From positions 1,267,001 to 1,331,000 of the forward strand of contig NZ_CP034783.1 of NCBI RefSeq assembly GCF_006094435.1: a stretch of DNA of 64,000 bases, written 5' to 3'. Both the position numbers and the translations under genes were made by a program. This stretch comes from Pseudomonas sp. MPC6 (GTDB lineage Bacteria > Pseudomonadota > Gammaproteobacteria > Pseudomonadales > Pseudomonadaceae). Position 1 is the first letter of the stretch. Every line of letters starts with the position of its first letter. Positions 1-64,000 of the stretch are shown piece by piece. The notes under the pieces were generated by a model. It had not been told where the DNA came from, did no database searches, and saw only the letters and a program-made list of their open reading frames with translations.

Positions 1-1
1 G

Positions 2-466
2 CCGTTGTTCATTGTGGTGGTGCTGACCTTGCTGATGCTGCAATTGCGCAGTTTCTCGCGCACGGTGATGGTGTTTCTCACTGCGCCATTGGGGTTGATC
101 GGGGTGACTTTGTTCCTGATGGTGTTTCGTCAGCCGTTTGGTTTTGTGGCCATGCTCGGGACTATCGCCTTGTCCGGGATGATCATGCGTAACTCGGTGA
201 TTCTGGTGGATCAGATCGAGCAGGATATCGCGGCCGGGCTCAAGCCTTGGCAGGCGATTATCGAAGCTACGGTGCGTCGGTTCCGGCCGATCGTGTTGAC
301 GGCGCTCGCGGCGGTGCTGGCGATGATTCCGCTGTCGCGCAGCGTGTTTTTCGGGCCGATGGCGGTGGCGATCATGGGGGGGTTGATTGTGGCCACTGCG
401 TTGACGTTGCTGTTTCTTCCTGCGCTCTACGCCGCCTGGTTCCGAATCAAGAACGAGTCGGTATGA
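2..466 (+). CDS. RND-family efflux permease, C-terminal part (5' end outside window)
   Basis: The reading frame is open from the window edge, so only about the last 154 residues are present. They are strongly hydrophobic, with several membrane segments in the pattern of the final transmembrane bundle of HAE1-type inner-membrane RND pumps. The stretch SGMIMRNSVILVDQIEQD matches the conserved segment after the second large periplasmic domain, and RRFRPIVLTALAAVLAMIP matches the conserved helix that follows. These pumps use proton motive force to expel drugs or other compounds through a tripartite complex. Which subfamily it belongs to, and its partner genes, cannot be judged from the fragment. 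The stop codon lies at the start of a dispersed repeat motif. Confidence 0.85.
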   Translation, partial: PLFIVVVLTLLMLQLRSFSRTVMVFLTAPLGLIGVTLFLMVFRQPFGFVAMLGTIALSGMIMRNSVILVDQIEQDIAAGLKPWQAIIEATVRRFRPIVLTALAAVLAMIPLSRSVFFGPMAVAIMGGLIVATALTLLFLPALYAAWFRIKNESV

Positions 467-866
467 TCTTTTGACCTTGGCGGCCTTCGGGCCGACCAGG
501 TTCTTGTTGGCGGAGTACATATCCGTTGCTGCGGTAACGGCCGCCTATGGTTTCGCCCTTACGGCGAGGCACTTTTTTCAAACGCCAAAAAAGTACCCAA
601 AAAGGCTCGCCCCGGCGTCCGGCCCCTCGCTAAGGCTCGGCGTTCCTTCGCTCCGGTGTCCATCCGGGGACACTGCCCTCCGGTCTGCTTCGCGACGACC
701 TACATGCAGCGTGTTCGACTGCGTCGAACGGCGCTACGCGCCACTCCCCGGATGAACACCTCCACTCAGCCTCCCGAAGGGGCGGGTGGATCAAGATCAA
801 GCGCTGCAGGCGAGCTAACGCTCGGCCTGATGAGTGGTGATAAGCGCCGGTGTACGCCGATCCTTT
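465..866. repeat. Repeat-rich intergenic stretch (dispersed Pseudomonas-type repeat)
   Basis: Together with what follows, 867 bases between the RND gene and the next credible gene carry no protein that I recognise. The segment around 560-840 (AAAAAAGTACCCAAAAAGG followed by GC-rich short inverted repeats) resembles a multicopy intergenic element common in P. fluorescens-group genomes; that resemblance is from memory. The 14-mer GATCTTTTGACCTT occurs at 465-478 and again at 959-972, so direct repeats bracket the segment. Short open frames here lack a ribosome binding site and look like chance. Confidence 0.5.
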
Positions 867-890
867 GTAGGAGCTGGCTTGCCAGCGAAG
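867..890 (+). repeat. Single REP sequence
   Basis: The core GTAGGAGCTGGCTTGCCAGC is the same as in the doublets near 7434, 20466 and 48067. No full inverted mate is visible here, so it is a singlet or a decayed doublet. Confidence 0.75.
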
Positions 891-1139
891 ACGGCCTGCC
901 AGCCGACCAATCTCTTTCGGATGTACGCTGACCCAAGGTAGGAGCTGCCGAAGGCTGCGATCTTTTGACCTTGATCTTCGGCGGCCGCGAAAGCGGCCTC
1001 AAAATCGACGATGTTTATCAATTAGTCAAAACAGCAGAACTTTCCCACAAGATTTTCAGGTTGTCCGTCGGAAGCCCGATCTCTAGCCTTTGATTGTCGC
1101 TGCCGATTCAGCGACCGGGACTGCAAGCCCGCCGATAGT

Positions 1140-1169
1140 TTGTTAGGCGCCTACAGGCGCACCTATAAT
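1140..1169 (+). promoter_or_regulatory. Promoter of the DUF6124-like gene, dyad in the spacer
   Basis: A perfect -10 TATAAT lies at 1164-1169 and a fair -35 TTGTTA at 1140-1145, with 18 bases between them. The spacer holds the perfect inverted repeat GCGCCT-AC-AGGCGC (1147-1160). Transcription would begin near 1176. The assignment is by sequence only. Confidence 0.6.
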
Positions 1170-1170
1170 C

Positions 1171-1333
1171 GTGGCGCTTCATTTAGCGTCCACCGATTTA
1201 TGGTGGCTGTGTGCGGGAGATCTTCGGGTCTGCCGAGGTTGCCTAACGACTCGGTCTTGCAGACCCGCATACAGCTGCCACCCATCATCTGCAAGTGATG
1301 CTGGCCGCTCCAACGTTCGTTAGGAGCTACAAA
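1171..1333 (+). ncRNA. Structured leader RNA with three-way junction and anti-Shine-Dalgarno loop
   Basis: Pairings seen: a first hairpin 1171-1178 with 1185-1193; an outer stem 1202-1207 with 1277-1282 continued by 1208-1217 with 1264-1273 (three-base bulge 1274-1276). The outer stem encloses hairpin I (1218-1222 with 1227-1231, loop TTCG closed by C-G) and hairpin II (1232-1237 with 1250-1255, 12-base loop). Loop II bases CCTAACGA (1242-1249) are perfectly complementary to TCGTTAGG (1317-1324), which includes part of the Shine-Dalgarno TAGGAG. A smaller hairpin can form at 1283-1300. A local stem GCTCC (1307-1311) with GGAGC (1323-1327) could also hide the ribosome binding site. A role in translational control is inference. 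The first hairpin begins a few bases before the predicted transcription start, so it may be DNA-level only. Confidence 0.6.
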
Positions 1334-1615
1334 ATGATCAAACACAGCCCAAATCCCCCCGATCCAGAAACCGAAAAACTGGCCAGACCCGCTCACCGTC
1401 CCAACCCGATTTTCACTATCCGCCTCAACGTCAATTCCGAAACCCTCCTGGTCCATGCCTGTGAAACCCTTGCCTCAGCCAACGTGATGGCCACCGAGTT
1501 GTCATCCTCCCTGACCGGCCCGACGTGCAATCTGGTGTTGGGCATCCAGCAGATGATTGTGCTGGCAGAGCTGTCCGTGAATCGCGTGCTGGATCATCTC
1601 GATCCGCAGCAGTAG
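1334..1615 (+). CDS. DUF6124-like small protein
   Basis: A 93-residue protein of unknown function. It begins MIKHSPNPPDPETE, is proline-rich at first, and continues with FTIRLNVNSETLLVHACETLASANVMATEL and ends in a helical part (VLGIQQMIVLAELSVNRVLDHLDP). That layout matches the small DUF6124-type proteins found in multiple copies in Pseudomonas; the match is from memory. ATG 1334 is chosen because TAGGAG lies 6-7 bases upstream; an in-frame start at 1295 would lie inside the folded leader. No signal peptide or membrane segment is visible. The gene stands alone with its own promoter, leader and terminator. I cannot assign a role. Confidence 0.75.
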   Translation: MIKHSPNPPDPETEKLARPAHRPNPIFTIRLNVNSETLLVHACETLASANVMATELSSSLTGPTCNLVLGIQQMIVLAELSVNRVLDHLDPQQ

Positions 1616-1622
1616 CACAACC

Positions 1623-1661
1623 AAAAAGCCCGCTGAACCTGTGAAGGCCAGCGGGCTTTTT
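1623..1661 (+). terminator. Rho-independent terminator after the DUF6124-like gene
   Basis: Perfect 13-bp stem AAAAAGCCCGCTG (1623-1635) with CAGCGGGCTTTTT (1649-1661), ending in a run of T. Confidence 0.9.
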
Positions 1662-1702
1662 GTGAATGAGCGTCGTCCGATCAGGCTGACCGAGTCGTGA
1701 TC

Positions 1703-1728
1703 ATCGCGAGCGAGCATTGCTCCTACAC
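1703..1728 (-). repeat. Decayed single REP
   Basis: ATCGCGAGCGAGCATTGCTC followed by CTACA matches the minus-strand REP core with a few substitutions. No mate is visible nearby. Confidence 0.55.
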
Positions 1729-1733
1729 CTATC

Positions 1734-1778
1734 TCAGACTTGTCTGATATTGAGATGTGGAGAGCAAAATGCTGTACT
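1734..1778 (+). promoter_or_regulatory. Candidate fic promoter and operator dyads
   Basis: A perfect 14-bp palindrome TCAGACTTGTCTGA (1734-1747) is partly nested within ATCTCA (1731-1736) and TGAGAT (1751-1756). A promoter-like pair TTGAGA (1750-1755) and TGTACT (1773-1778), 17 bases apart, follows at once. A third, imperfect dyad spans 1777-1805. This arrangement fits a repressor site overlapping a promoter, but no regulator is identified. Confidence 0.4.
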
Positions 1779-1814
1779 CAAGACTCAGTTTCATGAGTTT
1801 TTGAGACAGCGCCA

Positions 1815-3161
1815 GTGAAAAAGCCACCCATTCTGAAGGGCAAGTCCGACCCGATTTTCGACCTGTTGGCGCGATCGCCCCACAAGGAACGTCTCTCGGA
1901 CTACCTCGCCCTGCTTATGCCGATGGACGATCAGGGGCGTTACCTTCCGTTCGATGAATTGCGCTACCGCTGGCCGCCGGGGCTGGATTCGAAGCTGTGC
2001 TGGGCTCTGGTCAAGAAAGCCCGTACTGCCCAGTACTCAACCCTTCTGCCCTTGGGCGAGCCGATCCAGTGGGGCAAGTGTGTACTGACGCCACTGGCGC
2101 AAAAGGCGATGTCCATCGTCGACCGACAAGCGACGACTGCCGCGCTGGAATACATGACCAGCCAGATCGGTGAGCACGCGCACTTCAGTTATCTGCTCAA
2201 CGATTTGATTGAAGACGAAGCCATCAGCAGCAGCCAGCTTGAAGGCGCGGCAACCACCACGCGGGTGGCCAAAGACATGCTCAAGCGCAAGCGCCTGCCG
2301 CGTACGCCGGATGAGCGCATGGTGATCGGCAATTACAAGATGATGAACTTCGCCTGGGAGCACCGTTATGAACCCTTGAGTCTCGAGCTGATCACAGCGA
2401 TGCATCGCGTCGGTGTGGAAGGCATTGATGACGCGCAATATTCGCCGGGGGATTTCAGGGATAACGATGACGTGGTGGTGCAGGATGGCGAAGGCAACAC
2501 CGTCCATGCGCCACCCCCGGCAGCGGGGCTGGCTTTACGATTGCAGATGTTGGCGAAGTGGATCAATCAGTCTCACAACGATCCCGATCACGCGGATTAC
2601 CTTCATCCGTTGATCAAAGGCATCGCCCTGCATTTTGCACTGGGCTATGAACATCCTTTTCGCGATGGTAACGGCCGGGTCGCGCGCGCGTTGTTTTACT
2701 GGTTCATGTTCAAGAATGACTTCTCGGCCTTTCGCTACATCGCGATCAGCATTTTGTTGCGCAACGCGCCGCTGAAGTACGGGCGCTCGTATCTGAATAC
2801 CGAAGCCGACGATCTGGACCTGACCTATTTCATCGATTTCCAGTGCTCGGTCATCCTGCGGGCTGTCAGCAGTTTTACCGAGGCTTATCGGAAGAGCCTG
2901 GCCTATGCCGACACCTTTGATCGATGGCTAATGGCGTCAGGCTTTTTCGACCAGCTCACCGAGAAACAGCGAACCGTGTACCAAGTGGCCAAGAGTGGCA
3001 TGGCCAAGGAGTTCACGGCGGTCAATGTGAAGGAGAATCTGGGTTGTTCCTACAACACCGCGTCGGCGACCTTGAACGGGTTGGTGGCGCTGAAGGTGTT
3101 CGAGAAGAGGAAGATGGGACGGGAGTGGGTGTTCTTTCTGCGGGCGGCATCGACGCCCTGA
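1815..3161 (+). CDS. Fic-family protein (predicted AMPylase) with C-terminal winged helix
   Basis: Fic enzymes usually transfer AMP from ATP to hydroxyl side chains of target proteins. The catalytic motif HPFRDGNGR is intact from His280, so the protein should be active. An inhibitory motif of the form S-x-x-x-E-G (S139 to G144, within SSSQLEG) lies upstream in the same chain, which fits a class II self-inhibited Fic protein. The C-terminal 60 residues (NVKENLGCSYNTASATLNGL region) look like a winged helix-turn-helix and could bind DNA. GTG 1815 is the first start after an in-frame stop at 1794; its ribosome binding site is weak. The gene is solitary, with no antitoxin partner beside it. The target is unknown. 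Confidence 0.9.
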   Translation: MKKPPILKGKSDPIFDLLARSPHKERLSDYLALLMPMDDQGRYLPFDELRYRWPPGLDSKLCWALVKKARTAQYSTLLPLGEPIQWGKCVLTPLAQKAMSIVDRQATTAALEYMTSQIGEHAHFSYLLNDLIEDEAISSSQLEGAATTTRVAKDMLKRKRLPRTPDERMVIGNYKMMNFAWEHRYEPLSLELITAMHRVGVEGIDDAQYSPGDFRDNDDVVVQDGEGNTVHAPPPAAGLALRLQMLAKWINQSHNDPDHADYLHPLIKGIALHFALGYEHPFRDGNGRVARALFYWFMFKNDFSAFRYIAISILLRNAPLKYGRSYLNTEADDLDLTYFIDFQCSVILRAVSSFTEAYRKSLAYADTFDRWLMASGFFDQLTEKQRTVYQVAKSGMAKEFTAVNVKENLGCSYNTASATLNGLVALKVFEKRKMGREWVFFLRAASTP

Positions 3162-3248
3162 ATCATTGCGTGAGCGCGTGCTCCGGGCGGTGTTCCGATG
3201 AAGGCGGGCTGACTGCCGACCAACCTCTTGCAGATATACCCGGTCAGC

Positions 3249-3350
3249 TGTGGGAGCGAGCTTGCTCGCGATGGACGGCAACGATGACGCGGGCTGTCTG
3301 GATGAACGCGCCGTTCTGGAGCCCATCGCGAGCAAGCTCGCTCCTACAGG
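3249..3350. repeat. REP doublet (REPIN-like)
   Basis: TGTGGGAGCGAGCTTGCTCG at the left and its inverted copy ending CTCCTACAGG at the right, about 55 bases apart. It lies between the convergent fic and DUF4197 genes. Confidence 0.85.
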
Positions 3351-3366
3351 TGTTTTGTGCTGAAGC

Positions 3367-4056
3367 CTAGAGCGTACCGAAGACTTTTTTCGCCAGGCTG
3401 GTCGCCGCAGCTGCCGGGTTCTGGCGAATGGTTTCTTCCTGTTTGCCGATCATCTCGAACAAACCGTTCAATGCCTGCTCGGTTACATAGCTTTCGATGT
3501 TGGCATTTTTCGCATCCACTACACCCAGCGTTGCAGCCTGGCCCGCGAACGAGTTGTACTGCTTGGCCAGGCCAACCTGGTCGGTGGCTTGCTTGACGAT
3601 CGGCAGGAACTTGACGCGGATCTGTTCGCGACTGGTTTTGCTCAGGTACTGCGTGGCCGAGTCATTGCCGCCGCTGAGAATTCCTTTGGCATCCTCCACG
3701 CTCATCTTCTTCACCGCGTCCACCAGGATCGGCTGGGCCTGGGTGACGGCGGTTTCCGCCGCCTTGTTCATGCTGGTTTCCAGTTGATCGACCTGGGCGC
3801 CCATGCCGAACTGTTTCATTTTGCTGGCGACCTTGCCCAGGTTGCCCGGCAATTCGATTTTCACCTCCGGGTTGTTGCTGAAGCCGCCAGGCGTGCCCAG
3901 CTGCTTCACGGCCAGTTGCGCGCCCTGGGTCAGGGCATCTTTCAGGCCGCCGGTGGCGTCCTTTTGCGACAGGTCGCTGAGCGACAGCGCCAGGGCGCTG
4001 GCGCAGAACATCAAACCTGCGCACAGGCCGGCGAGACGAAGGGTAGGGCGGAGCAT
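3367..4056 (-). CDS. DUF4197 domain-containing exported protein
   Basis: A 229-residue protein with a typical signal peptide (about residues 1-23, ending CASALALS), so it is probably periplasmic. The rest is mostly helical and carries segments typical of DUF4197, such as GLKDALTQGAQLAVKQLGTPGGF near the start and VTEQALNGLFEMIGKQEETIRQNPAA near the end. No enzyme motif is visible. It lies 23 bases downstream of the ybaY-like gene on the same strand, so the two are probably co-transcribed. Function unknown. Confidence 0.85.
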   Translation of the reverse strand: MLRPTLRLAGLCAGLMFCASALALSLSDLSQKDATGGLKDALTQGAQLAVKQLGTPGGFSNNPEVKIELPGNLGKVASKMKQFGMGAQVDQLETSMNKAAETAVTQAQPILVDAVKKMSVEDAKGILSGGNDSATQYLSKTSREQIRVKFLPIVKQATDQVGLAKQYNSFAGQAATLGVVDAKNANIESYVTEQALNGLFEMIGKQEETIRQNPAAAATSLAKKVFGTL

Positions 4057-4079
4057 GGTGGCTTCCTTGTTCGAAAAAA

Positions 4080-4478
4080 TTAGCGGACGGCGTGGACGCG
4101 GACTTTCAGCGATTGCGGGTCGCTGCCATCAAGCTGTACGGCGTGTTGAGTGGTGGTGGTATACATCAGTTTGCCATCCACCTCGATCCGCGCGCTGACC
4201 GAATATTGATGGCCGGGTTGGACCTGGGCCGGATCGTAGCTCAGTTGAAACGGCAGCGGCACCTGGCCTTTGACCGGGCCTTTCTGTTCGTCGAGAACCA
4301 CGGCGGGGGCGTCGGCCAGGGACACGTCCTGCAGGCTGACGCTCAAGGTGGCGTTCGGCGGCAGGGCGATGCGTTGCAGGTAATATACTTCGCCTTCGAG
4401 GCTGGGTTTAGCGGCAGGTTGTATCAACTGACAGGCACCCAGCAAGGTGGCGATGGCCAATAGAGAAAGTTTTTTCAT
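4080..4478 (-). CDS. YbaY-family lipoprotein
   Basis: A 132-residue protein with a lipoprotein signal peptide and lipobox LLGAC (Cys16), so it should be lipid-anchored in the envelope. The mature part (GEVYYLQRIALPPNATLSVS and later VQPGHQYSVSARIEVDGKLMY) follows the beta-sandwich pattern of the YbaY/YscW-like family. Members are often annotated as glycosylation- or secretion-associated lipoproteins, but their role is unclear. It lies between plsB upstream and the DUF4197 gene downstream, all on the minus strand with short gaps. Confidence 0.8.
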   Translation of the reverse strand: MKKLSLLAIATLLGACQLIQPAAKPSLEGEVYYLQRIALPPNATLSVSLQDVSLADAPAVVLDEQKGPVKGQVPLPFQLSYDPAQVQPGHQYSVSARIEVDGKLMYTTTTQHAVQLDGSDPQSLKVRVHAVR

Positions 4479-4528
4479 CGTAAATCTCCGTATTTAAGGC
4501 GCCAGAAGAAGATGACGCCTGTGGGAAT

Positions 4529-7033
4529 TTAGTCGGTCTTTGCCGGGTCCGCGACCTGATCCGCCGCATCTTCACTGCGATGCAGCGCGACCTGCCGGAT
4601 CGATAAACGAATTTCCGCCGGCAACACCCTTTTTGCTGCGCCTTCGGCCAGCTCACCGAGCAGTTCGTGATAGCCCAGCTTGCCGGCTTCATCGCGCTTG
4701 AGCACGTCGAGGTCGAGCAGGGTCTGGATGAAGTGGCGGAACAGGCTCTTGTCGAAGAATTCCGGGGCGTTCAGGCCATGCAGGATCGACAGGCGCTGGG
4801 CCATGACCGTGCACAGGTCTTCCAGTTCTTCGGCAGTGATGCTGTTCTGGCCGCTGTTGAGCAGCAGGGACACGGTCATGTAGAAGCGTTGCAGGGTCTG
4901 GGCGATGCTTTTCGACAGCAGGGTCAGCAGCACGAAATGCCGTGAGCTCGGTGCCGGACGCAGGTAGACGTCGTTCTCGAAGCGCAGCAGACCTTGTTCG
5001 ACGAACGCCTCGAGCCACTGATCGATTACCGCATCCAGTTCTTCCAGCGGCCAGCGAATGAACAGCTCCGCTTGCAGGTACGGATACAACGCGCGGCTAT
5101 AGCGCAGGATCTGCTCGCGGCTCATGCGCGACGCGCTCTGGAAGAAGCTCGCCAGCAATGATGGCAGGGCGAAGATGTGCAGCACGTTGTTGCGGTAGTA
5201 GGTCATCAGGACGGCGTTCTGCTCGTCCAGGTATAGAATCTTGCCCAGGGCATCGCTCTGCTCGGACAACAGGTTCATGTCTTTCACATGCTCGATCAGC
5301 GCCCGGCCGTCACCTTCCGGCAGGGTGGTGTGCGGCGAGTACGGGACTTTGCGCAGCAGCGCCAGGTACAGGTCGAGTACCCGCGCCATGGCGCGATCAT
5401 CCAGGGCCAGGCGGCTGGTGGACAGCAGCGCCAGGGCCACCAGGTTGACGGGGTTGATCGCCGCGGCTTCGTTCAGATGCTGCGCGACTTTCTGACCGAG
5501 ACGGTGGGTGGTTGCGTTGAGCCAGGCGGGTTTGAACTGCGGGCCTAGTTCCTGCTGGCGCCAATCAGGCTGTTCGCTGTCGAGGAATTGCGCCAGTTTG
5601 ATTGGCTCGCCGAAGTTCACCGCCACCTGGCCGAAACGCTGCTTGAGCGCACCGATGACGTTGAAAATGTCGAAGATCGATTCTTTCTTCTTGCTCGCGC
5701 CACGCAGTTCGCCGAGATAGGTCCGGCCTTCCAGCACGCGCTCGTAACCGATGTACACCGGGATGAATACGATCGGCATCCGCGACGAACGCAGGAAGCT
5801 GCGCAGGGTGATCGCGAGCATCCCGGTTTTTGGCTGCAACATGCGTCCGGTGCGCGAGCGACCGCCCTCGACGAAATACTCGACCGGGAAGCCTTTGGTG
5901 AACAGGGTGTGCAGGTATTCGTTGAACACCGAGGTGTACAGCGGGTTGCCCTTGAAGGTGCGGCGCATGAAGAATGCACCGCCGCGCCGCAACAGGCCGC
6001 CGATCAGCGGCATGTTGAGGTTGATCCCGGCGGCGATGTGCGGCGGGGTCAGGCCGTTGCGGAACAGCAGATAGGACAGCAGCAGGTAGTCGATGTGGCT
6101 GCGATGGCACGGCACGTAGATCACTTCGTGACCCTGGGCGACGTTCTGCACGCCTTCGATGTGGTTGACCTTGATCCCGTCGTAGATCTTGTTCCAGAAC
6201 CAGCTCAGCACCACTTCCAGGAAGCGGATCGCGGTGTAGGTGTAGTCCGAGGCGATCTCGTTGCCGTAGCGCAGGGCCTGGGCCTTGGCTTTCTCCGGGG
6301 AGATGTTCTCGCGCTCGGCTTCGTCGAGGATCGCTTGCTTGACCAGTGGCTGATTGAGCAGACCCTTGACCAGGTTGCGCCGGTGGGAGATGTCCGGGCC
6401 GATGACCGCCGCTTTGAGGTTGCGGAAATGCACCCGCAGAATCCGCTGGGCCATGCGCACGGTGCGCTCGTGGCCCTTGTTGTGATCGATCAGCTCGCGC
6501 AAGTTGATCGGCGCCGAAAACTGCACGCGGGTCTTGCGCCCGAGCACGATGATGCTGAGCAACCGGCGCAGGCGCCCGGTGACCGCCCAGCTGTCGGCGA
6601 ACAGCAGTTTCCACGGGCTCGATTCGCTGTCCGGCGACTGACCCCAGAACACGCTGACCGGAATGATTTGCGCGTCTTCGGCGGCGTTCTGGCTCAGCGC
6701 GCTGACCAGACGGGTCAAGGTCGGTGGCGCCCCGCGTTTGTCCTGACGTCCAAGCCAGTCGGGCGCTGGTGTCAGGTAGAAGAACGCGGCGGGTTCTGCA
6801 AGATTGCCCACCGAGACCGGCAGCACCGGGCGTGGCAAACCGGCCTTGCGGCACTCGGTGTCGACCACGGCGAGGTCGGTCAGCGAAGGATTTTGCAGGA
6901 CGTAGAACACCGGACGGCTGCGGTCGAGGTTGAGGGTGAGCGACGATTGGTTGATCGTCTCCGAGCGAACCCAGAGGTACAACAGTCGGCGCAGGGTGCC
7001 AAACACAAGACGACGGAGCGGGGAACGGGTCAT
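4529..7033 (-). CDS. plsB: Glycerol-3-phosphate 1-O-acyltransferase
   Basis: Catalyses the first acylation in phospholipid synthesis, making lysophosphatidic acid from glycerol-3-phosphate and acyl-ACP or acyl-CoA at the inner membrane. The 834-residue length is usual for the PlsB family. Acyltransferase block I is seen as [11 protein letters not shown] (His and Asp near residues 306-311), then [25 protein letters not shown] and [11 protein letters not shown] (blocks II-IV). ATG 7033 is chosen because [12 protein letters not shown] is the usual Pseudomonas PlsB start; an upstream in-frame TTG at 7066 is less likely. The gene is divergent from the cold-shock gene at 7200. Confidence 0.97.
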
Positions 7034-7135
7034 ACGACTTCTGCGTGAGTGGTTGAAACCGAGCAAATGCTCGGGCGGCCGATAGTGTGCCGTATTCGTC
7101 GAAAATCGGCAAAAAAGCGGCTAAGTAAAGTTGAG

Positions 7136-7163
7136 TTGAGAGATTTCGTGACTGTCATATACT
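7136..7163 (+). promoter_or_regulatory. Candidate promoter of the cold-shock gene
   Basis: TTGAGA (7136-7141) and TATACT (7158-7163), 16 bases apart, each match five of six consensus bases. The start would fall about 30 bases before the ATG. Confidence 0.6.
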
Positions 7164-7199
7164 CGCCGCTCAACAATAAAAACAAGGGGGTACCGATTC

Positions 7200-7409
7200 A
7201 TGGCTACGCGCGAAACCGGCAATGTGAAGTGGTTCAACGACGCCAAGGGTTATGGCTTCATCCAGCGCGAGGACGGGGTGGACGTGTTCGTGCACTACCG
7301 CGCGATCCGCGGGGAGGGGCACCGTTCGCTGGCGGAAGGTCAGCAGGTGGAATATGCGGTGGTGACCGGCGAGAAGGGCTTGCAGGCTGAGGATGTGGTG
7401 GGGTTGTAA
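7200..7409 (+). CDS. Cold-shock domain protein (CspA family)
   Basis: A 69-residue single-domain nucleic-acid-binding protein. It starts [16 protein letters not shown] with RNP1 (KGYGFI, about residues 16-21) and has RNP2 as VFVHY (about residues 29-33), the two motifs that bind single-stranded RNA or DNA. Length and layout are those of a free-standing Csp that acts as an RNA chaperone. A GGGGG Shine-Dalgarno lies about 10 bases before the ATG. Which paralogue it is, and whether it responds to cold, cannot be told from sequence. Confidence 0.95.
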
Positions 7410-7433
7410 TCCACTCTTCAGATCACCCAAAAC

Positions 7434-7516
7434 CCTGTAGGCGCTGGCTTGCCAGCGAACGCGGTGTGTCAGGCATACCGCGTCGCCAGGTTCGCCAGCA
7501 AGCCGGCTCCTACAGG
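7434..7516. repeat. REP doublet, GGCTTGCCAGC class
   Basis: CCTGTAGGCGCTGGCTTGCC on the left, inverted copy ending GGCTCCTACAGG on the right. Fills the gap between the convergent cold-shock gene and the small unknown gene. Confidence 0.85.
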
Positions 7517-7532
7517 TTTGCTGTGTTGCGGG

Positions 7533-7910
7533 TTAGGCGGTTTTCCAGGTGATTTCTTCTTCACCGTCGGCGCTGATGCGCATCCAGCGGTCCGCCGTTT
7601 CTTCACCTTCTTCTTCGACCCACGTCCCGGGCGCGCAACGCACTTCGACGTTCAGCGCGGCGAAGGCTGCGCGGGCGCAGGCGATGTCGTCTTCCCACGG
7701 GGTCTGGTCGCTGTCCAGGAACAGGCTGTTCCACTTGCCCACGGCTTTCGGCAGCCAGGTCACCGGTACATTGCCGGCCTTGCACTTGTAGGTCTGGCCT
7801 TTCTTGACCCATTCACTGCACTGGCCCAACGCCTCGCTAAGCCAGTCTGCGACGGCTTTGTAGTCGACGTCGGCGTCTTTCAGGTAAATCTCGATATCGG
7901 GTTGGCGCAT
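7533..7910 (-). CDS. Conserved-looking small acidic protein of unknown function
   Basis: A 125-residue soluble protein beginning MRQPDIEIYLKDADVDY. It is rich in Trp and acidic residues, with a C-terminal EEEGEETADRWMRISADGEEE stretch, and has no signal peptide or membrane segment. ATG 7910 is preferred because GAGGA lies six bases upstream; a GTG at 7922 is also in frame. Codon use looks like that of neighbouring genes, so it is probably real. It sits downstream of rlmA on the same strand. I do not recognise a family with a known role. Confidence 0.7.
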   Translation of the reverse strand: MRQPDIEIYLKDADVDYKAVADWLSEALGQCSEWVKKGQTYKCKAGNVPVTWLPKAVGKWNSLFLDSDQTPWEDDIACARAAFAALNVEVRCAPGTWVEEEGEETADRWMRISADGEEEITWKTA

Positions 7911-7984
7911 GGATGTCCTCACTGCGGTCTGAAAAATCCATTCGCGGATTTAGCCGGCCTCGAGCTGTTGCTCGAGACCCAAAA

Positions 7985-8794
7985 TTATTGAAGTACGAAG
8001 TAATCGTAGCGCATCGAAACAGTGACCTCGAAAGGCTCCACTTGCTCAATGACCGCCGCCCGGCGTTCAGCACTGGCGCGCCAGCCGTGGGGCGTCATGG
8101 CGAGCAGGTTCGCGCGGTCCTGACCCTTTTCCAGGGTCAGTTTGAATTCCAGGGTCTCACTGTGTTGCAGCGTCATGCCTTCCGGCACCAGGGCCAGATG
8201 CTTGTCGTCGGTGTACTCACGGACTTCGTCGTAGAGGCTTTCGCGCAATTCCATCAGATGGCCGCGAGTCGGCCCGACTTTCATCAAGCCGCCGCCAGGG
8301 CTGAGCAGGCGTTTGGCTTCTTCCCAGTCCAGCGGGCTGAAAACGCTCGCGAGGAACTGGCAACTGCCGGACGCCAATGGCACCCGCGCCATGCTGGCGA
8401 TCAACCAGGTCAGTTGCGGATTGCGTTTGCAGGCACGTTTGACCGCTTCGCGGGAGATGTCCAGCGCGTAACCATCGGCGTTCGGCAAGGCCTCGGCAAT
8501 TTGCGCGGTGTAGTACCCCTCGCCACAGCCGATGTCCAGCCAGCGCTGCGGCGCATACCCGGCAGCCAGCTCCGCCAGACGCTTGGCCACCGGCGCGTAA
8601 TGGCCGGCATTCAAGAAGTCGCGGCGGGCTTCGACCATTGCCAGGTTATCCCCGGGGTCGCGGCTGTTTTTGTGCTGCACCGGCAACAGGTTCAGGTAAC
8701 CCTGGCGTGCGCGGTCGAATCGATGCCCGGCGGGGCAGGCCACGCCGTTGTCCACCGCGTTCAGCGGTTCGCTGCAGATCGGGCAGGCCAGCAT
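7985..8794 (-). CDS. rlmA: 23S rRNA (guanine-745-N1)-methyltransferase
   Basis: Methylates N1 of G745 in helix 35 of 23S rRNA using S-adenosylmethionine. An N-terminal zinc-binding knuckle is visible (Cys4, Cys7, Cys20, His24), as expected for RlmA(I). The SAM-binding motif WLDIGCGEGYY is at about residues 85-95. The 269-residue length is typical. Its ATG overlaps the dapE stop by one base (TGATG), suggesting translational coupling. It could also be called rrmA. Relatives with tylosin-resistance activity (RlmA(II)) occur mainly in Gram-positives. Confidence 0.92.
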   Translation of the reverse strand: MLACPICSEPLNAVDNGVACPAGHRFDRARQGYLNLLPVQHKNSRDPGDNLAMVEARRDFLNAGHYAPVAKRLAELAAGYAPQRWLDIGCGEGYYTAQIAEALPNADGYALDISREAVKRACKRNPQLTWLIASMARVPLASGSCQFLASVFSPLDWEEAKRLLSPGGGLMKVGPTRGHLMELRESLYDEVREYTDDKHLALVPEGMTLQHSETLEFKLTLEKGQDRANLLAMTPHGWRASAERRAAVIEQVEPFEVTVSMRYDYFVLQ

Positions 8795-9945
8795 CAGGCG
8801 AGCAACTTGATCAGGGTCTGGTAGTAGATGTCGGTCAGCACGTCGAGGTCGGCGGCCAGCACGCGCTCGTTGACCTGATGGATCGTCGCGTTGACCGGGC
8901 CCAGTTCAACCACTTGCGTGCCCATGGTCGCAATGAAACGTCCGTCGGACGTGCCACCACTGGTAGAGGCTTTGGTGGCGCGACCGGTGACGTCCTTGAT
9001 GCTCGACGCGACGGCATCCAGTAGCGCGCCCGGCTCGGTCAGGAACGGCAGGCCGGACAGCGCCCAGTCGATGTGCCAGTCCAGGCCATGCTTGTCGAGG
9101 AGATCGGCAACGCGCTTTTGCAGGCCTTCGACGGTCGACTCGGTGGAGAAGCGGAAGTTGAACACGGCCACCAGGTCACCGGGGATCACATTGGTCGCGC
9201 CGGTGCCGGAATTGACGTTGGAGATCTGGAAGCTGGTCGGCGGGAAGAAGTCGTTGCCGTGGTCCCAGTGCTCGGCGGCCAGTTCGGCCAGCGCCGGTGC
9301 GGCGAGGTGGATCGGGTTCTTCGCCAGGTGGGGATACGCGACGTGACCCTGCACTCCGCGTACGGTCAATTTGGCGCCGAGGGAGCCGCGACGACCGTTT
9401 TTGACTACGTCACCGACCAACGTGGTGCTCGACGGTTCGCCGACGATGCACCAGTCCAGGCGTTCCTTGCGGGCGGCGAGGCGTTCGATCACCGCCTTGG
9501 TGCCGTGATGGGCCGGGCCTTCTTCGTCGCTGGTAATCAGGAACGCGACCTTGCCCTTGTGATCCGGGTAGTCGGCGACGAAACGCTCGGCTGCCACCGT
9601 CATGGCGGCGAGGCTGCCTTTCATGTCCGCCGCGCCACGGCCGCAGAGCATGCCGTGTTCGTCGATCAGCGCGTTGAACGGGTCGATCTGCCAGGCGGTG
9701 ACCGGGCCGGTCGGCACGACATCGGTGTGGCCGGCGAAGCACAGCACCGGGCCGTCGTGTTTGCCGTGGGTCGCCCAGAAGTTATCCACATCTTCGATGC
9801 GCATCGGTTCCAGCGCAAAACCGGCATCGCCCAGGCGCTGCATCATCTGCTTCTGGCAATCAGCGTCGACCGGCGTCACGGATGGACGGCGGATCAGGTC
9901 GATGGCGAGTTGAAGGGTCGGCGAAAGGTCGGCGTGGGCCGTCAT
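8794..9945 (-). CDS. dapE: Succinyl-diaminopimelate desuccinylase
   Basis: Hydrolyses N-succinyl-LL-diaminopimelate to LL-diaminopimelate and succinate in the succinylase branch of lysine and meso-DAP synthesis. It is a 383-residue M20-type zinc hydrolase. Metal-site motifs are seen as [10 protein letters not shown] (His73, Asp75), GRGAADMKG and DEEGPAHHG, with a C-terminal His in the GTSDGRFI region and beyond. ATG 9945 has GGAG about seven bases upstream; longer in-frame starts run into a REP element. It is co-directional and coupled with rlmA. Confidence 0.96.
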
Positions 9946-9984
9946 GGAAAACTCCGGAAAACTTGAATATGGGCGCGGTCTTAA

Positions 9985-10056
9985 TGTGGGAGCGGGCTTG
10001 CTCGCGAAGCTTTTGACGTCAGTGATGACGCCTTCGCGAGCAAGCCCGCTCCCACA
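9985..10056. repeat. REP doublet, GGGCTTGCTCGC class
   Basis: TGTGGGAGCGGGCTTGCTCG and its inverted copy AGCAAGCCCGCTCCCACA, separated by a short loop. Lies upstream of dapE. Confidence 0.9.
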
Positions 10057-10164
10057 GGTATTGAGTTCGGCCGTTAAACCGAGTCCCGCCAAGGCCTGCA
10101 AAATGGCGGTTATCTTAAAGCAAAACGGCGACCATTGGCCGCCGTTTAGTGCATCCGCAGCGAT

Positions 10165-12756
10165 TTAGACCGCTGGTAGCGGCTCGGCTTCGACCGAAGG
10201 TTTCGGCAGCGAAGACAGGAACGCCATGATCAGCGCCGCCAGGTAAGGCAGCGACTGCACCAGCAGCATGGTCACCCAGAAGCGCATGTCGTTGCTCGGC
10301 ATGCCGTTCACCAGGAAGATCCCCAGCGCCGCACCCCACAACAGCAGCATGATGAACACTTCTTCCCGCGCCTCGGAGATGGCCACCCAGAAACCGTGGT
10401 TATCGGCGTTTTTCGGGGTGCGGAAGAACGGAATGCTGCTGGTGAAGAAGCCGTACAACACCGCCTTGGCGATGGTGTGCGACAACGCCAGCCCGGCCAG
10501 TGCCGCGCAGAAGGCATCCTTGAGGTTGACCCCCACCGCACGACGGTAGAGGAAGATGATCTTGCCGACCTTGAACACAAACAGCGCCAATGGCGGGATC
10601 GCGAAAATCAACAATGGCGGATCGACCCGTTGCGGCACGATGATCATCGCCGCCGACCACAACAGCGCACCGACGGTGAAGAAGATGTTCATGCCGTCCG
10701 CCACCCACGGCAACCAGCCCGCGAGGAAGTGGTAACGCTGGCCACGGGTCAGTTCGGTGTCCTTGCCGCGCAACAGGCTGGCGGTGTGACGCTTGATGAT
10801 CTGAATCGCGCCATAGGCCCAGCGGAATCGCTGTTTCTTGAAGTCGATAAAGGTATCGGGCATCAGGCCTTTGCCGTAGCTGGTGTGGTAATACGCCGCC
10901 GACAGGCCTTTTTCGAACACGCGCAGGCCCAGCTCGGCGTCTTCACAGATGCACCAGTCGGCCCAGCCGAGCTCCTCGAGCACCGAGCGCCGGGTCATGG
11001 TCATGGTGCCGTGCTGGATGATCGCGTCACGGTCGTTGCGAGTGACCATGCCGATGTGGAAGAAACCTTTGTATTCCGCGTAGCAGAGCTTCTTGAAGGT
11101 GCTTTCGTTCTGGTCGCGGTAATCCTGTGGCGATTGCACCACGGCGATTTTCGGATCGGCGAAGTGCGGCACCATGTGCTTGAGCCAGTTCGGATCGACG
11201 CAGTAGTCCGAGTCGATCACCGCAATCACTTCGGCATCCTTGGCGGTGTGCGGAATCAGGTAATTCAGCGCGCCGCCCTTGAAACCGGCCAGCGGCGCGA
11301 CATGGAAGAACTTGAAGCGCGGGCCGAGGGTTTCGCAGTAATCGCGCACCGGTTCCCAGACCGCCGGGTCCTTGGTGTTGTTGTCGATGATCAGGACTTC
11401 GAAGTCCGGGTAATCGAGGTTGGCCAGGGCGTTGAGGGTCTGTTTGACCATCTCCGGCGGCTCGTTGTAGCAAGGGACGTGAATCGACACTTTCGGTCGG
11501 TAGTCCGAATCCCCCACCACCGGCAGGAATTCGCGCCGACGCTTGTGGGTCCAGACCGCTTCGGCCAGTTCGTGGGCCTCGGTCAGCAGCACGATAAACA
11601 CCCCGAGCGCGCCGAGGCCGAGCAGGAAACCCACCGTCAGGCTGAACCAGGTGCTGTATTGCAGGCTGTAGTCGTAACCGATCCACACCAGTACCGAACC
11701 GCAGAGGAACGCGATGAAGGTCAGGAAGGTGCGACCGCGTTGGCGCAGGGCCGAGCCGTCGATCATCAACAGGGTCAGGGACAGCAGGGCCAATACCACC
11801 GAGCCGACAGCCAGCACCCGCCATTGCGGAATTGCGACGACCGGACCGTCGAAGTTGAATTTCTGCTGGCGTGCGGCGTTGAACACACCCCAATAAGCGC
11901 CTACCGAGCCTTCATCGCTGGCCTTCCAGGGCTGGTCAAACGCTTCGATGACGAAGTAGTTGAAACCCTGGCGGTTGAGCTTGTTGACCAGTGTACGCAG
12001 GTAAATCGCCTGGTCTGCCGGTGACGCATCGGCGCCGCCGCGCATACGGCCGTTGCTCGGCCAGCCGACTTCCGACAGCAACAGCGGTTTTTTCGGGAAC
12101 ATTTTTTTCAGGTCGCGGGCGCGGTCGAGCACGAACTGCCCGGCCTGTTCCATCGGCACATGCTCCCAATAGGGCAGGACGTGCGCGGCGATCAGGTCTA
12201 CGTGCTTGGCCAGGCTGGGGTTTTCTTCCCAGACGTGCCACTGCTCGGAGGTGGTCACCGGCACTTTCACCGCCGCGCGCACGCGATCGAGGATAATGCT
12301 GAGCTCCGGGGCGGTAATTTCCTTACGGAAGATCGCCTCGTTGCCTACAACCACCCGGACCACGCTGCGCGAACTGTTGGCGATTTCGATCGCACGCGTG
12401 ATCTCGCGCTCGTTACGCTCCTCGTCCGGGCTGATCCAGATGCCGAGGGTGACCCTCAGGCCGAATTCTTCTGCCAGTTTGGGAATGTTTCCCAGGGTGC
12501 CATCGACCGAGTACGTACGGATGTTGTCCGTCAGCTTGCTCAGGATCTCCAGATCGCGACGCATTTCATCGTCGGTCGGATACTGCTCTTTCTGCGGGTA
12601 CTGGCCTTGCTGGAACGGCGAGTATGAAAAGCCGGAGATCTGTTCGGGCCAGTTGGGGGCGGTAACCGGGCGATTGATCAGCGCCCAGAAGCCGGTAAAC
12701 AAGGCAGCGATGGCGAGCACCACCACCAGGTTGAGTCCAAATTTACGCGATGACAT
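10165..12756 (-). CDS. ndvB: NdvB-like beta-glucan synthase (GH17-like domain plus GT2)
   Basis: An 863-residue membrane enzyme expected to make periplasmic cyclic or linear beta-(1,3)-glucans. After one membrane anchor (about residues 8-25) comes a periplasmic GH17-like domain with VGNEAI and LSEVGWPS, which hold the two glutamates typical of that fold. A second membrane region is followed by a cytosolic GT2 domain with VIDSDYC (DxD) and QRFRW (QxxRW), then several C-terminal membrane helices. Length and layout match Pseudomonas NdvB, linked in P. aeruginosa to biofilm-specific antibiotic tolerance. ATG 12756 is chosen because MSSRKFGLNLVVV starts just before the anchor. The gene is alone in its transcription unit. 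Confidence 0.88.
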   Translation of the reverse strand: MSSRKFGLNLVVVLAIAALFTGFWALINRPVTAPNWPEQISGFSYSPFQQGQYPQKEQYPTDDEMRRDLEILSKLTDNIRTYSVDGTLGNIPKLAEEFGLRVTLGIWISPDEERNEREITRAIEIANSSRSVVRVVVGNEAIFRKEITAPELSIILDRVRAAVKVPVTTSEQWHVWEENPSLAKHVDLIAAHVLPYWEHVPMEQAGQFVLDRARDLKKMFPKKPLLLSEVGWPSNGRMRGGADASPADQAIYLRTLVNKLNRQGFNYFVIEAFDQPWKASDEGSVGAYWGVFNAARQQKFNFDGPVVAIPQWRVLAVGSVVLALLSLTLLMIDGSALRQRGRTFLTFIAFLCGSVLVWIGYDYSLQYSTWFSLTVGFLLGLGALGVFIVLLTEAHELAEAVWTHKRRREFLPVVGDSDYRPKVSIHVPCYNEPPEMVKQTLNALANLDYPDFEVLIIDNNTKDPAVWEPVRDYCETLGPRFKFFHVAPLAGFKGGALNYLIPHTAKDAEVIAVIDSDYCVDPNWLKHMVPHFADPKIAVVQSPQDYRDQNESTFKKLCYAEYKGFFHIGMVTRNDRDAIIQHGTMTMTRRSVLEELGWADWCICEDAELGLRVFEKGLSAAYYHTSYGKGLMPDTFIDFKKQRFRWAYGAIQIIKRHTASLLRGKDTELTRGQRYHFLAGWLPWVADGMNIFFTVGALLWSAAMIIVPQRVDPPLLIFAIPPLALFVFKVGKIIFLYRRAVGVNLKDAFCAALAGLALSHTIAKAVLYGFFTSSIPFFRTPKNADNHGFWVAISEAREEVFIMLLLWGAALGIFLVNGMPSNDMRFWVTMLLVQSLPYLAALIMAFLSSLPKPSVEAEPLPAV

Positions 12757-13000
12757 AGCTATTTCGGGTTCCAAAGGCTGTGGAACTAAGGACCGGTCGG
12801 CGAGCGCCAAGGGGCGCGCATCCTACACCGGGCATCGCCTGAGCGTACAGCTGACAGGGAAATGCCCTACGTTTGGCAATCCAACTCGGCTTAAGTTCTT
12901 TCGTTGCCCTTCGTAGGATGATTCCTGGTTCTGTGTAGCCTGAATGAAGAAATCAAGACGCCGTTCATAGCCCAAAGATGCTCTTGGCCGACTTCGGCCC

Positions 13001-13006
13001 TATAAT
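13001..13006 (+). promoter_or_regulatory. Candidate -10 element for tcdA
   Basis: Perfect TATAAT followed by GCGCGCC, about 20 bases before the start codon. No good -35 is seen at the right distance. Confidence 0.45.
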
Positions 13007-13026
13007 GCGCGCCGGTTTTTGGGGTA

Positions 13027-13845
13027 ATGGTCATGAGTACAGAAGATCCGCGGTTTGCTGGCATCGCCCGGTTGTATGGCATCGAGGGCCTGGAGCGCTT
13101 GCGCGCGGCCCATGTGGCGATCGTCGGTGTCGGCGGCGTCGGCTCCTGGGCGGCGGAAGCCGTTGCCCGGTGTGGCGTGGGCGAAATTTCGCTGTTCGAC
13201 CTGGACGATGTCTGTGTCAGCAACGCCAATCGTCAGCTGCATGCGCTGGACAGCACGGTCGGCAAGCCCAAGGTCGAGGTGATGGCCGAGCGCCTGCGCG
13301 GGATCAACCCGGACTGCACGGTGCACGCGGTGGCGGATTTCGTCACCCGCGAGACCATGGCCGAGTACATCACGCCGAACATCGACTGCGTGATCGACTG
13401 CATCGACAGTGTGAACGCCAAGGCTGCGCTGATCGCCTGGTGCAAGCGGCGCAAGATCCAGATCATCACCACCGGCGGCGCGGGCGGGCAGATCGACCCG
13501 ACGCTGATCCAGGTGTGCGACCTGAACCGCACGTTCAATGACCCGCTGGCGTCGAAAGTACGCTCGACCCTGCGCCGCGATTACAACTTCTCCCGCACCG
13601 TGACCCGCCATTACAGCGTGCCCTGCGTGTTTTCCACCGAACAGCTGCGCTACCCGAAACCGGACGGCAGCATTTGCTTGCAGAAGAGTTTTGTCGGCGA
13701 TGGCGTGAAGCTGGACTGCGCCGGCGGGTTTGGCGCGGTGATGATGGTGACGGCGACGTTCGGCATGGTCGCGGCGACCAAGGCTGTGGATAAGATTGTG
13801 GCTGGGGTGCGGCGGCCGGCGGATCGCGTTAAGCCTGAAGTTTAA
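13027..13845 (+). CDS. tcdA: tRNA threonylcarbamoyladenosine dehydratase
   Basis: ATP-dependent E1-like enzyme that cyclises t6A at position 37 of ANN-decoding tRNAs to ct6A. The nucleotide-binding motif IVGVGGVGSWAAEA begins near residue 32, and the GGAGGQIDPT segment matches TcdA (also called CsdL). The 272-residue length is typical. A second ATG at 13033 (MSTEDPRF) has better spacing from the GGGG ribosome binding site and may be the true start. It faces csdE and csdA, which supply sulfur relay and are linked to TcdA in E. coli. Confidence 0.95.
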   Translation: MVMSTEDPRFAGIARLYGIEGLERLRAAHVAIVGVGGVGSWAAEAVARCGVGEISLFDLDDVCVSNANRQLHALDSTVGKPKVEVMAERLRGINPDCTVHAVADFVTRETMAEYITPNIDCVIDCIDSVNAKAALIAWCKRRKIQIITTGGAGGQIDPTLIQVCDLNRTFNDPLASKVRSTLRRDYNFSRTVTRHYSVPCVFSTEQLRYPKPDGSICLQKSFVGDGVKLDCAGGFGAVMMVTATFGMVAATKAVDKIVAGVRRPADRVKPEV

Positions 13846-13884
13846 CTGTTGTGGCTGATGGCCTCTTCGTCGGAACGCCGCCCG

Positions 13885-13974
13885 GAGCAAGCCCGCTCCC
13901 ACATTTGATCGGTGTCGGTCACAAAAACCAGGTGCGCCACAAATCCAATGTGGAAGCGGGCTTGCTCGCGAAGG
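13885..13974. repeat. Two REP halves in tail-to-tail order
   Basis: GAGCAAGCCCGCTCCCACA (13885-13903, minus orientation) precedes TGTGGAAGCGGGCTTGCTCG (from 13949, plus orientation). This is the reverse of the normal doublet order. Lies between tcdA and csdE. Confidence 0.75.
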
Positions 13975-13977
13975 CGA

Positions 13978-14382
13978 TTAGCCCGCCAACTCATTCATCC
14001 GCTGGAGCACGGCGTTCAGGCCATTACTGCGCGACGACGACAGATGGCGGCTCAGCCCCAACTGACTGAACCACTCCGGCAAATCCACCTGCCGCAACTC
14101 AGCCGCGGACAACCCATTGACCCGTGCCAGCAACAACGCCACCAACCCGCGAATCAACCGCGCATCGCTGCTCGCGGCGAACTGCCAATGACCATCCTGC
14201 AACGCGCCCACCAGCCACACCTGACTTTCACAGCCGTGCACCCGATTGGCATCAACCTTATCCACATCGCTCAATGCAGGCAGACGGTCGCCCCACTGCA
14301 TCAGCAGCCGCGCCCGCTGTTCCCATCCGGCGGCAGCCTGGAAGGTTTCGAGCGCGGCAACCGCATCGGCCGGCAAGTTCAC
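13978..14382 (-). CDS. csdE: SufE-family sulfur acceptor (CsdE)
   Basis: A 134-residue SufE-fold protein that accepts persulfide sulfur from its desulfurase partner. The acceptor cysteine is Cys51 in HGCESQVW. It starts by an ATGA overlap with the stop of the csdA-type gene upstream, so the pair is translationally coupled. This pairing, and tcdA next door, favour CsdE over SufE: no suf operon genes are nearby. Expected role is sulfur supply to the ct6A pathway or to Fe-S assembly. Confidence 0.9.
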   Translation of the reverse strand: MNLPADAVAALETFQAAAGWEQRARLLMQWGDRLPALSDVDKVDANRVHGCESQVWLVGALQDGHWQFAASSDARLIRGLVALLLARVNGLSAAELRQVDLPEWFSQLGLSRHLSSSRSNGLNAVLQRMNELAG

Positions 14383-15584
14383 CGCAACAACTCCAGCGCC
14401 TGATCCAGCGCGTCAAAGAACCGCTCCAGGTCTTCGGAGTCGTTGTACAGCGCCAACGACACCCGAATCGCCCCGGCCAGTTCAAAGCTTTTCAACAGCG
14501 GCATTGCACAGTGATGGCCCGCACGCACGGCAATCCCTTGTTCCGTCAGCAGATGGGCCAGGTCGGAGTTATGCACACCCTCGACCACAAAACTGACCAG
14601 CGCCAACTGCGGCTTGCCCAGCAGGCGGATGCCAGTGCGCGCTTCAAGGCCTTTGAGCAAATAGTCATGCAACGCCGCTTCGTGGGCGGACACGGCTTCC
14701 TGATCGAGCCCGGCCAGGTAATCGAGGGTCGCCCCCAGGCCGATCACACTGGCAATCGGCGGAGTACCGGCTTCAAAACCCAGTGGCGCCGGACGAAAGC
14801 GGGCGTCGTGATAATTGGCCTCCATCACCATTTCACCGCCAAACTGCCAGTGGCGCAGTTGCTCCAGCGCTTTATCACGCCCGAACAGCACGCCGAGGCC
14901 CTCGGGGCCATAGAGCTTATGGCTGGAAAACACATAGAAGTCGCAACCCAGCGCTTGTACGTCATGTCGACCATGAACGACGCCCTGGGCGCCATCGACC
15001 ACGGTCAATGCGTCATGTGCCTGGGCGATTGCCAACAACGCGGGCAACGGCTGCCAGGCGCCAAGCACGTTGGACAGCTGGCTGACTGCCACCAGGCGGG
15101 TTCGTGGATTGATCAACTGCGCAGCGGCATCAAGATCAATCAAGCCACTGGCATCCAGCGGCAGGACCACCAGCTTCAGGTCGCGACGGTGGGCCAGTTG
15201 CTGCCACGGCAGCAGATTGGCGTGATGCTCCAGGGCGCTGATGACGATTTCATCGCCCGGATTGAACAGGTGTTCCAGGCCATAGGCCAGAAGATTCAGC
15301 GCGGACGTCGCGCCGTGGGTAAAGATGATCTGCCCGCAATCGCCGGCATTGAGCCATTGGGCAACCTTGCGGCGGCTGTCCTCGAACGCCTGGGTGGCAT
15401 GCGCGCCGGGCAAGTGTTGCGCCCGATGCACGTTGGCCGCGCCGTTGGCGTAGTAATGCGCCAGGGCATCCAGCAGGGCTTGGGGTTTTTGCGTGGTGGC
15501 GGCGTTGTCCAGATAGGTCTGGTCTTGCCGTTGCAATGCGGCGATGGCCGGAAAATCGGCGCGCCAGGGAGAGGGAATCATCAT
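14379..15584 (-). CDS. csdA: Cysteine desulfurase (CsdA/SufS type)
   Basis: A PLP-dependent class V aminotransferase-fold enzyme that removes sulfur from cysteine as persulfide. The PLP lysine is Lys223 in SSHKLYGP, and the catalytic cysteine is Cys359 in RAGHHCAMP, as in group II desulfurases. Early motif YLDNAATTQKP is typical. The 401-residue length assumes ATG 15584 (MMIPSPWRADFP); longer in-frame starts read into a REP element and are rejected. Overlaps csdE by four bases. Confidence 0.93.
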   Translation of the reverse strand: MMIPSPWRADFPAIAALQRQDQTYLDNAATTQKPQALLDALAHYYANGAANVHRAQHLPGAHATQAFEDSRRKVAQWLNAGDCGQIIFTHGATSALNLLAYGLEHLFNPGDEIVISALEHHANLLPWQQLAHRRDLKLVVLPLDASGLIDLDAAAQLINPRTRLVAVSQLSNVLGAWQPLPALLAIAQAHDALTVVDGAQGVVHGRHDVQALGCDFYVFSSHKLYGPEGLGVLFGRDKALEQLRHWQFGGEMVMEANYHDARFRPAPLGFEAGTPPIASVIGLGATLDYLAGLDQEAVSAHEAALHDYLLKGLEARTGIRLLGKPQLALVSFVVEGVHNSDLAHLLTEQGIAVRAGHHCAMPLLKSFELAGAIRVSLALYNDSEDLERFFDALDQALELLR

Positions 15585-15629
15585 GGTGTTCGGCCCTGAT
15601 AAACATGGGCGGGGGTACGCCTGACCCTG

Positions 15630-15729
15630 TGTAGGAGCGAGCTTGCTCGCGAAAAACCCATGGACGACACGTGCTGTCTGGTGCCGCGCGTTATCGTTAA
15701 CGTCCATCGCGAGCGAGCTCGCTCCTACA
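15630..15729. repeat. REP doublet, AGCTTGCTCGC class
   Basis: TGTAGGAGCGAGCTTGCTCG and its inverted copy ending CTCGCTCCTACA. Lies between dapD and csdA. Confidence 0.88.
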
Positions 15730-15762
15730 GAGGTGATCGTGTGACGCTGCCAGCAGCGCTGC

Positions 15763-16797
15763 TTAGTTGTGAGCGTGCAGCGCTTCGTTCAGTTCGATGG
15801 CCGATTTGTGGGTTTTGCATTCCACGGCACCGGTCTGCGAATTGCGGCGGAACAGCAGGTCCGATTGGCCGGCCAGTTCACGGGCTTTCACCACTTTGAC
15901 CAGCGCGTTGTGCTCGTCCAGCAAAGCCACCTTGGTCCCGGCGGTGATGTACAGGCCCGATTCAACGGTGTTGCGGTCGCCCAACGGAATACCGATACCG
16001 GCGTTGGCGCCGATCAGGCAGCCTTCGCCGACCTTGATCACGATGTTACCGCCGCCCGACAGGGTGCCCATGGTCGAGCAACCGCCGCCCAGGTCCGAGC
16101 CCTTGCCGACGAATACGCCCGCGGAAACACGGCCTTCGATCATGCCCGGGCCTTCGGTGCCGGCGTTGAAGTTGACGAAACCTTCGTGCATCACGGTGGT
16201 GCCTTCGCCGACATAGGCGCCCAGGCGCAGACGTGCCGCATCAGCGATACGCACACCGGCCGGCACCACGTAGTCGGTCATTTTCGGGAACTTGTCCACC
16301 GAGAACACTTCCAGCAGCTCGCCACGCAGGCGGGCTTCCAGTTGACGCTCGGCCAGTTCGGCCAGGTCGATGGCGCCCTGGCTGGTCCACGCCACGTTCG
16401 GCAGCAACGGGAAAATCCCGGTGAGGTTCAAACCGTGCGGCTTGACCAGGCGATGGGACAGCAAGTGCAGCTTGAGATAAGCCTCAGGCGTGGAAGACAG
16501 TGGCGCATCTTCGGCCAGAACGGTGGCGACCAGCGGCTTGTGGCTTTCGGCCAGACGGGTGAGCAGGGCGGCCTGGACAGCGTCGACGCCTTTGAGCGCG
16601 TCGGCCAGTTGCGAAGCCTGAGCGAGGGTGAAGGTGATGGCCTGGTTGCCTTCGGTGTAGCCCAGAATGGGCGCAATGGCGGCGACCAGTTCGGCCGACG
16701 GGTTGAGCAGTGGCTGCGCGTAAAACACTTCCAGCCATGCGCCTTGACGGTTTTGAGTGCCGACACCAAAGGCCAGGCTGAACAGGGTAGTGGACAT
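15763..16797 (-). CDS. dapD: Tetrahydrodipicolinate N-succinyltransferase
   Basis: Transfers succinyl from succinyl-CoA to tetrahydrodipicolinate, opening the succinylase branch of DAP and lysine synthesis. The 344-residue form with a long N-terminal domain (MSTTLFSLAFGVGTQNRQGA) is the usual Pseudomonas type. The C-terminal half shows left-handed beta-helix hexapeptide repeats (VRIADAARLRLGAYVGEGT, VSAGVFVGKGSDLGGG, VGEGCLIGANAGIGIPLGD). It lies 33 bases after the ArsC-like gene on the same strand, likely one operon. The next steps, dapC and dapE, are in this window too but not adjacent. Confidence 0.97.
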   Translation of the reverse strand: MSTTLFSLAFGVGTQNRQGAWLEVFYAQPLLNPSAELVAAIAPILGYTEGNQAITFTLAQASQLADALKGVDAVQAALLTRLAESHKPLVATVLAEDAPLSSTPEAYLKLHLLSHRLVKPHGLNLTGIFPLLPNVAWTSQGAIDLAELAERQLEARLRGELLEVFSVDKFPKMTDYVVPAGVRIADAARLRLGAYVGEGTTVMHEGFVNFNAGTEGPGMIEGRVSAGVFVGKGSDLGGGCSTMGTLSGGGNIVIKVGEGCLIGANAGIGIPLGDRNTVESGLYITAGTKVALLDEHNALVKVVKARELAGQSDLLFRRNSQTGAVECKTHKSAIELNEALHAHN

Positions 16798-16830
16798 GTA
16801 AATACCTCTAACAAAATTGAACGGGCTGCC

Positions 16831-17193
16831 TTACTTGAGTGCTGCCGCGTAGATATCTGGCTTGAAGCCAATCAGGGTTCGGTCACCGAGATCGAGCACC
16901 GGGCGCTTGATCATCGAAGGTTGTGCGAGCATCAGTTCGATGGCTTTGCGCTGGTCGAGATCGGCTTTGCGTTCGTCGTCGAGCTTGCGAAAGGTCGTGC
17001 CTGCACGGTTCAACACCACTTGCCAGCCGTGCTCGTCGCACCATTGGGTCAGGTGTTCACGGTCGATTCCGGCCGTTTTGTAATCATGGAAGTCATAGCT
17101 GACAGCGTGTTCATCAAGCCAGGTGCGCGCCTTTTTCATGGTGTCGCAGGCTTTGATGCCGAAAAGGTGCAACGTTTTACTTGAAACGGTCAA
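16831..17193 (-). CDS. ArsC/Spx-family reductase-like protein (YffB type)
   Basis: A 120-residue thioredoxin-fold protein with HLFGIKACDTMKKA at the N-terminus (Cys16 in the CxxM position) and KRPVLDLGDRTLIGFKPDIY near the C-terminus. These are hallmarks of the YffB branch of the ArsC superfamily. YffB proteins are not true arsenate reductases; a glutathione-dependent thiol reductase role has been suggested. The neighbour downstream is dapD, an arrangement that recurs in proteobacteria. No ars genes are nearby, so arsenic resistance is unlikely. Confidence 0.88.
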   Translation of the reverse strand: MTVSSKTLHLFGIKACDTMKKARTWLDEHAVSYDFHDYKTAGIDREHLTQWCDEHGWQVVLNRAGTTFRKLDDERKADLDQRKAIELMLAQPSMIKRPVLDLGDRTLIGFKPDIYAAALK

Positions 17194-17259
17194 GGAATTG
17201 CCCCCTTTGCAGGTGCTGGAAATTAAAGGTGGAGGATTATGCCATGGAAGCGCAAACCC

Positions 17260-17349
17260 TGTGGGAGCGAGCTTGCTCGCGATAGCGGAGGGCCTGTCGA
17301 CATAGATGCTGAATGTTATGCCGCAATCGCGAGCAAGCTCGCTCCCACA
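17260..17349. repeat. REP doublet, AGCTTGCTCGC class
   Basis: TGTGGGAGCGAGCTTGCTCG and inverted copy ending CTCGCTCCCACA, in the divergent gap between the ArsC-like gene and the antiporter gene. Confidence 0.88.
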
Positions 17350-17461
17350 AGGGAATACGCTGGTTCGTGAACCCGGTGCTACATAGGTACAAGGGTCAGG
17401 GATCCGACCAAGCAGCTAATATGCCACTTCAATACTGTCGATTTTTCGGGAACCACGCTTT

Positions 17462-19093
17462 ATGCAAACCGCCTACACCGTCCTGATCCTGTTGATGCTG
17501 GTCAGCGTTTCACGCCTTGTCGGACGGGTGATTCCGTTACCGTTGCCACTGGTGCAAATCGCCGCGGGTGCCTTGTTGGCCTGGCCGACCCTCGGGCTGC
17601 ATGTGGCGCTGGATCCCGAATTGTTTCTTTTTCTGTTCCTGCCGCCGCTGCTGTTTTCCGACGGTTGGCGCATGCCCAAGCGAGAGTTGTGGCGTTTGCG
17701 CGGACCGATCCTGACCCTGGCCGTCGGCCTGGTGCTGTTCACCGTGGTCGGTGCCGGCTATTTCATTCATTGGTTATTGCCGAGTGTTCCGCTGCCGGTG
17801 GCGTTTGCCTTGGCGGCGGTGCTGTCGCCGACGGATGCCGTGGCGGTGTCGGCGATTGCCCAGAACCGCTTGCCGACACCCCTGATGCATATGCTGCAGG
17901 GCGAAGCGCTGATGAACGATGCCTCGGGCCTTGTGACCTTCAAGTTTGCCTTGGCGGCGGCGGTGACGGGCGTGTTCTCGCTGGCCAACGCCAGTGTGAC
18001 CTTTGTCCTGGTCGCGGTCGGCGGCCTGGCGGTCGGGGTGGCGCTGAGCTGGCTGGTGGGGCGCTTGCGGTCCTGGATGATCGCCCGTGGCTGGGATGAC
18101 CCGGCGACGCACGTGGTGTTCATGTTGCTGCTGCCGTTTGCGGCGTATGTGCTGGCCGAGCGACTGGGTGCATCGGGCATCCTGTCGGCGGTGGCGGCGG
18201 GGATGATGCAGAGCTGGCTCGATCTGCTGCCGCGCCAGACCAGTACCCGCCTGCTCAATCGCAGCGTCTGGTCGTTGCTGGAATTTGCCTTCAATGGCCT
18301 GATCTTCCTGCTACTGGGCCTGCAATTGCCGGACATCATCAAGGCCGTGGCCAGCCATGAAACCTCGTTGTGGCCGACATTGCTCTACCGCTGCCTGGAC
18401 GTGGTGGCGATTTTCCTGGTGCTGCTGGTGTTGCGGTTTATCTGGGTGCAGAGCATCTGGCGCTTGTCGGTTCTGCTACGACGCTGGCGCGGCAAGGGTG
18501 CAATGACCCAGGTGCCGACGGCGCGCTCGTGCTGGTTGCTGACGGTTGGCGGCGTGCGCGGTGCGGTGACGCTGGCGGGTGTGATGTCTGTGCCGCTGTT
18601 GATGGGGGCCGAGGCCTTTCCTGAGCGGGATCTGCTGATTTTCATCGCGGCCGGGGTGATCTTGCTGTCGCTGATTGCGGCGTGTATCGCTTTGCCGCTG
18701 TTGCTGCGCGGTATCGAGAAAAGCCCGGACGACAAGCGTCGCAATGAAGTGCGCGACGCCTGGCGCAAAACTGCCGAGGCCGCCATCCATGCGCTCGAAG
18801 CCGAAGAAGCCAATCCCCAGGATGCGGCGCAGGCCGCGCTGGCGGTAGAACTCAAGGCGCGGATCATGTCCGAGTATCGGCAACAGCTGGAGGTGTTCAA
18901 CGATTCGGCGGAAGCCCAGGCGCTGGCGTTTCAGATGGATTTGCTTGAGCGGCGGCTACGCTTGAAGGCGCTGCGGGCGCAACGCCTTGAACTGTATAGC
19001 CTGAGCCGTCAGCACCAGATTGGCGATGACGTATTGCGGGAGGTGCTGGCTGACCTGGACTTGAGCGAAGCCAATCTCGGCCAGGTGAAATGA
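17462..19093 (+). CDS. CPA1-family Na+/H+ antiporter
   Basis: A 543-residue inner-membrane protein. About the first 400 residues form 11-12 membrane helices with the CPA1 signatures SPTDAVAVSAIAQ and EALMNDASGLVTFK, the latter holding the ion-binding Asp. A helical cytosolic tail of about 130 residues follows, rich in Glu, Ala and Arg. The family exchanges protons for Na+ or K+ and helps control pH and salt. Closest in feel to NhaP/YjcE-type proteins, but ion preference cannot be read from sequence. Stands alone, flanked by REP doublets. Confidence 0.92.
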   Translation: MQTAYTVLILLMLVSVSRLVGRVIPLPLPLVQIAAGALLAWPTLGLHVALDPELFLFLFLPPLLFSDGWRMPKRELWRLRGPILTLAVGLVLFTVVGAGYFIHWLLPSVPLPVAFALAAVLSPTDAVAVSAIAQNRLPTPLMHMLQGEALMNDASGLVTFKFALAAAVTGVFSLANASVTFVLVAVGGLAVGVALSWLVGRLRSWMIARGWDDPATHVVFMLLLPFAAYVLAERLGASGILSAVAAGMMQSWLDLLPRQTSTRLLNRSVWSLLEFAFNGLIFLLLGLQLPDIIKAVASHETSLWPTLLYRCLDVVAIFLVLLVLRFIWVQSIWRLSVLLRRWRGKGAMTQVPTARSCWLLTVGGVRGAVTLAGVMSVPLLMGAEAFPERDLLIFIAAGVILLSLIAACIALPLLLRGIEKSPDDKRRNEVRDAWRKTAEAAIHALEAEEANPQDAAQAALAVELKARIMSEYRQQLEVFNDSAEAQALAFQMDLLERRLRLKALRAQRLELYSLSRQHQIGDDVLREVLADLDLSEANLGQVK

Positions 19094-19104
19094 CCCCTGG
19101 ATTT

Positions 19105-19204
19105 TGTAGGAGCGAGCTTGCTCGCGATGGACTCAATAGCGCCGCTGTTAACCAGTAAACACGCGTTATCGTTAACGACCATCGCGAGCAAGCTCGCTCC
19201 TACA
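19105..19204. repeat. REP doublet, AGCTTGCTCGC class
   Basis: TGTAGGAGCGAGCTTGCTCG and its inverted copy, between convergent antiporter and dapC genes. Confidence 0.88.
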
Positions 19205-19236
19205 GCGGAGCGTATTCGGTAGGGCAAGCTTCTTTC

Positions 19237-20433
19237 TTACCGGCGCTGGATAAAGGCGCGGATCCGCTCTGCGGCTTCAACACATTCGGCCAGCGGCGCA
19301 ACCAGTGCCATGCGCACTCGTCCGGCACCCGGATTGGTCCCCTCGACGTCGCGGGACAGATAGGAACCCGGCACCACGGTCACGTGTTCTTCAACGAACA
19401 GATCACGGCAGAATGCCTCGTCATCGCCTGCAACGTTCGGCCACAAATAGAAGCCGCCGTCCGGGCGCTGTACATCCATCACCGGGCTGAGGATCTCAAG
19501 TACCGCGTCATATTTCTCGCGATACAGCGCACGGTTGGCGCGCACATGCACTTCATCATTCCAGGCAGCGACGCTGGCCAGTTGGGTCTGAACCGGCATC
19601 GCGCAGCCGTGGTAGGTGCGATACAGCAGGAAGCCCTTGAGAATGTCGGCGTCACCGGCGACGAAGCCCGAACGCAGGCCCGGCAGGTTGGAGCGCTTGG
19701 ACAGGCTGTGGAACACCACGCAACGCTTGAAATCCTTGCGGCCCAGTTCCACACAGGCGCTGAGCAGACCGGCCGGCGGGGTCTGTTCGTCGAAGTACAG
19801 TTCGCTGTAGCACTCGTCCGCGGCGATCACGAAGTCGTGTTCGTCGGCCAGGGCGATCAGTTTTTTCAGGGTCTCGACCGGAATCAGCGCACCGGTGGGG
19901 TTGCCCGGCGAGCACAGGAACAGGATCTGGCAGCGTTTCCAGATGTCCGGGGAGACGGCATCGAAATCCGGGTTGAAGCCGTTTTCATCCAGGCACGGCA
20001 GGTAGTGCGGCTTGGCCCCGGCGAGGAACGCCGCGCCTTCGTAGATCTGATAGAAAGGATTCGGGCTGACCACCAGGGCGTCGTCGCCACGGTTGACCAC
20101 GGTCTGGGTGAAGGCAAACAGCGCTTCACGGGTGCCGTTGACCGGCAGCACGTTGCGCGCCGGGTCGAGCCAGCCGCTCGGGACGCCGAAGCGGCGCTCG
20201 CACCAGGCCGCGATGGCCTCACGCAGGGCGGGGATGCCCAGGGTGGTCGGGTAGACGGCCATTTGATCCAGGTTGCTGGCCAGGGCTTCGGCGACAAAGC
20301 TCGGCGAACGGTGCTTCGGCTCGCCGATGGACAGCGCGACAGGGCGCTTGTCAGGGTTTGGCGTGACGCTGCCGAGCAGGGCGCGGAGCTTCTCGAACGG
20401 GTAGGGCTGCAACTGGTTCAGAGCGTTGTTCAT
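19237..20433 (-). CDS. dapC: Succinyldiaminopimelate transaminase
   Basis: A 398-residue PLP-dependent class I/II aminotransferase. It starts MNNALNQLQPYPFEKLRAL, which is typical of DapC. The PLP lysine is in SLSKRSNLPGLRSGF, and the region LFLCSPGNPTGA matches the fold-type I substrate motif. It transfers an amino group from glutamate to N-succinyl-2-amino-6-ketopimelate in the DAP pathway. ATG 20433 is chosen because longer in-frame starts lie in a REP element. It sits downstream of glnD on the same strand, with the REP doublet between. Confidence 0.93.
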   Translation of the reverse strand: MNNALNQLQPYPFEKLRALLGSVTPNPDKRPVALSIGEPKHRSPSFVAEALASNLDQMAVYPTTLGIPALREAIAAWCERRFGVPSGWLDPARNVLPVNGTREALFAFTQTVVNRGDDALVVSPNPFYQIYEGAAFLAGAKPHYLPCLDENGFNPDFDAVSPDIWKRCQILFLCSPGNPTGALIPVETLKKLIALADEHDFVIAADECYSELYFDEQTPPAGLLSACVELGRKDFKRCVVFHSLSKRSNLPGLRSGFVAGDADILKGFLLYRTYHGCAMPVQTQLASVAAWNDEVHVRANRALYREKYDAVLEILSPVMDVQRPDGGFYLWPNVAGDDEAFCRDLFVEEHVTVVPGSYLSRDVEGTNPGAGRVRMALVAPLAECVEAAERIRAFIQRR

Positions 20434-20465
20434 CGGTAGATCTCGTTCGGTTTGGGCAAACCCCC

Positions 20466-20554
20466 TGTAGGAGCTGGCTTGCCAGCGAAGCGGTGGGTCA
20501 GTCGACACATTCATCGACTGAGCGGACGTCTTCGCCGGCAAGCCAGCGCCTACA
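20466..20554. repeat. REP doublet, GGCTTGCCAGC class
   Basis: TGTAGGAGCTGGCTTGCCAG and its inverted copy ending CCAGCGCCTACA, between glnD and dapC. Confidence 0.87.
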
Positions 20555-20577
20555 CAGTGGGCAGGCAATTTGTTGAT

Positions 20578-23280
20578 TCAGATACTCAAGCGCGACAGTT
20601 TGATTTCGGATTCCTGGTTGACCGTCAGCTGTTCGACGATCGCATCCTGCAAACGGCTGCACAGCAACGGGTCGGACAACGGCTGGTTGTTCGCATCGGT
20701 GATGAAGAACACGTCTTCCACGCGCTCGCCCAGGGTGGCGATCTTGGCGTTCTGCAGCGACAGGTCGAATTCCAGGAATATCGTGCCGATCCGAGCGAGC
20801 AAGCCCGGGCGATCCGGGGCGCTGAGCTCCAGCACGGTGACCGGACGCTGGGCGTCGTTGTGGATCGTCACCTGCGGCGCAAACGCGAAATGCTTGAGCT
20901 GGCGCGGCACCCGACGCTGAATGATGGTCGGGTAGTCGTCCGGATTGCGCAGGGCTTCGGTCAGGCCGTCACGGATCTGTTTGACCCGCGCCGGATTATC
21001 GCCGATCGAGTCGCCGTCGGTATCGAGCACGATGTAGGTGTCGAGGGTGAACTGGCTGCTGGAGGTGATGACCCGGGCGTCGTGGATGTTCAGGTTGAGC
21101 TGGTCCATCGCGGCCACGGTCACGGCGAAGAAGTCGTGCTGGTCCGGGGCGTAGATGAAGATCTGCGTGCCGCCCTCGAACTCGCGCTGGGTGGTTTCCT
21201 TGATCAGCACCAGTGGCCCGCCGTCGGCCGGCTGCTGGAGGATCGCATCACTGTGCCAGGCCACATCGCCGGCGGTGTGCCGCAGGAAGTAGTCGTCGCC
21301 CAGTTGCGACCAGAGTTGCTCGACGTCGTCCGGATCGGTGCCGCCGCGCACCAGGATGTCCAGGGCGGCGCTCTGGGTCTGGCGGATCTGTTCTTCGCGG
21401 TCCACCGGGTTTTCCAGGCCACGGCGCAAGGCCCGCTTGGTCTCGGTGTAGAGCTGGCGCAACAGGCTGGCGCGCCAGGAGTTCCATAGCGTCGGGTTGG
21501 TTGCGTTGATGTCGGCGACGGTCAGTACATACAGATAATCGAGGTGGGTTTCGTCGCCGACGGTCTGCGCGAAATCGTGGATCACCTGCGGGTCGGACAA
21601 ATCCTTGCGCTGGGCGGTGGTCGACATCACCAGATGATTCTGCACCAGCCAGACGATCAGGCGGCTGTCCCAGGCCGGCAGCTGATGGCGCTGGCAAAAG
21701 GCTTCGGCATCCACCGCGCCGATTTCCGAATGGTCGCCATGCCGGCCCTTGCCGATGTCGTGGTACAGCCCGGCCAGGTAGATCAGCTCCGGCTTGGGCA
21801 GCTTGCCCATGAGCTTGCTGGCCAACGGGAATTTTTCCGACACCTGGGTGTACTGCAACTTACGCAGGTGCTTGATCAGGTTCAGGGTGTGGGCGTCGAC
21901 CGTATAAATGTGAAACAGGTCGTGCTGCATCTGCCCGACAATGAATCCGAACTCCGGCAGATAGCGGCCGAGGATGCCGTAGCGGTTCATCCGGCGCAGG
22001 TTGCGATGGATGCCGATCTTGCACTTGAACAGTTCGATGAACAGGCTGGTGTTGCGAATGTCGTTGCGAAAATCGTCGTCGATCAGGTGCCGGTGTTCGC
22101 GCAGCAGGCGAATGGTGTCGGCGCGCACGCCCTTGATTTCCGGTTGCTGCGCCATCAGCACGAAGATTTCGAGCATGGCGAAAGGCGTACGACGGAATAC
22201 GTTGTCGTTGCGCGCCTCGATATAACCGTCGTGCAGCTGGAATCGCGAGTTGATCGGTTGCGGCGGCGTCTGGTCTTGCGGCGCGAGAATGACTTCTTCG
22301 AAGTGCTGGATGATCAGGTCGCTGAGCTGGGCAATGCTCATGACCACCCGGTAATACTGCTGCATGAAGTTTTCGATGGCTTGCTTGGCGTCATCGCCCT
22401 GGAAGCCCAGCAGCCCGGCAATGGTGCGCTGGTGATCGAACAGCAAGCGGTCTTCGGAGCGGCCGGCGAGCATGTGCAACGCGTAACGAACCTTCCACAG
22501 GAATTCCTGGGAGGAGGCCAGCAGGGCATTTTCGCTCTCGACCAGGAAACCTTCCCCGGCCAGCGCCCGCAGGTTCAGGGTGCCGTATTCGCGACGGGCC
22601 ACCCACAGGATGGTCTGGATGTCCCGCAGGCCGCCGGGCGAACCTTTGACGTTGGGTTCCAGGTTGTATTCGGTGTCGTTGTACTTGTGGTGCCGGGCCT
22701 TTTGCTCGGCGCGCTTGGCCAGGAAGAAGTCTTTGCTCGGCCACATGTGCGCGGTGCTGGTAACGTCCAGCATGCGCTGGCGCAGGCGCTCGGGGCCGCA
22801 AATGGTGCGGCTTTCCATCAGGTTGGTGACGACCGTCAGGTCGGCGCGGGCCTCAATGGCACACTCGTCGACCGAGCGCACGCTCTGACCGACTTCCAGG
22901 CCGATGTCCCACAGCAGCGTCAGAAAACGCTCGATGGAATCCCGGAAAATCTCATGATCGGCGCTGTCCAGCAGGATCAGCAGGTCGATATCGGAAAAGG
23001 GGTGCAGCTCACCACGACCGTAGCCGCCGACCGCGACCAGCGCGATGTCGGCGTCTTCGCTCCAGTCGAACTGTTCCCAGGCCTTTTGCAGGATGTTATC
23101 GACGAACCAGGCGCGATCCTCGATCAGCCGGCGAATCTCCCGGCCGCCGCGAAAGCGCCCGTCGAGCACCTCGCGGGCCTGGCGGATCGCCTTCTTGAAG
23201 GCCGCGATCGGGCTTGCCTTCAGGGCCAGTTCCGCCTGGAACTGGCCTCGGTCGAAGAGTTCTGGATCCACCTGCGGCAT
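20578..23280 (-). CDS. glnD: [Protein-PII] uridylyltransferase / uridylyl-removing enzyme
   Basis: A nitrogen sensor that adds UMP to PII protein when glutamine is low and removes it when glutamine is high. The 900-residue length is usual. Domains in order: nucleotidyltransferase with [18 protein letters not shown] (Asp97, Asp99), HD-type hydrolase with [14 protein letters not shown], and two C-terminal ACT domains (the last contains [18 protein letters not shown]) that bind glutamine. ATG 23280 ([14 protein letters not shown]) is the family start. It follows map by 47 bases on the same strand, as in many gammaproteobacteria. Confidence 0.97.
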
Positions 23281-23327
23281 CGATTGGCTTTCCTGTCTAT
23301 AAAAGGCTGGGACCTGCGCGCTCTGGA

Positions 23328-24110
23328 TCAGGCCGAAACGCGCGGGATGGTGTCGTCGGCGCGCAAGGTGAAGATTTCGTAACCGGTTTCGGTCACCAGC
23401 AAGGTGTGTTCCCACTGCGCCGACAGCTTGCGGTCCTTGGTGATCGCGGTCCAGCCGTCGCCCAGCACCTTGGTGTCGGCCTTGCCCTGGTTGATCATCG
23501 GCTCGATGGTGAAGGTCATGCCAGCCTTGAGTTCCATGCCGGTGCCGGCACGGCCGTAGTGCAGGATCTGCGGTTCTTCATGGAAGACCTTGCCGATGCC
23601 GTGGCCACAGAACTCGCGGACCACCGAGAAACCATTCTTTTCAGCGTGTTTCTGGATGATTTCACCGATGTCGCCCAGGCGGCAGCCGGGCTTGACGATT
23701 TCGATGGCCTTGTACATGCATTCCTGGGTCACCTGCGACAGGCGCTCGGCCCAGACCGGCACGGTGCCGACGTGGAACATGCGGCTGGTATCGCCGTGAA
23801 AGCCATCCTTGATCACGGTGACGTCGATGTTCAGGGTGTCGCCATCCTTCAACGGCTTTTCGTTCGGGATGCCGTGGCAGACCACGTGGTTGATCGAGGT
23901 GCAGATCGACTTCGGGTAGCCCTTGTAATTGAGCGGGGCAGGGATGGCCTTCTGCTCGTTGACGATGTAGTCGTGGCAGATGCGGTCCAGCTCTTCGGTG
24001 GTGATGCCCGGTTTGACATGTTCGGCAATCATTTCCAGCACATCGGCGGCCAGTTTGCCGGCGACACGCATTTTGGCGATGTCCTCCGGGGTTTTGAGGG
24101 TGACGGTCAT
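23328..24110 (-). CDS. map: Type I methionine aminopeptidase
   Basis: Removes the starting methionine from new proteins whose second residue is small. The 260-residue size is typical. Metal ligands are visible in [16 protein letters not shown] (two Asp), [13 protein letters not shown] (His) and FTIEPM (Glu), with a final Glu near [12 protein letters not shown]. An N-terminal His in [10 protein letters not shown] is the substrate-binding histidine. It is divergent from rpsB, the usual Pseudomonas order. Confidence 0.98.
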
Positions 24111-24338
24111 ACAGGCTCTCTCTGCGCTCGATGGCGCTTGCTAAAACAAAATGGGCGTTGCGCGATCGATGCCGCGGCCCTGAAAAACCCGATTCTATCA
24201 GACGAACAGGGCAAATCTGAGCCTCTGTGCGTCGCTTCTCTCTTATAGCAGGGTGCATTCCTGGCGAATTGCAGGGTGCGCCAGAAAAGCCTCGGTCAGG
24301 AATTCAGAATCCGGGTTCCGTTTTTTTGCGCCTTGTGG

Positions 24339-24484
24339 TATAAAATGCGCCGCTTTCCGGGGATCCCCTGGGAAGCCTAAATCCACACACGTGTCGACAC
24401 GATGACCTGGGTGCCTGAAGCGTAATGCTGCTGGTTGGTCATTGGGATACGTGGAGGCCAAACCCGACTTATTAAGGAACTATC
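24339..24484 (+). promoter_or_regulatory. rpsB promoter region and structured leader
   Basis: The 374-base gap between map and rpsB holds a -10 TATAAA (24339-24344) followed by a GC-rich discriminator (GCGCCGC), which is typical of stringently controlled ribosomal promoters. The -35 is weak. The leader then shows a hairpin around GGGGATCCCC (24359-24368) with outer TTCC/GGAA pairs, and a perfect palindrome CGTGTCGACACG (24390-24401). Gammaproteobacterial rpsB leaders are known to be bound by S2 protein for feedback control; that this one does so is inference. I see nothing else in 24111-24338. Confidence 0.55.
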
Positions 24485-25222
24485 ATGTCCCAAGTCAACA
24501 TGCGCGATATGCTGAAGGCCGGTGTGCACTTCGGTCACCAGACCCGTTACTGGAACCCGAAAATGGGTAAATACATTTTCGGCGCGCGTAACAAGATCCA
24601 CATCATCAACCTTGAAAAAACCCTGCCAATGTTCAACGAAGCTCTGACTTTCGTAGAGCGTCTGGCCCAGGGCAAAAACAAGATTCTGTTCGTCGGCACC
24701 AAGCGTTCCGCTGGCAAGATCGTTGCTGAAGAAGCAGCACGTTGCGGTTCGCCGTACGTCGATCACCGCTGGTTGGGCGGCATGCTGACCAACTTCAAAA
24801 CCATCCGTGCTTCCATCAAGCGTCTGCGTGACCTTGAAGTGCAAGCCGAAGACGGTACTTTCGCCAAGCTGACCAAGAAAGAAGCGCTGATGCGCACTCG
24901 CGATCTTGAGAAGCTCGATCGTTCCCTGGGTGGTATCAAGGACATGGGCGGTCTGCCAGACGCTCTGTTCGTTATCGACGTTGATCACGAGCGCATCGCG
25001 ATCACCGAAGCCAACAAGCTGGGCATCCCGGTTATCGGCGTAGTCGATACCAACAGCAGCCCGGAAGGCGTTGACTACATCATCCCAGGCAACGATGACG
25101 CAATCCGCGCTATCCAGCTGTACATGGGTTCGATGGCTGACGCAGTCATCCGTGGTCGCAACCACGTTGCTGGCGGTACCGAGCAGTTCGTTGAAGAAGC
25201 TCCGGCAGCTGCAGCTGAGTAA
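24485..25222 (+). CDS. rpsB: 30S ribosomal protein S2
   Basis: A 245-residue ribosomal protein needed for S1 binding and 30S assembly. It begins [27 protein letters not shown] and contains [16 protein letters not shown] and [14 protein letters not shown], all classical S2 signatures. Ribosome binding site AAGGA lies about eight bases before the ATG. It leads the rpsB-tsf unit, with an intrinsic terminator between the two genes. Confidence 0.99.
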
Positions 25223-25250
25223 TTGACGCCTTGGCGTTGACTCAGTAAGC

Positions 25251-25276
25251 AAAAAGGGGGCTTGGCCCCCTTTTTG
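25251..25276 (+). terminator. Terminator or attenuator between rpsB and tsf
   Basis: Perfect 11-bp stem AAAAAGGGGGC (25251-25261) with GCCCCCTTTTT (25265-25275) and a 3-base loop. In many gammaproteobacteria this lets rpsB be made in excess of tsf. Confidence 0.9.
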
Positions 25277-25425
25277 CCACCTCGAAAACCGTTTGTCGGC
25301 GCCCACATGTGGCAGCGCAACATAGCGACTGTAACGTGCAGCGGCCTACAACGGAGATTCGGGAAGAATTGATCGCCCGTTTGATCGGGTGGAATGGTTG
25401 AAAACCTATCCAAGAGGATTTTGAA

Positions 25426-26289
25426 ATGGCAGAGATTACTGCAGCGTTGGTCAAAGAACTGCGTGAGCGTACCGGCGAAGGCATGATGGATTGCAAAAAG
25501 GCCTTGACCAAGGCCGGCGGCGACATCGAAAAAGCCATTGATGACATGCGTGCTTCCGGCGCCATCAAGGCTGCCAAAAAAGCTGGCAACGTTGCCGCTG
25601 AAGGCGCGATCGCTCTTAAAGAAGACGGTAAATCCGCCGTTCTGCTGGAAGTGAACTCGCAGACCGACTTCCTGGCTCTGCAGGACGACTTCAAGGCATT
25701 TGTTGCTGCAAGCGTTGAAAAAGCGTTTGCTGACAAGCTGACCGATGTCGCTCCGCTGATCGAAGCTCAAGAAGCCGATCGTCTGGTTCTGGTCGGCAAG
25801 GTTGGCGAAAACGTCAACATCCGTCGCCTGGCACGCGTTGAAGGTGATGTTGTCGGTGGTTACCTGCACGGCAACAAGATCGGTGTTGCGGTTGTTCTGA
25901 AGGGCGGCAGCGTTGAGCTGGCCAAGGACATCGCTATGCACGTAGCAGCCACCAACCCTGAATTCCTGCTGCCATCGGAAGTTTCCGCTGAAGCGGTCGA
26001 GCGTGAGAAGGGCGTGTTCCTGACCCTGAACGCCGACAAGATCGCTGGCAAGCCAGAAAACATCGTTGAAAACATGGTCAAAGGCCGTATCAGCAAGTTC
26101 CTGGCTGAAGCGAGCCTGGTTGAGCAGGCGTTCGTCAAGAACCCTGAAATCAAGGTTGGTGAACTGGCGAAGAAAGCCGGTGCCGAAATCGTTTCTTTCA
26201 CCTACTTCAAAGTAGGCGAAGGCATCGAGAAGCCGGTCGACAACTTCGCTGAAGAAGTTGCTGCCCAGCTGGCCGCCGCCAAGCAATAA
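25426..26289 (+). CDS. tsf: Translation elongation factor Ts
   Basis: The nucleotide exchange factor for EF-Tu. The 287-residue protein starts MAEITAALVKELRERTGEGMMDCKKAL, the N-terminal UBA-like domain with the conserved TGAGMMDCK-type motif. The core contains VLLEVNSQTDFLA, which contacts EF-Tu. Ribosome binding site GAGGA lies nearby upstream. Codon use is strongly biased (many GCT, CGT and GGT codons), as expected of a highly expressed gene. Confidence 0.99.
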   Translation: MAEITAALVKELRERTGEGMMDCKKALTKAGGDIEKAIDDMRASGAIKAAKKAGNVAAEGAIALKEDGKSAVLLEVNSQTDFLALQDDFKAFVAASVEKAFADKLTDVAPLIEAQEADRLVLVGKVGENVNIRRLARVEGDVVGGYLHGNKIGVAVVLKGGSVELAKDIAMHVAATNPEFLLPSEVSAEAVEREKGVFLTLNADKIAGKPENIVENMVKGRISKFLAEASLVEQAFVKNPEIKVGELAKKAGAEIVSFTYFKVGEGIEKPVDNFAEEVAAQLAAAKQ

Positions 26290-26310
26290 GACAGTCCTCA
26301 ACTGTCGCCC

Positions 26311-26348
26311 TGAAGAGGCTGCCCGCTCACGCGCGCAGCCTCTTTTCA
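26311..26348 (+). terminator. Terminator after tsf
   Basis: Stem AAGAGGCTGC (26313-26322) with GCAGCCTCTT (26335-26344), followed by a short T run. Confidence 0.8.
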
Positions 26349-26351
26349 GAT

Positions 26352-26459
26352 GGGGTGCCCAATTTTAATTGGTTTCCCCCTGGAACTGGCTTACAAAGCC
26401 ATGTTCCGATGGCGCTGAAGCAGCGTCACGCTAGAGTGAACGCCGGCTGTAAACAGCGG
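26352..26459 (+). promoter_or_regulatory. Folded pyrH leader or promoter region
   Basis: Consecutive hairpins can form: CCAATTTTAATTGG (26359-26372) within GGGG/CCCC arms; GGAAC-GGCTT (26382-26392) with AAGCC-GTTCC (26396-26407); CGCTG-AAG-CAGCG (26413-26425); GCTG/CAGC (26446-26457). Near the gene, TAAACA (26450-26455) and TAAAAT (26473-26478) are 17 bases apart and could be a promoter. Whether the hairpins are transcribed is not known. Confidence 0.4.
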
Positions 26460-26499
26460 GCAAAGAATTTTTTAAAATACGCCGCAGGAGAGATTCGCA

Positions 26500-27243
26500 A
26501 TGGCTCAGCAGGGCAGTGGTTATCAGGCTCGCTATAAACGCATTCTACTCAAGCTTAGCGGCGAGGCCCTGATGGGCTCGGAAGAGTTCGGGATCGATCC
26601 GAAAGTTCTGGATCGCATGGCGCTGGAAGTCGGCCAGCTGGTCGGCATCGGTGTTCAGGTCGGTCTGGTGATCGGTGGTGGTAACCTGTTTCGCGGTGCG
26701 GCGCTGAGCGCGGCCGGCATGGATCGGGTCACTGGCGACCACATGGGCATGCTGGCCACTGTGATGAATGCCTTGGCCATGCGTGATGCGCTGGAGCGTG
26801 CCAATATCTCCGCCATCGTGATGTCGGCCATTTCCATGGTTGGTGTGACCGATCACTATGATCGCCGCAAAGCCATGCGCCACCTGAACGCCAAGGAGGT
26901 TGTGATTTTCGCGGCGGGTACGGGTAACCCGTTCTTCACCACGGATTCGGCAGCCTGCCTGCGTGCAATCGAAATCGATGCCGATGTGGTGCTCAAGGCA
27001 ACCAAGGTCGATGGCGTCTACACTGCGGACCCATTCAAGGACCCGCATGCCGAGAAGTTCGATCATCTGACGTACGATGAAGTGCTGGATCGCAAGCTGG
27101 GCGTGATGGACCTGACGGCCATTTGCCTGTGCCGCGACCACAAGATGCCGTTGCGCGTATTTAACATGAACAAGCCCGGCGCCCTGCTGAACATCGTGCA
27201 TGGCGGCGCTGAAGGGACCCTGATCGAGGAAGGCCAACAATGA
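26500..27243 (+). CDS. pyrH: UMP kinase
   Basis: Phosphorylates UMP to UDP in pyrimidine nucleotide synthesis. It is a hexameric enzyme of the amino-acid-kinase fold, not related to eukaryotic UMP/CMP kinases. The 247-residue protein shows [13 protein letters not shown] near the N-terminus, GGGNLFRG, and [17 protein letters not shown], all classic PyrH motifs. Ribosome binding site GCAGGAGAG precedes the ATG. Its stop overlaps the frr start (ATGA). Confidence 0.99.
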
Positions 27244-27797
27244 TCAACGAAATCAAGAAAGACGCTCAAGAGCGCATGAAAAAATCCGTGGAATCGCTGG
27301 CGCACAACTTCGGCCGTATTCGTACCGGCCAGGCGCACCCAAGCATTCTTGAAGGCGTGATGGTGCCGTATTACGGTTCCGACACCCCGATCAAGCAAGT
27401 GGCGAACATCACCGTCAAGGACGCCCGTACCCTGCAAGTCGTTGCCTTTGAGCGCAACATGCTGGGTGCTGTCGACAAAGCCATCGGTAGCGCAGGTCTG
27501 AACCTCAACCCGACCAACCTGGGTGAGTTGCTGCTGATCTCCATGCCGGCCCTGACCGAAGAAACCCGCAAGGGCTTCACCAAGCAGGCGCGCGATGTCG
27601 CTGAAGACGCTCGTGTTGCCGTGCGCAACATCCGTCGTGATGCGAATAGCCAGCTCAAGGATCTGGTCAAGGAAAAAGAAATCAGCGAAGACGAAGAGCG
27701 TCGCGCCACTGGCGAGATCGATGATCTGACCAAAAAGTACGTGGCTGAAATCGACGCGAATCTGGCGCAGAAAGAAAAAGACCTGATGGCCGTATAA
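27240..27797 (+). CDS. frr: Ribosome recycling factor
   Basis: A 185-residue factor that, with EF-G, splits the ribosome after termination. It is all helical with the central hinge region; the motifs [19 protein letters not shown] and [17 protein letters not shown] are family signatures. It starts within the pyrH stop codon by a four-base overlap, so translation is probably coupled. Confidence 0.99.
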
Positions 27798-27810
27798 GGG
27801 TCGCGTTGTC

Positions 27811-28566
27811 ATGGATAAGATCAAGCAGAGTGCGCCGACCGCGGTGCCGCGCCATGTCGCGATCATCATGGATGGTAATAATCGCTGGGCGAAAAAACGC
27901 TTTATGCCGGGTGTCGCCGGTCATAAAGCGGGGGTGGATGCCGTTCGGGCAGTGATCGAGGTCTGTGCCGAGGCCAAGGTCGAGGTATTGACGCTGTTTG
28001 CCTTCTCCAGTGAGAACTGGCAGCGTCCGGCCGCCGAGGTCAGTGCCTTGATGGATCTGTTCTTCAGGGCGCTGCGGCGTGAAGCCAAGCGCCTGAACGA
28101 GAACAACATCAGTTTGCGCATCATTGGCGACCGTTCGCGTTTTCACCCAGAGTTGCAGGCTGCCATGCGTGAGGCCGAGGCCATGACGGTGGGCGCCAAT
28201 CGCTTCATCCTGCAGATCGCCGCCAACTACGGCGGTCAGTGGGATATCGCGCAAGCCGCGCAACGTCTGGCGCGGGAAGTTCAGGCCGGGCATCTGCAGC
28301 CGGAAGACATTACCCCGGAACTGTTGCAAACCTGTCTGGTCACCGGTGACCTGCCGTTGCCGGACTTGTGCATCCGTACCGGTGGCGAGCATCGCATCAG
28401 TAACTTCCTGCTGTGGCAACTGGCTTACGCCGAGTTGTACTTCTCCGACCTGTTCTGGCCGGACTTCAAACACGATGCCATGCGTAACGCGCTGGCCGAT
28501 TACGCTTCTCGCCAGCGCCGCTTCGGTAAAACGAGCGAGCAGGTCGAGGCTGGAGCCCGGGTTTAA
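27811..28566 (+). CDS. uppS: Undecaprenyl diphosphate synthase (isoprenyl transferase)
   Basis: Adds isopentenyl units in cis to farnesyl diphosphate to make the C55 carrier lipid for peptidoglycan and LPS. The 251-residue protein has IIMDGNNRWAKKR (catalytic Asp21), FAFSSENWQRP, and the C-terminal RTGGEHRISNFLLWQLAYAE, which binds diphosphate. Its TAA overlaps the cdsA ATG by one base. Substrate comes from the MEP pathway, whose dxr, ispD and ispF genes are also in this window. Confidence 0.98.
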   Translation: MDKIKQSAPTAVPRHVAIIMDGNNRWAKKRFMPGVAGHKAGVDAVRAVIEVCAEAKVEVLTLFAFSSENWQRPAAEVSALMDLFFRALRREAKRLNENNISLRIIGDRSRFHPELQAAMREAEAMTVGANRFILQIAANYGGQWDIAQAAQRLAREVQAGHLQPEDITPELLQTCLVTGDLPLPDLCIRTGGEHRISNFLLWQLAYAELYFSDLFWPDFKHDAMRNALADYASRQRRFGKTSEQVEAGARV

Positions 28567-29372
28567 TGCTTAAACAACGAATCATCACCGCACTGATCCT
28601 GCTACCGATTGCGTTGTGCGGGTTTTTCCTGCTTGAAGGCAGCGGTTTTGCCCTGTTCATCGGGCTGGTCGTGACCCTCGGAGCCTGGGAATGGGCACGC
28701 CTGGCGGGCTTCACCGAGCAGCCGATCCGCGTCGGCTATGCGGCGGTGGTCGCATTGATGCTGTTTATCATGCATATCCTGCCGGGGCTGGCACCGTGGG
28801 TGTTGGGCGCTTCGGTGCTCTGGTGGGGGGTTGCGACCTGGCTGGTCCTGACTTACCCGCGCTCCAGCGAACATTGGGCCAGCGCTGCCTGCAAGCTGGT
28901 GATCGGTCTGCTGATTTTGTTGCCGGCCTGGCAAGGTCTGGTCCAGATCAAGCAGGAGCCCCTGGGTAACTGGCTGATCATGGCGGTGATGGTGCTGGTC
29001 TGGGGCGCCGATATCGGGGCTTACTTTTCCGGTCGGGCGTTCGGCAAGCGCAAGCTGGCCCCCCAGGTCAGTCCCGGCAAAAGCTGGGAAGGCGTGTATG
29101 GCGGGTTGGCGGCGAGCCTGGTGATCACGGCGATCGTCGGGATCGTTCGCGACTGGAGTGTCGCCCAGATGCTGATCGGTCTGATCTGCGCCGCCGTGAT
29201 CGTGTTTATCTCGGTGGTGGGTGACCTCACCGAAAGCATGTTCAAGCGTCAATCCGGGATCAAGGACAGCAGCAACCTGCTGCCGGGTCACGGCGGGGTG
29301 CTCGATCGCATCGACAGTCTTACGGCGGCGATTCCAGTGTTTGCCGTATTGCTGTGGATGGCCGCACCGTGA
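28566..29372 (+). CDS. cdsA: Phosphatidate cytidylyltransferase
   Basis: Makes CDP-diacylglycerol from phosphatidic acid and CTP, the branch point for all phospholipids. The 268-residue integral membrane protein has about eight hydrophobic segments. The C-terminal signature [20 protein letters not shown], followed by GVLDRIDS, is intact and carries the metal-binding Asp residues. It overlaps uppS by one base and dxr by four. Confidence 0.98.
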
Positions 29373-30559
29373 GCCGCCCACAGCAGATTACCGTACTGGG
29401 GGCGACCGGTTCGATCGGTTTGAGCACGCTCGACGTCATTGCGCGTCACCCTGAGCGTTATCAAGTGTTCGCCTTGAGCGGCTTCACCCGCCTGAGTGAG
29501 TTGCGGGCGCTGTGCGTGCGTCATGCGCCGCGGTTTGCCGTGGTGCCCGAGGCGAGCGCTGCCCGAGGCTTGCAGGACGACTTGCACGCGGCGGGCCTGT
29601 CGACCCGTGTGCTGGTGGGGGAGGAGGGGTTGTGCCAGGTGGCGGCCGATCCTGAAGTGGATGCCGTGATGGCCGCTATCGTCGGTGCGGCGGGCTTGCG
29701 TCCGACCCTGGCGGCCGTCGAAGCCGGCAAGAAAATCCTCCTGGCCAACAAAGAAGCGCTGGTGATGTCCGGCGCGCTGTTCATGCAGGCCGTGCGTAAA
29801 AGCGGTTCGGTGCTGTTGCCGATCGACAGTGAGCACAACGCGATTTTCCAGTGCATGCCAGGGGATTTTGCCCGTGGCCTGGGGGCCGTCGGCGTGCGTC
29901 GGATTTTGCTGACAGCTTCGGGTGGTCCGTTCCGACAGACACCTATGGCTGAGTTGGTGCATGTCACCCCCGATCAGGCGTGTGCCCATCCGAACTGGTC
30001 CATGGGGCGCAAGATCTCGGTGGATTCGGCCAGCATGATGAACAAGGGGCTCGAATTGATCGAGGCCTGCTGGCTGTTCGATGCCAAGCCATCCCAGGTC
30101 GAGGTGGTGATTCACCCGCAGAGCGTGATTCATTCGCTGGTCGATTACATCGACGGTTCGGTATTGGCCCAGCTGGGCAATCCGGACATGCGTACGCCCA
30201 TCGCCAATGCACTGGCCTGGCCGGAGCGGATCGACTCGGGCGTGCCGCCGCTGGATCTGTTTGCCATCGCGCGTCTGGATTTCCAGGCACCCGATGAACA
30301 TCGCTTCCCTTGCCTGCGCCTTGCGCGTCAGGCGGCCGAAGCGGGTAACAGTGCGCCGGCCATGCTCAATGCGGCGAATGAAGTGGCGGTCGCGGCCTTT
30401 CTCGACGGACGGGTTCGTTACCCGGAAATCGCGAGTATCATCGAGGAAGTGTTGAATCTCGAGCCGGTGGTTGCGGTGGACGATCTCGACGCGGTGTTTA
30501 CGGCGGACACCAAGGCCCGTGAGCTGGCCGGGCAATGGTTGAGTCGTCACGGGCGGTAA
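29369..30559 (+). CDS. dxr: 1-deoxy-D-xylulose 5-phosphate reductoisomerase
   Basis: Second step of the MEP isoprenoid pathway: NADPH-dependent conversion of DXP to MEP. The 396-residue protein has the NADPH motif [13 protein letters not shown] near residue 8, NKEALVMSG, and the [10 protein letters not shown] segment with metal and substrate ligands. GTG 29369 is chosen: it overlaps the cdsA stop as GTGA and gives the usual [11 protein letters not shown] start; an in-frame GTG at 29354 is less likely. Confidence 0.98.
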
Positions 30560-30612
30560 GTGCTGCAATACGTTGGCCCATGCAGCAACGAACAGGATTG
30601 CGGAGAAAGTAG

Positions 30613-31965
30613 ATGAGCGCGCTCTATATGATTGTCGGCACCCTGGTAGCGCTGGGCGTGCTGGTCACCTTCCACGAATTCGGCCATTTCTGGGTCGCGC
30701 GTCGCTGTGGGGTCAAAGTGCTGCGCTTTTCCGTGGGCTTCGGCATGCCACTGCTGCGCTGGCACGACAAGCAAGGCACCGAATTCGTGATCGCCGCCAT
30801 CCCGCTGGGCGGCTATGTGAAGATGCTCGACGAACGCGAAGGCGAAGTGCCTGCCGAGCAGATCGAGCAATCCTTCAATCGCAAATCGGTCCGTCAACGC
30901 ATCGCTATCGTCGCGGCCGGCCCGATTGCCAACTTTCTGCTGGCGATGGTCTTTTTCTGGGTGCTCGCGATGCTTGGCAGCGAGCAGGTGCGACCGGTCA
31001 TCGGTGCCGTCGAGTCCGGCAGTATCGCCGCCAAGGCCGGCCTGAGCGCCGGTCAGGAAATCATTGCCATCGATGGCGAGCCCACGTCCGGCTGGGCGGC
31101 GGTGAATCTGCAGCTGGTGCGTCGTCTGGGCGAAAGCGGTGCCCTGCAGTTGCTGGTTCGCGATCAGGGCTCCACGGCCGAATCGCCTCGTGAGCTGGTG
31201 CTGGACAAATGGCTCAAGGGTGCCGATGAACCGGACCCGATTCGCTCGCTGGGCATTCGCCCCTGGCGTCCGGCCCTGCCACCGGTGCTGGCCGAACTCG
31301 ATCCAAAAGGCCCGGCCCAGGCTGCCGGCCTGAAGACCGGCGATCGATTGATCGCCCTGGATGGCAAGGCATTGGACGACTGGCAGCAGGTGGTCGATAC
31401 CGTCCGCCTGCGCCCCGATAGCAAAATCATCCTGCGCATCGAGCGCGACGCGGCTCAACTCGACATCCCGGTGACGCTGGCCGCGCGTGGCGAGAAGAAG
31501 GCGCCCAGTGGTTATCTGGGGGCAGGGGTGAAGGCAGTCGACTGGCCGCCGGAGATGATTCGCGAGGTCAGTTACGGTCCCGTGGCAGCGATCGGGGAGG
31601 GTGCTCGACGCACCTGGACCATGAGTGTGCTGACCCTCGATTCGCTGAAGAAAATGTTGTTCGGCGAGCTCTCGGTAAAAAACTTGAGTGGACCGATAAC
31701 CATTGCTAAAGTGGCGGGCGCTTCTGCCCAGTCGGGTGTCGCTGATTTCCTGAATTTCCTTGCTTATCTGAGTATTAGCCTGGGGGTTCTGAATTTGTTG
31801 CCCATTCCTGTACTGGATGGGGGGCATCTGTTGTTTTATCTGATCGAGTGGGTGCGTGGTCGCCCCTTGTCGGATCGGGTGCAGGGTTGGGGGATACAGA
31901 TCGGTATCAGTTTGGTGGTCGGGGTGATGTTGCTTGCTCTGGTCAATGATCTGGGTCGACTGTAA
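30613..31965 (+). CDS. rseP: RIP site-2 metalloprotease RseP
   Basis: Inner-membrane zinc protease that makes the second cut in the anti-sigma factor of the envelope stress response (MucA/AlgU in Pseudomonas) and clears signal peptides. The 450-residue protein has the active-site motif HEFGH at residues 21-25, two PDZ domains between membrane segments (about residues 110-300), and the third ligand region LLPIPVLDGGHLLF. It lies just upstream of bamA, in the usual order. Confidence 0.98.
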   Translation: MSALYMIVGTLVALGVLVTFHEFGHFWVARRCGVKVLRFSVGFGMPLLRWHDKQGTEFVIAAIPLGGYVKMLDEREGEVPAEQIEQSFNRKSVRQRIAIVAAGPIANFLLAMVFFWVLAMLGSEQVRPVIGAVESGSIAAKAGLSAGQEIIAIDGEPTSGWAAVNLQLVRRLGESGALQLLVRDQGSTAESPRELVLDKWLKGADEPDPIRSLGIRPWRPALPPVLAELDPKGPAQAAGLKTGDRLIALDGKALDDWQQVVDTVRLRPDSKIILRIERDAAQLDIPVTLAARGEKKAPSGYLGAGVKAVDWPPEMIREVSYGPVAAIGEGARRTWTMSVLTLDSLKKMLFGELSVKNLSGPITIAKVAGASAQSGVADFLNFLAYLSISLGVLNLLPIPVLDGGHLLFYLIEWVRGRPLSDRVQGWGIQIGISLVVGVMLLALVNDLGRL

Positions 31966-31985
31966 CGCTTCGCTGAATTGCGAAT

Positions 31986-32010
31986 CTGCCGCATTTTGCG
32001 GCAGTTTGTT
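31986..32010 (+). terminator. Hairpin with T-rich tail between rseP and bamA
   Basis: CTGCCGCA (31986-31993), TTT loop, TGCGGCAG (31997-32004), then TTTGTTT. Fits a terminator or attenuator that would lower read-through into bamA. Confidence 0.6.
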
Positions 32011-32039
32011 TATTGCCAGTTGGAATAAGAAAGGACTTC

Positions 32040-34415
32040 ATGAAACGTCTGCTGCTAACTGCGGTTCTCACCGTATTGATGATCGCCGAAGTTCACGCCG
32101 AGTCCTTCACCATCTCTGATATTCGCGTCAATGGCCTCCAGCGGGTCTCCGCGGGGAGTGTCTTTGGTGCCTTGCCGTTGAACGTCGGTGAAAAGGCGGA
32201 CGATCGTCGCCTGGTGGAATCCACTCGTGCGCTGTTCAAAACCGGTTTCTTTCAGGATATCCAGTTGGGTCGCGACGGCAACGTCCTGGTCATCACGGTC
32301 GTCGAGCGACCCTCGGTCGCCAGTATCGAGATCGAGGGCAACAAAGCGATCTCCACTGAAGACCTGATGAAGGGCCTCAAACAATCCGGTCTGGCCGAAG
32401 GCGAGATCTTCCAGCGCGCCACCCTCGAAGGTGTGCGTAACGAACTGCAGCGCCAGTACGTCGCTCAGGGTCGCTACTCGGCCACTGTCGACACCGAAGT
32501 GGTGCCGCAGCCGCGTAACCGCGTTGCGCTGAAGGTCAACATCAACGAAGGCACCGTCGCCGCTATCCAGCACATCAACGTGGTGGGTAACACGGTCTTC
32601 GCCGACGAAGACCTGATCGACCTGTTCGAACTCAAGACCAGCAACTGGTTGTCGTTCTTCAAGAACGACGACAAGTACGCTCGTGAAAAACTGTCCGGTG
32701 ACCTCGAGCGCCTGCGCTCCTACTACCTGGACCGTGGCTATATCAACATGGATATCGCTTCGACCCAGGTGTCCATCACCCCGGACAAGAAACATGTCTA
32801 TATCACCGTCAACGTCAACGAAGGCGAGAAGTACACCGTTCGTGACGTCAAGCTGAGCGGCGACCTGAAAGTCCCTGAAGACCAGGTCAAGTCCCTGTTG
32901 CTGGTGCAGAAAGGCCAGGTGTTCTCGCGCAAGCTGATGACCACCACCTCGGAACTGATCACCCGCCGCCTCGGTAACGAGGGTTACACCTTCGCCAACG
33001 TCAACGGCGTGCCTCAGCCTCACGAAGACGATCACACGGTAGACATCACGTTCGCCGTCGATCCGGGCAAGCGTGCCTACGTCAACCGTATCAACTTCCG
33101 TGGCAACACCAAGTCGGAAGACGAAGTGCTGCGCCGCGAAATGCGTCAGCTGGAAGGCGGCTGGGCTTCGACCTACCTGATCGACCAGTCCAAGACCCGT
33201 CTTGAGCGCCTGGGCTTCTTCAAGGAAGTCAACGTTGAAACCCCGGCCGTACCGGGCGTCGACGACCAGGTTGATGTGAACTACAGCGTGGAAGAGCAAG
33301 CCTCTGGTTCGATCACCGCCAGCGTCGGTTTCGCCCAGAGCGCCGGTCTGATCCTCGGTGGTTCGATTACCCAGAACAACTTCCTCGGTACCGGTAACAA
33401 GGTCAGCATCGGCCTGACCCGCAGTGAATACCAGAGCCGCTATAACTTTGGTTATGTCGACCCCTACTGGACGGCTGATGGCGTGAGCCTGGGCTACAAC
33501 GCGTTCTACCGCACCACCGACTACAAAGACCTCGATGTCGACGTAGCCAGCTATGCCGTAGACAGCCTGGGTGCTGGCGTGAGCGTCGGCTACCCGATCA
33601 GCGAAACGTCGCGCCTGACCTTCGGCCTGACGGCGCAACAAGACAAGATCAAGACGGGCGTCTACACCGTTGACGAGATCTTCGACTTCGTGAACAAGGA
33701 AGGCGACAACTACCTGAACTTCAAGGCCTCGGCCGGCTGGTCCGAATCCACCCTGAACAAGGGCGTACTCGCTACCCGTGGCCGTTCCCAGAGCCTGGTG
33801 CTGGAAACCACCACCCCTGGCAGCGACCTGTCGTTCTTCAAGCTCGATTACCGTGGCCAGCTGTTCCAGCCATTGAGCGAGAACTACACCATGCGCCTGC
33901 ACACCGAATTGGGTTATGGCGACGGTTACGGTTCGACCGATGGCTTGCCATTCTATGAAAACTACTATGCTGGTGGTTTCAACTCGGTGCGTGGCTTCAA
34001 GGACAGTACGTTGGGTCCACGCAGTACGCCTAGCCGTGGTACAAACCCGGGTACATTGGCCGATCCGGACCAGGATCCGCTGCCGTTTGGTGGCAACGTC
34101 CTGATCCAGGGCGGTGTGGAGCTTCTGTTCCCGCTGCCGTTCGTCAAGGATCAACGTTCCCTGCGCACGTCGGTATTCTGGGATGTGGGTAACGTCTTCG
34201 ACTCGAAATGCGAAGACACCACCAACGCAAACGGTTCGTCGTCCAATACCAAGTGCAACGATATCAGTCTGAGCAACATGGCCAGTTCCGTCGGTGTCGG
34301 CGTGACCTGGGTCACCGCACTGGGTCCTCTGAGCTTCGCGTTGGCCATGCCGGTCAAGAAACCGGATGACGCTGAGACTCAAGTGTTCCAATTCTCCCTC
34401 GGCCAGACGTTCTAA
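32040..34415 (+). CDS. bamA: Outer membrane assembly factor BamA
   Basis: Central Omp85 protein that inserts beta-barrel proteins into the outer membrane. The 791-residue protein starts with a signal peptide (MKRLLLTAVLTVLMIAEVHA), then five POTRA domains (about residues 22-420), then the 16-strand barrel ending in the outer-membrane signal FQFSLGQTF with terminal Phe. The barrel carries the SVRGFKDSTLGP element (VRGF motif of lid loop 6). ATG 32040 follows AAAGGA; an in-frame ATG at 32013 would spoil the signal peptide. Confidence 0.98.
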   Translation: MKRLLLTAVLTVLMIAEVHAESFTISDIRVNGLQRVSAGSVFGALPLNVGEKADDRRLVESTRALFKTGFFQDIQLGRDGNVLVITVVERPSVASIEIEGNKAISTEDLMKGLKQSGLAEGEIFQRATLEGVRNELQRQYVAQGRYSATVDTEVVPQPRNRVALKVNINEGTVAAIQHINVVGNTVFADEDLIDLFELKTSNWLSFFKNDDKYAREKLSGDLERLRSYYLDRGYINMDIASTQVSITPDKKHVYITVNVNEGEKYTVRDVKLSGDLKVPEDQVKSLLLVQKGQVFSRKLMTTTSELITRRLGNEGYTFANVNGVPQPHEDDHTVDITFAVDPGKRAYVNRINFRGNTKSEDEVLRREMRQLEGGWASTYLIDQSKTRLERLGFFKEVNVETPAVPGVDDQVDVNYSVEEQASGSITASVGFAQSAGLILGGSITQNNFLGTGNKVSIGLTRSEYQSRYNFGYVDPYWTADGVSLGYNAFYRTTDYKDLDVDVASYAVDSLGAGVSVGYPISETSRLTFGLTAQQDKIKTGVYTVDEIFDFVNKEGDNYLNFKASAGWSESTLNKGVLATRGRSQSLVLETTTPGSDLSFFKLDYRGQLFQPLSENYTMRLHTELGYGDGYGSTDGLPFYENYYAGGFNSVRGFKDSTLGPRSTPSRGTNPGTLADPDQDPLPFGGNVLIQGGVELLFPLPFVKDQRSLRTSVFWDVGNVFDSKCEDTTNANGSSSNTKCNDISLSNMASSVGVGVTWVTALGPLSFALAMPVKKPDDAETQVFQFSLGQTF

Positions 34416-34460
34416 GCGTCTGACCCAAGATAACGACAATGGATTTTGTAGGAGTGCATC

Positions 34461-34964
34461 GTGCGTAAGTTGACTCAATTGGTTCTCCTGGCGACCGTAC
34501 TGGTAGCAGGTCCGGCTTTTGCCGACATGAAAATCGCCGTTCTGAACTATCAGATGGCGCTGTTGGAATCCGACGCGGCCAAGAAATACGCCGTGGATGC
34601 GGAGAAAAAATTCGGTCCCCAGCTGTCCAAGCTCAAGACCCTGGAAAGCAGTGCCAAGGGCATCCAGGATCGTCTGATGGCGGGCGGCGACAAGATGCAG
34701 CAAGGCGAGCGTGAGCGCTTGGAACTCGAGTTCAAGCAAAAGGCTCGTGACTTCCAGTTCCAGTCCAAGGAGCTGAACGAAGCCAAGGCTGTTGCCGACC
34801 GTGAAATGCTGAAGCAGCTCAAGCCGAAACTGGACAGCGCTGTGGAAGAAGTCATCAAGAAAGGTGCTTTTGACCTGGTCTTCGAGCGTGGCGCAGTGAT
34901 TGATGTCAAGCCTCAGTACGACATCACTCGCCAGGTTATCGAGCGCATGAATCAGCTGAAGTAA
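34461..34964 (+). CDS. skp: Periplasmic chaperone Skp (OmpH)
   Basis: A 167-residue trimeric holdase that escorts unfolded outer-membrane proteins to BamA. It has a signal peptide (MRKLTQLVLLATVLVAGPAFA) and long charged helices (about residues 45-135) that form the tentacles. The start is GTG with TAGGAG upstream. Lies between bamA and lpxD as in E. coli. Confidence 0.96.
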   Translation: MRKLTQLVLLATVLVAGPAFADMKIAVLNYQMALLESDAAKKYAVDAEKKFGPQLSKLKTLESSAKGIQDRLMAGGDKMQQGERERLELEFKQKARDFQFQSKELNEAKAVADREMLKQLKPKLDSAVEEVIKKGAFDLVFERGAVIDVKPQYDITRQVIERMNQLK

Positions 34965-34967
34965 TCC

Positions 34968-36023
34968 ATGACAGCGACCATAAAACTCGGCCAGTTGGCC
35001 GAGTTCCTCGACGCCACCCTGCGTGGCGACGCGGAGAAGGAAATTACTGGGCTAGCCACTTTGCAAGAGGCTGGCCCAGCTCAGTTGAGCTTTCTGGCAA
35101 ATCCTCAATACCGTAAATACCTGGCTGACAGCCGGGCCGCAGCCGTGTTGCTGAAGGCCGCTGACGCTGAAGGTTTCGTCGGTGATGCAGTGGTGGTGGC
35201 CGATCCGTACCTGGCCTACGCCCGTATTTCCCACCTGTTCGATCCCAAGCCCAAAGCGCTAGCCGGGGTTCACCCGACGGCGGTCGTGGCGGCGGATGCG
35301 GTGGTCGATCCGGCGGCGAGCATCGGGGCCTTTGCCGTGATCGAAAGCGCAGCCCGCATTGCCGCTGGCGTGACCGTCGGCGCCCATTGCTTTGTCGGTG
35401 CCCGCAGCGAGATTGGCGAGGGTGGTTGGCTGGCCCCGCGCGTCACGCTGTATCACGACGTGCGCATCGGCAAGCGGGTGGTGATCCAGTCCGGTGCCGT
35501 GCTTGGTGGTGAAGGTTTCGGTTTCGCCAACGAGAAAGGTGTCTGGCAGAAAATCGCCCAGGTCGGTGGAGTGCTGGTCGGCGATGATGTAGAGATTGGC
35601 GTGAATACCGCTGTCGATCGCGGTGCATTGGCCGATACTGTCATCGGCAATGGCGTCAAGCTCGACAATCAGATTCAGATCGCCCACAACGTCCAGATTG
35701 GTGATCACACCGCCATGGCAGCGTGCGTGGGGATCTCCGGCAGCAGCAAAATCGGCAAGCATTGCATGCTCGCCGGTGGCGTCGGGCTGGTGGGGCATAT
35801 CGAAATCTGCGACAACGTTTTCATCACCGGGATGACCATGGTGACCCACTCGATTACCGAGCCGGGTTCCTATTCTTCCGGTACGGCCATGCAGCCGGCT
35901 GCCGAATGGCGCAAAAGCGCGGCACGCCTGCGTCAGCTCGATGACATCGCGCGACGGCTGCGACAGCTGGAAAAGCGAGTAGGGGAAGTGACCCCTGACG
36001 ATAATGCTTCATCAGATGGCTGA
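34968..36023 (+). CDS. lpxD: UDP-3-O-acylglucosamine N-acyltransferase
   Basis: Adds the second acyl chain (on nitrogen) to the lipid A precursor, using hydroxyacyl-ACP. The 351-residue protein has an N-terminal uridine-binding domain, then a left-handed beta-helix of hexapeptide repeats ([40 protein letters not shown]). The active-site His lies in [16 protein letters not shown]. It starts three bases after the skp stop. Confidence 0.98.
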
Positions 36024-36131
36024 TACCATTTCCATATCAAGTGTGCACAGCCGCTAGTCGGCCTCCTTGATTTGCTAGAGGAATGCGCGTCAGTCGCGCG
36101 TTACCAATCTTTACATAGGCTTCCCCCCGAA

Positions 36132-36572
36132 ATGATGGACATCAACGAGATTCGCGAATACCTGCCTCACCGTTACCCGTTCCTGCTGGTGGACCGGGTG
36201 GTGGATCTGGATGTGGAAGGCAAGCGCATTCGCGCCTACAAGAATGTCAGCATCAACGAGCCGTTCTTCAATGGTCACTTCCCTGCGCATCCGATCATGC
36301 CGGGCGTGTTGATCATTGAAGCAATGGCTCAGGCTGCCGGGATCCTTGGTTTCAAAATGCTCGACGTGAAACCGGCCGACGGCACCCTCTATTACTTCGT
36401 CGGCTCCGACAAGCTGCGCTTCCGCCAGCCGGTCCTGCCGGGCGATCAGTTGATCCTTGAAGCCAAGTTCCTGAGCTGCAAGCGCCAGATCTGGAAGTTC
36501 GAGTGCCAGGCTTCGGTTGATGGCAAGCCAGTCTGCTCCGCTGAAATCATCTGCGCGGAACGCAAACTATGA
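36132..36572 (+). CDS. fabZ: 3-hydroxyacyl-ACP dehydratase FabZ
   Basis: Dehydrates 3-hydroxyacyl-ACP in fatty acid synthesis and competes with LpxA and LpxD for the same acyl pool. The 146-residue hotdog protein has the catalytic pair His49 (NGHFPAHP) and Glu63 (LIIEAMAQ). Either ATG at 36132 or 36135 may be used. Its stop overlaps the lpxA start as ATGA. Confidence 0.98.
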
Positions 36573-37345
36573 GTTTGATTGACCCTCGCGCAATCATCGA
36601 TCCGGCGGCCATCCTGGCCGACGACGTCGAGGTCGGCCCCTGGTCGATCATCGGCGCAGGTGTGGAAATCGGCGAGGGGACAGTGATCGGGCCGCATGTG
36701 ATTCTCAAGGGCCCGACCCGAATCGGTAAGCATAATCGCATCTACCAGTTTTCTTCGGTAGGCGAGGACACGCCCGATCTGAAATACAAGGGTGAAGAGA
36801 CTCGCCTGGTCATTGGTGACCACAACGTCATCCGTGAAGGGGTGACGATTCACCGCGGCACCGTCCAGGACCGTTCGGAAACGACCCTGGGTGATCACAA
36901 CCTGATCATGGCCTATGCCCACATCGGCCACGACAGCGTCATCGGCAACCACTGCATTCTGGTCAACAACACTGCGCTGGCAGGCCATGTGCACGTCGAG
37001 GACTGGGCGATCCTGTCCGGCTTTACCCTGGTCCACCAGTATTGCCACATCGGCGCCCACAGCTTTTCCGGCATGGGTACCGCCATCGGCAAGGACGTAC
37101 CCGCGTACGTCACGGTGTTCGGCAACCCGGCCGAAGCGCGCAGCATGAACTTCGAAGGCATGCGCCGTCGCGGGTTCAGCGAAGACGCGATCCACGCGTT
37201 GCGTCGTGCCTACAAGGTGGTTTACCGCCAGGGCCTGACGGTTGAACAGGCGCTCGCCGAGCTGACCGAACCTTCGGCGCAGTTTCCTGAAGTCGCGGTG
37301 TTCCGTGATTCCATCCAGTCTTCGACCCGCGGCATCACTCGATAA
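36569..37345 (+). CDS. lpxA: UDP-N-acetylglucosamine acyltransferase
   Basis: First step of lipid A synthesis: transfers a 3-hydroxyacyl chain to UDP-GlcNAc. The 258-residue protein is built of hexapeptide repeats from its start ([20 protein letters not shown]), followed by a helical C-terminus. The active-site His is in [19 protein letters not shown]. It overlaps fabZ by four bases and is followed by lpxB after two bases. Confidence 0.98.
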
Positions 37346-37347
37346 TC

Positions 37348-38478
37348 ATGGCTAATCTGCGTATAGCGCTGGTAGCCGGTGAGGCTTCCGGCGACATTCT
37401 GGGCGCCGGTCTGATGCGCGCGCTCAAGGCTCGGCATCCAACGGTGGAGTTCATCGGAGTCGGTGGCCCATTGATGCAGGCCGAAGGCCTGACCTCGTAT
37501 TTCCCCATGGAGCGTCTTTCCGTGATGGGCCTGGTGGAAGTGCTGGGTCGCTTGCGTGAGTTGCTCAAGCGCCGCAAGAAACTGGTTGCGGACCTGATCG
37601 CCGAGAAGCCGGACGTGTTCATCGGCATCGATGCCCCGGACTTCAACCTCACGATCGAACTCAAATTGCGTCAGGCCGGGATCAAGACCGTGCATTACGT
37701 CAGCCCGTCGGTCTGGGCCTGGCGGCAGAAACGGGTGCTGAAGATCCGCGAAGGCTGCGACCTGATGCTGACGCTGTTCCCGTTCGAAGCGAAATTCTAT
37801 GAAGAGAAGGGCGTGCCGGTGCGGTTTGTCGGGCACTCCCTGGCCGATGCGATTCCGCTCGAAGCCGATCGCGCCGCCGCTCGTGCCGAACTCGGCTTGC
37901 CGGACGGACCGCTGGTCGCACTGATGCCCGGCAGTCGCGGTGGCGAGGTAGGGCGCCTGGGTGCGTTGTTCCTCGATACCGCCCAGCGTCTGCGGGCCCT
38001 GCGCCCTGGCGTGCGGTTCGTCGTGCCTTGCGCCAGCCCCGAGCGGCGCAAGCAGCTCGAGGAGTTGCTGGCCGGTCGCGACCTGCCGCTGACCTTGCTC
38101 GACGGCAAATCCCATCTGGCCCTGGCGGCCTGCGATGCGGTTCTGATCGCCTCGGGTACAGCGACGCTTGAAGCCTTGTTGTACAAGCGGCCGATGGTGG
38201 TTGCGTATCGCCTGGCGCCACTGACGTTCTGGATTCTCAAACGCATGGTGAAAAGCCCGTACGTGTCCTTGCCGAACCTGCTGGCCCAGCGCCTGCTGGT
38301 GCCCGAGCTACTGCAGGACGAGGCGACGGTCGAAGCGCTGGCCCAGACCCTGTCGCCGCTGATCGAGGGTGGTGAAGAGCAGACCCGCGGTTTTGACCAG
38401 ATACACCGGACCCTTCGTCTGGATGCCTCCAACCAGGCTGCGGATGCAGTGCTGAACCTGATCGGTCAAGTACAATGA
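37348..38478 (+). CDS. lpxB: Lipid-A-disaccharide synthase
   Basis: Joins lipid X and UDP-diacylglucosamine into the lipid A disaccharide; a peripheral membrane GT19 glycosyltransferase. The 376-residue protein starts [20 protein letters not shown], the typical family opening, and holds [13 protein letters not shown] and [10 protein letters not shown]. Its stop overlaps the rnhB start as ATGA. Confidence 0.98.
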
Positions 38479-39116
38479 AAAAAACAAGCATGCAAATGGG
38501 GCTGGATTTCAACTTGGTCGCTGAAGTCGAAGCATTGGTTGCCGGTGTCGACGAAGTCGGCCGTGGCCCGCTCTGTGGCGCCGTGGTGACCGCAGCGGTG
38601 ATCCTCGATCCGAGCCGGCCGATTCTCGGTCTGAACGACTCGAAGAAGCTGACCGAGGCCCGTCGCGAAAAGCTGTATGACGAAATCTGCGAAAAAGCCC
38701 TGAGCTGGTGTATCGCTCGCGCCGAAGTCGAAGAAATCGACCAGTTGAACATCCTCCACGCCACCATGCTGGCCATGCAGCGCGCCGTCGAGGGCCTGCA
38801 CATCACGCCAAGACTGGCGATGATCGACGGCAACCGCTGCCCGAAACTGTCGATGCGCGCCGAAGCGGTGATACAGGGTGACGCCCTGGTACCGGCCATC
38901 GCCGCGGCATCGATCCTGGCCAAGGTCAGTCGCGACCGTGAAATGGCTGCTTTCGAATTGGTGTACCCGGGGTACGGCATCGGCGGCCACAAAGGCTACC
39001 CGACTCCCGTTCATCTGGAAGCCTTGGCCCGCCTGGGGCCGACGCCGATTCACCGGCGTTCGTTCGCCCCGGTCCGCCTGGCTTACGAAGCGCGGGCACA
39101 CTTGATCGTGGGCTAG
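38475..39116 (+). CDS. rnhB: Ribonuclease HII
   Basis: Cuts RNA in RNA-DNA hybrids and at single ribonucleotides in DNA. The 213-residue protein has the first catalytic pair in [13 protein letters not shown] (Asp26, Glu27), a further Asp in [10 protein letters not shown], and [14 protein letters not shown] near the C-terminus. An ATGA overlap couples it to lpxB; an in-frame ATG at 38490 is an alternative start. Confidence 0.97.
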
Positions 39117-39137
39117 TCGCAGGCTGATGTTTTCGCC

Positions 39138-39170
39138 AAGGCCCGGTACAATCCGGGCCTTGTTGTTTTT
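39138..39170 (+). terminator. Terminator between rnhB and dnaE
   Basis: Perfect 9-bp stem AAGGCCCGG (39138-39146) with CCGGGCCTT (39153-39161), followed by GTTGTTTTT. It ends 21 bases before the dnaE start codon. Confidence 0.8.
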
Positions 39171-39191
39171 ATGAACATACGCAGGATCACT

Positions 39192-42713
<3,522 letters not shown>

Positions 42714-42866
42714 CGGTCAGGCCTCATTCTTCTCCATCAAGAGCGTGGCCTGATCTCGACCGAATTTTTTAATCTCGACCTGAACGCGCCTGTCCCTTAA
42801 GGTAGGGCGCGAATAGACAACCGGCCGGCCCAAGTTCCCTTGGAGGTCGACCCAAGACGGACGCCT

Positions 42867-43814
42867 ATGAACCCGAATTTTCTAGATTTCGAACAGCCGA
42901 TCGCCGACCTGCAAGCCAAGATCGAAGAGTTGCGCTTGGTCGGTAATGACAATTCGCTGAATATCGGCGATGAGATCTCCCGCCTGCAGGACAAGAGCAG
43001 CACGCTGACCGAAGACATCTTCGCCAAGCTGACCAGCTGGCAGATCGCACGCCTGGCGCGTCACCCGAAACGTCCGTATACCCTGGACTACATCGAACAC
43101 ATCTTCACCGAGTTCGACGAACTGCACGGCGACCGTCACTTCTCCGACGACGCGGCGATCGTGGGTGGCATTGCCCGTCTGGACGACCAGCCGGTGATGA
43201 TCATAGGCCACCAGAAAGGCCGGGAAGTGCGCGAGAAAGTTCGCCGCAACTTCGGCATGCCGCGCCCCGAAGGCTACCGCAAGGCGTGCCGCCTGATGGA
43301 AATGGCCGAACGCTTCAAAATGCCGATCCTGACCTTCATCGATACGCCGGGCGCCTACCCGGGCATCGACGCCGAAGAGCGCAACCAGAGCGAAGCGATC
43401 GCCTGGAACCTGCGCGTCATGGCGCGCCTGAAAACCCCAATCATCGCCACCGTGATCGGTGAGGGTGGTTCCGGTGGCGCGCTGGCGATTGGCGTGTGCG
43501 ATCAGTTGAACATGCTGCAGTACTCGACCTACGCGGTGATTTCGCCGGAAGGTTGCGCCTCGATTCTGTGGAAAACCGCGGAAAAAGCCCCGGATGCCGC
43601 TGAAGCCATGGGCATCACCGCCGATCGCCTCAAGGGCCTGGGCATCGTCGACAAGGTGATCGGCGAGCCGTTGGGTGGCGCACACCGTGATCCCGCCAAG
43701 GCGGCAGCCTCGATCCGTGCCGAGCTGAGCTCGCAACTGTCGATGCTGAAGAAGTTCGATAACGAAGCGCTGCTGGCCCGCCGTTACGAGCGCCTGATGA
43801 GCTACGGTCTCTGA
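42867..43814 (+). CDS. accA: Acetyl-CoA carboxylase carboxyltransferase subunit alpha
   Basis: Transfers the carboxyl group from biotin to acetyl-CoA, together with AccD, to make malonyl-CoA. The 315-residue protein starts [22 protein letters not shown] and holds [19 protein letters not shown] and [20 protein letters not shown], plus [15 protein letters not shown]. The 153-base gap after dnaE has two possible hairpins (TCAGGCC at 42717-42723 with GGCCTGA at 42747-42753; GCGCC/GGCGC near 42787-42811) and the nonamer ATCTCGACC twice. Confidence 0.98.
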
Positions 43815-43848
43815 TCTGACCTGGTCTCTTCCAGCGACGCAAAACCAC

Positions 43849-43939
43849 TGTGGGAGCGGGCTTGCTCGCGAAAGCGGTATAACAGTCAACACGATGTGTT
43901 GAATGTTGCACCGCTTTCGCGAGCAAGCCCGCTCCCACA
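43849..43939. repeat. REP doublet, GGGCTTGCTCGC class
   Basis: TGTGGGAGCGGGCTTGCTCG and its inverted copy ending CCCGCTCCCACA, in the gap between accA and tilS. Confidence 0.9.
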
Positions 43940-43963
43940 TTTGATTTGTGCAAAGTGATCGAT

Positions 43964-45286
43964 ATGAGCCAGCCCATGATTGATCTGCCAGCCAGGCTTC
44001 TACTCAACCTTGCTCCTTGGCGCTCCGCCACCACCTGGCGCATCGCCTTCTCCGGTGGCCTCGACTCCACCGTCCTGCTGCACCTGCTTGCCTACCTCGC
44101 AAAAACCGAATCCCTGCCCGCGCTAAGCGCTATCCATGTCCATCACGGCCTTCAGGCTGCGGCCGATGCGTGGCCGGCGCATTGTCAGGCGGTCTGTGAT
44201 GCGCTGGGAGTGCCGCTGGCGGTGATTCGCGTCCAGGTTCAACCCGGCGCCAGCCAGGAGCGAGCCGCCCGGGAGGCGCGGTACGGTGCGTTCATCGAGG
44301 CGACTCAGGCCAATGAAGTGCTGCTGACTGGCCAGCACCGTGACGATCAAGCGGAAACCCTGTTGTTTCGGCTAGTGCGGGGAGCCGGGGTGAGGGGGCT
44401 TTCGGCGATGCCGCGCCAGCGACCGCTGGGTAAAGGGCATCTGTTGCGGCCCCTGCTCGATGTCACGCGGGCGGAATTGGAAGCCTATGCGACCGCGCAC
44501 GGGCTCGGCTGGATTGAAGACCCCTCGAATCAGGACCGGCAATTCTCGCGCAATTACCTGCGTCATCAGGTGTTCCCGGTATTGACCGAGCGCTGGCCGC
44601 AAGCGGTGGCGACCATGGCCCGCAGCGCCGCGCATCTGAGTGAAGCGCAGGCATTGCTCGATGAGCTGGCGCAAATCGATCTGGCCGGCGCGAGCACGGT
44701 CAGTGAGTTCGACTGGCTGGGTTTGCCGTCTCTGGAGCTGGCGTCGCTGGCAACACTCTCCGCTGCTCGCCAGCGAAATGCACTGAGTCACTGGCTCGCG
44801 GCGCTGACGCGGCTGCCGGACAGCGACCATTGGTCGGGTTGGGAGGATTTGCGCGATGCTTCCGGCGATGCGCGTCCGAGCTGGCGATTGGCGGACGGCG
44901 AACTCCATCGGGCAGGTAGGCGGATCTGGTGGTTGTCCGGCCACTGGTTGCGCACTTCTTCCGCCGCTGAAGAATGGCCTGATGCCTCGCGATCACTGGC
45001 GTTGCCGGGCAATGGCGTACTGACACTCGCCGGTCAAATCCCCGCTGGCCCGCTGCATATCCGCTATCGTGAAGGCGGTGAAGTGATGAATCTGCCGGGT
45101 CGCGGGCACCGTGATCTGAAGCGTTTGCTCAATGAGCGCGGGGTCCCGAACTTTGCCCGTGGCAGATTGCCGCTGCTGTACCAGGGCGAGCAATTGCTGG
45201 CGGTGGCGAACCTGCGGGGCTTGAACGGCAGCGCACAGGATGGCTGGAATTTACATTGGCAGCCGCCACCTGCGATCAAGGTTTGA
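43964..45286 (+). CDS. tilS: tRNA(Ile)-lysidine synthase
   Basis: Joins lysine to cytidine 34 of tRNA-Ile(CAU) so it reads AUA codons. The 440-residue protein has the PP-loop SGGLDST at about residues 30-36 and the HVHHGLQ and GQHRDDQAETLLFRL motifs of the N-terminal ATPase domain, followed by the TilS substrate-binding and C-terminal domains. ATG 43964 is chosen (MSQPMIDLPARLL); 43976 is an alternative. It follows accA as in E. coli. Confidence 0.96.
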   Translation: MSQPMIDLPARLLLNLAPWRSATTWRIAFSGGLDSTVLLHLLAYLAKTESLPALSAIHVHHGLQAAADAWPAHCQAVCDALGVPLAVIRVQVQPGASQERAAREARYGAFIEATQANEVLLTGQHRDDQAETLLFRLVRGAGVRGLSAMPRQRPLGKGHLLRPLLDVTRAELEAYATAHGLGWIEDPSNQDRQFSRNYLRHQVFPVLTERWPQAVATMARSAAHLSEAQALLDELAQIDLAGASTVSEFDWLGLPSLELASLATLSAARQRNALSHWLAALTRLPDSDHWSGWEDLRDASGDARPSWRLADGELHRAGRRIWWLSGHWLRTSSAAEEWPDASRSLALPGNGVLTLAGQIPAGPLHIRYREGGEVMNLPGRGHRDLKRLLNERGVPNFARGRLPLLYQGEQLLAVANLRGLNGSAQDGWNLHWQPPPAIKV

Positions 45287-45544
45287 GCTGAAAGGGGCTT
45301 TCCGGTAGACTACGCTCCCTTCTTGATACAACTTCTGTGGATTCGCCTGAATTGCAGGAGTTGCCGATTACCAAGCAGTCTTTGCTGGGCGATTCCAAAA
45401 AATGTGTAGCGAGCAACGTACCGGTGTTCCACCTTCCGGTCTGTCCCAACGCGGCGGTTTTTTTGAAAGATGCACTGTGATTGATGCAGGTGATCGGGGG
45501 CTTCGGCCTTCCTTCGCTTTCCCCGGCGGCTCGGACCGCTTTAA

Positions 45545-49507
<3,963 letters not shown>

Positions 49508-49588
49508 TCGTTAACTGGTAAAAAGACACCGGATTGTGTCGGAAAAATCGCTACAGCGACGTTTTTGCCACTAATCTGATGCCTTAAC

Positions 49589-49620
49589 AGCACAAGCCTG
49601 GTTCTTCCAGGCTTCGTGCT
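49589..49620 (+). terminator. Stable hairpin between eno and ftsB
   Basis: AGCAC-AAGCCTGG pairs with CCAGGCTT-GTGCT, with one bulged base and a five-base loop. No T run follows, so it may be an RNA-stabilising or processing hairpin, not a terminator. Confidence 0.4.
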
Positions 49621-49678
49621 ATCAGCAGCTTCAAAGTGTTGGCATGGCTGTCTTTTTTCACTGGATACCTGATATTCG

Positions 49679-49957
49679 ATGCGCAGTCCCAATTGGTTGT
49701 TCCTCGTCTTGCTCCTGCTGCTGGCTGGCCTGCAATACCGCCTGTGGGTGGGTAATGGCAGCCTGGCGCAAGTGGCCGAACTGACTCAGCAGATCGCAGA
49801 TCAACACGCTGAGAACGAGGGCCTGCTTGAGCGCAATCGGGTGATGGACGCTGAAGTCAGTGAGTTGAAAAAGGGCATGGAGACCGTTGAAGAGCGGGCT
49901 CGTCATGAGCTGGGCATGGTCAAGGATGGTGAAACCCTTTACCAGCTGGCTCAATGA
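49679..49957 (+). CDS. ftsB: Cell division protein FtsB
   Basis: A 92-residue bitopic protein that, with FtsL and FtsQ, activates septal peptidoglycan synthesis. One N-terminal membrane helix (WLFLVLLLLLAGLQYRLW) is followed by a periplasmic coiled coil (about residues 30-70) and a short C-terminus with ARHELGMVKDGETLYQL, typical of FtsB. Its stop overlaps the ispD start by four bases. Confidence 0.96.
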   Translation: MRSPNWLFLVLLLLLAGLQYRLWVGNGSLAQVAELTQQIADQHAENEGLLERNRVMDAEVSELKKGMETVEERARHELGMVKDGETLYQLAQ

Positions 49958-50661
49958 ACCCTTCGTTACCGGCCTTCTGGGCCGTGATTCCTGCCGCGGG
50001 CGTCGGTGCCCGTATGGCCGCGGACCGTCCCAAGCAATATTTGCAACTGGGCGGGCGCACTATTCTCGAACACAGCCTTGGCTGTTTCCTTGATCATCCT
50101 TGCCTGAAGGGCCTGGTGGTCAGTCTTGCTGTCGATGATCCTTATTGGCCGAACCTGGCGTGTGCTGGCGATTCGCGTATTCAGCGGGTTGAGGGCGGTG
50201 CCGAGCGTTCCGGGTCGGTACTCAATGCGCTGCTGCATTTGCATGCCCAGGGCGCTGACGATGAAGATTGGGTGCTGGTCCACGATGCCGCGCGACCGAA
50301 TCTGAGCCGTGATGATCTGGACAAGTTGCTCAGCGAGTTGGCGGACGACCCGGTGGGCGGTCTGCTGGCGGTGCCAGCACGCGATACCCTCAAGCGGGTC
50401 GACAAGCAGGGCCGTGTTGTCGAAACCGTGGACCGCAGTGTGATCTGGCAGGCTTATACGCCGCAGATGTTTCGCCTGGGTGCATTGCATCGGGCATTGG
50501 CCGACAGCCTGGTGGCGGATGCGGTCGTCACCGATGAGGCTTCGGCGATGGAGTGGGCAGGCCTGGCGCCACGTTTGATAGAAGGTCGGTCCGACAACCT
50601 GAAAGTCACTCGGCCCGAAGACCTTGAATGGTTGCGCCAGCGATGGGCTAACCGCCGCTGA
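49954..50661 (+). CDS. ispD: 2-C-methyl-D-erythritol 4-phosphate cytidylyltransferase
   Basis: Third step of the MEP pathway: joins MEP and CTP to CDP-methylerythritol. The 235-residue protein has the nucleotide-binding motif VIPAAGVGARMAADRPKQY at the N-terminus and VLVHDAARPNLS in the middle. It overlaps ftsB by four bases. The usual partner ispF is about 3 kb away, separated by a formaldehyde cassette. Confidence 0.98.
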   Translation: MNPSLPAFWAVIPAAGVGARMAADRPKQYLQLGGRTILEHSLGCFLDHPCLKGLVVSLAVDDPYWPNLACAGDSRIQRVEGGAERSGSVLNALLHLHAQGADDEDWVLVHDAARPNLSRDDLDKLLSELADDPVGGLLAVPARDTLKRVDKQGRVVETVDRSVIWQAYTPQMFRLGALHRALADSLVADAVVTDEASAMEWAGLAPRLIEGRSDNLKVTRPEDLEWLRQRWANRR

Positions 50662-50680
50662 CTGCTGTGGTGTCTGTCAG

Positions 50681-50784
50681 ACCGCTTTCGCGAGCAAGTC
50701 GAATCGTCGCACCGCCGCTCCCACACTCGATCGCATTCTTCTGATAGAACTCGGTCAACTGTGGGAGCGGGCTTGCTCGCGAAT
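50681..50784. repeat. REP halves in tail-to-tail order, one with an insert
   Basis: The first half (50681-50725) reads TTCGCGAGCAAG, then about 16 extra bases, then CCGCTCCCACA. The second, TGTGGGAGCGGGCTTGCTCG, starts at 50760. Their order is the reverse of a normal doublet. Confidence 0.7.
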
Positions 50785-50831
50785 GCGGTGGCCCAAGCAA
50801 TCAGGATCTTGGTGACACAGCAATGGATTCG

Positions 50832-51728
50832 CTAGCTGCGATACTCCGGCCGCTCGGCCAGCCCCTCCTTCAAAAAGTCCACCAACTTGCGCACCTTCGG
50901 CGACAGATGCCGCTGCTGTGGATAAAGCGCCCACACCGCCGTATTCGGCGGCTGATGCGCTTCCAGCAACGAAATCAACGCACCGCTGTTCAAATGCTCC
51001 AACACGTAATAATCCGGCAACTGACACAACCCGACACCTTGTAACGCCGCATCCAGCACCGCTTGCCCACTGTTGCAGCGCCAGTTTCCCTGTACCCGCT
51101 GGGAAAATTCCCGTCCGTTCTGTTCCAGTTGCCAAATGTCCGAACTGCCGATGAGGCAATTATGCCGGCTCAGTTCCGACAGACTGTGCGGGCGACCATA
51201 CCGTTCCAGGTAGGACGGTGATGCGCACAAGTACATTCGCCGTGGTGCCAGGCGTGCCGCCACCAGCCGGGAGTCCTGCAAGCGGCCAAGACGGATCGCC
51301 AGGTCCAGGCCCTCGTGCACCAGGTCCAGTTGGCGGTTGCTCAGTTCGATGTCGATCCGCAGCTGCGGATAGAGCCCCATGAAGCGGGTCACCAGCGGCA
51401 CGATGAAGCGTTCGCCATAAGCCACGGCGCACGTCATGCGCAGCATGCCTTTGGGTTCGCTGGTCAGGTCGCCGACCGCTCGCAAGGCTTCTTCCCGGCC
51501 ATCCTGTAATCGTTGGCAATGTTGTAGAAACGTCTGCCCGGCTTCAGTCAGGGTGACGCGACGGGTGCTGCGATAAAGCAGCCGCGTCTGAAGGCGCTCT
51601 TCGAGGCGTACGATTTGTCGACTGACATGGGAGGACGAAACCCCGAGACGTTCGGCAGCAGCGGTGAATTGGCCGCACTCGGCGACCGCTACAAACTCGT
51701 CGATCCCTTCCCAGCGGTTTTCGGACAT
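50832..51728 (-). CDS. gfnR: LysR-family regulator of formaldehyde detoxification (GfnR-like)
   Basis: A 298-residue LysR-type regulator. The N-terminal winged helix (FVAVAECGQFTAAAERLGVS, then SSHVSRQIVRLEERLQTRLL) is classical, followed by an effector-binding domain. It is transcribed away from adhC-fghA, with a 107-base gap between start codons. In P. aeruginosa the LysR gene at this spot is gfnR, which activates the glutathione-dependent formaldehyde genes; the name here rests on position. ATG 51728 (MSENRWEG) is preferred to the TTG three bases upstream. Confidence 0.82.
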   Translation of the reverse strand: MSENRWEGIDEFVAVAECGQFTAAAERLGVSSSHVSRQIVRLEERLQTRLLYRSTRRVTLTEAGQTFLQHCQRLQDGREEALRAVGDLTSEPKGMLRMTCAVAYGERFIVPLVTRFMGLYPQLRIDIELSNRQLDLVHEGLDLAIRLGRLQDSRLVAARLAPRRMYLCASPSYLERYGRPHSLSELSRHNCLIGSSDIWQLEQNGREFSQRVQGNWRCNSGQAVLDAALQGVGLCQLPDYYVLEHLNSGALISLLEAHQPPNTAVWALYPQQRHLSPKVRKLVDFLKEGLAERPEYRS

Positions 51729-52948
<1,220 letters not shown>

Positions 52949-52956
52949 GGTCGGAC

Positions 52957-53802
52957 ATGAACCTGGAAAATATCTCCTGCCAGAAAAGCTTCGGCGGCTG
53001 GCACAAACGCTATAAACACCGCTCCGAGGTGCTCGGCTGCGACATGGTGTTTGCCGTGTACCTGCCGCCGCAAGCGGAGCAGGGCGGCAAACTGCCGGTG
53101 CTGTACTGGTTGTCCGGCCTGACGTGCACCGACGAAAACTTCATGCACAAGGCCGGCGCCATGCGCATGGCCGCCGAGCTGGGGCTGATCATCGTGGCTC
53201 CGGACACCAGTCCTCGCGGCCCTGATGTGCCGGGTGATCCGGAGGGCGCCTGGGACTTCGGTCTCGGCGCCGGGTTCTATCTGAATGCCACCCAGGAGCC
53301 CTGGTCGCGGCACTATCGGATGCATGACTATGTCGTGCAGGAATTGCCCGCATTGGTCGAAGCCCATTTCCCTGCATCGGACAAGCGCGGCATCAGCGGG
53401 CACTCCATGGGCGGCCACGGCGCGCTGGTCTGCGCCTTGCGCAATCCGGGACGTTATCAGTCGGTGTCGGCGTTCTCGCCGATCAACAATCCGATGGATT
53501 GTCCTTGGGGGCAAAAGGCCTTCTCTCGTTACCTGGGCGAAGACCGCTCGAAATGGCGCGAATGGGATGCCTGTGCATTGATCGCCGAGGCTGATGAGAA
53601 ATTGCCGCTGCTGGTCGACCAAGGTGATCGCGACGATTTCCTCGCCACCCAGCTCAAGCCGGAAGCCCTGCAACAGGCCACCAAACTGGCGGGTCATCCG
53701 CTGACGCTGCGACTGCAGCCGGGCTACGACCATAGTTATTTCTTCATCGCCAGCTTCATCGACGACCATCTGCAACATCACGCGCGCGCTCTAAGCTGCT
53801 AA
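52957..53802 (+). CDS. fghA: S-formylglutathione hydrolase
   Basis: Splits S-formylglutathione into formate and glutathione, the second step of formaldehyde removal. The 281-residue alpha/beta hydrolase has the nucleophile Ser in GISGHSMGGHGAL and a C-terminal His in YDHSYFF; LYWLSGLTCTDENF is typical of the esterase D family. It is eight bases from adhC, so the two form an operon. Confidence 0.97.
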   Translation: MNLENISCQKSFGGWHKRYKHRSEVLGCDMVFAVYLPPQAEQGGKLPVLYWLSGLTCTDENFMHKAGAMRMAAELGLIIVAPDTSPRGPDVPGDPEGAWDFGLGAGFYLNATQEPWSRHYRMHDYVVQELPALVEAHFPASDKRGISGHSMGGHGALVCALRNPGRYQSVSAFSPINNPMDCPWGQKAFSRYLGEDRSKWREWDACALIAEADEKLPLLVDQGDRDDFLATQLKPEALQQATKLAGHPLTLRLQPGYDHSYFFIASFIDDHLQHHARALSC

Positions 53803-53815
53803 TGCAGGTAGAATC

Positions 53816-53845
53816 ACGCCCTGACAAAAATCGGGGCGTTTTTTT
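53816..53845 (+). terminator. Terminator-like hairpin overlapping the ispF ribosome binding site
   Basis: ACGCCC (53816-53821) pairs with GGGCGT (53834-53839), followed directly by a T run to 53845. The ispF ATG is the next base. The only Shine-Dalgarno-like sequence for ispF, GGGG (53833-53836), is in the 3' arm. Confidence 0.65.
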
Positions 53846-54319
53846 ATGCGTATTGGCCACGGCTATGATGTGCACCGTTTCGCTGAAGGCGATTTCATTA
53901 CTCTGGGCGGCGTGCGGATTGCACACGGCTTCGGGCTGCTCGCTCATTCCGACGGTGACGTCCTGCTGCACGCCTTGAGCGATGCCTTGCTGGGCGCTGC
54001 CGCGTTGGGCGACATCGGCAAGCATTTCCCGGACACCGACCCGACATTCAAGGGCGCCGACAGCCGCGTGCTGTTGCGCCATGTCGTTGCACTGATCCAC
54101 GCCAAGGGCTGGAAAGTCGGGAACGTCGATAACACCATCGTCGCCCAGGCGCCGAAAATGGCCCCGCATATCGAATCGATGCGCGCGCTGATTGCCGCGG
54201 ATCTTCAAGTTGAGTTGGATCAAGTGAACGTAAAAGCCACCACCACCGAAAAGCTCGGCTTCGTCGGTCGCGAAGAAGGCATCGCCGTGCATTCCGTTGC
54301 CTTGTTGCTGCGCGCATGA
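53846..54319 (+). CDS. ispF: 2-C-methyl-D-erythritol 2,4-cyclodiphosphate synthase
   Basis: Fifth step of the MEP pathway: closes CDP-methylerythritol phosphate to the cyclic diphosphate with loss of CMP. The 157-residue protein has the zinc ligands Asp8 and His10 in [26 protein letters not shown] in the middle, and [18 protein letters not shown] near the end. Its stop overlaps the truD start by four bases. Confidence 0.98.
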
Positions 54320-55361
54320 ACGACCTGCAATTGCTCGGTCCGCGGGCCTACGGTGAAGCCCTCGGCAGCGCCGTACTGAAAGCGACGGCGGAAGATTTTC
54401 AGGTCGATGAAGTCCTCGATATCCCCCTCAGTGGCGACGGCGAGCACCTGTGGATCTGGGTCGAGAAGCGCGGGCTGAATACCGAGGAAGCGGCACGGCG
54501 GATCGCCAAGGCAGCGGGTGTGCCCTTGCGCACCGTCAGCTATGCGGGCCTCAAGGATCGTCAGGCGCTGACGCGTCAGTGGTTCAGCGTACAGCTGCCG
54601 GGCAAGGCCGATCCGGATTTGTCGCCGGCAGAAAACGACACGTTGAAAATCCTCAAGACCGGCCGGCACAAACGCAAGCTGCAACGCGGTGCCCACTCGG
54701 CCAACGGCTTCACCTTGCGCCTGACGCAGTTCACGGGCGACAAGGCGGCGATCGAAGAGCGTCTGCAGCTGATCGCCAAACAAGGTATTCCCAATTATTT
54801 CGGCGCCCAGCGCTTCGGGTTTGACGGCGGCAACGTGGTCGATGCCCGCGCCTGGGCCGCGCGCAAGGCGTTGCCGGAGCAGCGCAACGTGCGTTCGCGC
54901 CTGCTTTCGACGGCCCGTAGTTTTTTGTTTAACCAAGTGTTGGCGGCGCGTGTCGCCGATGGCACCTGGCAGCGCGCCCAGGTCGGCGATTTGCTGGCGT
55001 TCACCGACAGCCGCAGCTTCTTTCCCGCAGGCGTTGCCGAGTGCAGCGACCCGCGCCTGGCGATTCTCGACCTGCACCCGACCGGTCCGCAGTGGGGCGA
55101 AGGTGACTCGCCGGCCTCGGGCGCTGTCCATGAACTGGAGCAGGCAATCGCCGCACGCGAGGCGGATCTTCGCGATTGGTTGATTAACGCCGGAATGAGC
55201 CACGAACGTCGCATCCTGCGGCTGCCCATTGGTGGGTTGACGTGGCATTATCCCGAGCCTGACATTCTGCAACTGGAATTCATCCTGCCGGCCGGATGCT
55301 TCGCCACCGTATTGGTGCGCGAACTCGTCGATCTGGTGCCGGTGGGGCAGACGGACAGCCC

Positions 55362-55374
<13 letters not shown>
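54316..55374 (+). CDS. truD: tRNA pseudouridine-13 synthase TruD
   Basis: Makes pseudouridine 13 in tRNA-Glu. The 352-residue protein has the catalytic Asp81 in [11 protein letters not shown] and the [15 protein letters not shown] motif of the TruD family. It starts inside the ispF stop and overlaps the surE start by 13 bases. Confidence 0.97.
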
Positions 55375-56785
<1,411 letters not shown>

Positions 56786-56984
56786 GCATTTGTTTCGGCG
56801 CGCTGAATTCTCTTCGATTGCCCCTGTCTTACAGCGGCAACGATCCATTAACGGGATTTATCGTCAGGTAGCAAACGTGTGCCTGCGTCATTAAAGGTAA
56901 AGCCTGCACGGCCCGTTATACTTGCGACATTTCGTGCCGTAACACGGCAATCCACATTTTCAGCCACCACAAAGGGAGCGGCGG

Positions 56985-57842
56985 GTGAGTCTCACAGTCA
57001 TTGCGCACCGAATGGGTATAACGAGCTTTCAGCGCCTGGTGACTGGCCTCGTCTTGAGCACCTTGCTGGTTGGTTGTTCCAGCAACAAGTCGAGCGACGT
57101 GCGCGTCATCGATCGCAACAATTCCGTCGCGCAGCGTCCGGCAGTGACGACGGGTCAATACGTCGTCCGCCCCAAGGACACTCTGTTCTCCATCGCCTTT
57201 CGCTACGGTTGGGACTACAAGGCGCTGGCTGCACGCAATAACATTCCTGCGCCTTATACGATCCATCCGGGGCAGACGATTCGCTTCGATGGTCGCACCG
57301 GTTCAACGCCGACCACCGTGGTCAGTTCGGCCAGTTCAACGCCTTCGTCGTCGAGTAGAACCACGGTCTTCCGACGTCCTGCCAACGGTGCGACTACCAG
57401 TACAGCGGTGGTTGTACCGTCCGTCGCGAACAAACCTGCAGCCGCTCCGATGCCCGCGGCGGGTCCCGCCCCGACCGGCTGGGGGTGGCCATCTAATGGC
57501 ATTCTTATTGGTAAATTCTCTTCAAACGGGAGTTTGAATAAAGGAATTGATATCGCCGGGGATTTGGGACAGCCTGTTTTAGCTGCGTCTGATGGGACGG
57601 TGGTGTACGCCGGGAGTGGCTTAAGGGGCTACGGCGAATTAGTCATCATCAAACACAGCGATACCTACGTCAGTGCCTACGGACATAACCGCAGGCTGTT
57701 GGTTCAGGAGGGGCAGCAGGTCAAGGTCGGACAGACAATTGCCGAAATGGGGTCAACGGGTACAGACCGGGTGAAACTGCACTTTGAGATTCGCCGACAA
57801 GGTAAACCTGTAGATCCGCTGCAATTCCTGCCGCGGCGTTGA
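56985..57842 (+). CDS. nlpD: LysM and LytM domain lipoprotein NlpD
   Basis: Outer-membrane lipoprotein that activates septal amidases in E. coli. The 285-residue protein has a lipobox LLVGC (Cys31), a LysM domain (about residues 49-95, GQYVVRPKDTLFSIAFRYGW), a Ser/Thr/Pro-rich linker, and a C-terminal LytM domain. The LytM metal ligands are degenerate: NKGIDIAG where HxGxD is expected, and KLHFEI where HLHFEI is usual. That fits a regulator rather than an enzyme. The start is GTG after GGGAGCGG. Its 3' half holds regulatory DNA for rpoS. Confidence 0.95.
   Translation: MSLTVIAHRMGITSFQRLVTGLVLSTLLVGCSSNKSSDVRVIDRNNSVAQRPAVTTGQYVVRPKDTLFSIAFRYGWDYKALAARNNIPAPYTIHPGQTIRFDGRTGSTPTTVVSSASSTPSSSSRTTVFRRPANGATTSTAVVVPSVANKPAAAPMPAAGPAPTGWGWPSNGILIGKFSSNGSLNKGIDIAGDLGQPVLAASDGTVVYAGSGLRGYGELVIIKHSDTYVSAYGHNRRLLVQEGQQVKVGQTIAEMGSTGTDRVKLHFEIRRQGKPVDPLQFLPRR
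57521..57552 (+). promoter_or_regulatory. PsrA-like operator and -35 for rpoS inside nlpD
   Basis: The dyad TTCAAAC-GGGA-GTTTGAA (57521-57538) contains CAAAC-N4-GTTTG, the site reported for PsrA, an activator of rpoS in Pseudomonas. TTGATA (57547-57552) is a good -35 nine bases later. A start near 57580 would fit the long rpoS leader known in this genus. A clear -10 is not seen. Confidence 0.7.
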
Positions 57843-57947
57843 TCGCTATCCAGCCTGTTCCGTCACGTAGAGGGGACAGGCTTCAGCGTTGCCAAGGATA
57901 AAGGCGCCGCTAGAGCTTGGGGTCGAACTCACCAAAGGACTATAACA

Positions 57948-58955
57948 ATGGCTCTCAGTAAAGAAGTGCCGGAGTTTGACATCGACGATGAGGTTCTCCT
58001 TATGGAGACCGGCATCGACACGGATTCGATGTCGAATGATGAAGGGGCTGCTCCACCTTCCGTTCGTGCCAAATCCAAACACTCCGCCTCGTTAAAGCAA
58101 CACAAGTACATTGATTACACGCGTGCGCTCGATGCCACGCAGTTGTATCTCAATGAGATTGGTTTTTCCCCTCTGTTATCTCCCGAAGAAGAAGTTCATT
58201 TTGCGCGATTGTCGCAAAGTGGAGATCCTGCCGGTCGCAAACGCATGATTGAAAGTAACCTGAGGCTGGTGGTGAAAATCGCCCGGCGTTACGTCAATCG
58301 TGGCCTGTCGCTGCTGGACTTGATCGAAGAGGGCAACCTCGGACTGATCCGGGCGGTAGAGAAGTTCGACCCTGAACGTGGCTTCCGCTTTTCGACCTAC
58401 GCAACCTGGTGGATTCGTCAGACCATCGAGCGCGCAATCATGAATCAGACCCGGACCATCCGGTTGCCGATCCATGTGGTCAAGGAGCTTAACGTCTACC
58501 TGCGGGCTGCACGGGAACTGACGCAAAAGCTCGATCATGAACCCTCACCCGAAGAAATCGCCAACCTGCTGGAAAAACCAGTGGCAGAGGTCAAGCGCAT
58601 GCTCGGCCTCAACGAGCGGGTATCTTCGGTCGACGTTTCGCTGGGCCCGGATTCGGACAAAACCCTGCTGGACACCCTTACCGATGACCGCCCAACCGAT
58701 CCATGCGAACTGTTGCAGGATGACGACCTGTCCCAGAGCATCGATCAATGGCTCTCGGAACTGACCGACAAGCAACGCGAGGTGGTCATCCGCCGCTTCG
58801 GCCTGCGCGGGCACGAGAGCAGTACGCTTGAAGATGTAGGCCTGGAAATTGGCCTGACCCGGGAGCGGGTCAGACAGATTCAGGTTGAAGGCCTGAAACG
58901 TCTTCGAGAGATTCTCGAGAAGAATGGCCTGTCGAGCGAGTCGCTGTTCCAATAA
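57948..58955 (+). CDS. rpoS: RNA polymerase sigma factor RpoS (sigma-38)
   Basis: Master sigma factor of stationary phase and general stress. The 335-residue protein has sigma region 1.2 ([17 protein letters not shown]), region 2 ([17 protein letters not shown], then [18 protein letters not shown] and [17 protein letters not shown]), region 3, and region 4 with [20 protein letters not shown]. It lies just downstream of nlpD, which carries its promoter. In Pseudomonas it is also tuned by the Gac/Rsm system, and RsmZ is encoded next. Confidence 0.99.
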
Positions 58956-58975
58956 TAAGTAGTTGCCAGGCATGC

Positions 58976-59010
58976 AACAAAAGCCCCGACTGGTTCGGGG
59001 CTTTTTGTTA
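58976..59010 (+). terminator. Terminator after rpoS
   Basis: AACAAAAGCCCCGA pairs with TCGGGGCTTTTTGTT around a short CTGGT-type loop, with a T run in the 3' arm. Confidence 0.9.
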
Positions 59011-59067
59011 TCTACCAGACGGGTTTTGCCCGGTCTGCGACATCACCTCAGCTTTGTAGTCTCGTGC

Positions 59068-59085
59068 TGTAAGTCTTTGCTTACC
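59068..59085 (+). promoter_or_regulatory. GacA-box upstream activating site of rsmZ
   Basis: TGTAAG-TCTTTG-CTTACC matches 11 of 12 fixed bases of TGTAAG-N6-CTTACA. It is centred about 180 bases before the predicted rsmZ start, as reported for rsmZ in P. protegens-type strains. Confidence 0.85.
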
Positions 59086-59257
59086 CTGTTGTAAGTGTTC
59101 GTTATTTTTACAGTGTGGCAGTCTTCCATTCTCCGCCCACGGATTTCTTATCCGGTTGATTCATAGACTTATTTTATTAAGTTACGAGCATATGACAGCG
59201 CATTCTGGCGTTTGTGGCCGCTTGCTCCCGGCCGGGAACGCTCTAGTATTCAGGTTG

Positions 59258-59387
59258 TGTCAACGGACAGACACGCCCTTCAAGGATGAGGGGAAAGGAC
59301 ATCGCAGGACGCGATTCATCAGGACGATGAAAAGGAACACAGGGACTAGGGAAAAAAATGTGGGCGGGTCAAACCGCCCCTTTTTTT
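59258..59387 (+). ncRNA. rsmZ: RsmZ regulatory RNA
   Basis: A roughly 130-base small RNA that soaks up RsmA/RsmE proteins and so relieves their translational repression. Nine GGA motifs are seen (first bases 59265, 59284, 59292, 59297, 59307, 59322, 59334, 59343, 59350). Two are shown in ideal loops: ATCGC-AGGAC-GCGAT (59301-59315) and TTCATC-AGGAC-GATGAA (59315-59331); these share one base, so exact pairing needs folding. A -10-like TAGTAT lies at 59244-59249. The RNA ends with GGGCGG (59362-59367) paired with CCGCCC (59374-59379) and a T run. The place between rpoS and fdxA is the known rsmZ locus. Confidence 0.93.
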
Positions 59388-59400
59388 GCCTGCAGAAAAG

Positions 59401-59430
59401 CAAAAAGGCCCGCAAGGGGCCTTTTCGAGA
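59401..59430 (-). terminator. Terminator of fdxA
   Basis: On the minus strand AAAAGGCCCC pairs with GGGCCTTTTT around a short loop, ending in a T run. It lies back to back with the rsmZ terminator. Confidence 0.85.
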
Positions 59431-59442
59431 ACGCGGGAGCAA

Positions 59443-59766
59443 TCAGCGTTCGAGGTCTTTGATCTTGCCTTTGACGCCATCCCACTCTTCGGCGTCGGGC
59501 ATCGATTCTTTCTTCTCGGTGATGTTGGGCCAGATTTCGGCCAGCTCAACGTTCAGCTGAATGAACTGCTGCATATCTTCCGGGACTTCATCTTCGGAGA
59601 AGATGGCCACGGCAGGGCATTCAGGTTCGCACAGTGCGCAGTCGATGCACTCATCCGGGTGAATCACCAGGAAGTTCGGGCCTTCGTAAAAGCAGTCCAC
59701 CGGACAGACTTCTACGCAGTCGGTGTACTTGCACTTGATGCAGTTGTCGGTGACGACGAAGGTCAT
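59443..59766 (-). CDS. fdxA: 7Fe ferredoxin FdxA
   Basis: A small electron carrier with one [3Fe-4S] and one [4Fe-4S] cluster. The 107-residue protein starts [29 protein letters not shown] and holds the second cluster motif [12 protein letters not shown]. The first cluster motif has the spacing of the 7Fe (Azotobacter FdI-like) type. A long C-terminal extension follows, rich in acidic residues. ATG 59766 has GAGGAG upstream. The 142-base gap before it holds a stem CTGCTGGC (59839-59846) with GCCAGCAG (59857-59864) and no T run. Confidence 0.96.
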
Positions 59767-59908
59767 TTCTAGATTTCTCCTCAGGCGGCGGCAGCGGAGC
59801 CCCTTCACGTTGGGGTCGCCAGGTTCGGGAGCGATAGTCTGCTGGCCAGGCTATTAGCCAGCAGCATCCCAAACCGCGCGAGATTCTAACAGCTTGCAGG
59901 CAAGTGCG

Positions 59909-62488
59909 TTAGACCCGTGTCTTTAGTGCATAGAGCATTTCGAGTGCACGACGCGGGGTCATGTCATCCAGGTCGAGTTTGGCCAGTTCGTCCAGCACCG
60001 GATGCGGCAGGCTGGCGAACATGTCGCTCTGCTGCGGCACGGCCGGTTTGCCCTTGGCGGGCTTCGGCGTTTCGTGAGGCAGGGCAGTGGCCTCCAGTCG
60101 GCCCAGATGCTCGCGAGCCCGCACGATCACTTCGCTCGGCACACCGGCCAATTGCGCAACCGCCAGGCCGTAGCTTTGGCTGGCAGGCCCCGGCAGCACG
60201 TGATGCAGGAACACGATTCGCTCGTTGTGCTCGGTGGCATTGAGGTGCACGTTGGCCACCAGCGGCTGGGCTTCCGGCAACACTGTCAGCTCGAAATAGT
60301 GGGTGGCGAACAGCGTGTAGGCACGCAGGTGCGCCAGGCGTTCGGCGGCGGCCCAGGCCAGGGACAGGCCGTCGAAGGTGCTGGTGCCGCGACCGACTTC
60401 GTCCATCAGCACCAGGCTGCGCTCGGTGGCATTGTGCAGGATGTTGGCGGTTTCGCTCATCTCGACCATGAAGGTCGAACGGCCGCCCGCCAGGTCATCG
60501 CTGGAACCGATCCGGGTAAAGATCCGGTCCACCAGCGACAATTCGCAGCTGGCTGCCGGCACGAAGCTGCCAATGTGCGCCAGCAGCACAATCAAGGCGG
60601 TCTGGCGCATGTAGGTGGATTTACCGCCCATGTTCGGGCCGGTGATCACCAGCATGCGCGTATTGTCGTCGAGGCTCAGGTCGTTGGCCACGAACGGCGT
60701 GGTCAACACTTGCTCGACCACCGGGTGACGACCCTGGCTGATGCGCATGCAGGGCTCGTCGACGAAACGCGGGCAGTTCAGGTCCAGGTTCAGTGCACGC
60801 TCGGCCAGGTTGCTCAGCACGTCCAGCTCGGCCAGGGCGGCGGCGGTGTCTTGCAGAGGCGGCAGTTGGGCGATCAGGTCTTCGAGCAGTGCTTCGTAGA
60901 GCATCTTCTCGCGGGCCAGGGCGCGGCTCTTGGCCGACAGGGCCTTGTCTTCGAACGCCTTCAGTTCCGGGGTGATGAAGCGCTCGGCACCTTTGAGCGT
61001 CTGACGGCGGATGTAATCCGCGGGCGCCGATTCGGCCTGTTTGCTCGGCAATTCGATGAAGTAACCGTGGACACGGTTGTAGCCGACCTTCAGGTGTGAC
61101 AGGCCGGTGCGGGCCTTTTCGCGCGCTTCGAGATCGATCAGGAACTGCCCGGCGTTTTCGCTGAGCGATTGCAGGTCGTCGAGTTCGCTGTCGTAGCCGG
61201 TTTTCAACACGCCGCCGTCTCGAATGACCGCGGGCGGGTTGTCGACGATGGCTTTTGCCAGCAGGGCCGCCAGTTCCGGATAGGTGCTGGTGGTCCCGGC
61301 CAGTTGAATGATGTGTGGCGCTTCAAGTTCGCTCATCGCCACTTGCAGTGCTGGCAGTGCACCGAGTGCGTCGCGCAGGCGAGCCAGGTCGCGAGGACGG
61401 GCATTGCGCAGACCGATCCGCGCCAGGATCCGCTCGATGTCCCCGATTTCCTTGAGCTGCGGTTGCAGTTTCTCGAAGCGGTAGCCGTCGAGCAGGCAGG
61501 TGATCGACGTCTGGCGCGCCAGCAATACCGTCAGATCGCGCAGCGGGCGGTTCAGCCAGCGGGTCAGCAAGCGGCTGCCCATGGCGGTCTGGCAACGGTC
61601 GACTACCGATTGCAGGGTGTTATCGCGACCGCCGGCCAGGTTGGTGTCCAGTTCCAGGTTGCGCCGGCTCGCGCCGTCCAGCACGACGGTGTCGTCCAGG
61701 CGCTCATGACGCAGGCTGCGCAAGTGGGGCAGGGCAGTGCGCTGGGTTTCCTTGGCATAGCTGAGCAAGCAGCCGGCAGCGCCGATGGCCAGCGTCAGGT
61801 TTTCGCAGCCGAAACCTTTCAGGTCCTGGGTCGAGAATTGTTGGCAGAGGCTTTTCAGCGCCGAGTCACGCTCGAAATCCCACGGCGCACGGCGACGAAC
61901 CCCGCGACGTTTCTCCGCAGGCAAATCTTTCGGCCAGTCGTCCGGGATCATCAGCTCCACCGGATTGACCCGCTCCAGTTCGGCGAGCAGGTTTTCCCAA
62001 CCCTTGATTTCCAGCACCGTGAAATTGCCGCTGGTGATATCCAGCACGGCCAGACCGAACAGGCGCTCGTCACCCAGCACCGCAGCGATCAGGTTGTCCC
62101 GACGCTCATCCAGCAGCGCCTCGTCACTCACCGTGCCCGGGGTGATGATCCGCACCACCTGGCGATCCACCGGTCCTTTACTGGTAGCCGGGTCGCCGAC
62201 CTGCTCGCAAATCACCACCGACTCGCCGAGCTTAACCAGTTTCGCCAGATAACCTTCCGCGGCGTGGTAAGGAATCCCACACATCGGAATCGCCTGACCG
62301 GCCGACTGCCCACGGGCGGTCAGGGTAATGTCCAGCAATTTGGCGGCCTTCTTCGCGTCTTCATAGAAGATCTCGTAGAAGTCGCCCATGCGGTAGAACA
62401 TCAGCTGGTCGGGGTGCTGGTTTTTCAGGCGCCAGTACTGCTGCATCATTGGCGTGTGGGAGGACAGATCGGAGAGCGCTTTATTCAT
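59909..62488 (-). CDS. mutS: DNA mismatch repair protein MutS
   Basis: Recognises base mismatches and small loops and starts repair with MutL. The 859-residue protein has the mismatch-binding motif [17 protein letters not shown] near residue 30 (the Phe-x-Glu pair), connector and lever domains, and the ATPase Walker A motif [13 protein letters not shown] near residues 615-625, then [18 protein letters not shown] 62488 ([19 protein letters not shown]) is the family start; 84 further codons upstream are open but do not resemble MutS. It is divergent from the cinA-like gene; 62489-62761 shows no clear feature. Confidence 0.98.
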
Positions 62489-62761
62489 CGGATAATCAGG
62501 CAAATTCGTTGAAAGGTGTAGGGCAAAGGAGGGGCGACGGCCCGGCTTTTCCGCGATGGGCGCAAGGTTAACATGGGCGGTCCACCCGACGCAGGCATGA
62601 AAGCCCGACAAAAATAGCGCCCAGATCATTAAGCCCCGCCAATGGATGGCCGAGAGCGAGCCGGCGTCATCTTTGGCCGTTAACATCTTGATTGATGCCG
62701 TGCCTTGCAAGCGCGATCCGCTCGTGTACGGTAGTCCCATTCAGCCTTTCAGGAGAGGACC

Positions 62762-63262
62762 GTGAAAGAAATCACCCAACTGGCCGCTGAACTTGGCAGG
62801 CGCCTGCAGGTTCTCAATACCCACGTCACGGCCGCCGAGTCCTGTACCGGTGGCGGGATTTGCGAGGCCATTACCCGCATTCCCGGCAGCTCGGCGTGGT
62901 TCGAGGCGGGTTATGTCACTTACTCCAACCGCCAGAAAATCGAGCAATTGAATGTCCCTGCGCAGTTGTTTGCGACGGTTGGGGCGGTCAGTCGCGAGGT
63001 GGTCGAGGCGATGGTGCGGGGCGCGCAGGAAAAAAGCCGCGCGCATTTTGCCGTGGCGGTCAGTGGCGTCGCCGGGCCCGATGGCGGGTCGCCCAGCAAG
63101 CCGGTGGGCACGGTGTGGCTGGCATGGGGCGTCGGCGAGCGGGTATTCAGCGAGGTGCAGCACTTCCCCGGCAACCGCGACGAAGTTCGCCGACAAACGG
63201 TGAAGGCCGCGCTAGAGGGGCTACTGCGCCATGCAGCTGGAGAAATCTCAAATCAGGGGTAG
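62762..63262 (+). CDS. CinA-family nicotinamide-nucleotide amidohydrolase (PncC type)
   Basis: A 166-residue protein equal to the C-terminal domain of CinA. PncC enzymes turn nicotinamide mononucleotide into nicotinate mononucleotide for NAD recycling. Motifs: [22 protein letters not shown] near residue 22 and [20 protein letters not shown] near residue 100. GTG 62762 has AGGAGAGG upstream. It lacks the N-terminal MoCF-like domain. It lies just before recA, as in many bacteria. Confidence 0.94.
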
Positions 63263-63289
63263 GCGATCCTCAAGCGCTGTGGAATAATA

Positions 63290-63305
63290 CTGGCTACTTA
63301 TACAG
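63290..63305 (+). promoter_or_regulatory. LexA (SOS) box of recA
   Basis: CTG-GCTACTTATA-CAG fits the CTG-N10-CAG LexA consensus with an AT-rich middle. It ends 40 bases before the recA ATG. Confidence 0.8.
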
Positions 63306-63345
63306 GTGTTGGCCGTCAGGCCTTATTGATTACGTGAGGACTTTA

Positions 63346-64000
63346 ATGGACGACAACAAGAAGAAAGCCTTGGCTGCGGCCCTGGGTCAGATCGAACGTC
63401 AATTCGGCAAGGGTGCCGTAATGCGTATGGGCGATCAGGACCGTCAGGCGATCCCGGCTATCTCCACTGGCTCTCTGGGGCTGGACATCGCGCTCGGCAT
63501 TGGCGGTCTGCCAAAAGGCCGTATCGTTGAAATCTACGGCCCTGAATCCTCGGGTAAAACCACGCTGACACTGTCGGTGATCGCCCAGGCTCAAAAAGCC
63601 GGCGCGACCTGCGCATTCGTCGACGCCGAACACGCCCTCGACCCTGAATATGCCGGCAAGCTGGGCGTCAACGTCGACGACCTGCTGGTTTCCCAGCCGG
63701 ACACCGGCGAGCAGGCCCTGGAAATCACCGACATGCTGGTGCGTTCCAACGCGGTTGACGTGATCATCGTCGACTCCGTGGCGGCATTGGTGCCAAAGGC
63801 TGAAATCGAAGGCGAAATGGGTGACATGCACGTGGGCCTGCAAGCCCGTCTGATGTCCCAGGCTCTGCGTAAAATCACCGGTAACATCAAGAACGCCAAC
63901 TGCCTGGTTATCTTCATCAACCAGATCCGCATGAAAATCGGTGTGATGTTCGGCAGTCCGGAAACCACTACCGGTGGTAACGCGCTGAAGTTCTACGCCT
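63346..64000 (+). CDS. recA: Recombinase RecA, N-terminal part (3' end outside window)
   Basis: Central enzyme of homologous recombination and the SOS co-protease that triggers LexA self-cleavage. About 218 residues are present. The start reads [20 protein letters not shown]; Walker [10 protein letters not shown] begins near residue 65; [10 protein letters not shown] is Walker B; and the L1 loop and [19 protein letters not shown] region (start of L2) are intact. TGAGGA is the ribosome binding site. The frame runs off the window end without a stop. Confidence 0.99.

Follow-up and report, generated by a model that had tools for sequence, protein, structure and literature searches.

A probable C4-type antisense RNA, one of many self-matched copies, in the leader of a Pseudomonas DUF6124 gene

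We found that the leader of a small gene in Pseudomonas sp. MPC6 very probably contains an antisense riboregulator of the C4 type. Two segments of the C4 RNA, a′ and b′, are complementary to segments a2 and b2 downstream, b2 lying at the ribosome-binding site of the following gene, and also to segments a1 and b1 upstream. The window, that is the whole stretch of 64,000 nucleotides analysed, comes from a 7.2 Mb genome (G000), and its relevant features are these:

2–466: end of an AcrB/RND gene
1061–1089, + strand: promoter-like TTGTCC-N17-TAGCCT, with a predicted transcription start near 1096
1083–1135, + strand: c4-a1b1 element (RF03163, 46.8 bits, gathering cut-off 46.7)
1121–1127, + strand: a1, CTGCAAG, in the loop of CGGG 1116–1119/CCCG 1128–1131, complementary to a′
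1140–1148, + strand: b1, TTGTTAGGC, complementary to b′
1140–1169, + strand: internal promoter-like TTGTTA-N18-TATAAT between b1 and C4 (10 of 12 matches)
1171–1193, + strand: predicted hairpin just 5′ of C4, GTGGCGCT/AGCGTCCAC
1196–1285, + strand: C4 antisense RNA (RF01695, 67.3 bits, cut-off 45)
1202–1282, + strand: predicted mature C4, delimited by comparison with P1 C4 (GG start, CCACC end)
1238–1249, + strand: 12-nt loop of hairpin III, holding b′ (from the Rfam model alignment)
1242–1249, + strand: b′, CCTAACGA, complementary to b2 and b1
1256–1262, + strand: a′, CTTGCAG, complementary to CTGCAAG at 1289–1295 and 1121–1127
1274–1282, + strand: c′, GCTGCCACC, forming the 3′ side of C4 stem I or pairing partly with c2
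1289–1295, + strand: a2, CTGCAAG, in the small hairpin CATCAT 1283–1288/GTGATG 1295–1300, complementary to a′
1302–1309, + strand: c2, partial complement of c′, weak in the window copy (TGGC 1302–1305 in the fold)
1307–1327, + strand: predicted hairpin hiding the Shine-Dalgarno (SD), GCTCC(AAC)/(GTT)GGAGC
1317–1324, + strand: b2, TCGTTAGG, overlapping the SD, complementary to b′
1334–1615, + strand: DUF6124 gene (93 aa; PF19619, E 1.1e-24), between the AcrB/RND end and the Fic gene
1815–3161: Fic-domain gene

The closest named relative of the DUF6124 protein is from Pseudomonas fluorescens isolate PS862. Searches of NCBIfam, PHROGs and PADLOC with the protein gave no match, and comparison with solved structures gave weak matches only, the best (E 0.086) covering 29 residues of UDP-N-acetylglucosamine 1-carboxyvinyltransferase. 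Our literature search found no mention of DUF6124 and a single paper naming DUF3077, a domain encoded behind another C4 copy of the genome. The best PADLOC match of the Fic gene is SoFic. Elsewhere in the window are a PrrB/RsmZ sRNA (59256–59387) and a t44 RNA (24366–24463).

The covariance model of RF01695 places the C4 well within its family; the RF03163 match exceeds its cut-off by just 0.1 bit. The alignment to the RF01695 model (positions 1–87) contains all three C4 helices with b′ in the third loop, which is closed by CCGAG 1233–1237/CTCGG 1250–1254. Unconstrained single-sequence folding of the C4 stretch returned stem I and a hairpin III, with the model's hairpin II absent. GGT at 1202–1204 is a candidate RNase P processing motif (GGW). 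The a1/b1 element is upstream of C4, and the two would share a single transcript. The motif TTGNNN-N16..18-TANNNT precedes C4 at 25 of 31 loci of this genome, compared with 7% of shuffles, and at 27/38, 26/31 and 20/33 loci of the three other sets described below; a general promoter scan did not report the 1061–1089 site, whose −10 is weak. The internal promoter-like site would yield C4 without a1/b1. Its −35 falls within b1, and its TATAAT is kept in six related leaders (L066–L069, L215 and L216).

The gene behind the window C4 is of the DUF6124 type and not an icd/antirepressor gene as in the immI operon of P1 and P7; Bro-N genes do stand behind some related C4 leaders (L037, L068 and L144). 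There was no isrK (RF01394) match at E ≤ 0.01 at the window locus (L054), and five of 20 loci scanned had one above cut-off (L051, L126, L130, L135 and L199). A U-run lies just 5′ of C4 at 12 of 31 loci of the genome and not in the window copy. Because the window locus has neither isrK match nor U-run, no short isoform is predicted there, and we rejected an isrK-type isoform for this copy. Some of the U-run copies carry a terminator-like hairpin, such as L051, which is also among the isrK matches.

The 151 parsed loci comprise all 32 C4s of this genome, 40 of the 42 in a second genome (G019), 35 found elsewhere in the genus and 44, P1 included, from beyond it; the last two groups are mostly best-scoring and thus non-random samples. 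Eighteen were left out because they lacked a usable start codon, had too little upstream sequence or had a b′ that could not be parsed, leaving sets of 31 (own genome), 38 (G019), 31 (other Pseudomonas) and 33 (non-Pseudomonas). Mean duplex energies of own pairs were compared with 20,000 shuffles of partners per set, uncorrected for kinship. For b′/b2 the means, own against shuffled and in that order of sets, were −13.2 v −7.9, −14.0 v −8.1, −16.9 v −10.9 and −16.8 v −9.4; for a′/a2, −9.8 v −7.0, −10.4 v −6.9, −11.0 v −9.7 and −11.6 v −8.3; and for a′/a1, −11.9 v −10.1, −12.9 v −11.0, −15.4 v −12.4 and −17.0 v −12.5. No shuffle reached the own value for any of these pairs in any set. The same was true of b′/b1 (−15.3 v −9.7, −14.3 v −9.3, −13.2 v −11.6 and −15.0 v −10.0; 0/20,000 each) in the 32 nt behind a1, where a1 is itself positioned by its match to a′; searched in a 75-nt window, b′/b1 gave no signal. 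The control pairs b′/a2 and a′/b2 gave none in the own-genome set. Of the four sets, only the non-Pseudomonas one showed a signal when a′ was tested against far-upstream sequence (1/20,000), so relatedness or composition contributes there; for b′ the same control in G019 gave weaker pairing than shuffled partners (19,944/20,000). All four pairings, a′/a1, a′/a2, b′/b1 and b′/b2, thus covary.

The sequence-only reading of this DNA had noticed the complementarity of hairpin loop and SD, with CCTAACGA, TCGTTAGG, GCTCC (1307–1311) and GGAGC (1323–1327) all exactly placed, and had proposed covariation of loop and SD as its test; this covariation is present in all four sets. It had also put the probability of such an 8-base match by chance at about one in a thousand. 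Among the 31 loci of the genome, 2 of 930 mismatched loop/leader combinations (0.2%, the same order) reach an 8-bp Watson-Crick run, as against 9 of 31 own pairs. Chance can evidently produce such a run, and the two mismatched cases are examples; the covariation, the mismatched-pair counts and the Rfam matches leave virtually nothing to the idea that the window's complementarity is accidental, and we regard it as ruled out. Absent from that reading were the a′/a2/a1 complementarity, the upstream b1 and its pairing with the loop, the Rfam identity and the competing cis fold of the leader.

Related leaders show the matched changes individually. L066 and L067 keep loop and SD region unchanged, and in the changed-loop homologs inspected (L068, L069, L213 and L217) the SD changes to match each time. 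L068 and L069 have GGTCTCCT in the loop and AGGAGATT in the SD region, with AGGAGACC as the b1 of L069. The gene behind L068 encodes a protein with Bro-N, a domain of phage antirepressors, and the L069 gene is similar by eye. The most informative locus is L213, the positional ortholog in P. fluorescens PS862, where the AcrB end is 100% and the DUF6124 protein 95% identical; the Fic gene is matched there only in pieces. Its recognition set differs throughout and is mutually matched: loop TTCCTGAAGT, SD ACTTCAGGA, a1 and a2 TTTCGCAG. Given this ortholog and the covariation in four sets, we take the loop/SD pairing to be real. By the criterion of sequence comparison the pairing is functional, and it belongs to an RNA family recognized by Rfam.

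DNA identity between L213 and the window, in 50-base steps, is 0.88–0.96 in 2–451, 0.02–0.82 in the poorly alignable 452–1001, 0.92 and 0.90 in 1002–1101, 0.38–0.74 in 1102–1351 and 0.92–1.00 in 1352–1651. L215 has the reverse pattern, a gene less alike (0.56–0.86 in 1352–1651) and a cassette at 0.90–1.00 (1102–1301). The window cassette is ~95% identical to those of L215 and L216, and the L213 cassette 95–96% identical to those of L217, L222 and L227. The simplest reading of these alignments is that the recognition cassette has been swapped as a block between loci.

We found 32 C4 matches in this genome, all above cut-off, together with 32 c4-a1b1 matches (19 above cut-off) and 27 DUF6124 matches. 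Comparing positions by eye, 23 of the 32 C4s are directly 5′ of a DUF6124 match. The remaining nine are varied: a DUF3077 gene follows L025 and, by eye, what may be a remnant of such a gene follows L039; L037 has Bro-N, and L027, L050 and L056 have small proteins without Pfam match; by eye the L040 gene resembles that of L027 and L053 has a DUF6124-like start; behind the C4 of L026 there is no usable gene start. Three c4-a1b1 matches have no adjoining C4 (G000:C4:425083–425135, 1977537–1977589 and 4294295–4294344, the last two below cut-off); these could possibly be orphan antagonists.

Across the genus, 138 of 149 genomes carry C4, with up to 27 candidates scored per genome. Four genomes were scored more fully and have 42, 38, 30 and 29 matches at E ≤ 0.001, of which one match in each of three genomes is below cut-off. 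In G009 C4s are clustered, with three in ~300 bases (C21:16214–16512) and three in ~560 bases (C58:321065–321620). Under stricter filters a phylum sample had a C4 match in 62 of 398 genomes. On viral contigs C4 was 5′ of the gene in all eight loci found. Of 80 named DUF6124 loci, 20 were tested and 15 had a C4 match; L214, L218, L219, L220 and L228 had no C4 at gathering score and kept the gene and a c4-a1b1 match. The sequence leaves no room for C4 in the first four of these. In L214, L218 and L220 the SD region reads CTTTGGGAG and has lost its match to a b′ of the window type. The retention of the gene without C4 match in five of 20 related named loci led us to reject C4 as the antitoxin to a lethal gene.

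These five loci, the copy L026 without usable gene start and the origin of C4 as a phage regulator would all suit old prophage remnants in which the complementarity is inherited and unused. Unused pairs would decay, yet the segments vary between loci and still match, and C4 is in nearly all genomes of the genus with 29–42 matches (E ≤ 0.001) in each of the five fully scored; we consider this reading very improbable.

Each C4 is best matched to its own leader in most cases. With a and b energies summed, the own leader ranked first among the 31 targets for 26 of the 31 C4s, and the mean was −21.7 for own and −12.0 for other pairs. The other five have a better predicted target in another leader, and an a′ sequence common to several loci of the genome is a further hint of cross-talk. 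A network in which each C4 mainly represses paralogous leaders elsewhere is nonetheless improbable in view of these means and the 26 self-matched copies.

This kind of pairing is already known from c4 of phages P1 and P7 and from isrK of Gifsy-1. The P1 c4/icd-ant leader is like the window leader in its order a1-b1-C4-a2-b2-gene, in having b′ as the hairpin III loop with a′ behind it, in b2 at the SD, and in its GGT start and CCACC end. The P7 c4/icd-ant leader has the same features. The window leader differs from both in being chromosomal, in its DUF6124 gene in place of icd/ant, in its recognition sequences and in having 32 copies in one genome. The available parts of the literature describe P1 c4 as a trans-acting RNA (PMC8546580, PMC12197685) that is processed by RNase P, with a GGW processing motif (PMC5320573). 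The last of these, in its accessible text, also describes many C4-like RNAs in Acinetobacter baumannii, with the GGW motif and with read coverage consistent with processing. A. baumannii Group 1 resembles the Pseudomonas genome in its many chromosomal copies, variable recognition loops and GGW motif; its targets are left open in that text, whereas most of the Pseudomonas C4s adjoin their best-matched leader. RF01695 and RF03163, the families matched in the window, are listed by Weinberg et al. (2010), in the available text as a table entry and a remark (PMC2864571).

The Gifsy-1 IsrK-orf45-anrP leader shares with the window the succession of c4-a1b1, C4 and gene, and differs by the isrK match and U-run that the window lacks (no isrK there at E ≤ 0.01). 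By Rfam, isrK (34240–34316) overlaps c4-a1b1 (34277–34329) in the Gifsy-1 record, and a C4 (34131–34214) is directly behind c4-a1b1, before an antirepressor-like gene; read by eye, b′/b2 is CGGTGAT/ATCACCG. PMC4825925, in its accessible text, reports that the short IsrK acts in trans to activate the read-through transcript and that the leader has two conformations, probed through the compensatory pairs G28/C162 and G31/C159 and through G114 and C175; of these conformations structure A is silent and structure B active for AnrP. When nucleotides are counted by hand from 34316 as nt 1, the reported letter is present at each of the six sites: a1 contains G28 and G31, a′ contains C159 and C162, and C4 stem I contains G114 and C175. 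On this count structure A would correspond to pairing of a1 with a′ in cis and structure B to the folded C4, and the comparison of sequences suggests that IsrK of Gifsy-1 represents the a1/b1 portion of a C4 leader. Since the C4-like fold was translationally active in cis in Gifsy-1, C4 folding alone does not equal repression. The term "C4 RNA" is absent from the main text of PMC4825925 as available, and searching isrK together with "C4 antisense" in the accessible literature gave only work on RNAs in Xylella vesicles. C4 and isrK stand in one transcription unit in a Burkholderia table (PMC4603805, available part).

The window leader likewise has two predicted folds. Prefixes beginning at 1090 were folded singly by minimum energy. 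The prefix to 1285, the C4 end, forms C4 with stem I (−87.5 kcal/mol); from 1297 on a1/b1 hold a′/b′ instead (−88.1), and from 1312 on c2 also holds c′, in full-leader folds through GCCA 1277–1280, followed by the SD in its own hairpin (−107.2 kcal/mol at 1330). Up to the start codon, the leader thus has its energy minimum in the a1b1/a′b′ state, in which C4 is not folded, and extension of the transcript to 1400 favours C4 again. Unconstrained folds contain stem I (≥10 bp) at 14/31, 16/38, 22/31 and 13/33 loci of the four sets. As the fold changes with prefix length and stem I appears in part of the loci, the predicted balance between the folds of the leader is a fine one.

The SD hairpin, also proposed by the earlier reading, is predicted at −9.9 kcal/mol, and the tendency is kept in related leaders. 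The segment 5′ of the SD pairs better with the SD region of its own leader than with SD regions from other loci (z −3.3, −5.8, −2.6 and −3.8; n = 31, 39, 31 and 35), and at the loci with recognized SD (30, 33, 31 and 35) mean SD pairing probability is 0.67–0.74 compared with 0.49–0.57 when the upstream part is shuffled (0.80 v 0.63 for the window copy). The further suggestion that the hairpin loop still exposes TCGTTA holds in part: GTTC 1315–1318 is unpaired, and the remainder is closed because AAC 1312–1314/GTT 1319–1321 extend the hairpin.

The balance of folds makes room for a purely cis switch, in which C4 is never a separate RNA and the leader chooses between the a1b1/a′b′ and C4 folds. 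Its minimum-energy fold is as this would require, in the two sets tested an own upstream part stabilizes the fold without stem I by ~6 and 8 kcal/mol more than a swapped one does, and the experiments on Gifsy-1, so far as that text is accessible, found two cis conformations. Against it stand the trans action and RNase P processing of P1 c4 and the coverage of the A. baumannii RNAs in the available texts cited above, and the maintenance of a′/a2 and b′/b2, which are outside both predicted cis folds. We judge a cis-only switch unlikely, though a serious candidate. What lasts of the earlier proposal of a translational switch is that loop-SD pairing could stop translation; its framing as a cis pseudoknot or kiss gives way to a C4 antisense RNA.

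A third pairing, c′/c2, may join the two folds. Here c′, the 3′ strand of stem I, is complementary to c2, between a2 and b2. Own against shuffled energies were −12.5 v −11.2 (1/20,000), −12.0 v −11.0 (10/20,000), −14.8 v −14.0 (2/20,000) and −14.6 v −11.3 (0/20,000). In the consensus register 78.7% of cells were paired compared with 75.0% shuffled (0/5000; 100 distinct pairs, 133 loci); the own-genome set alone gave no signal in this register (2212/5000), G019 and other Pseudomonas were weak (76 and 72/5000) and the set outside the genus was clear (0/5000). A control segment inside the gene also gave a weak signal outside the genus (119/20,000), and with the downstream part swapped the fold without stem I loses only 0.7 and 1.5 kcal/mol. 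P1 has CCTGCCAC/GTAGCAGG, with 7 of 8 pairs, Gifsy-1 an 8-bp match (−14.9), and the window a weak 4+3 bp (−10.0). These comparisons give moderate support to c′/c2 as a likely but unproven third pairing. It finds no mention in the accessible passages of the C4 and IsrK papers cited above.

From the features and the analogies we infer the following processing, repression and order of events, and any trigger. Transcription would run from ~1096 through a1/b1, C4 and a2/c2/b2 into the gene. C4 would fold into three hairpins and probably be trimmed, by analogy with P1 through RNase P at GGT 1202–1204; a′ and b′ could then bind a2 and b2 of the same or another leader copy, and initiation would be blocked where b2 overlaps the SD. 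In unprocessed leader a1/b1 would hold a′/b′ in cis, c2 would hold c′ and the SD would be closed in its local hairpin, a fold that by analogy with Gifsy-1 should be silent too. Most likely, on these analogies, the gene is kept off in two ways, by processed C4 on a2/b2 and by unprocessed leader hiding its SD. With two silent states, the default state of the gene would therefore be off, and its key would be its own RNA. Free RNA bearing a1/b1 may be the natural activator or antagonist, as is IsrK in Gifsy-1. The two-way silencing agrees with the "two ways of covering the SD" of the sequence-only reading.

Beyond the known kind of pairing are the 32 copies, the matching to own leaders, the cassettes that differ between orthologs as apparently exchanged blocks, the moderately supported c′/c2 and the suggested unification of C4 with IsrK. 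A broader view is that the genome holds some 30 separately keyed switches derived from the phage C4/IsrK leader, with cassettes moving as blocks independently of the gene and c′/c2 joining both folds, also in P1 and Gifsy-1; for us this could equally prove right or wrong. If true, each ~230-nt cassette would be repressor (C4), anti-repressor (a1/b1) and target (a2/b2) together, its movement between loci and species would change the "immunity type" of orthologous genes, and c′/c2 would unite folded C4 and the silent cis state in one two-state RNA. The many chromosomal C4 RNAs of Pseudomonas acquire likely targets in the leaders directly behind them, and dozens of natural antisense pairs, largely insulated from one another, become available for asking how specificity arises. 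The results suggest that the P1 c4 repressor and the Gifsy-1 IsrK activator, described separately, are two halves of one leader design.
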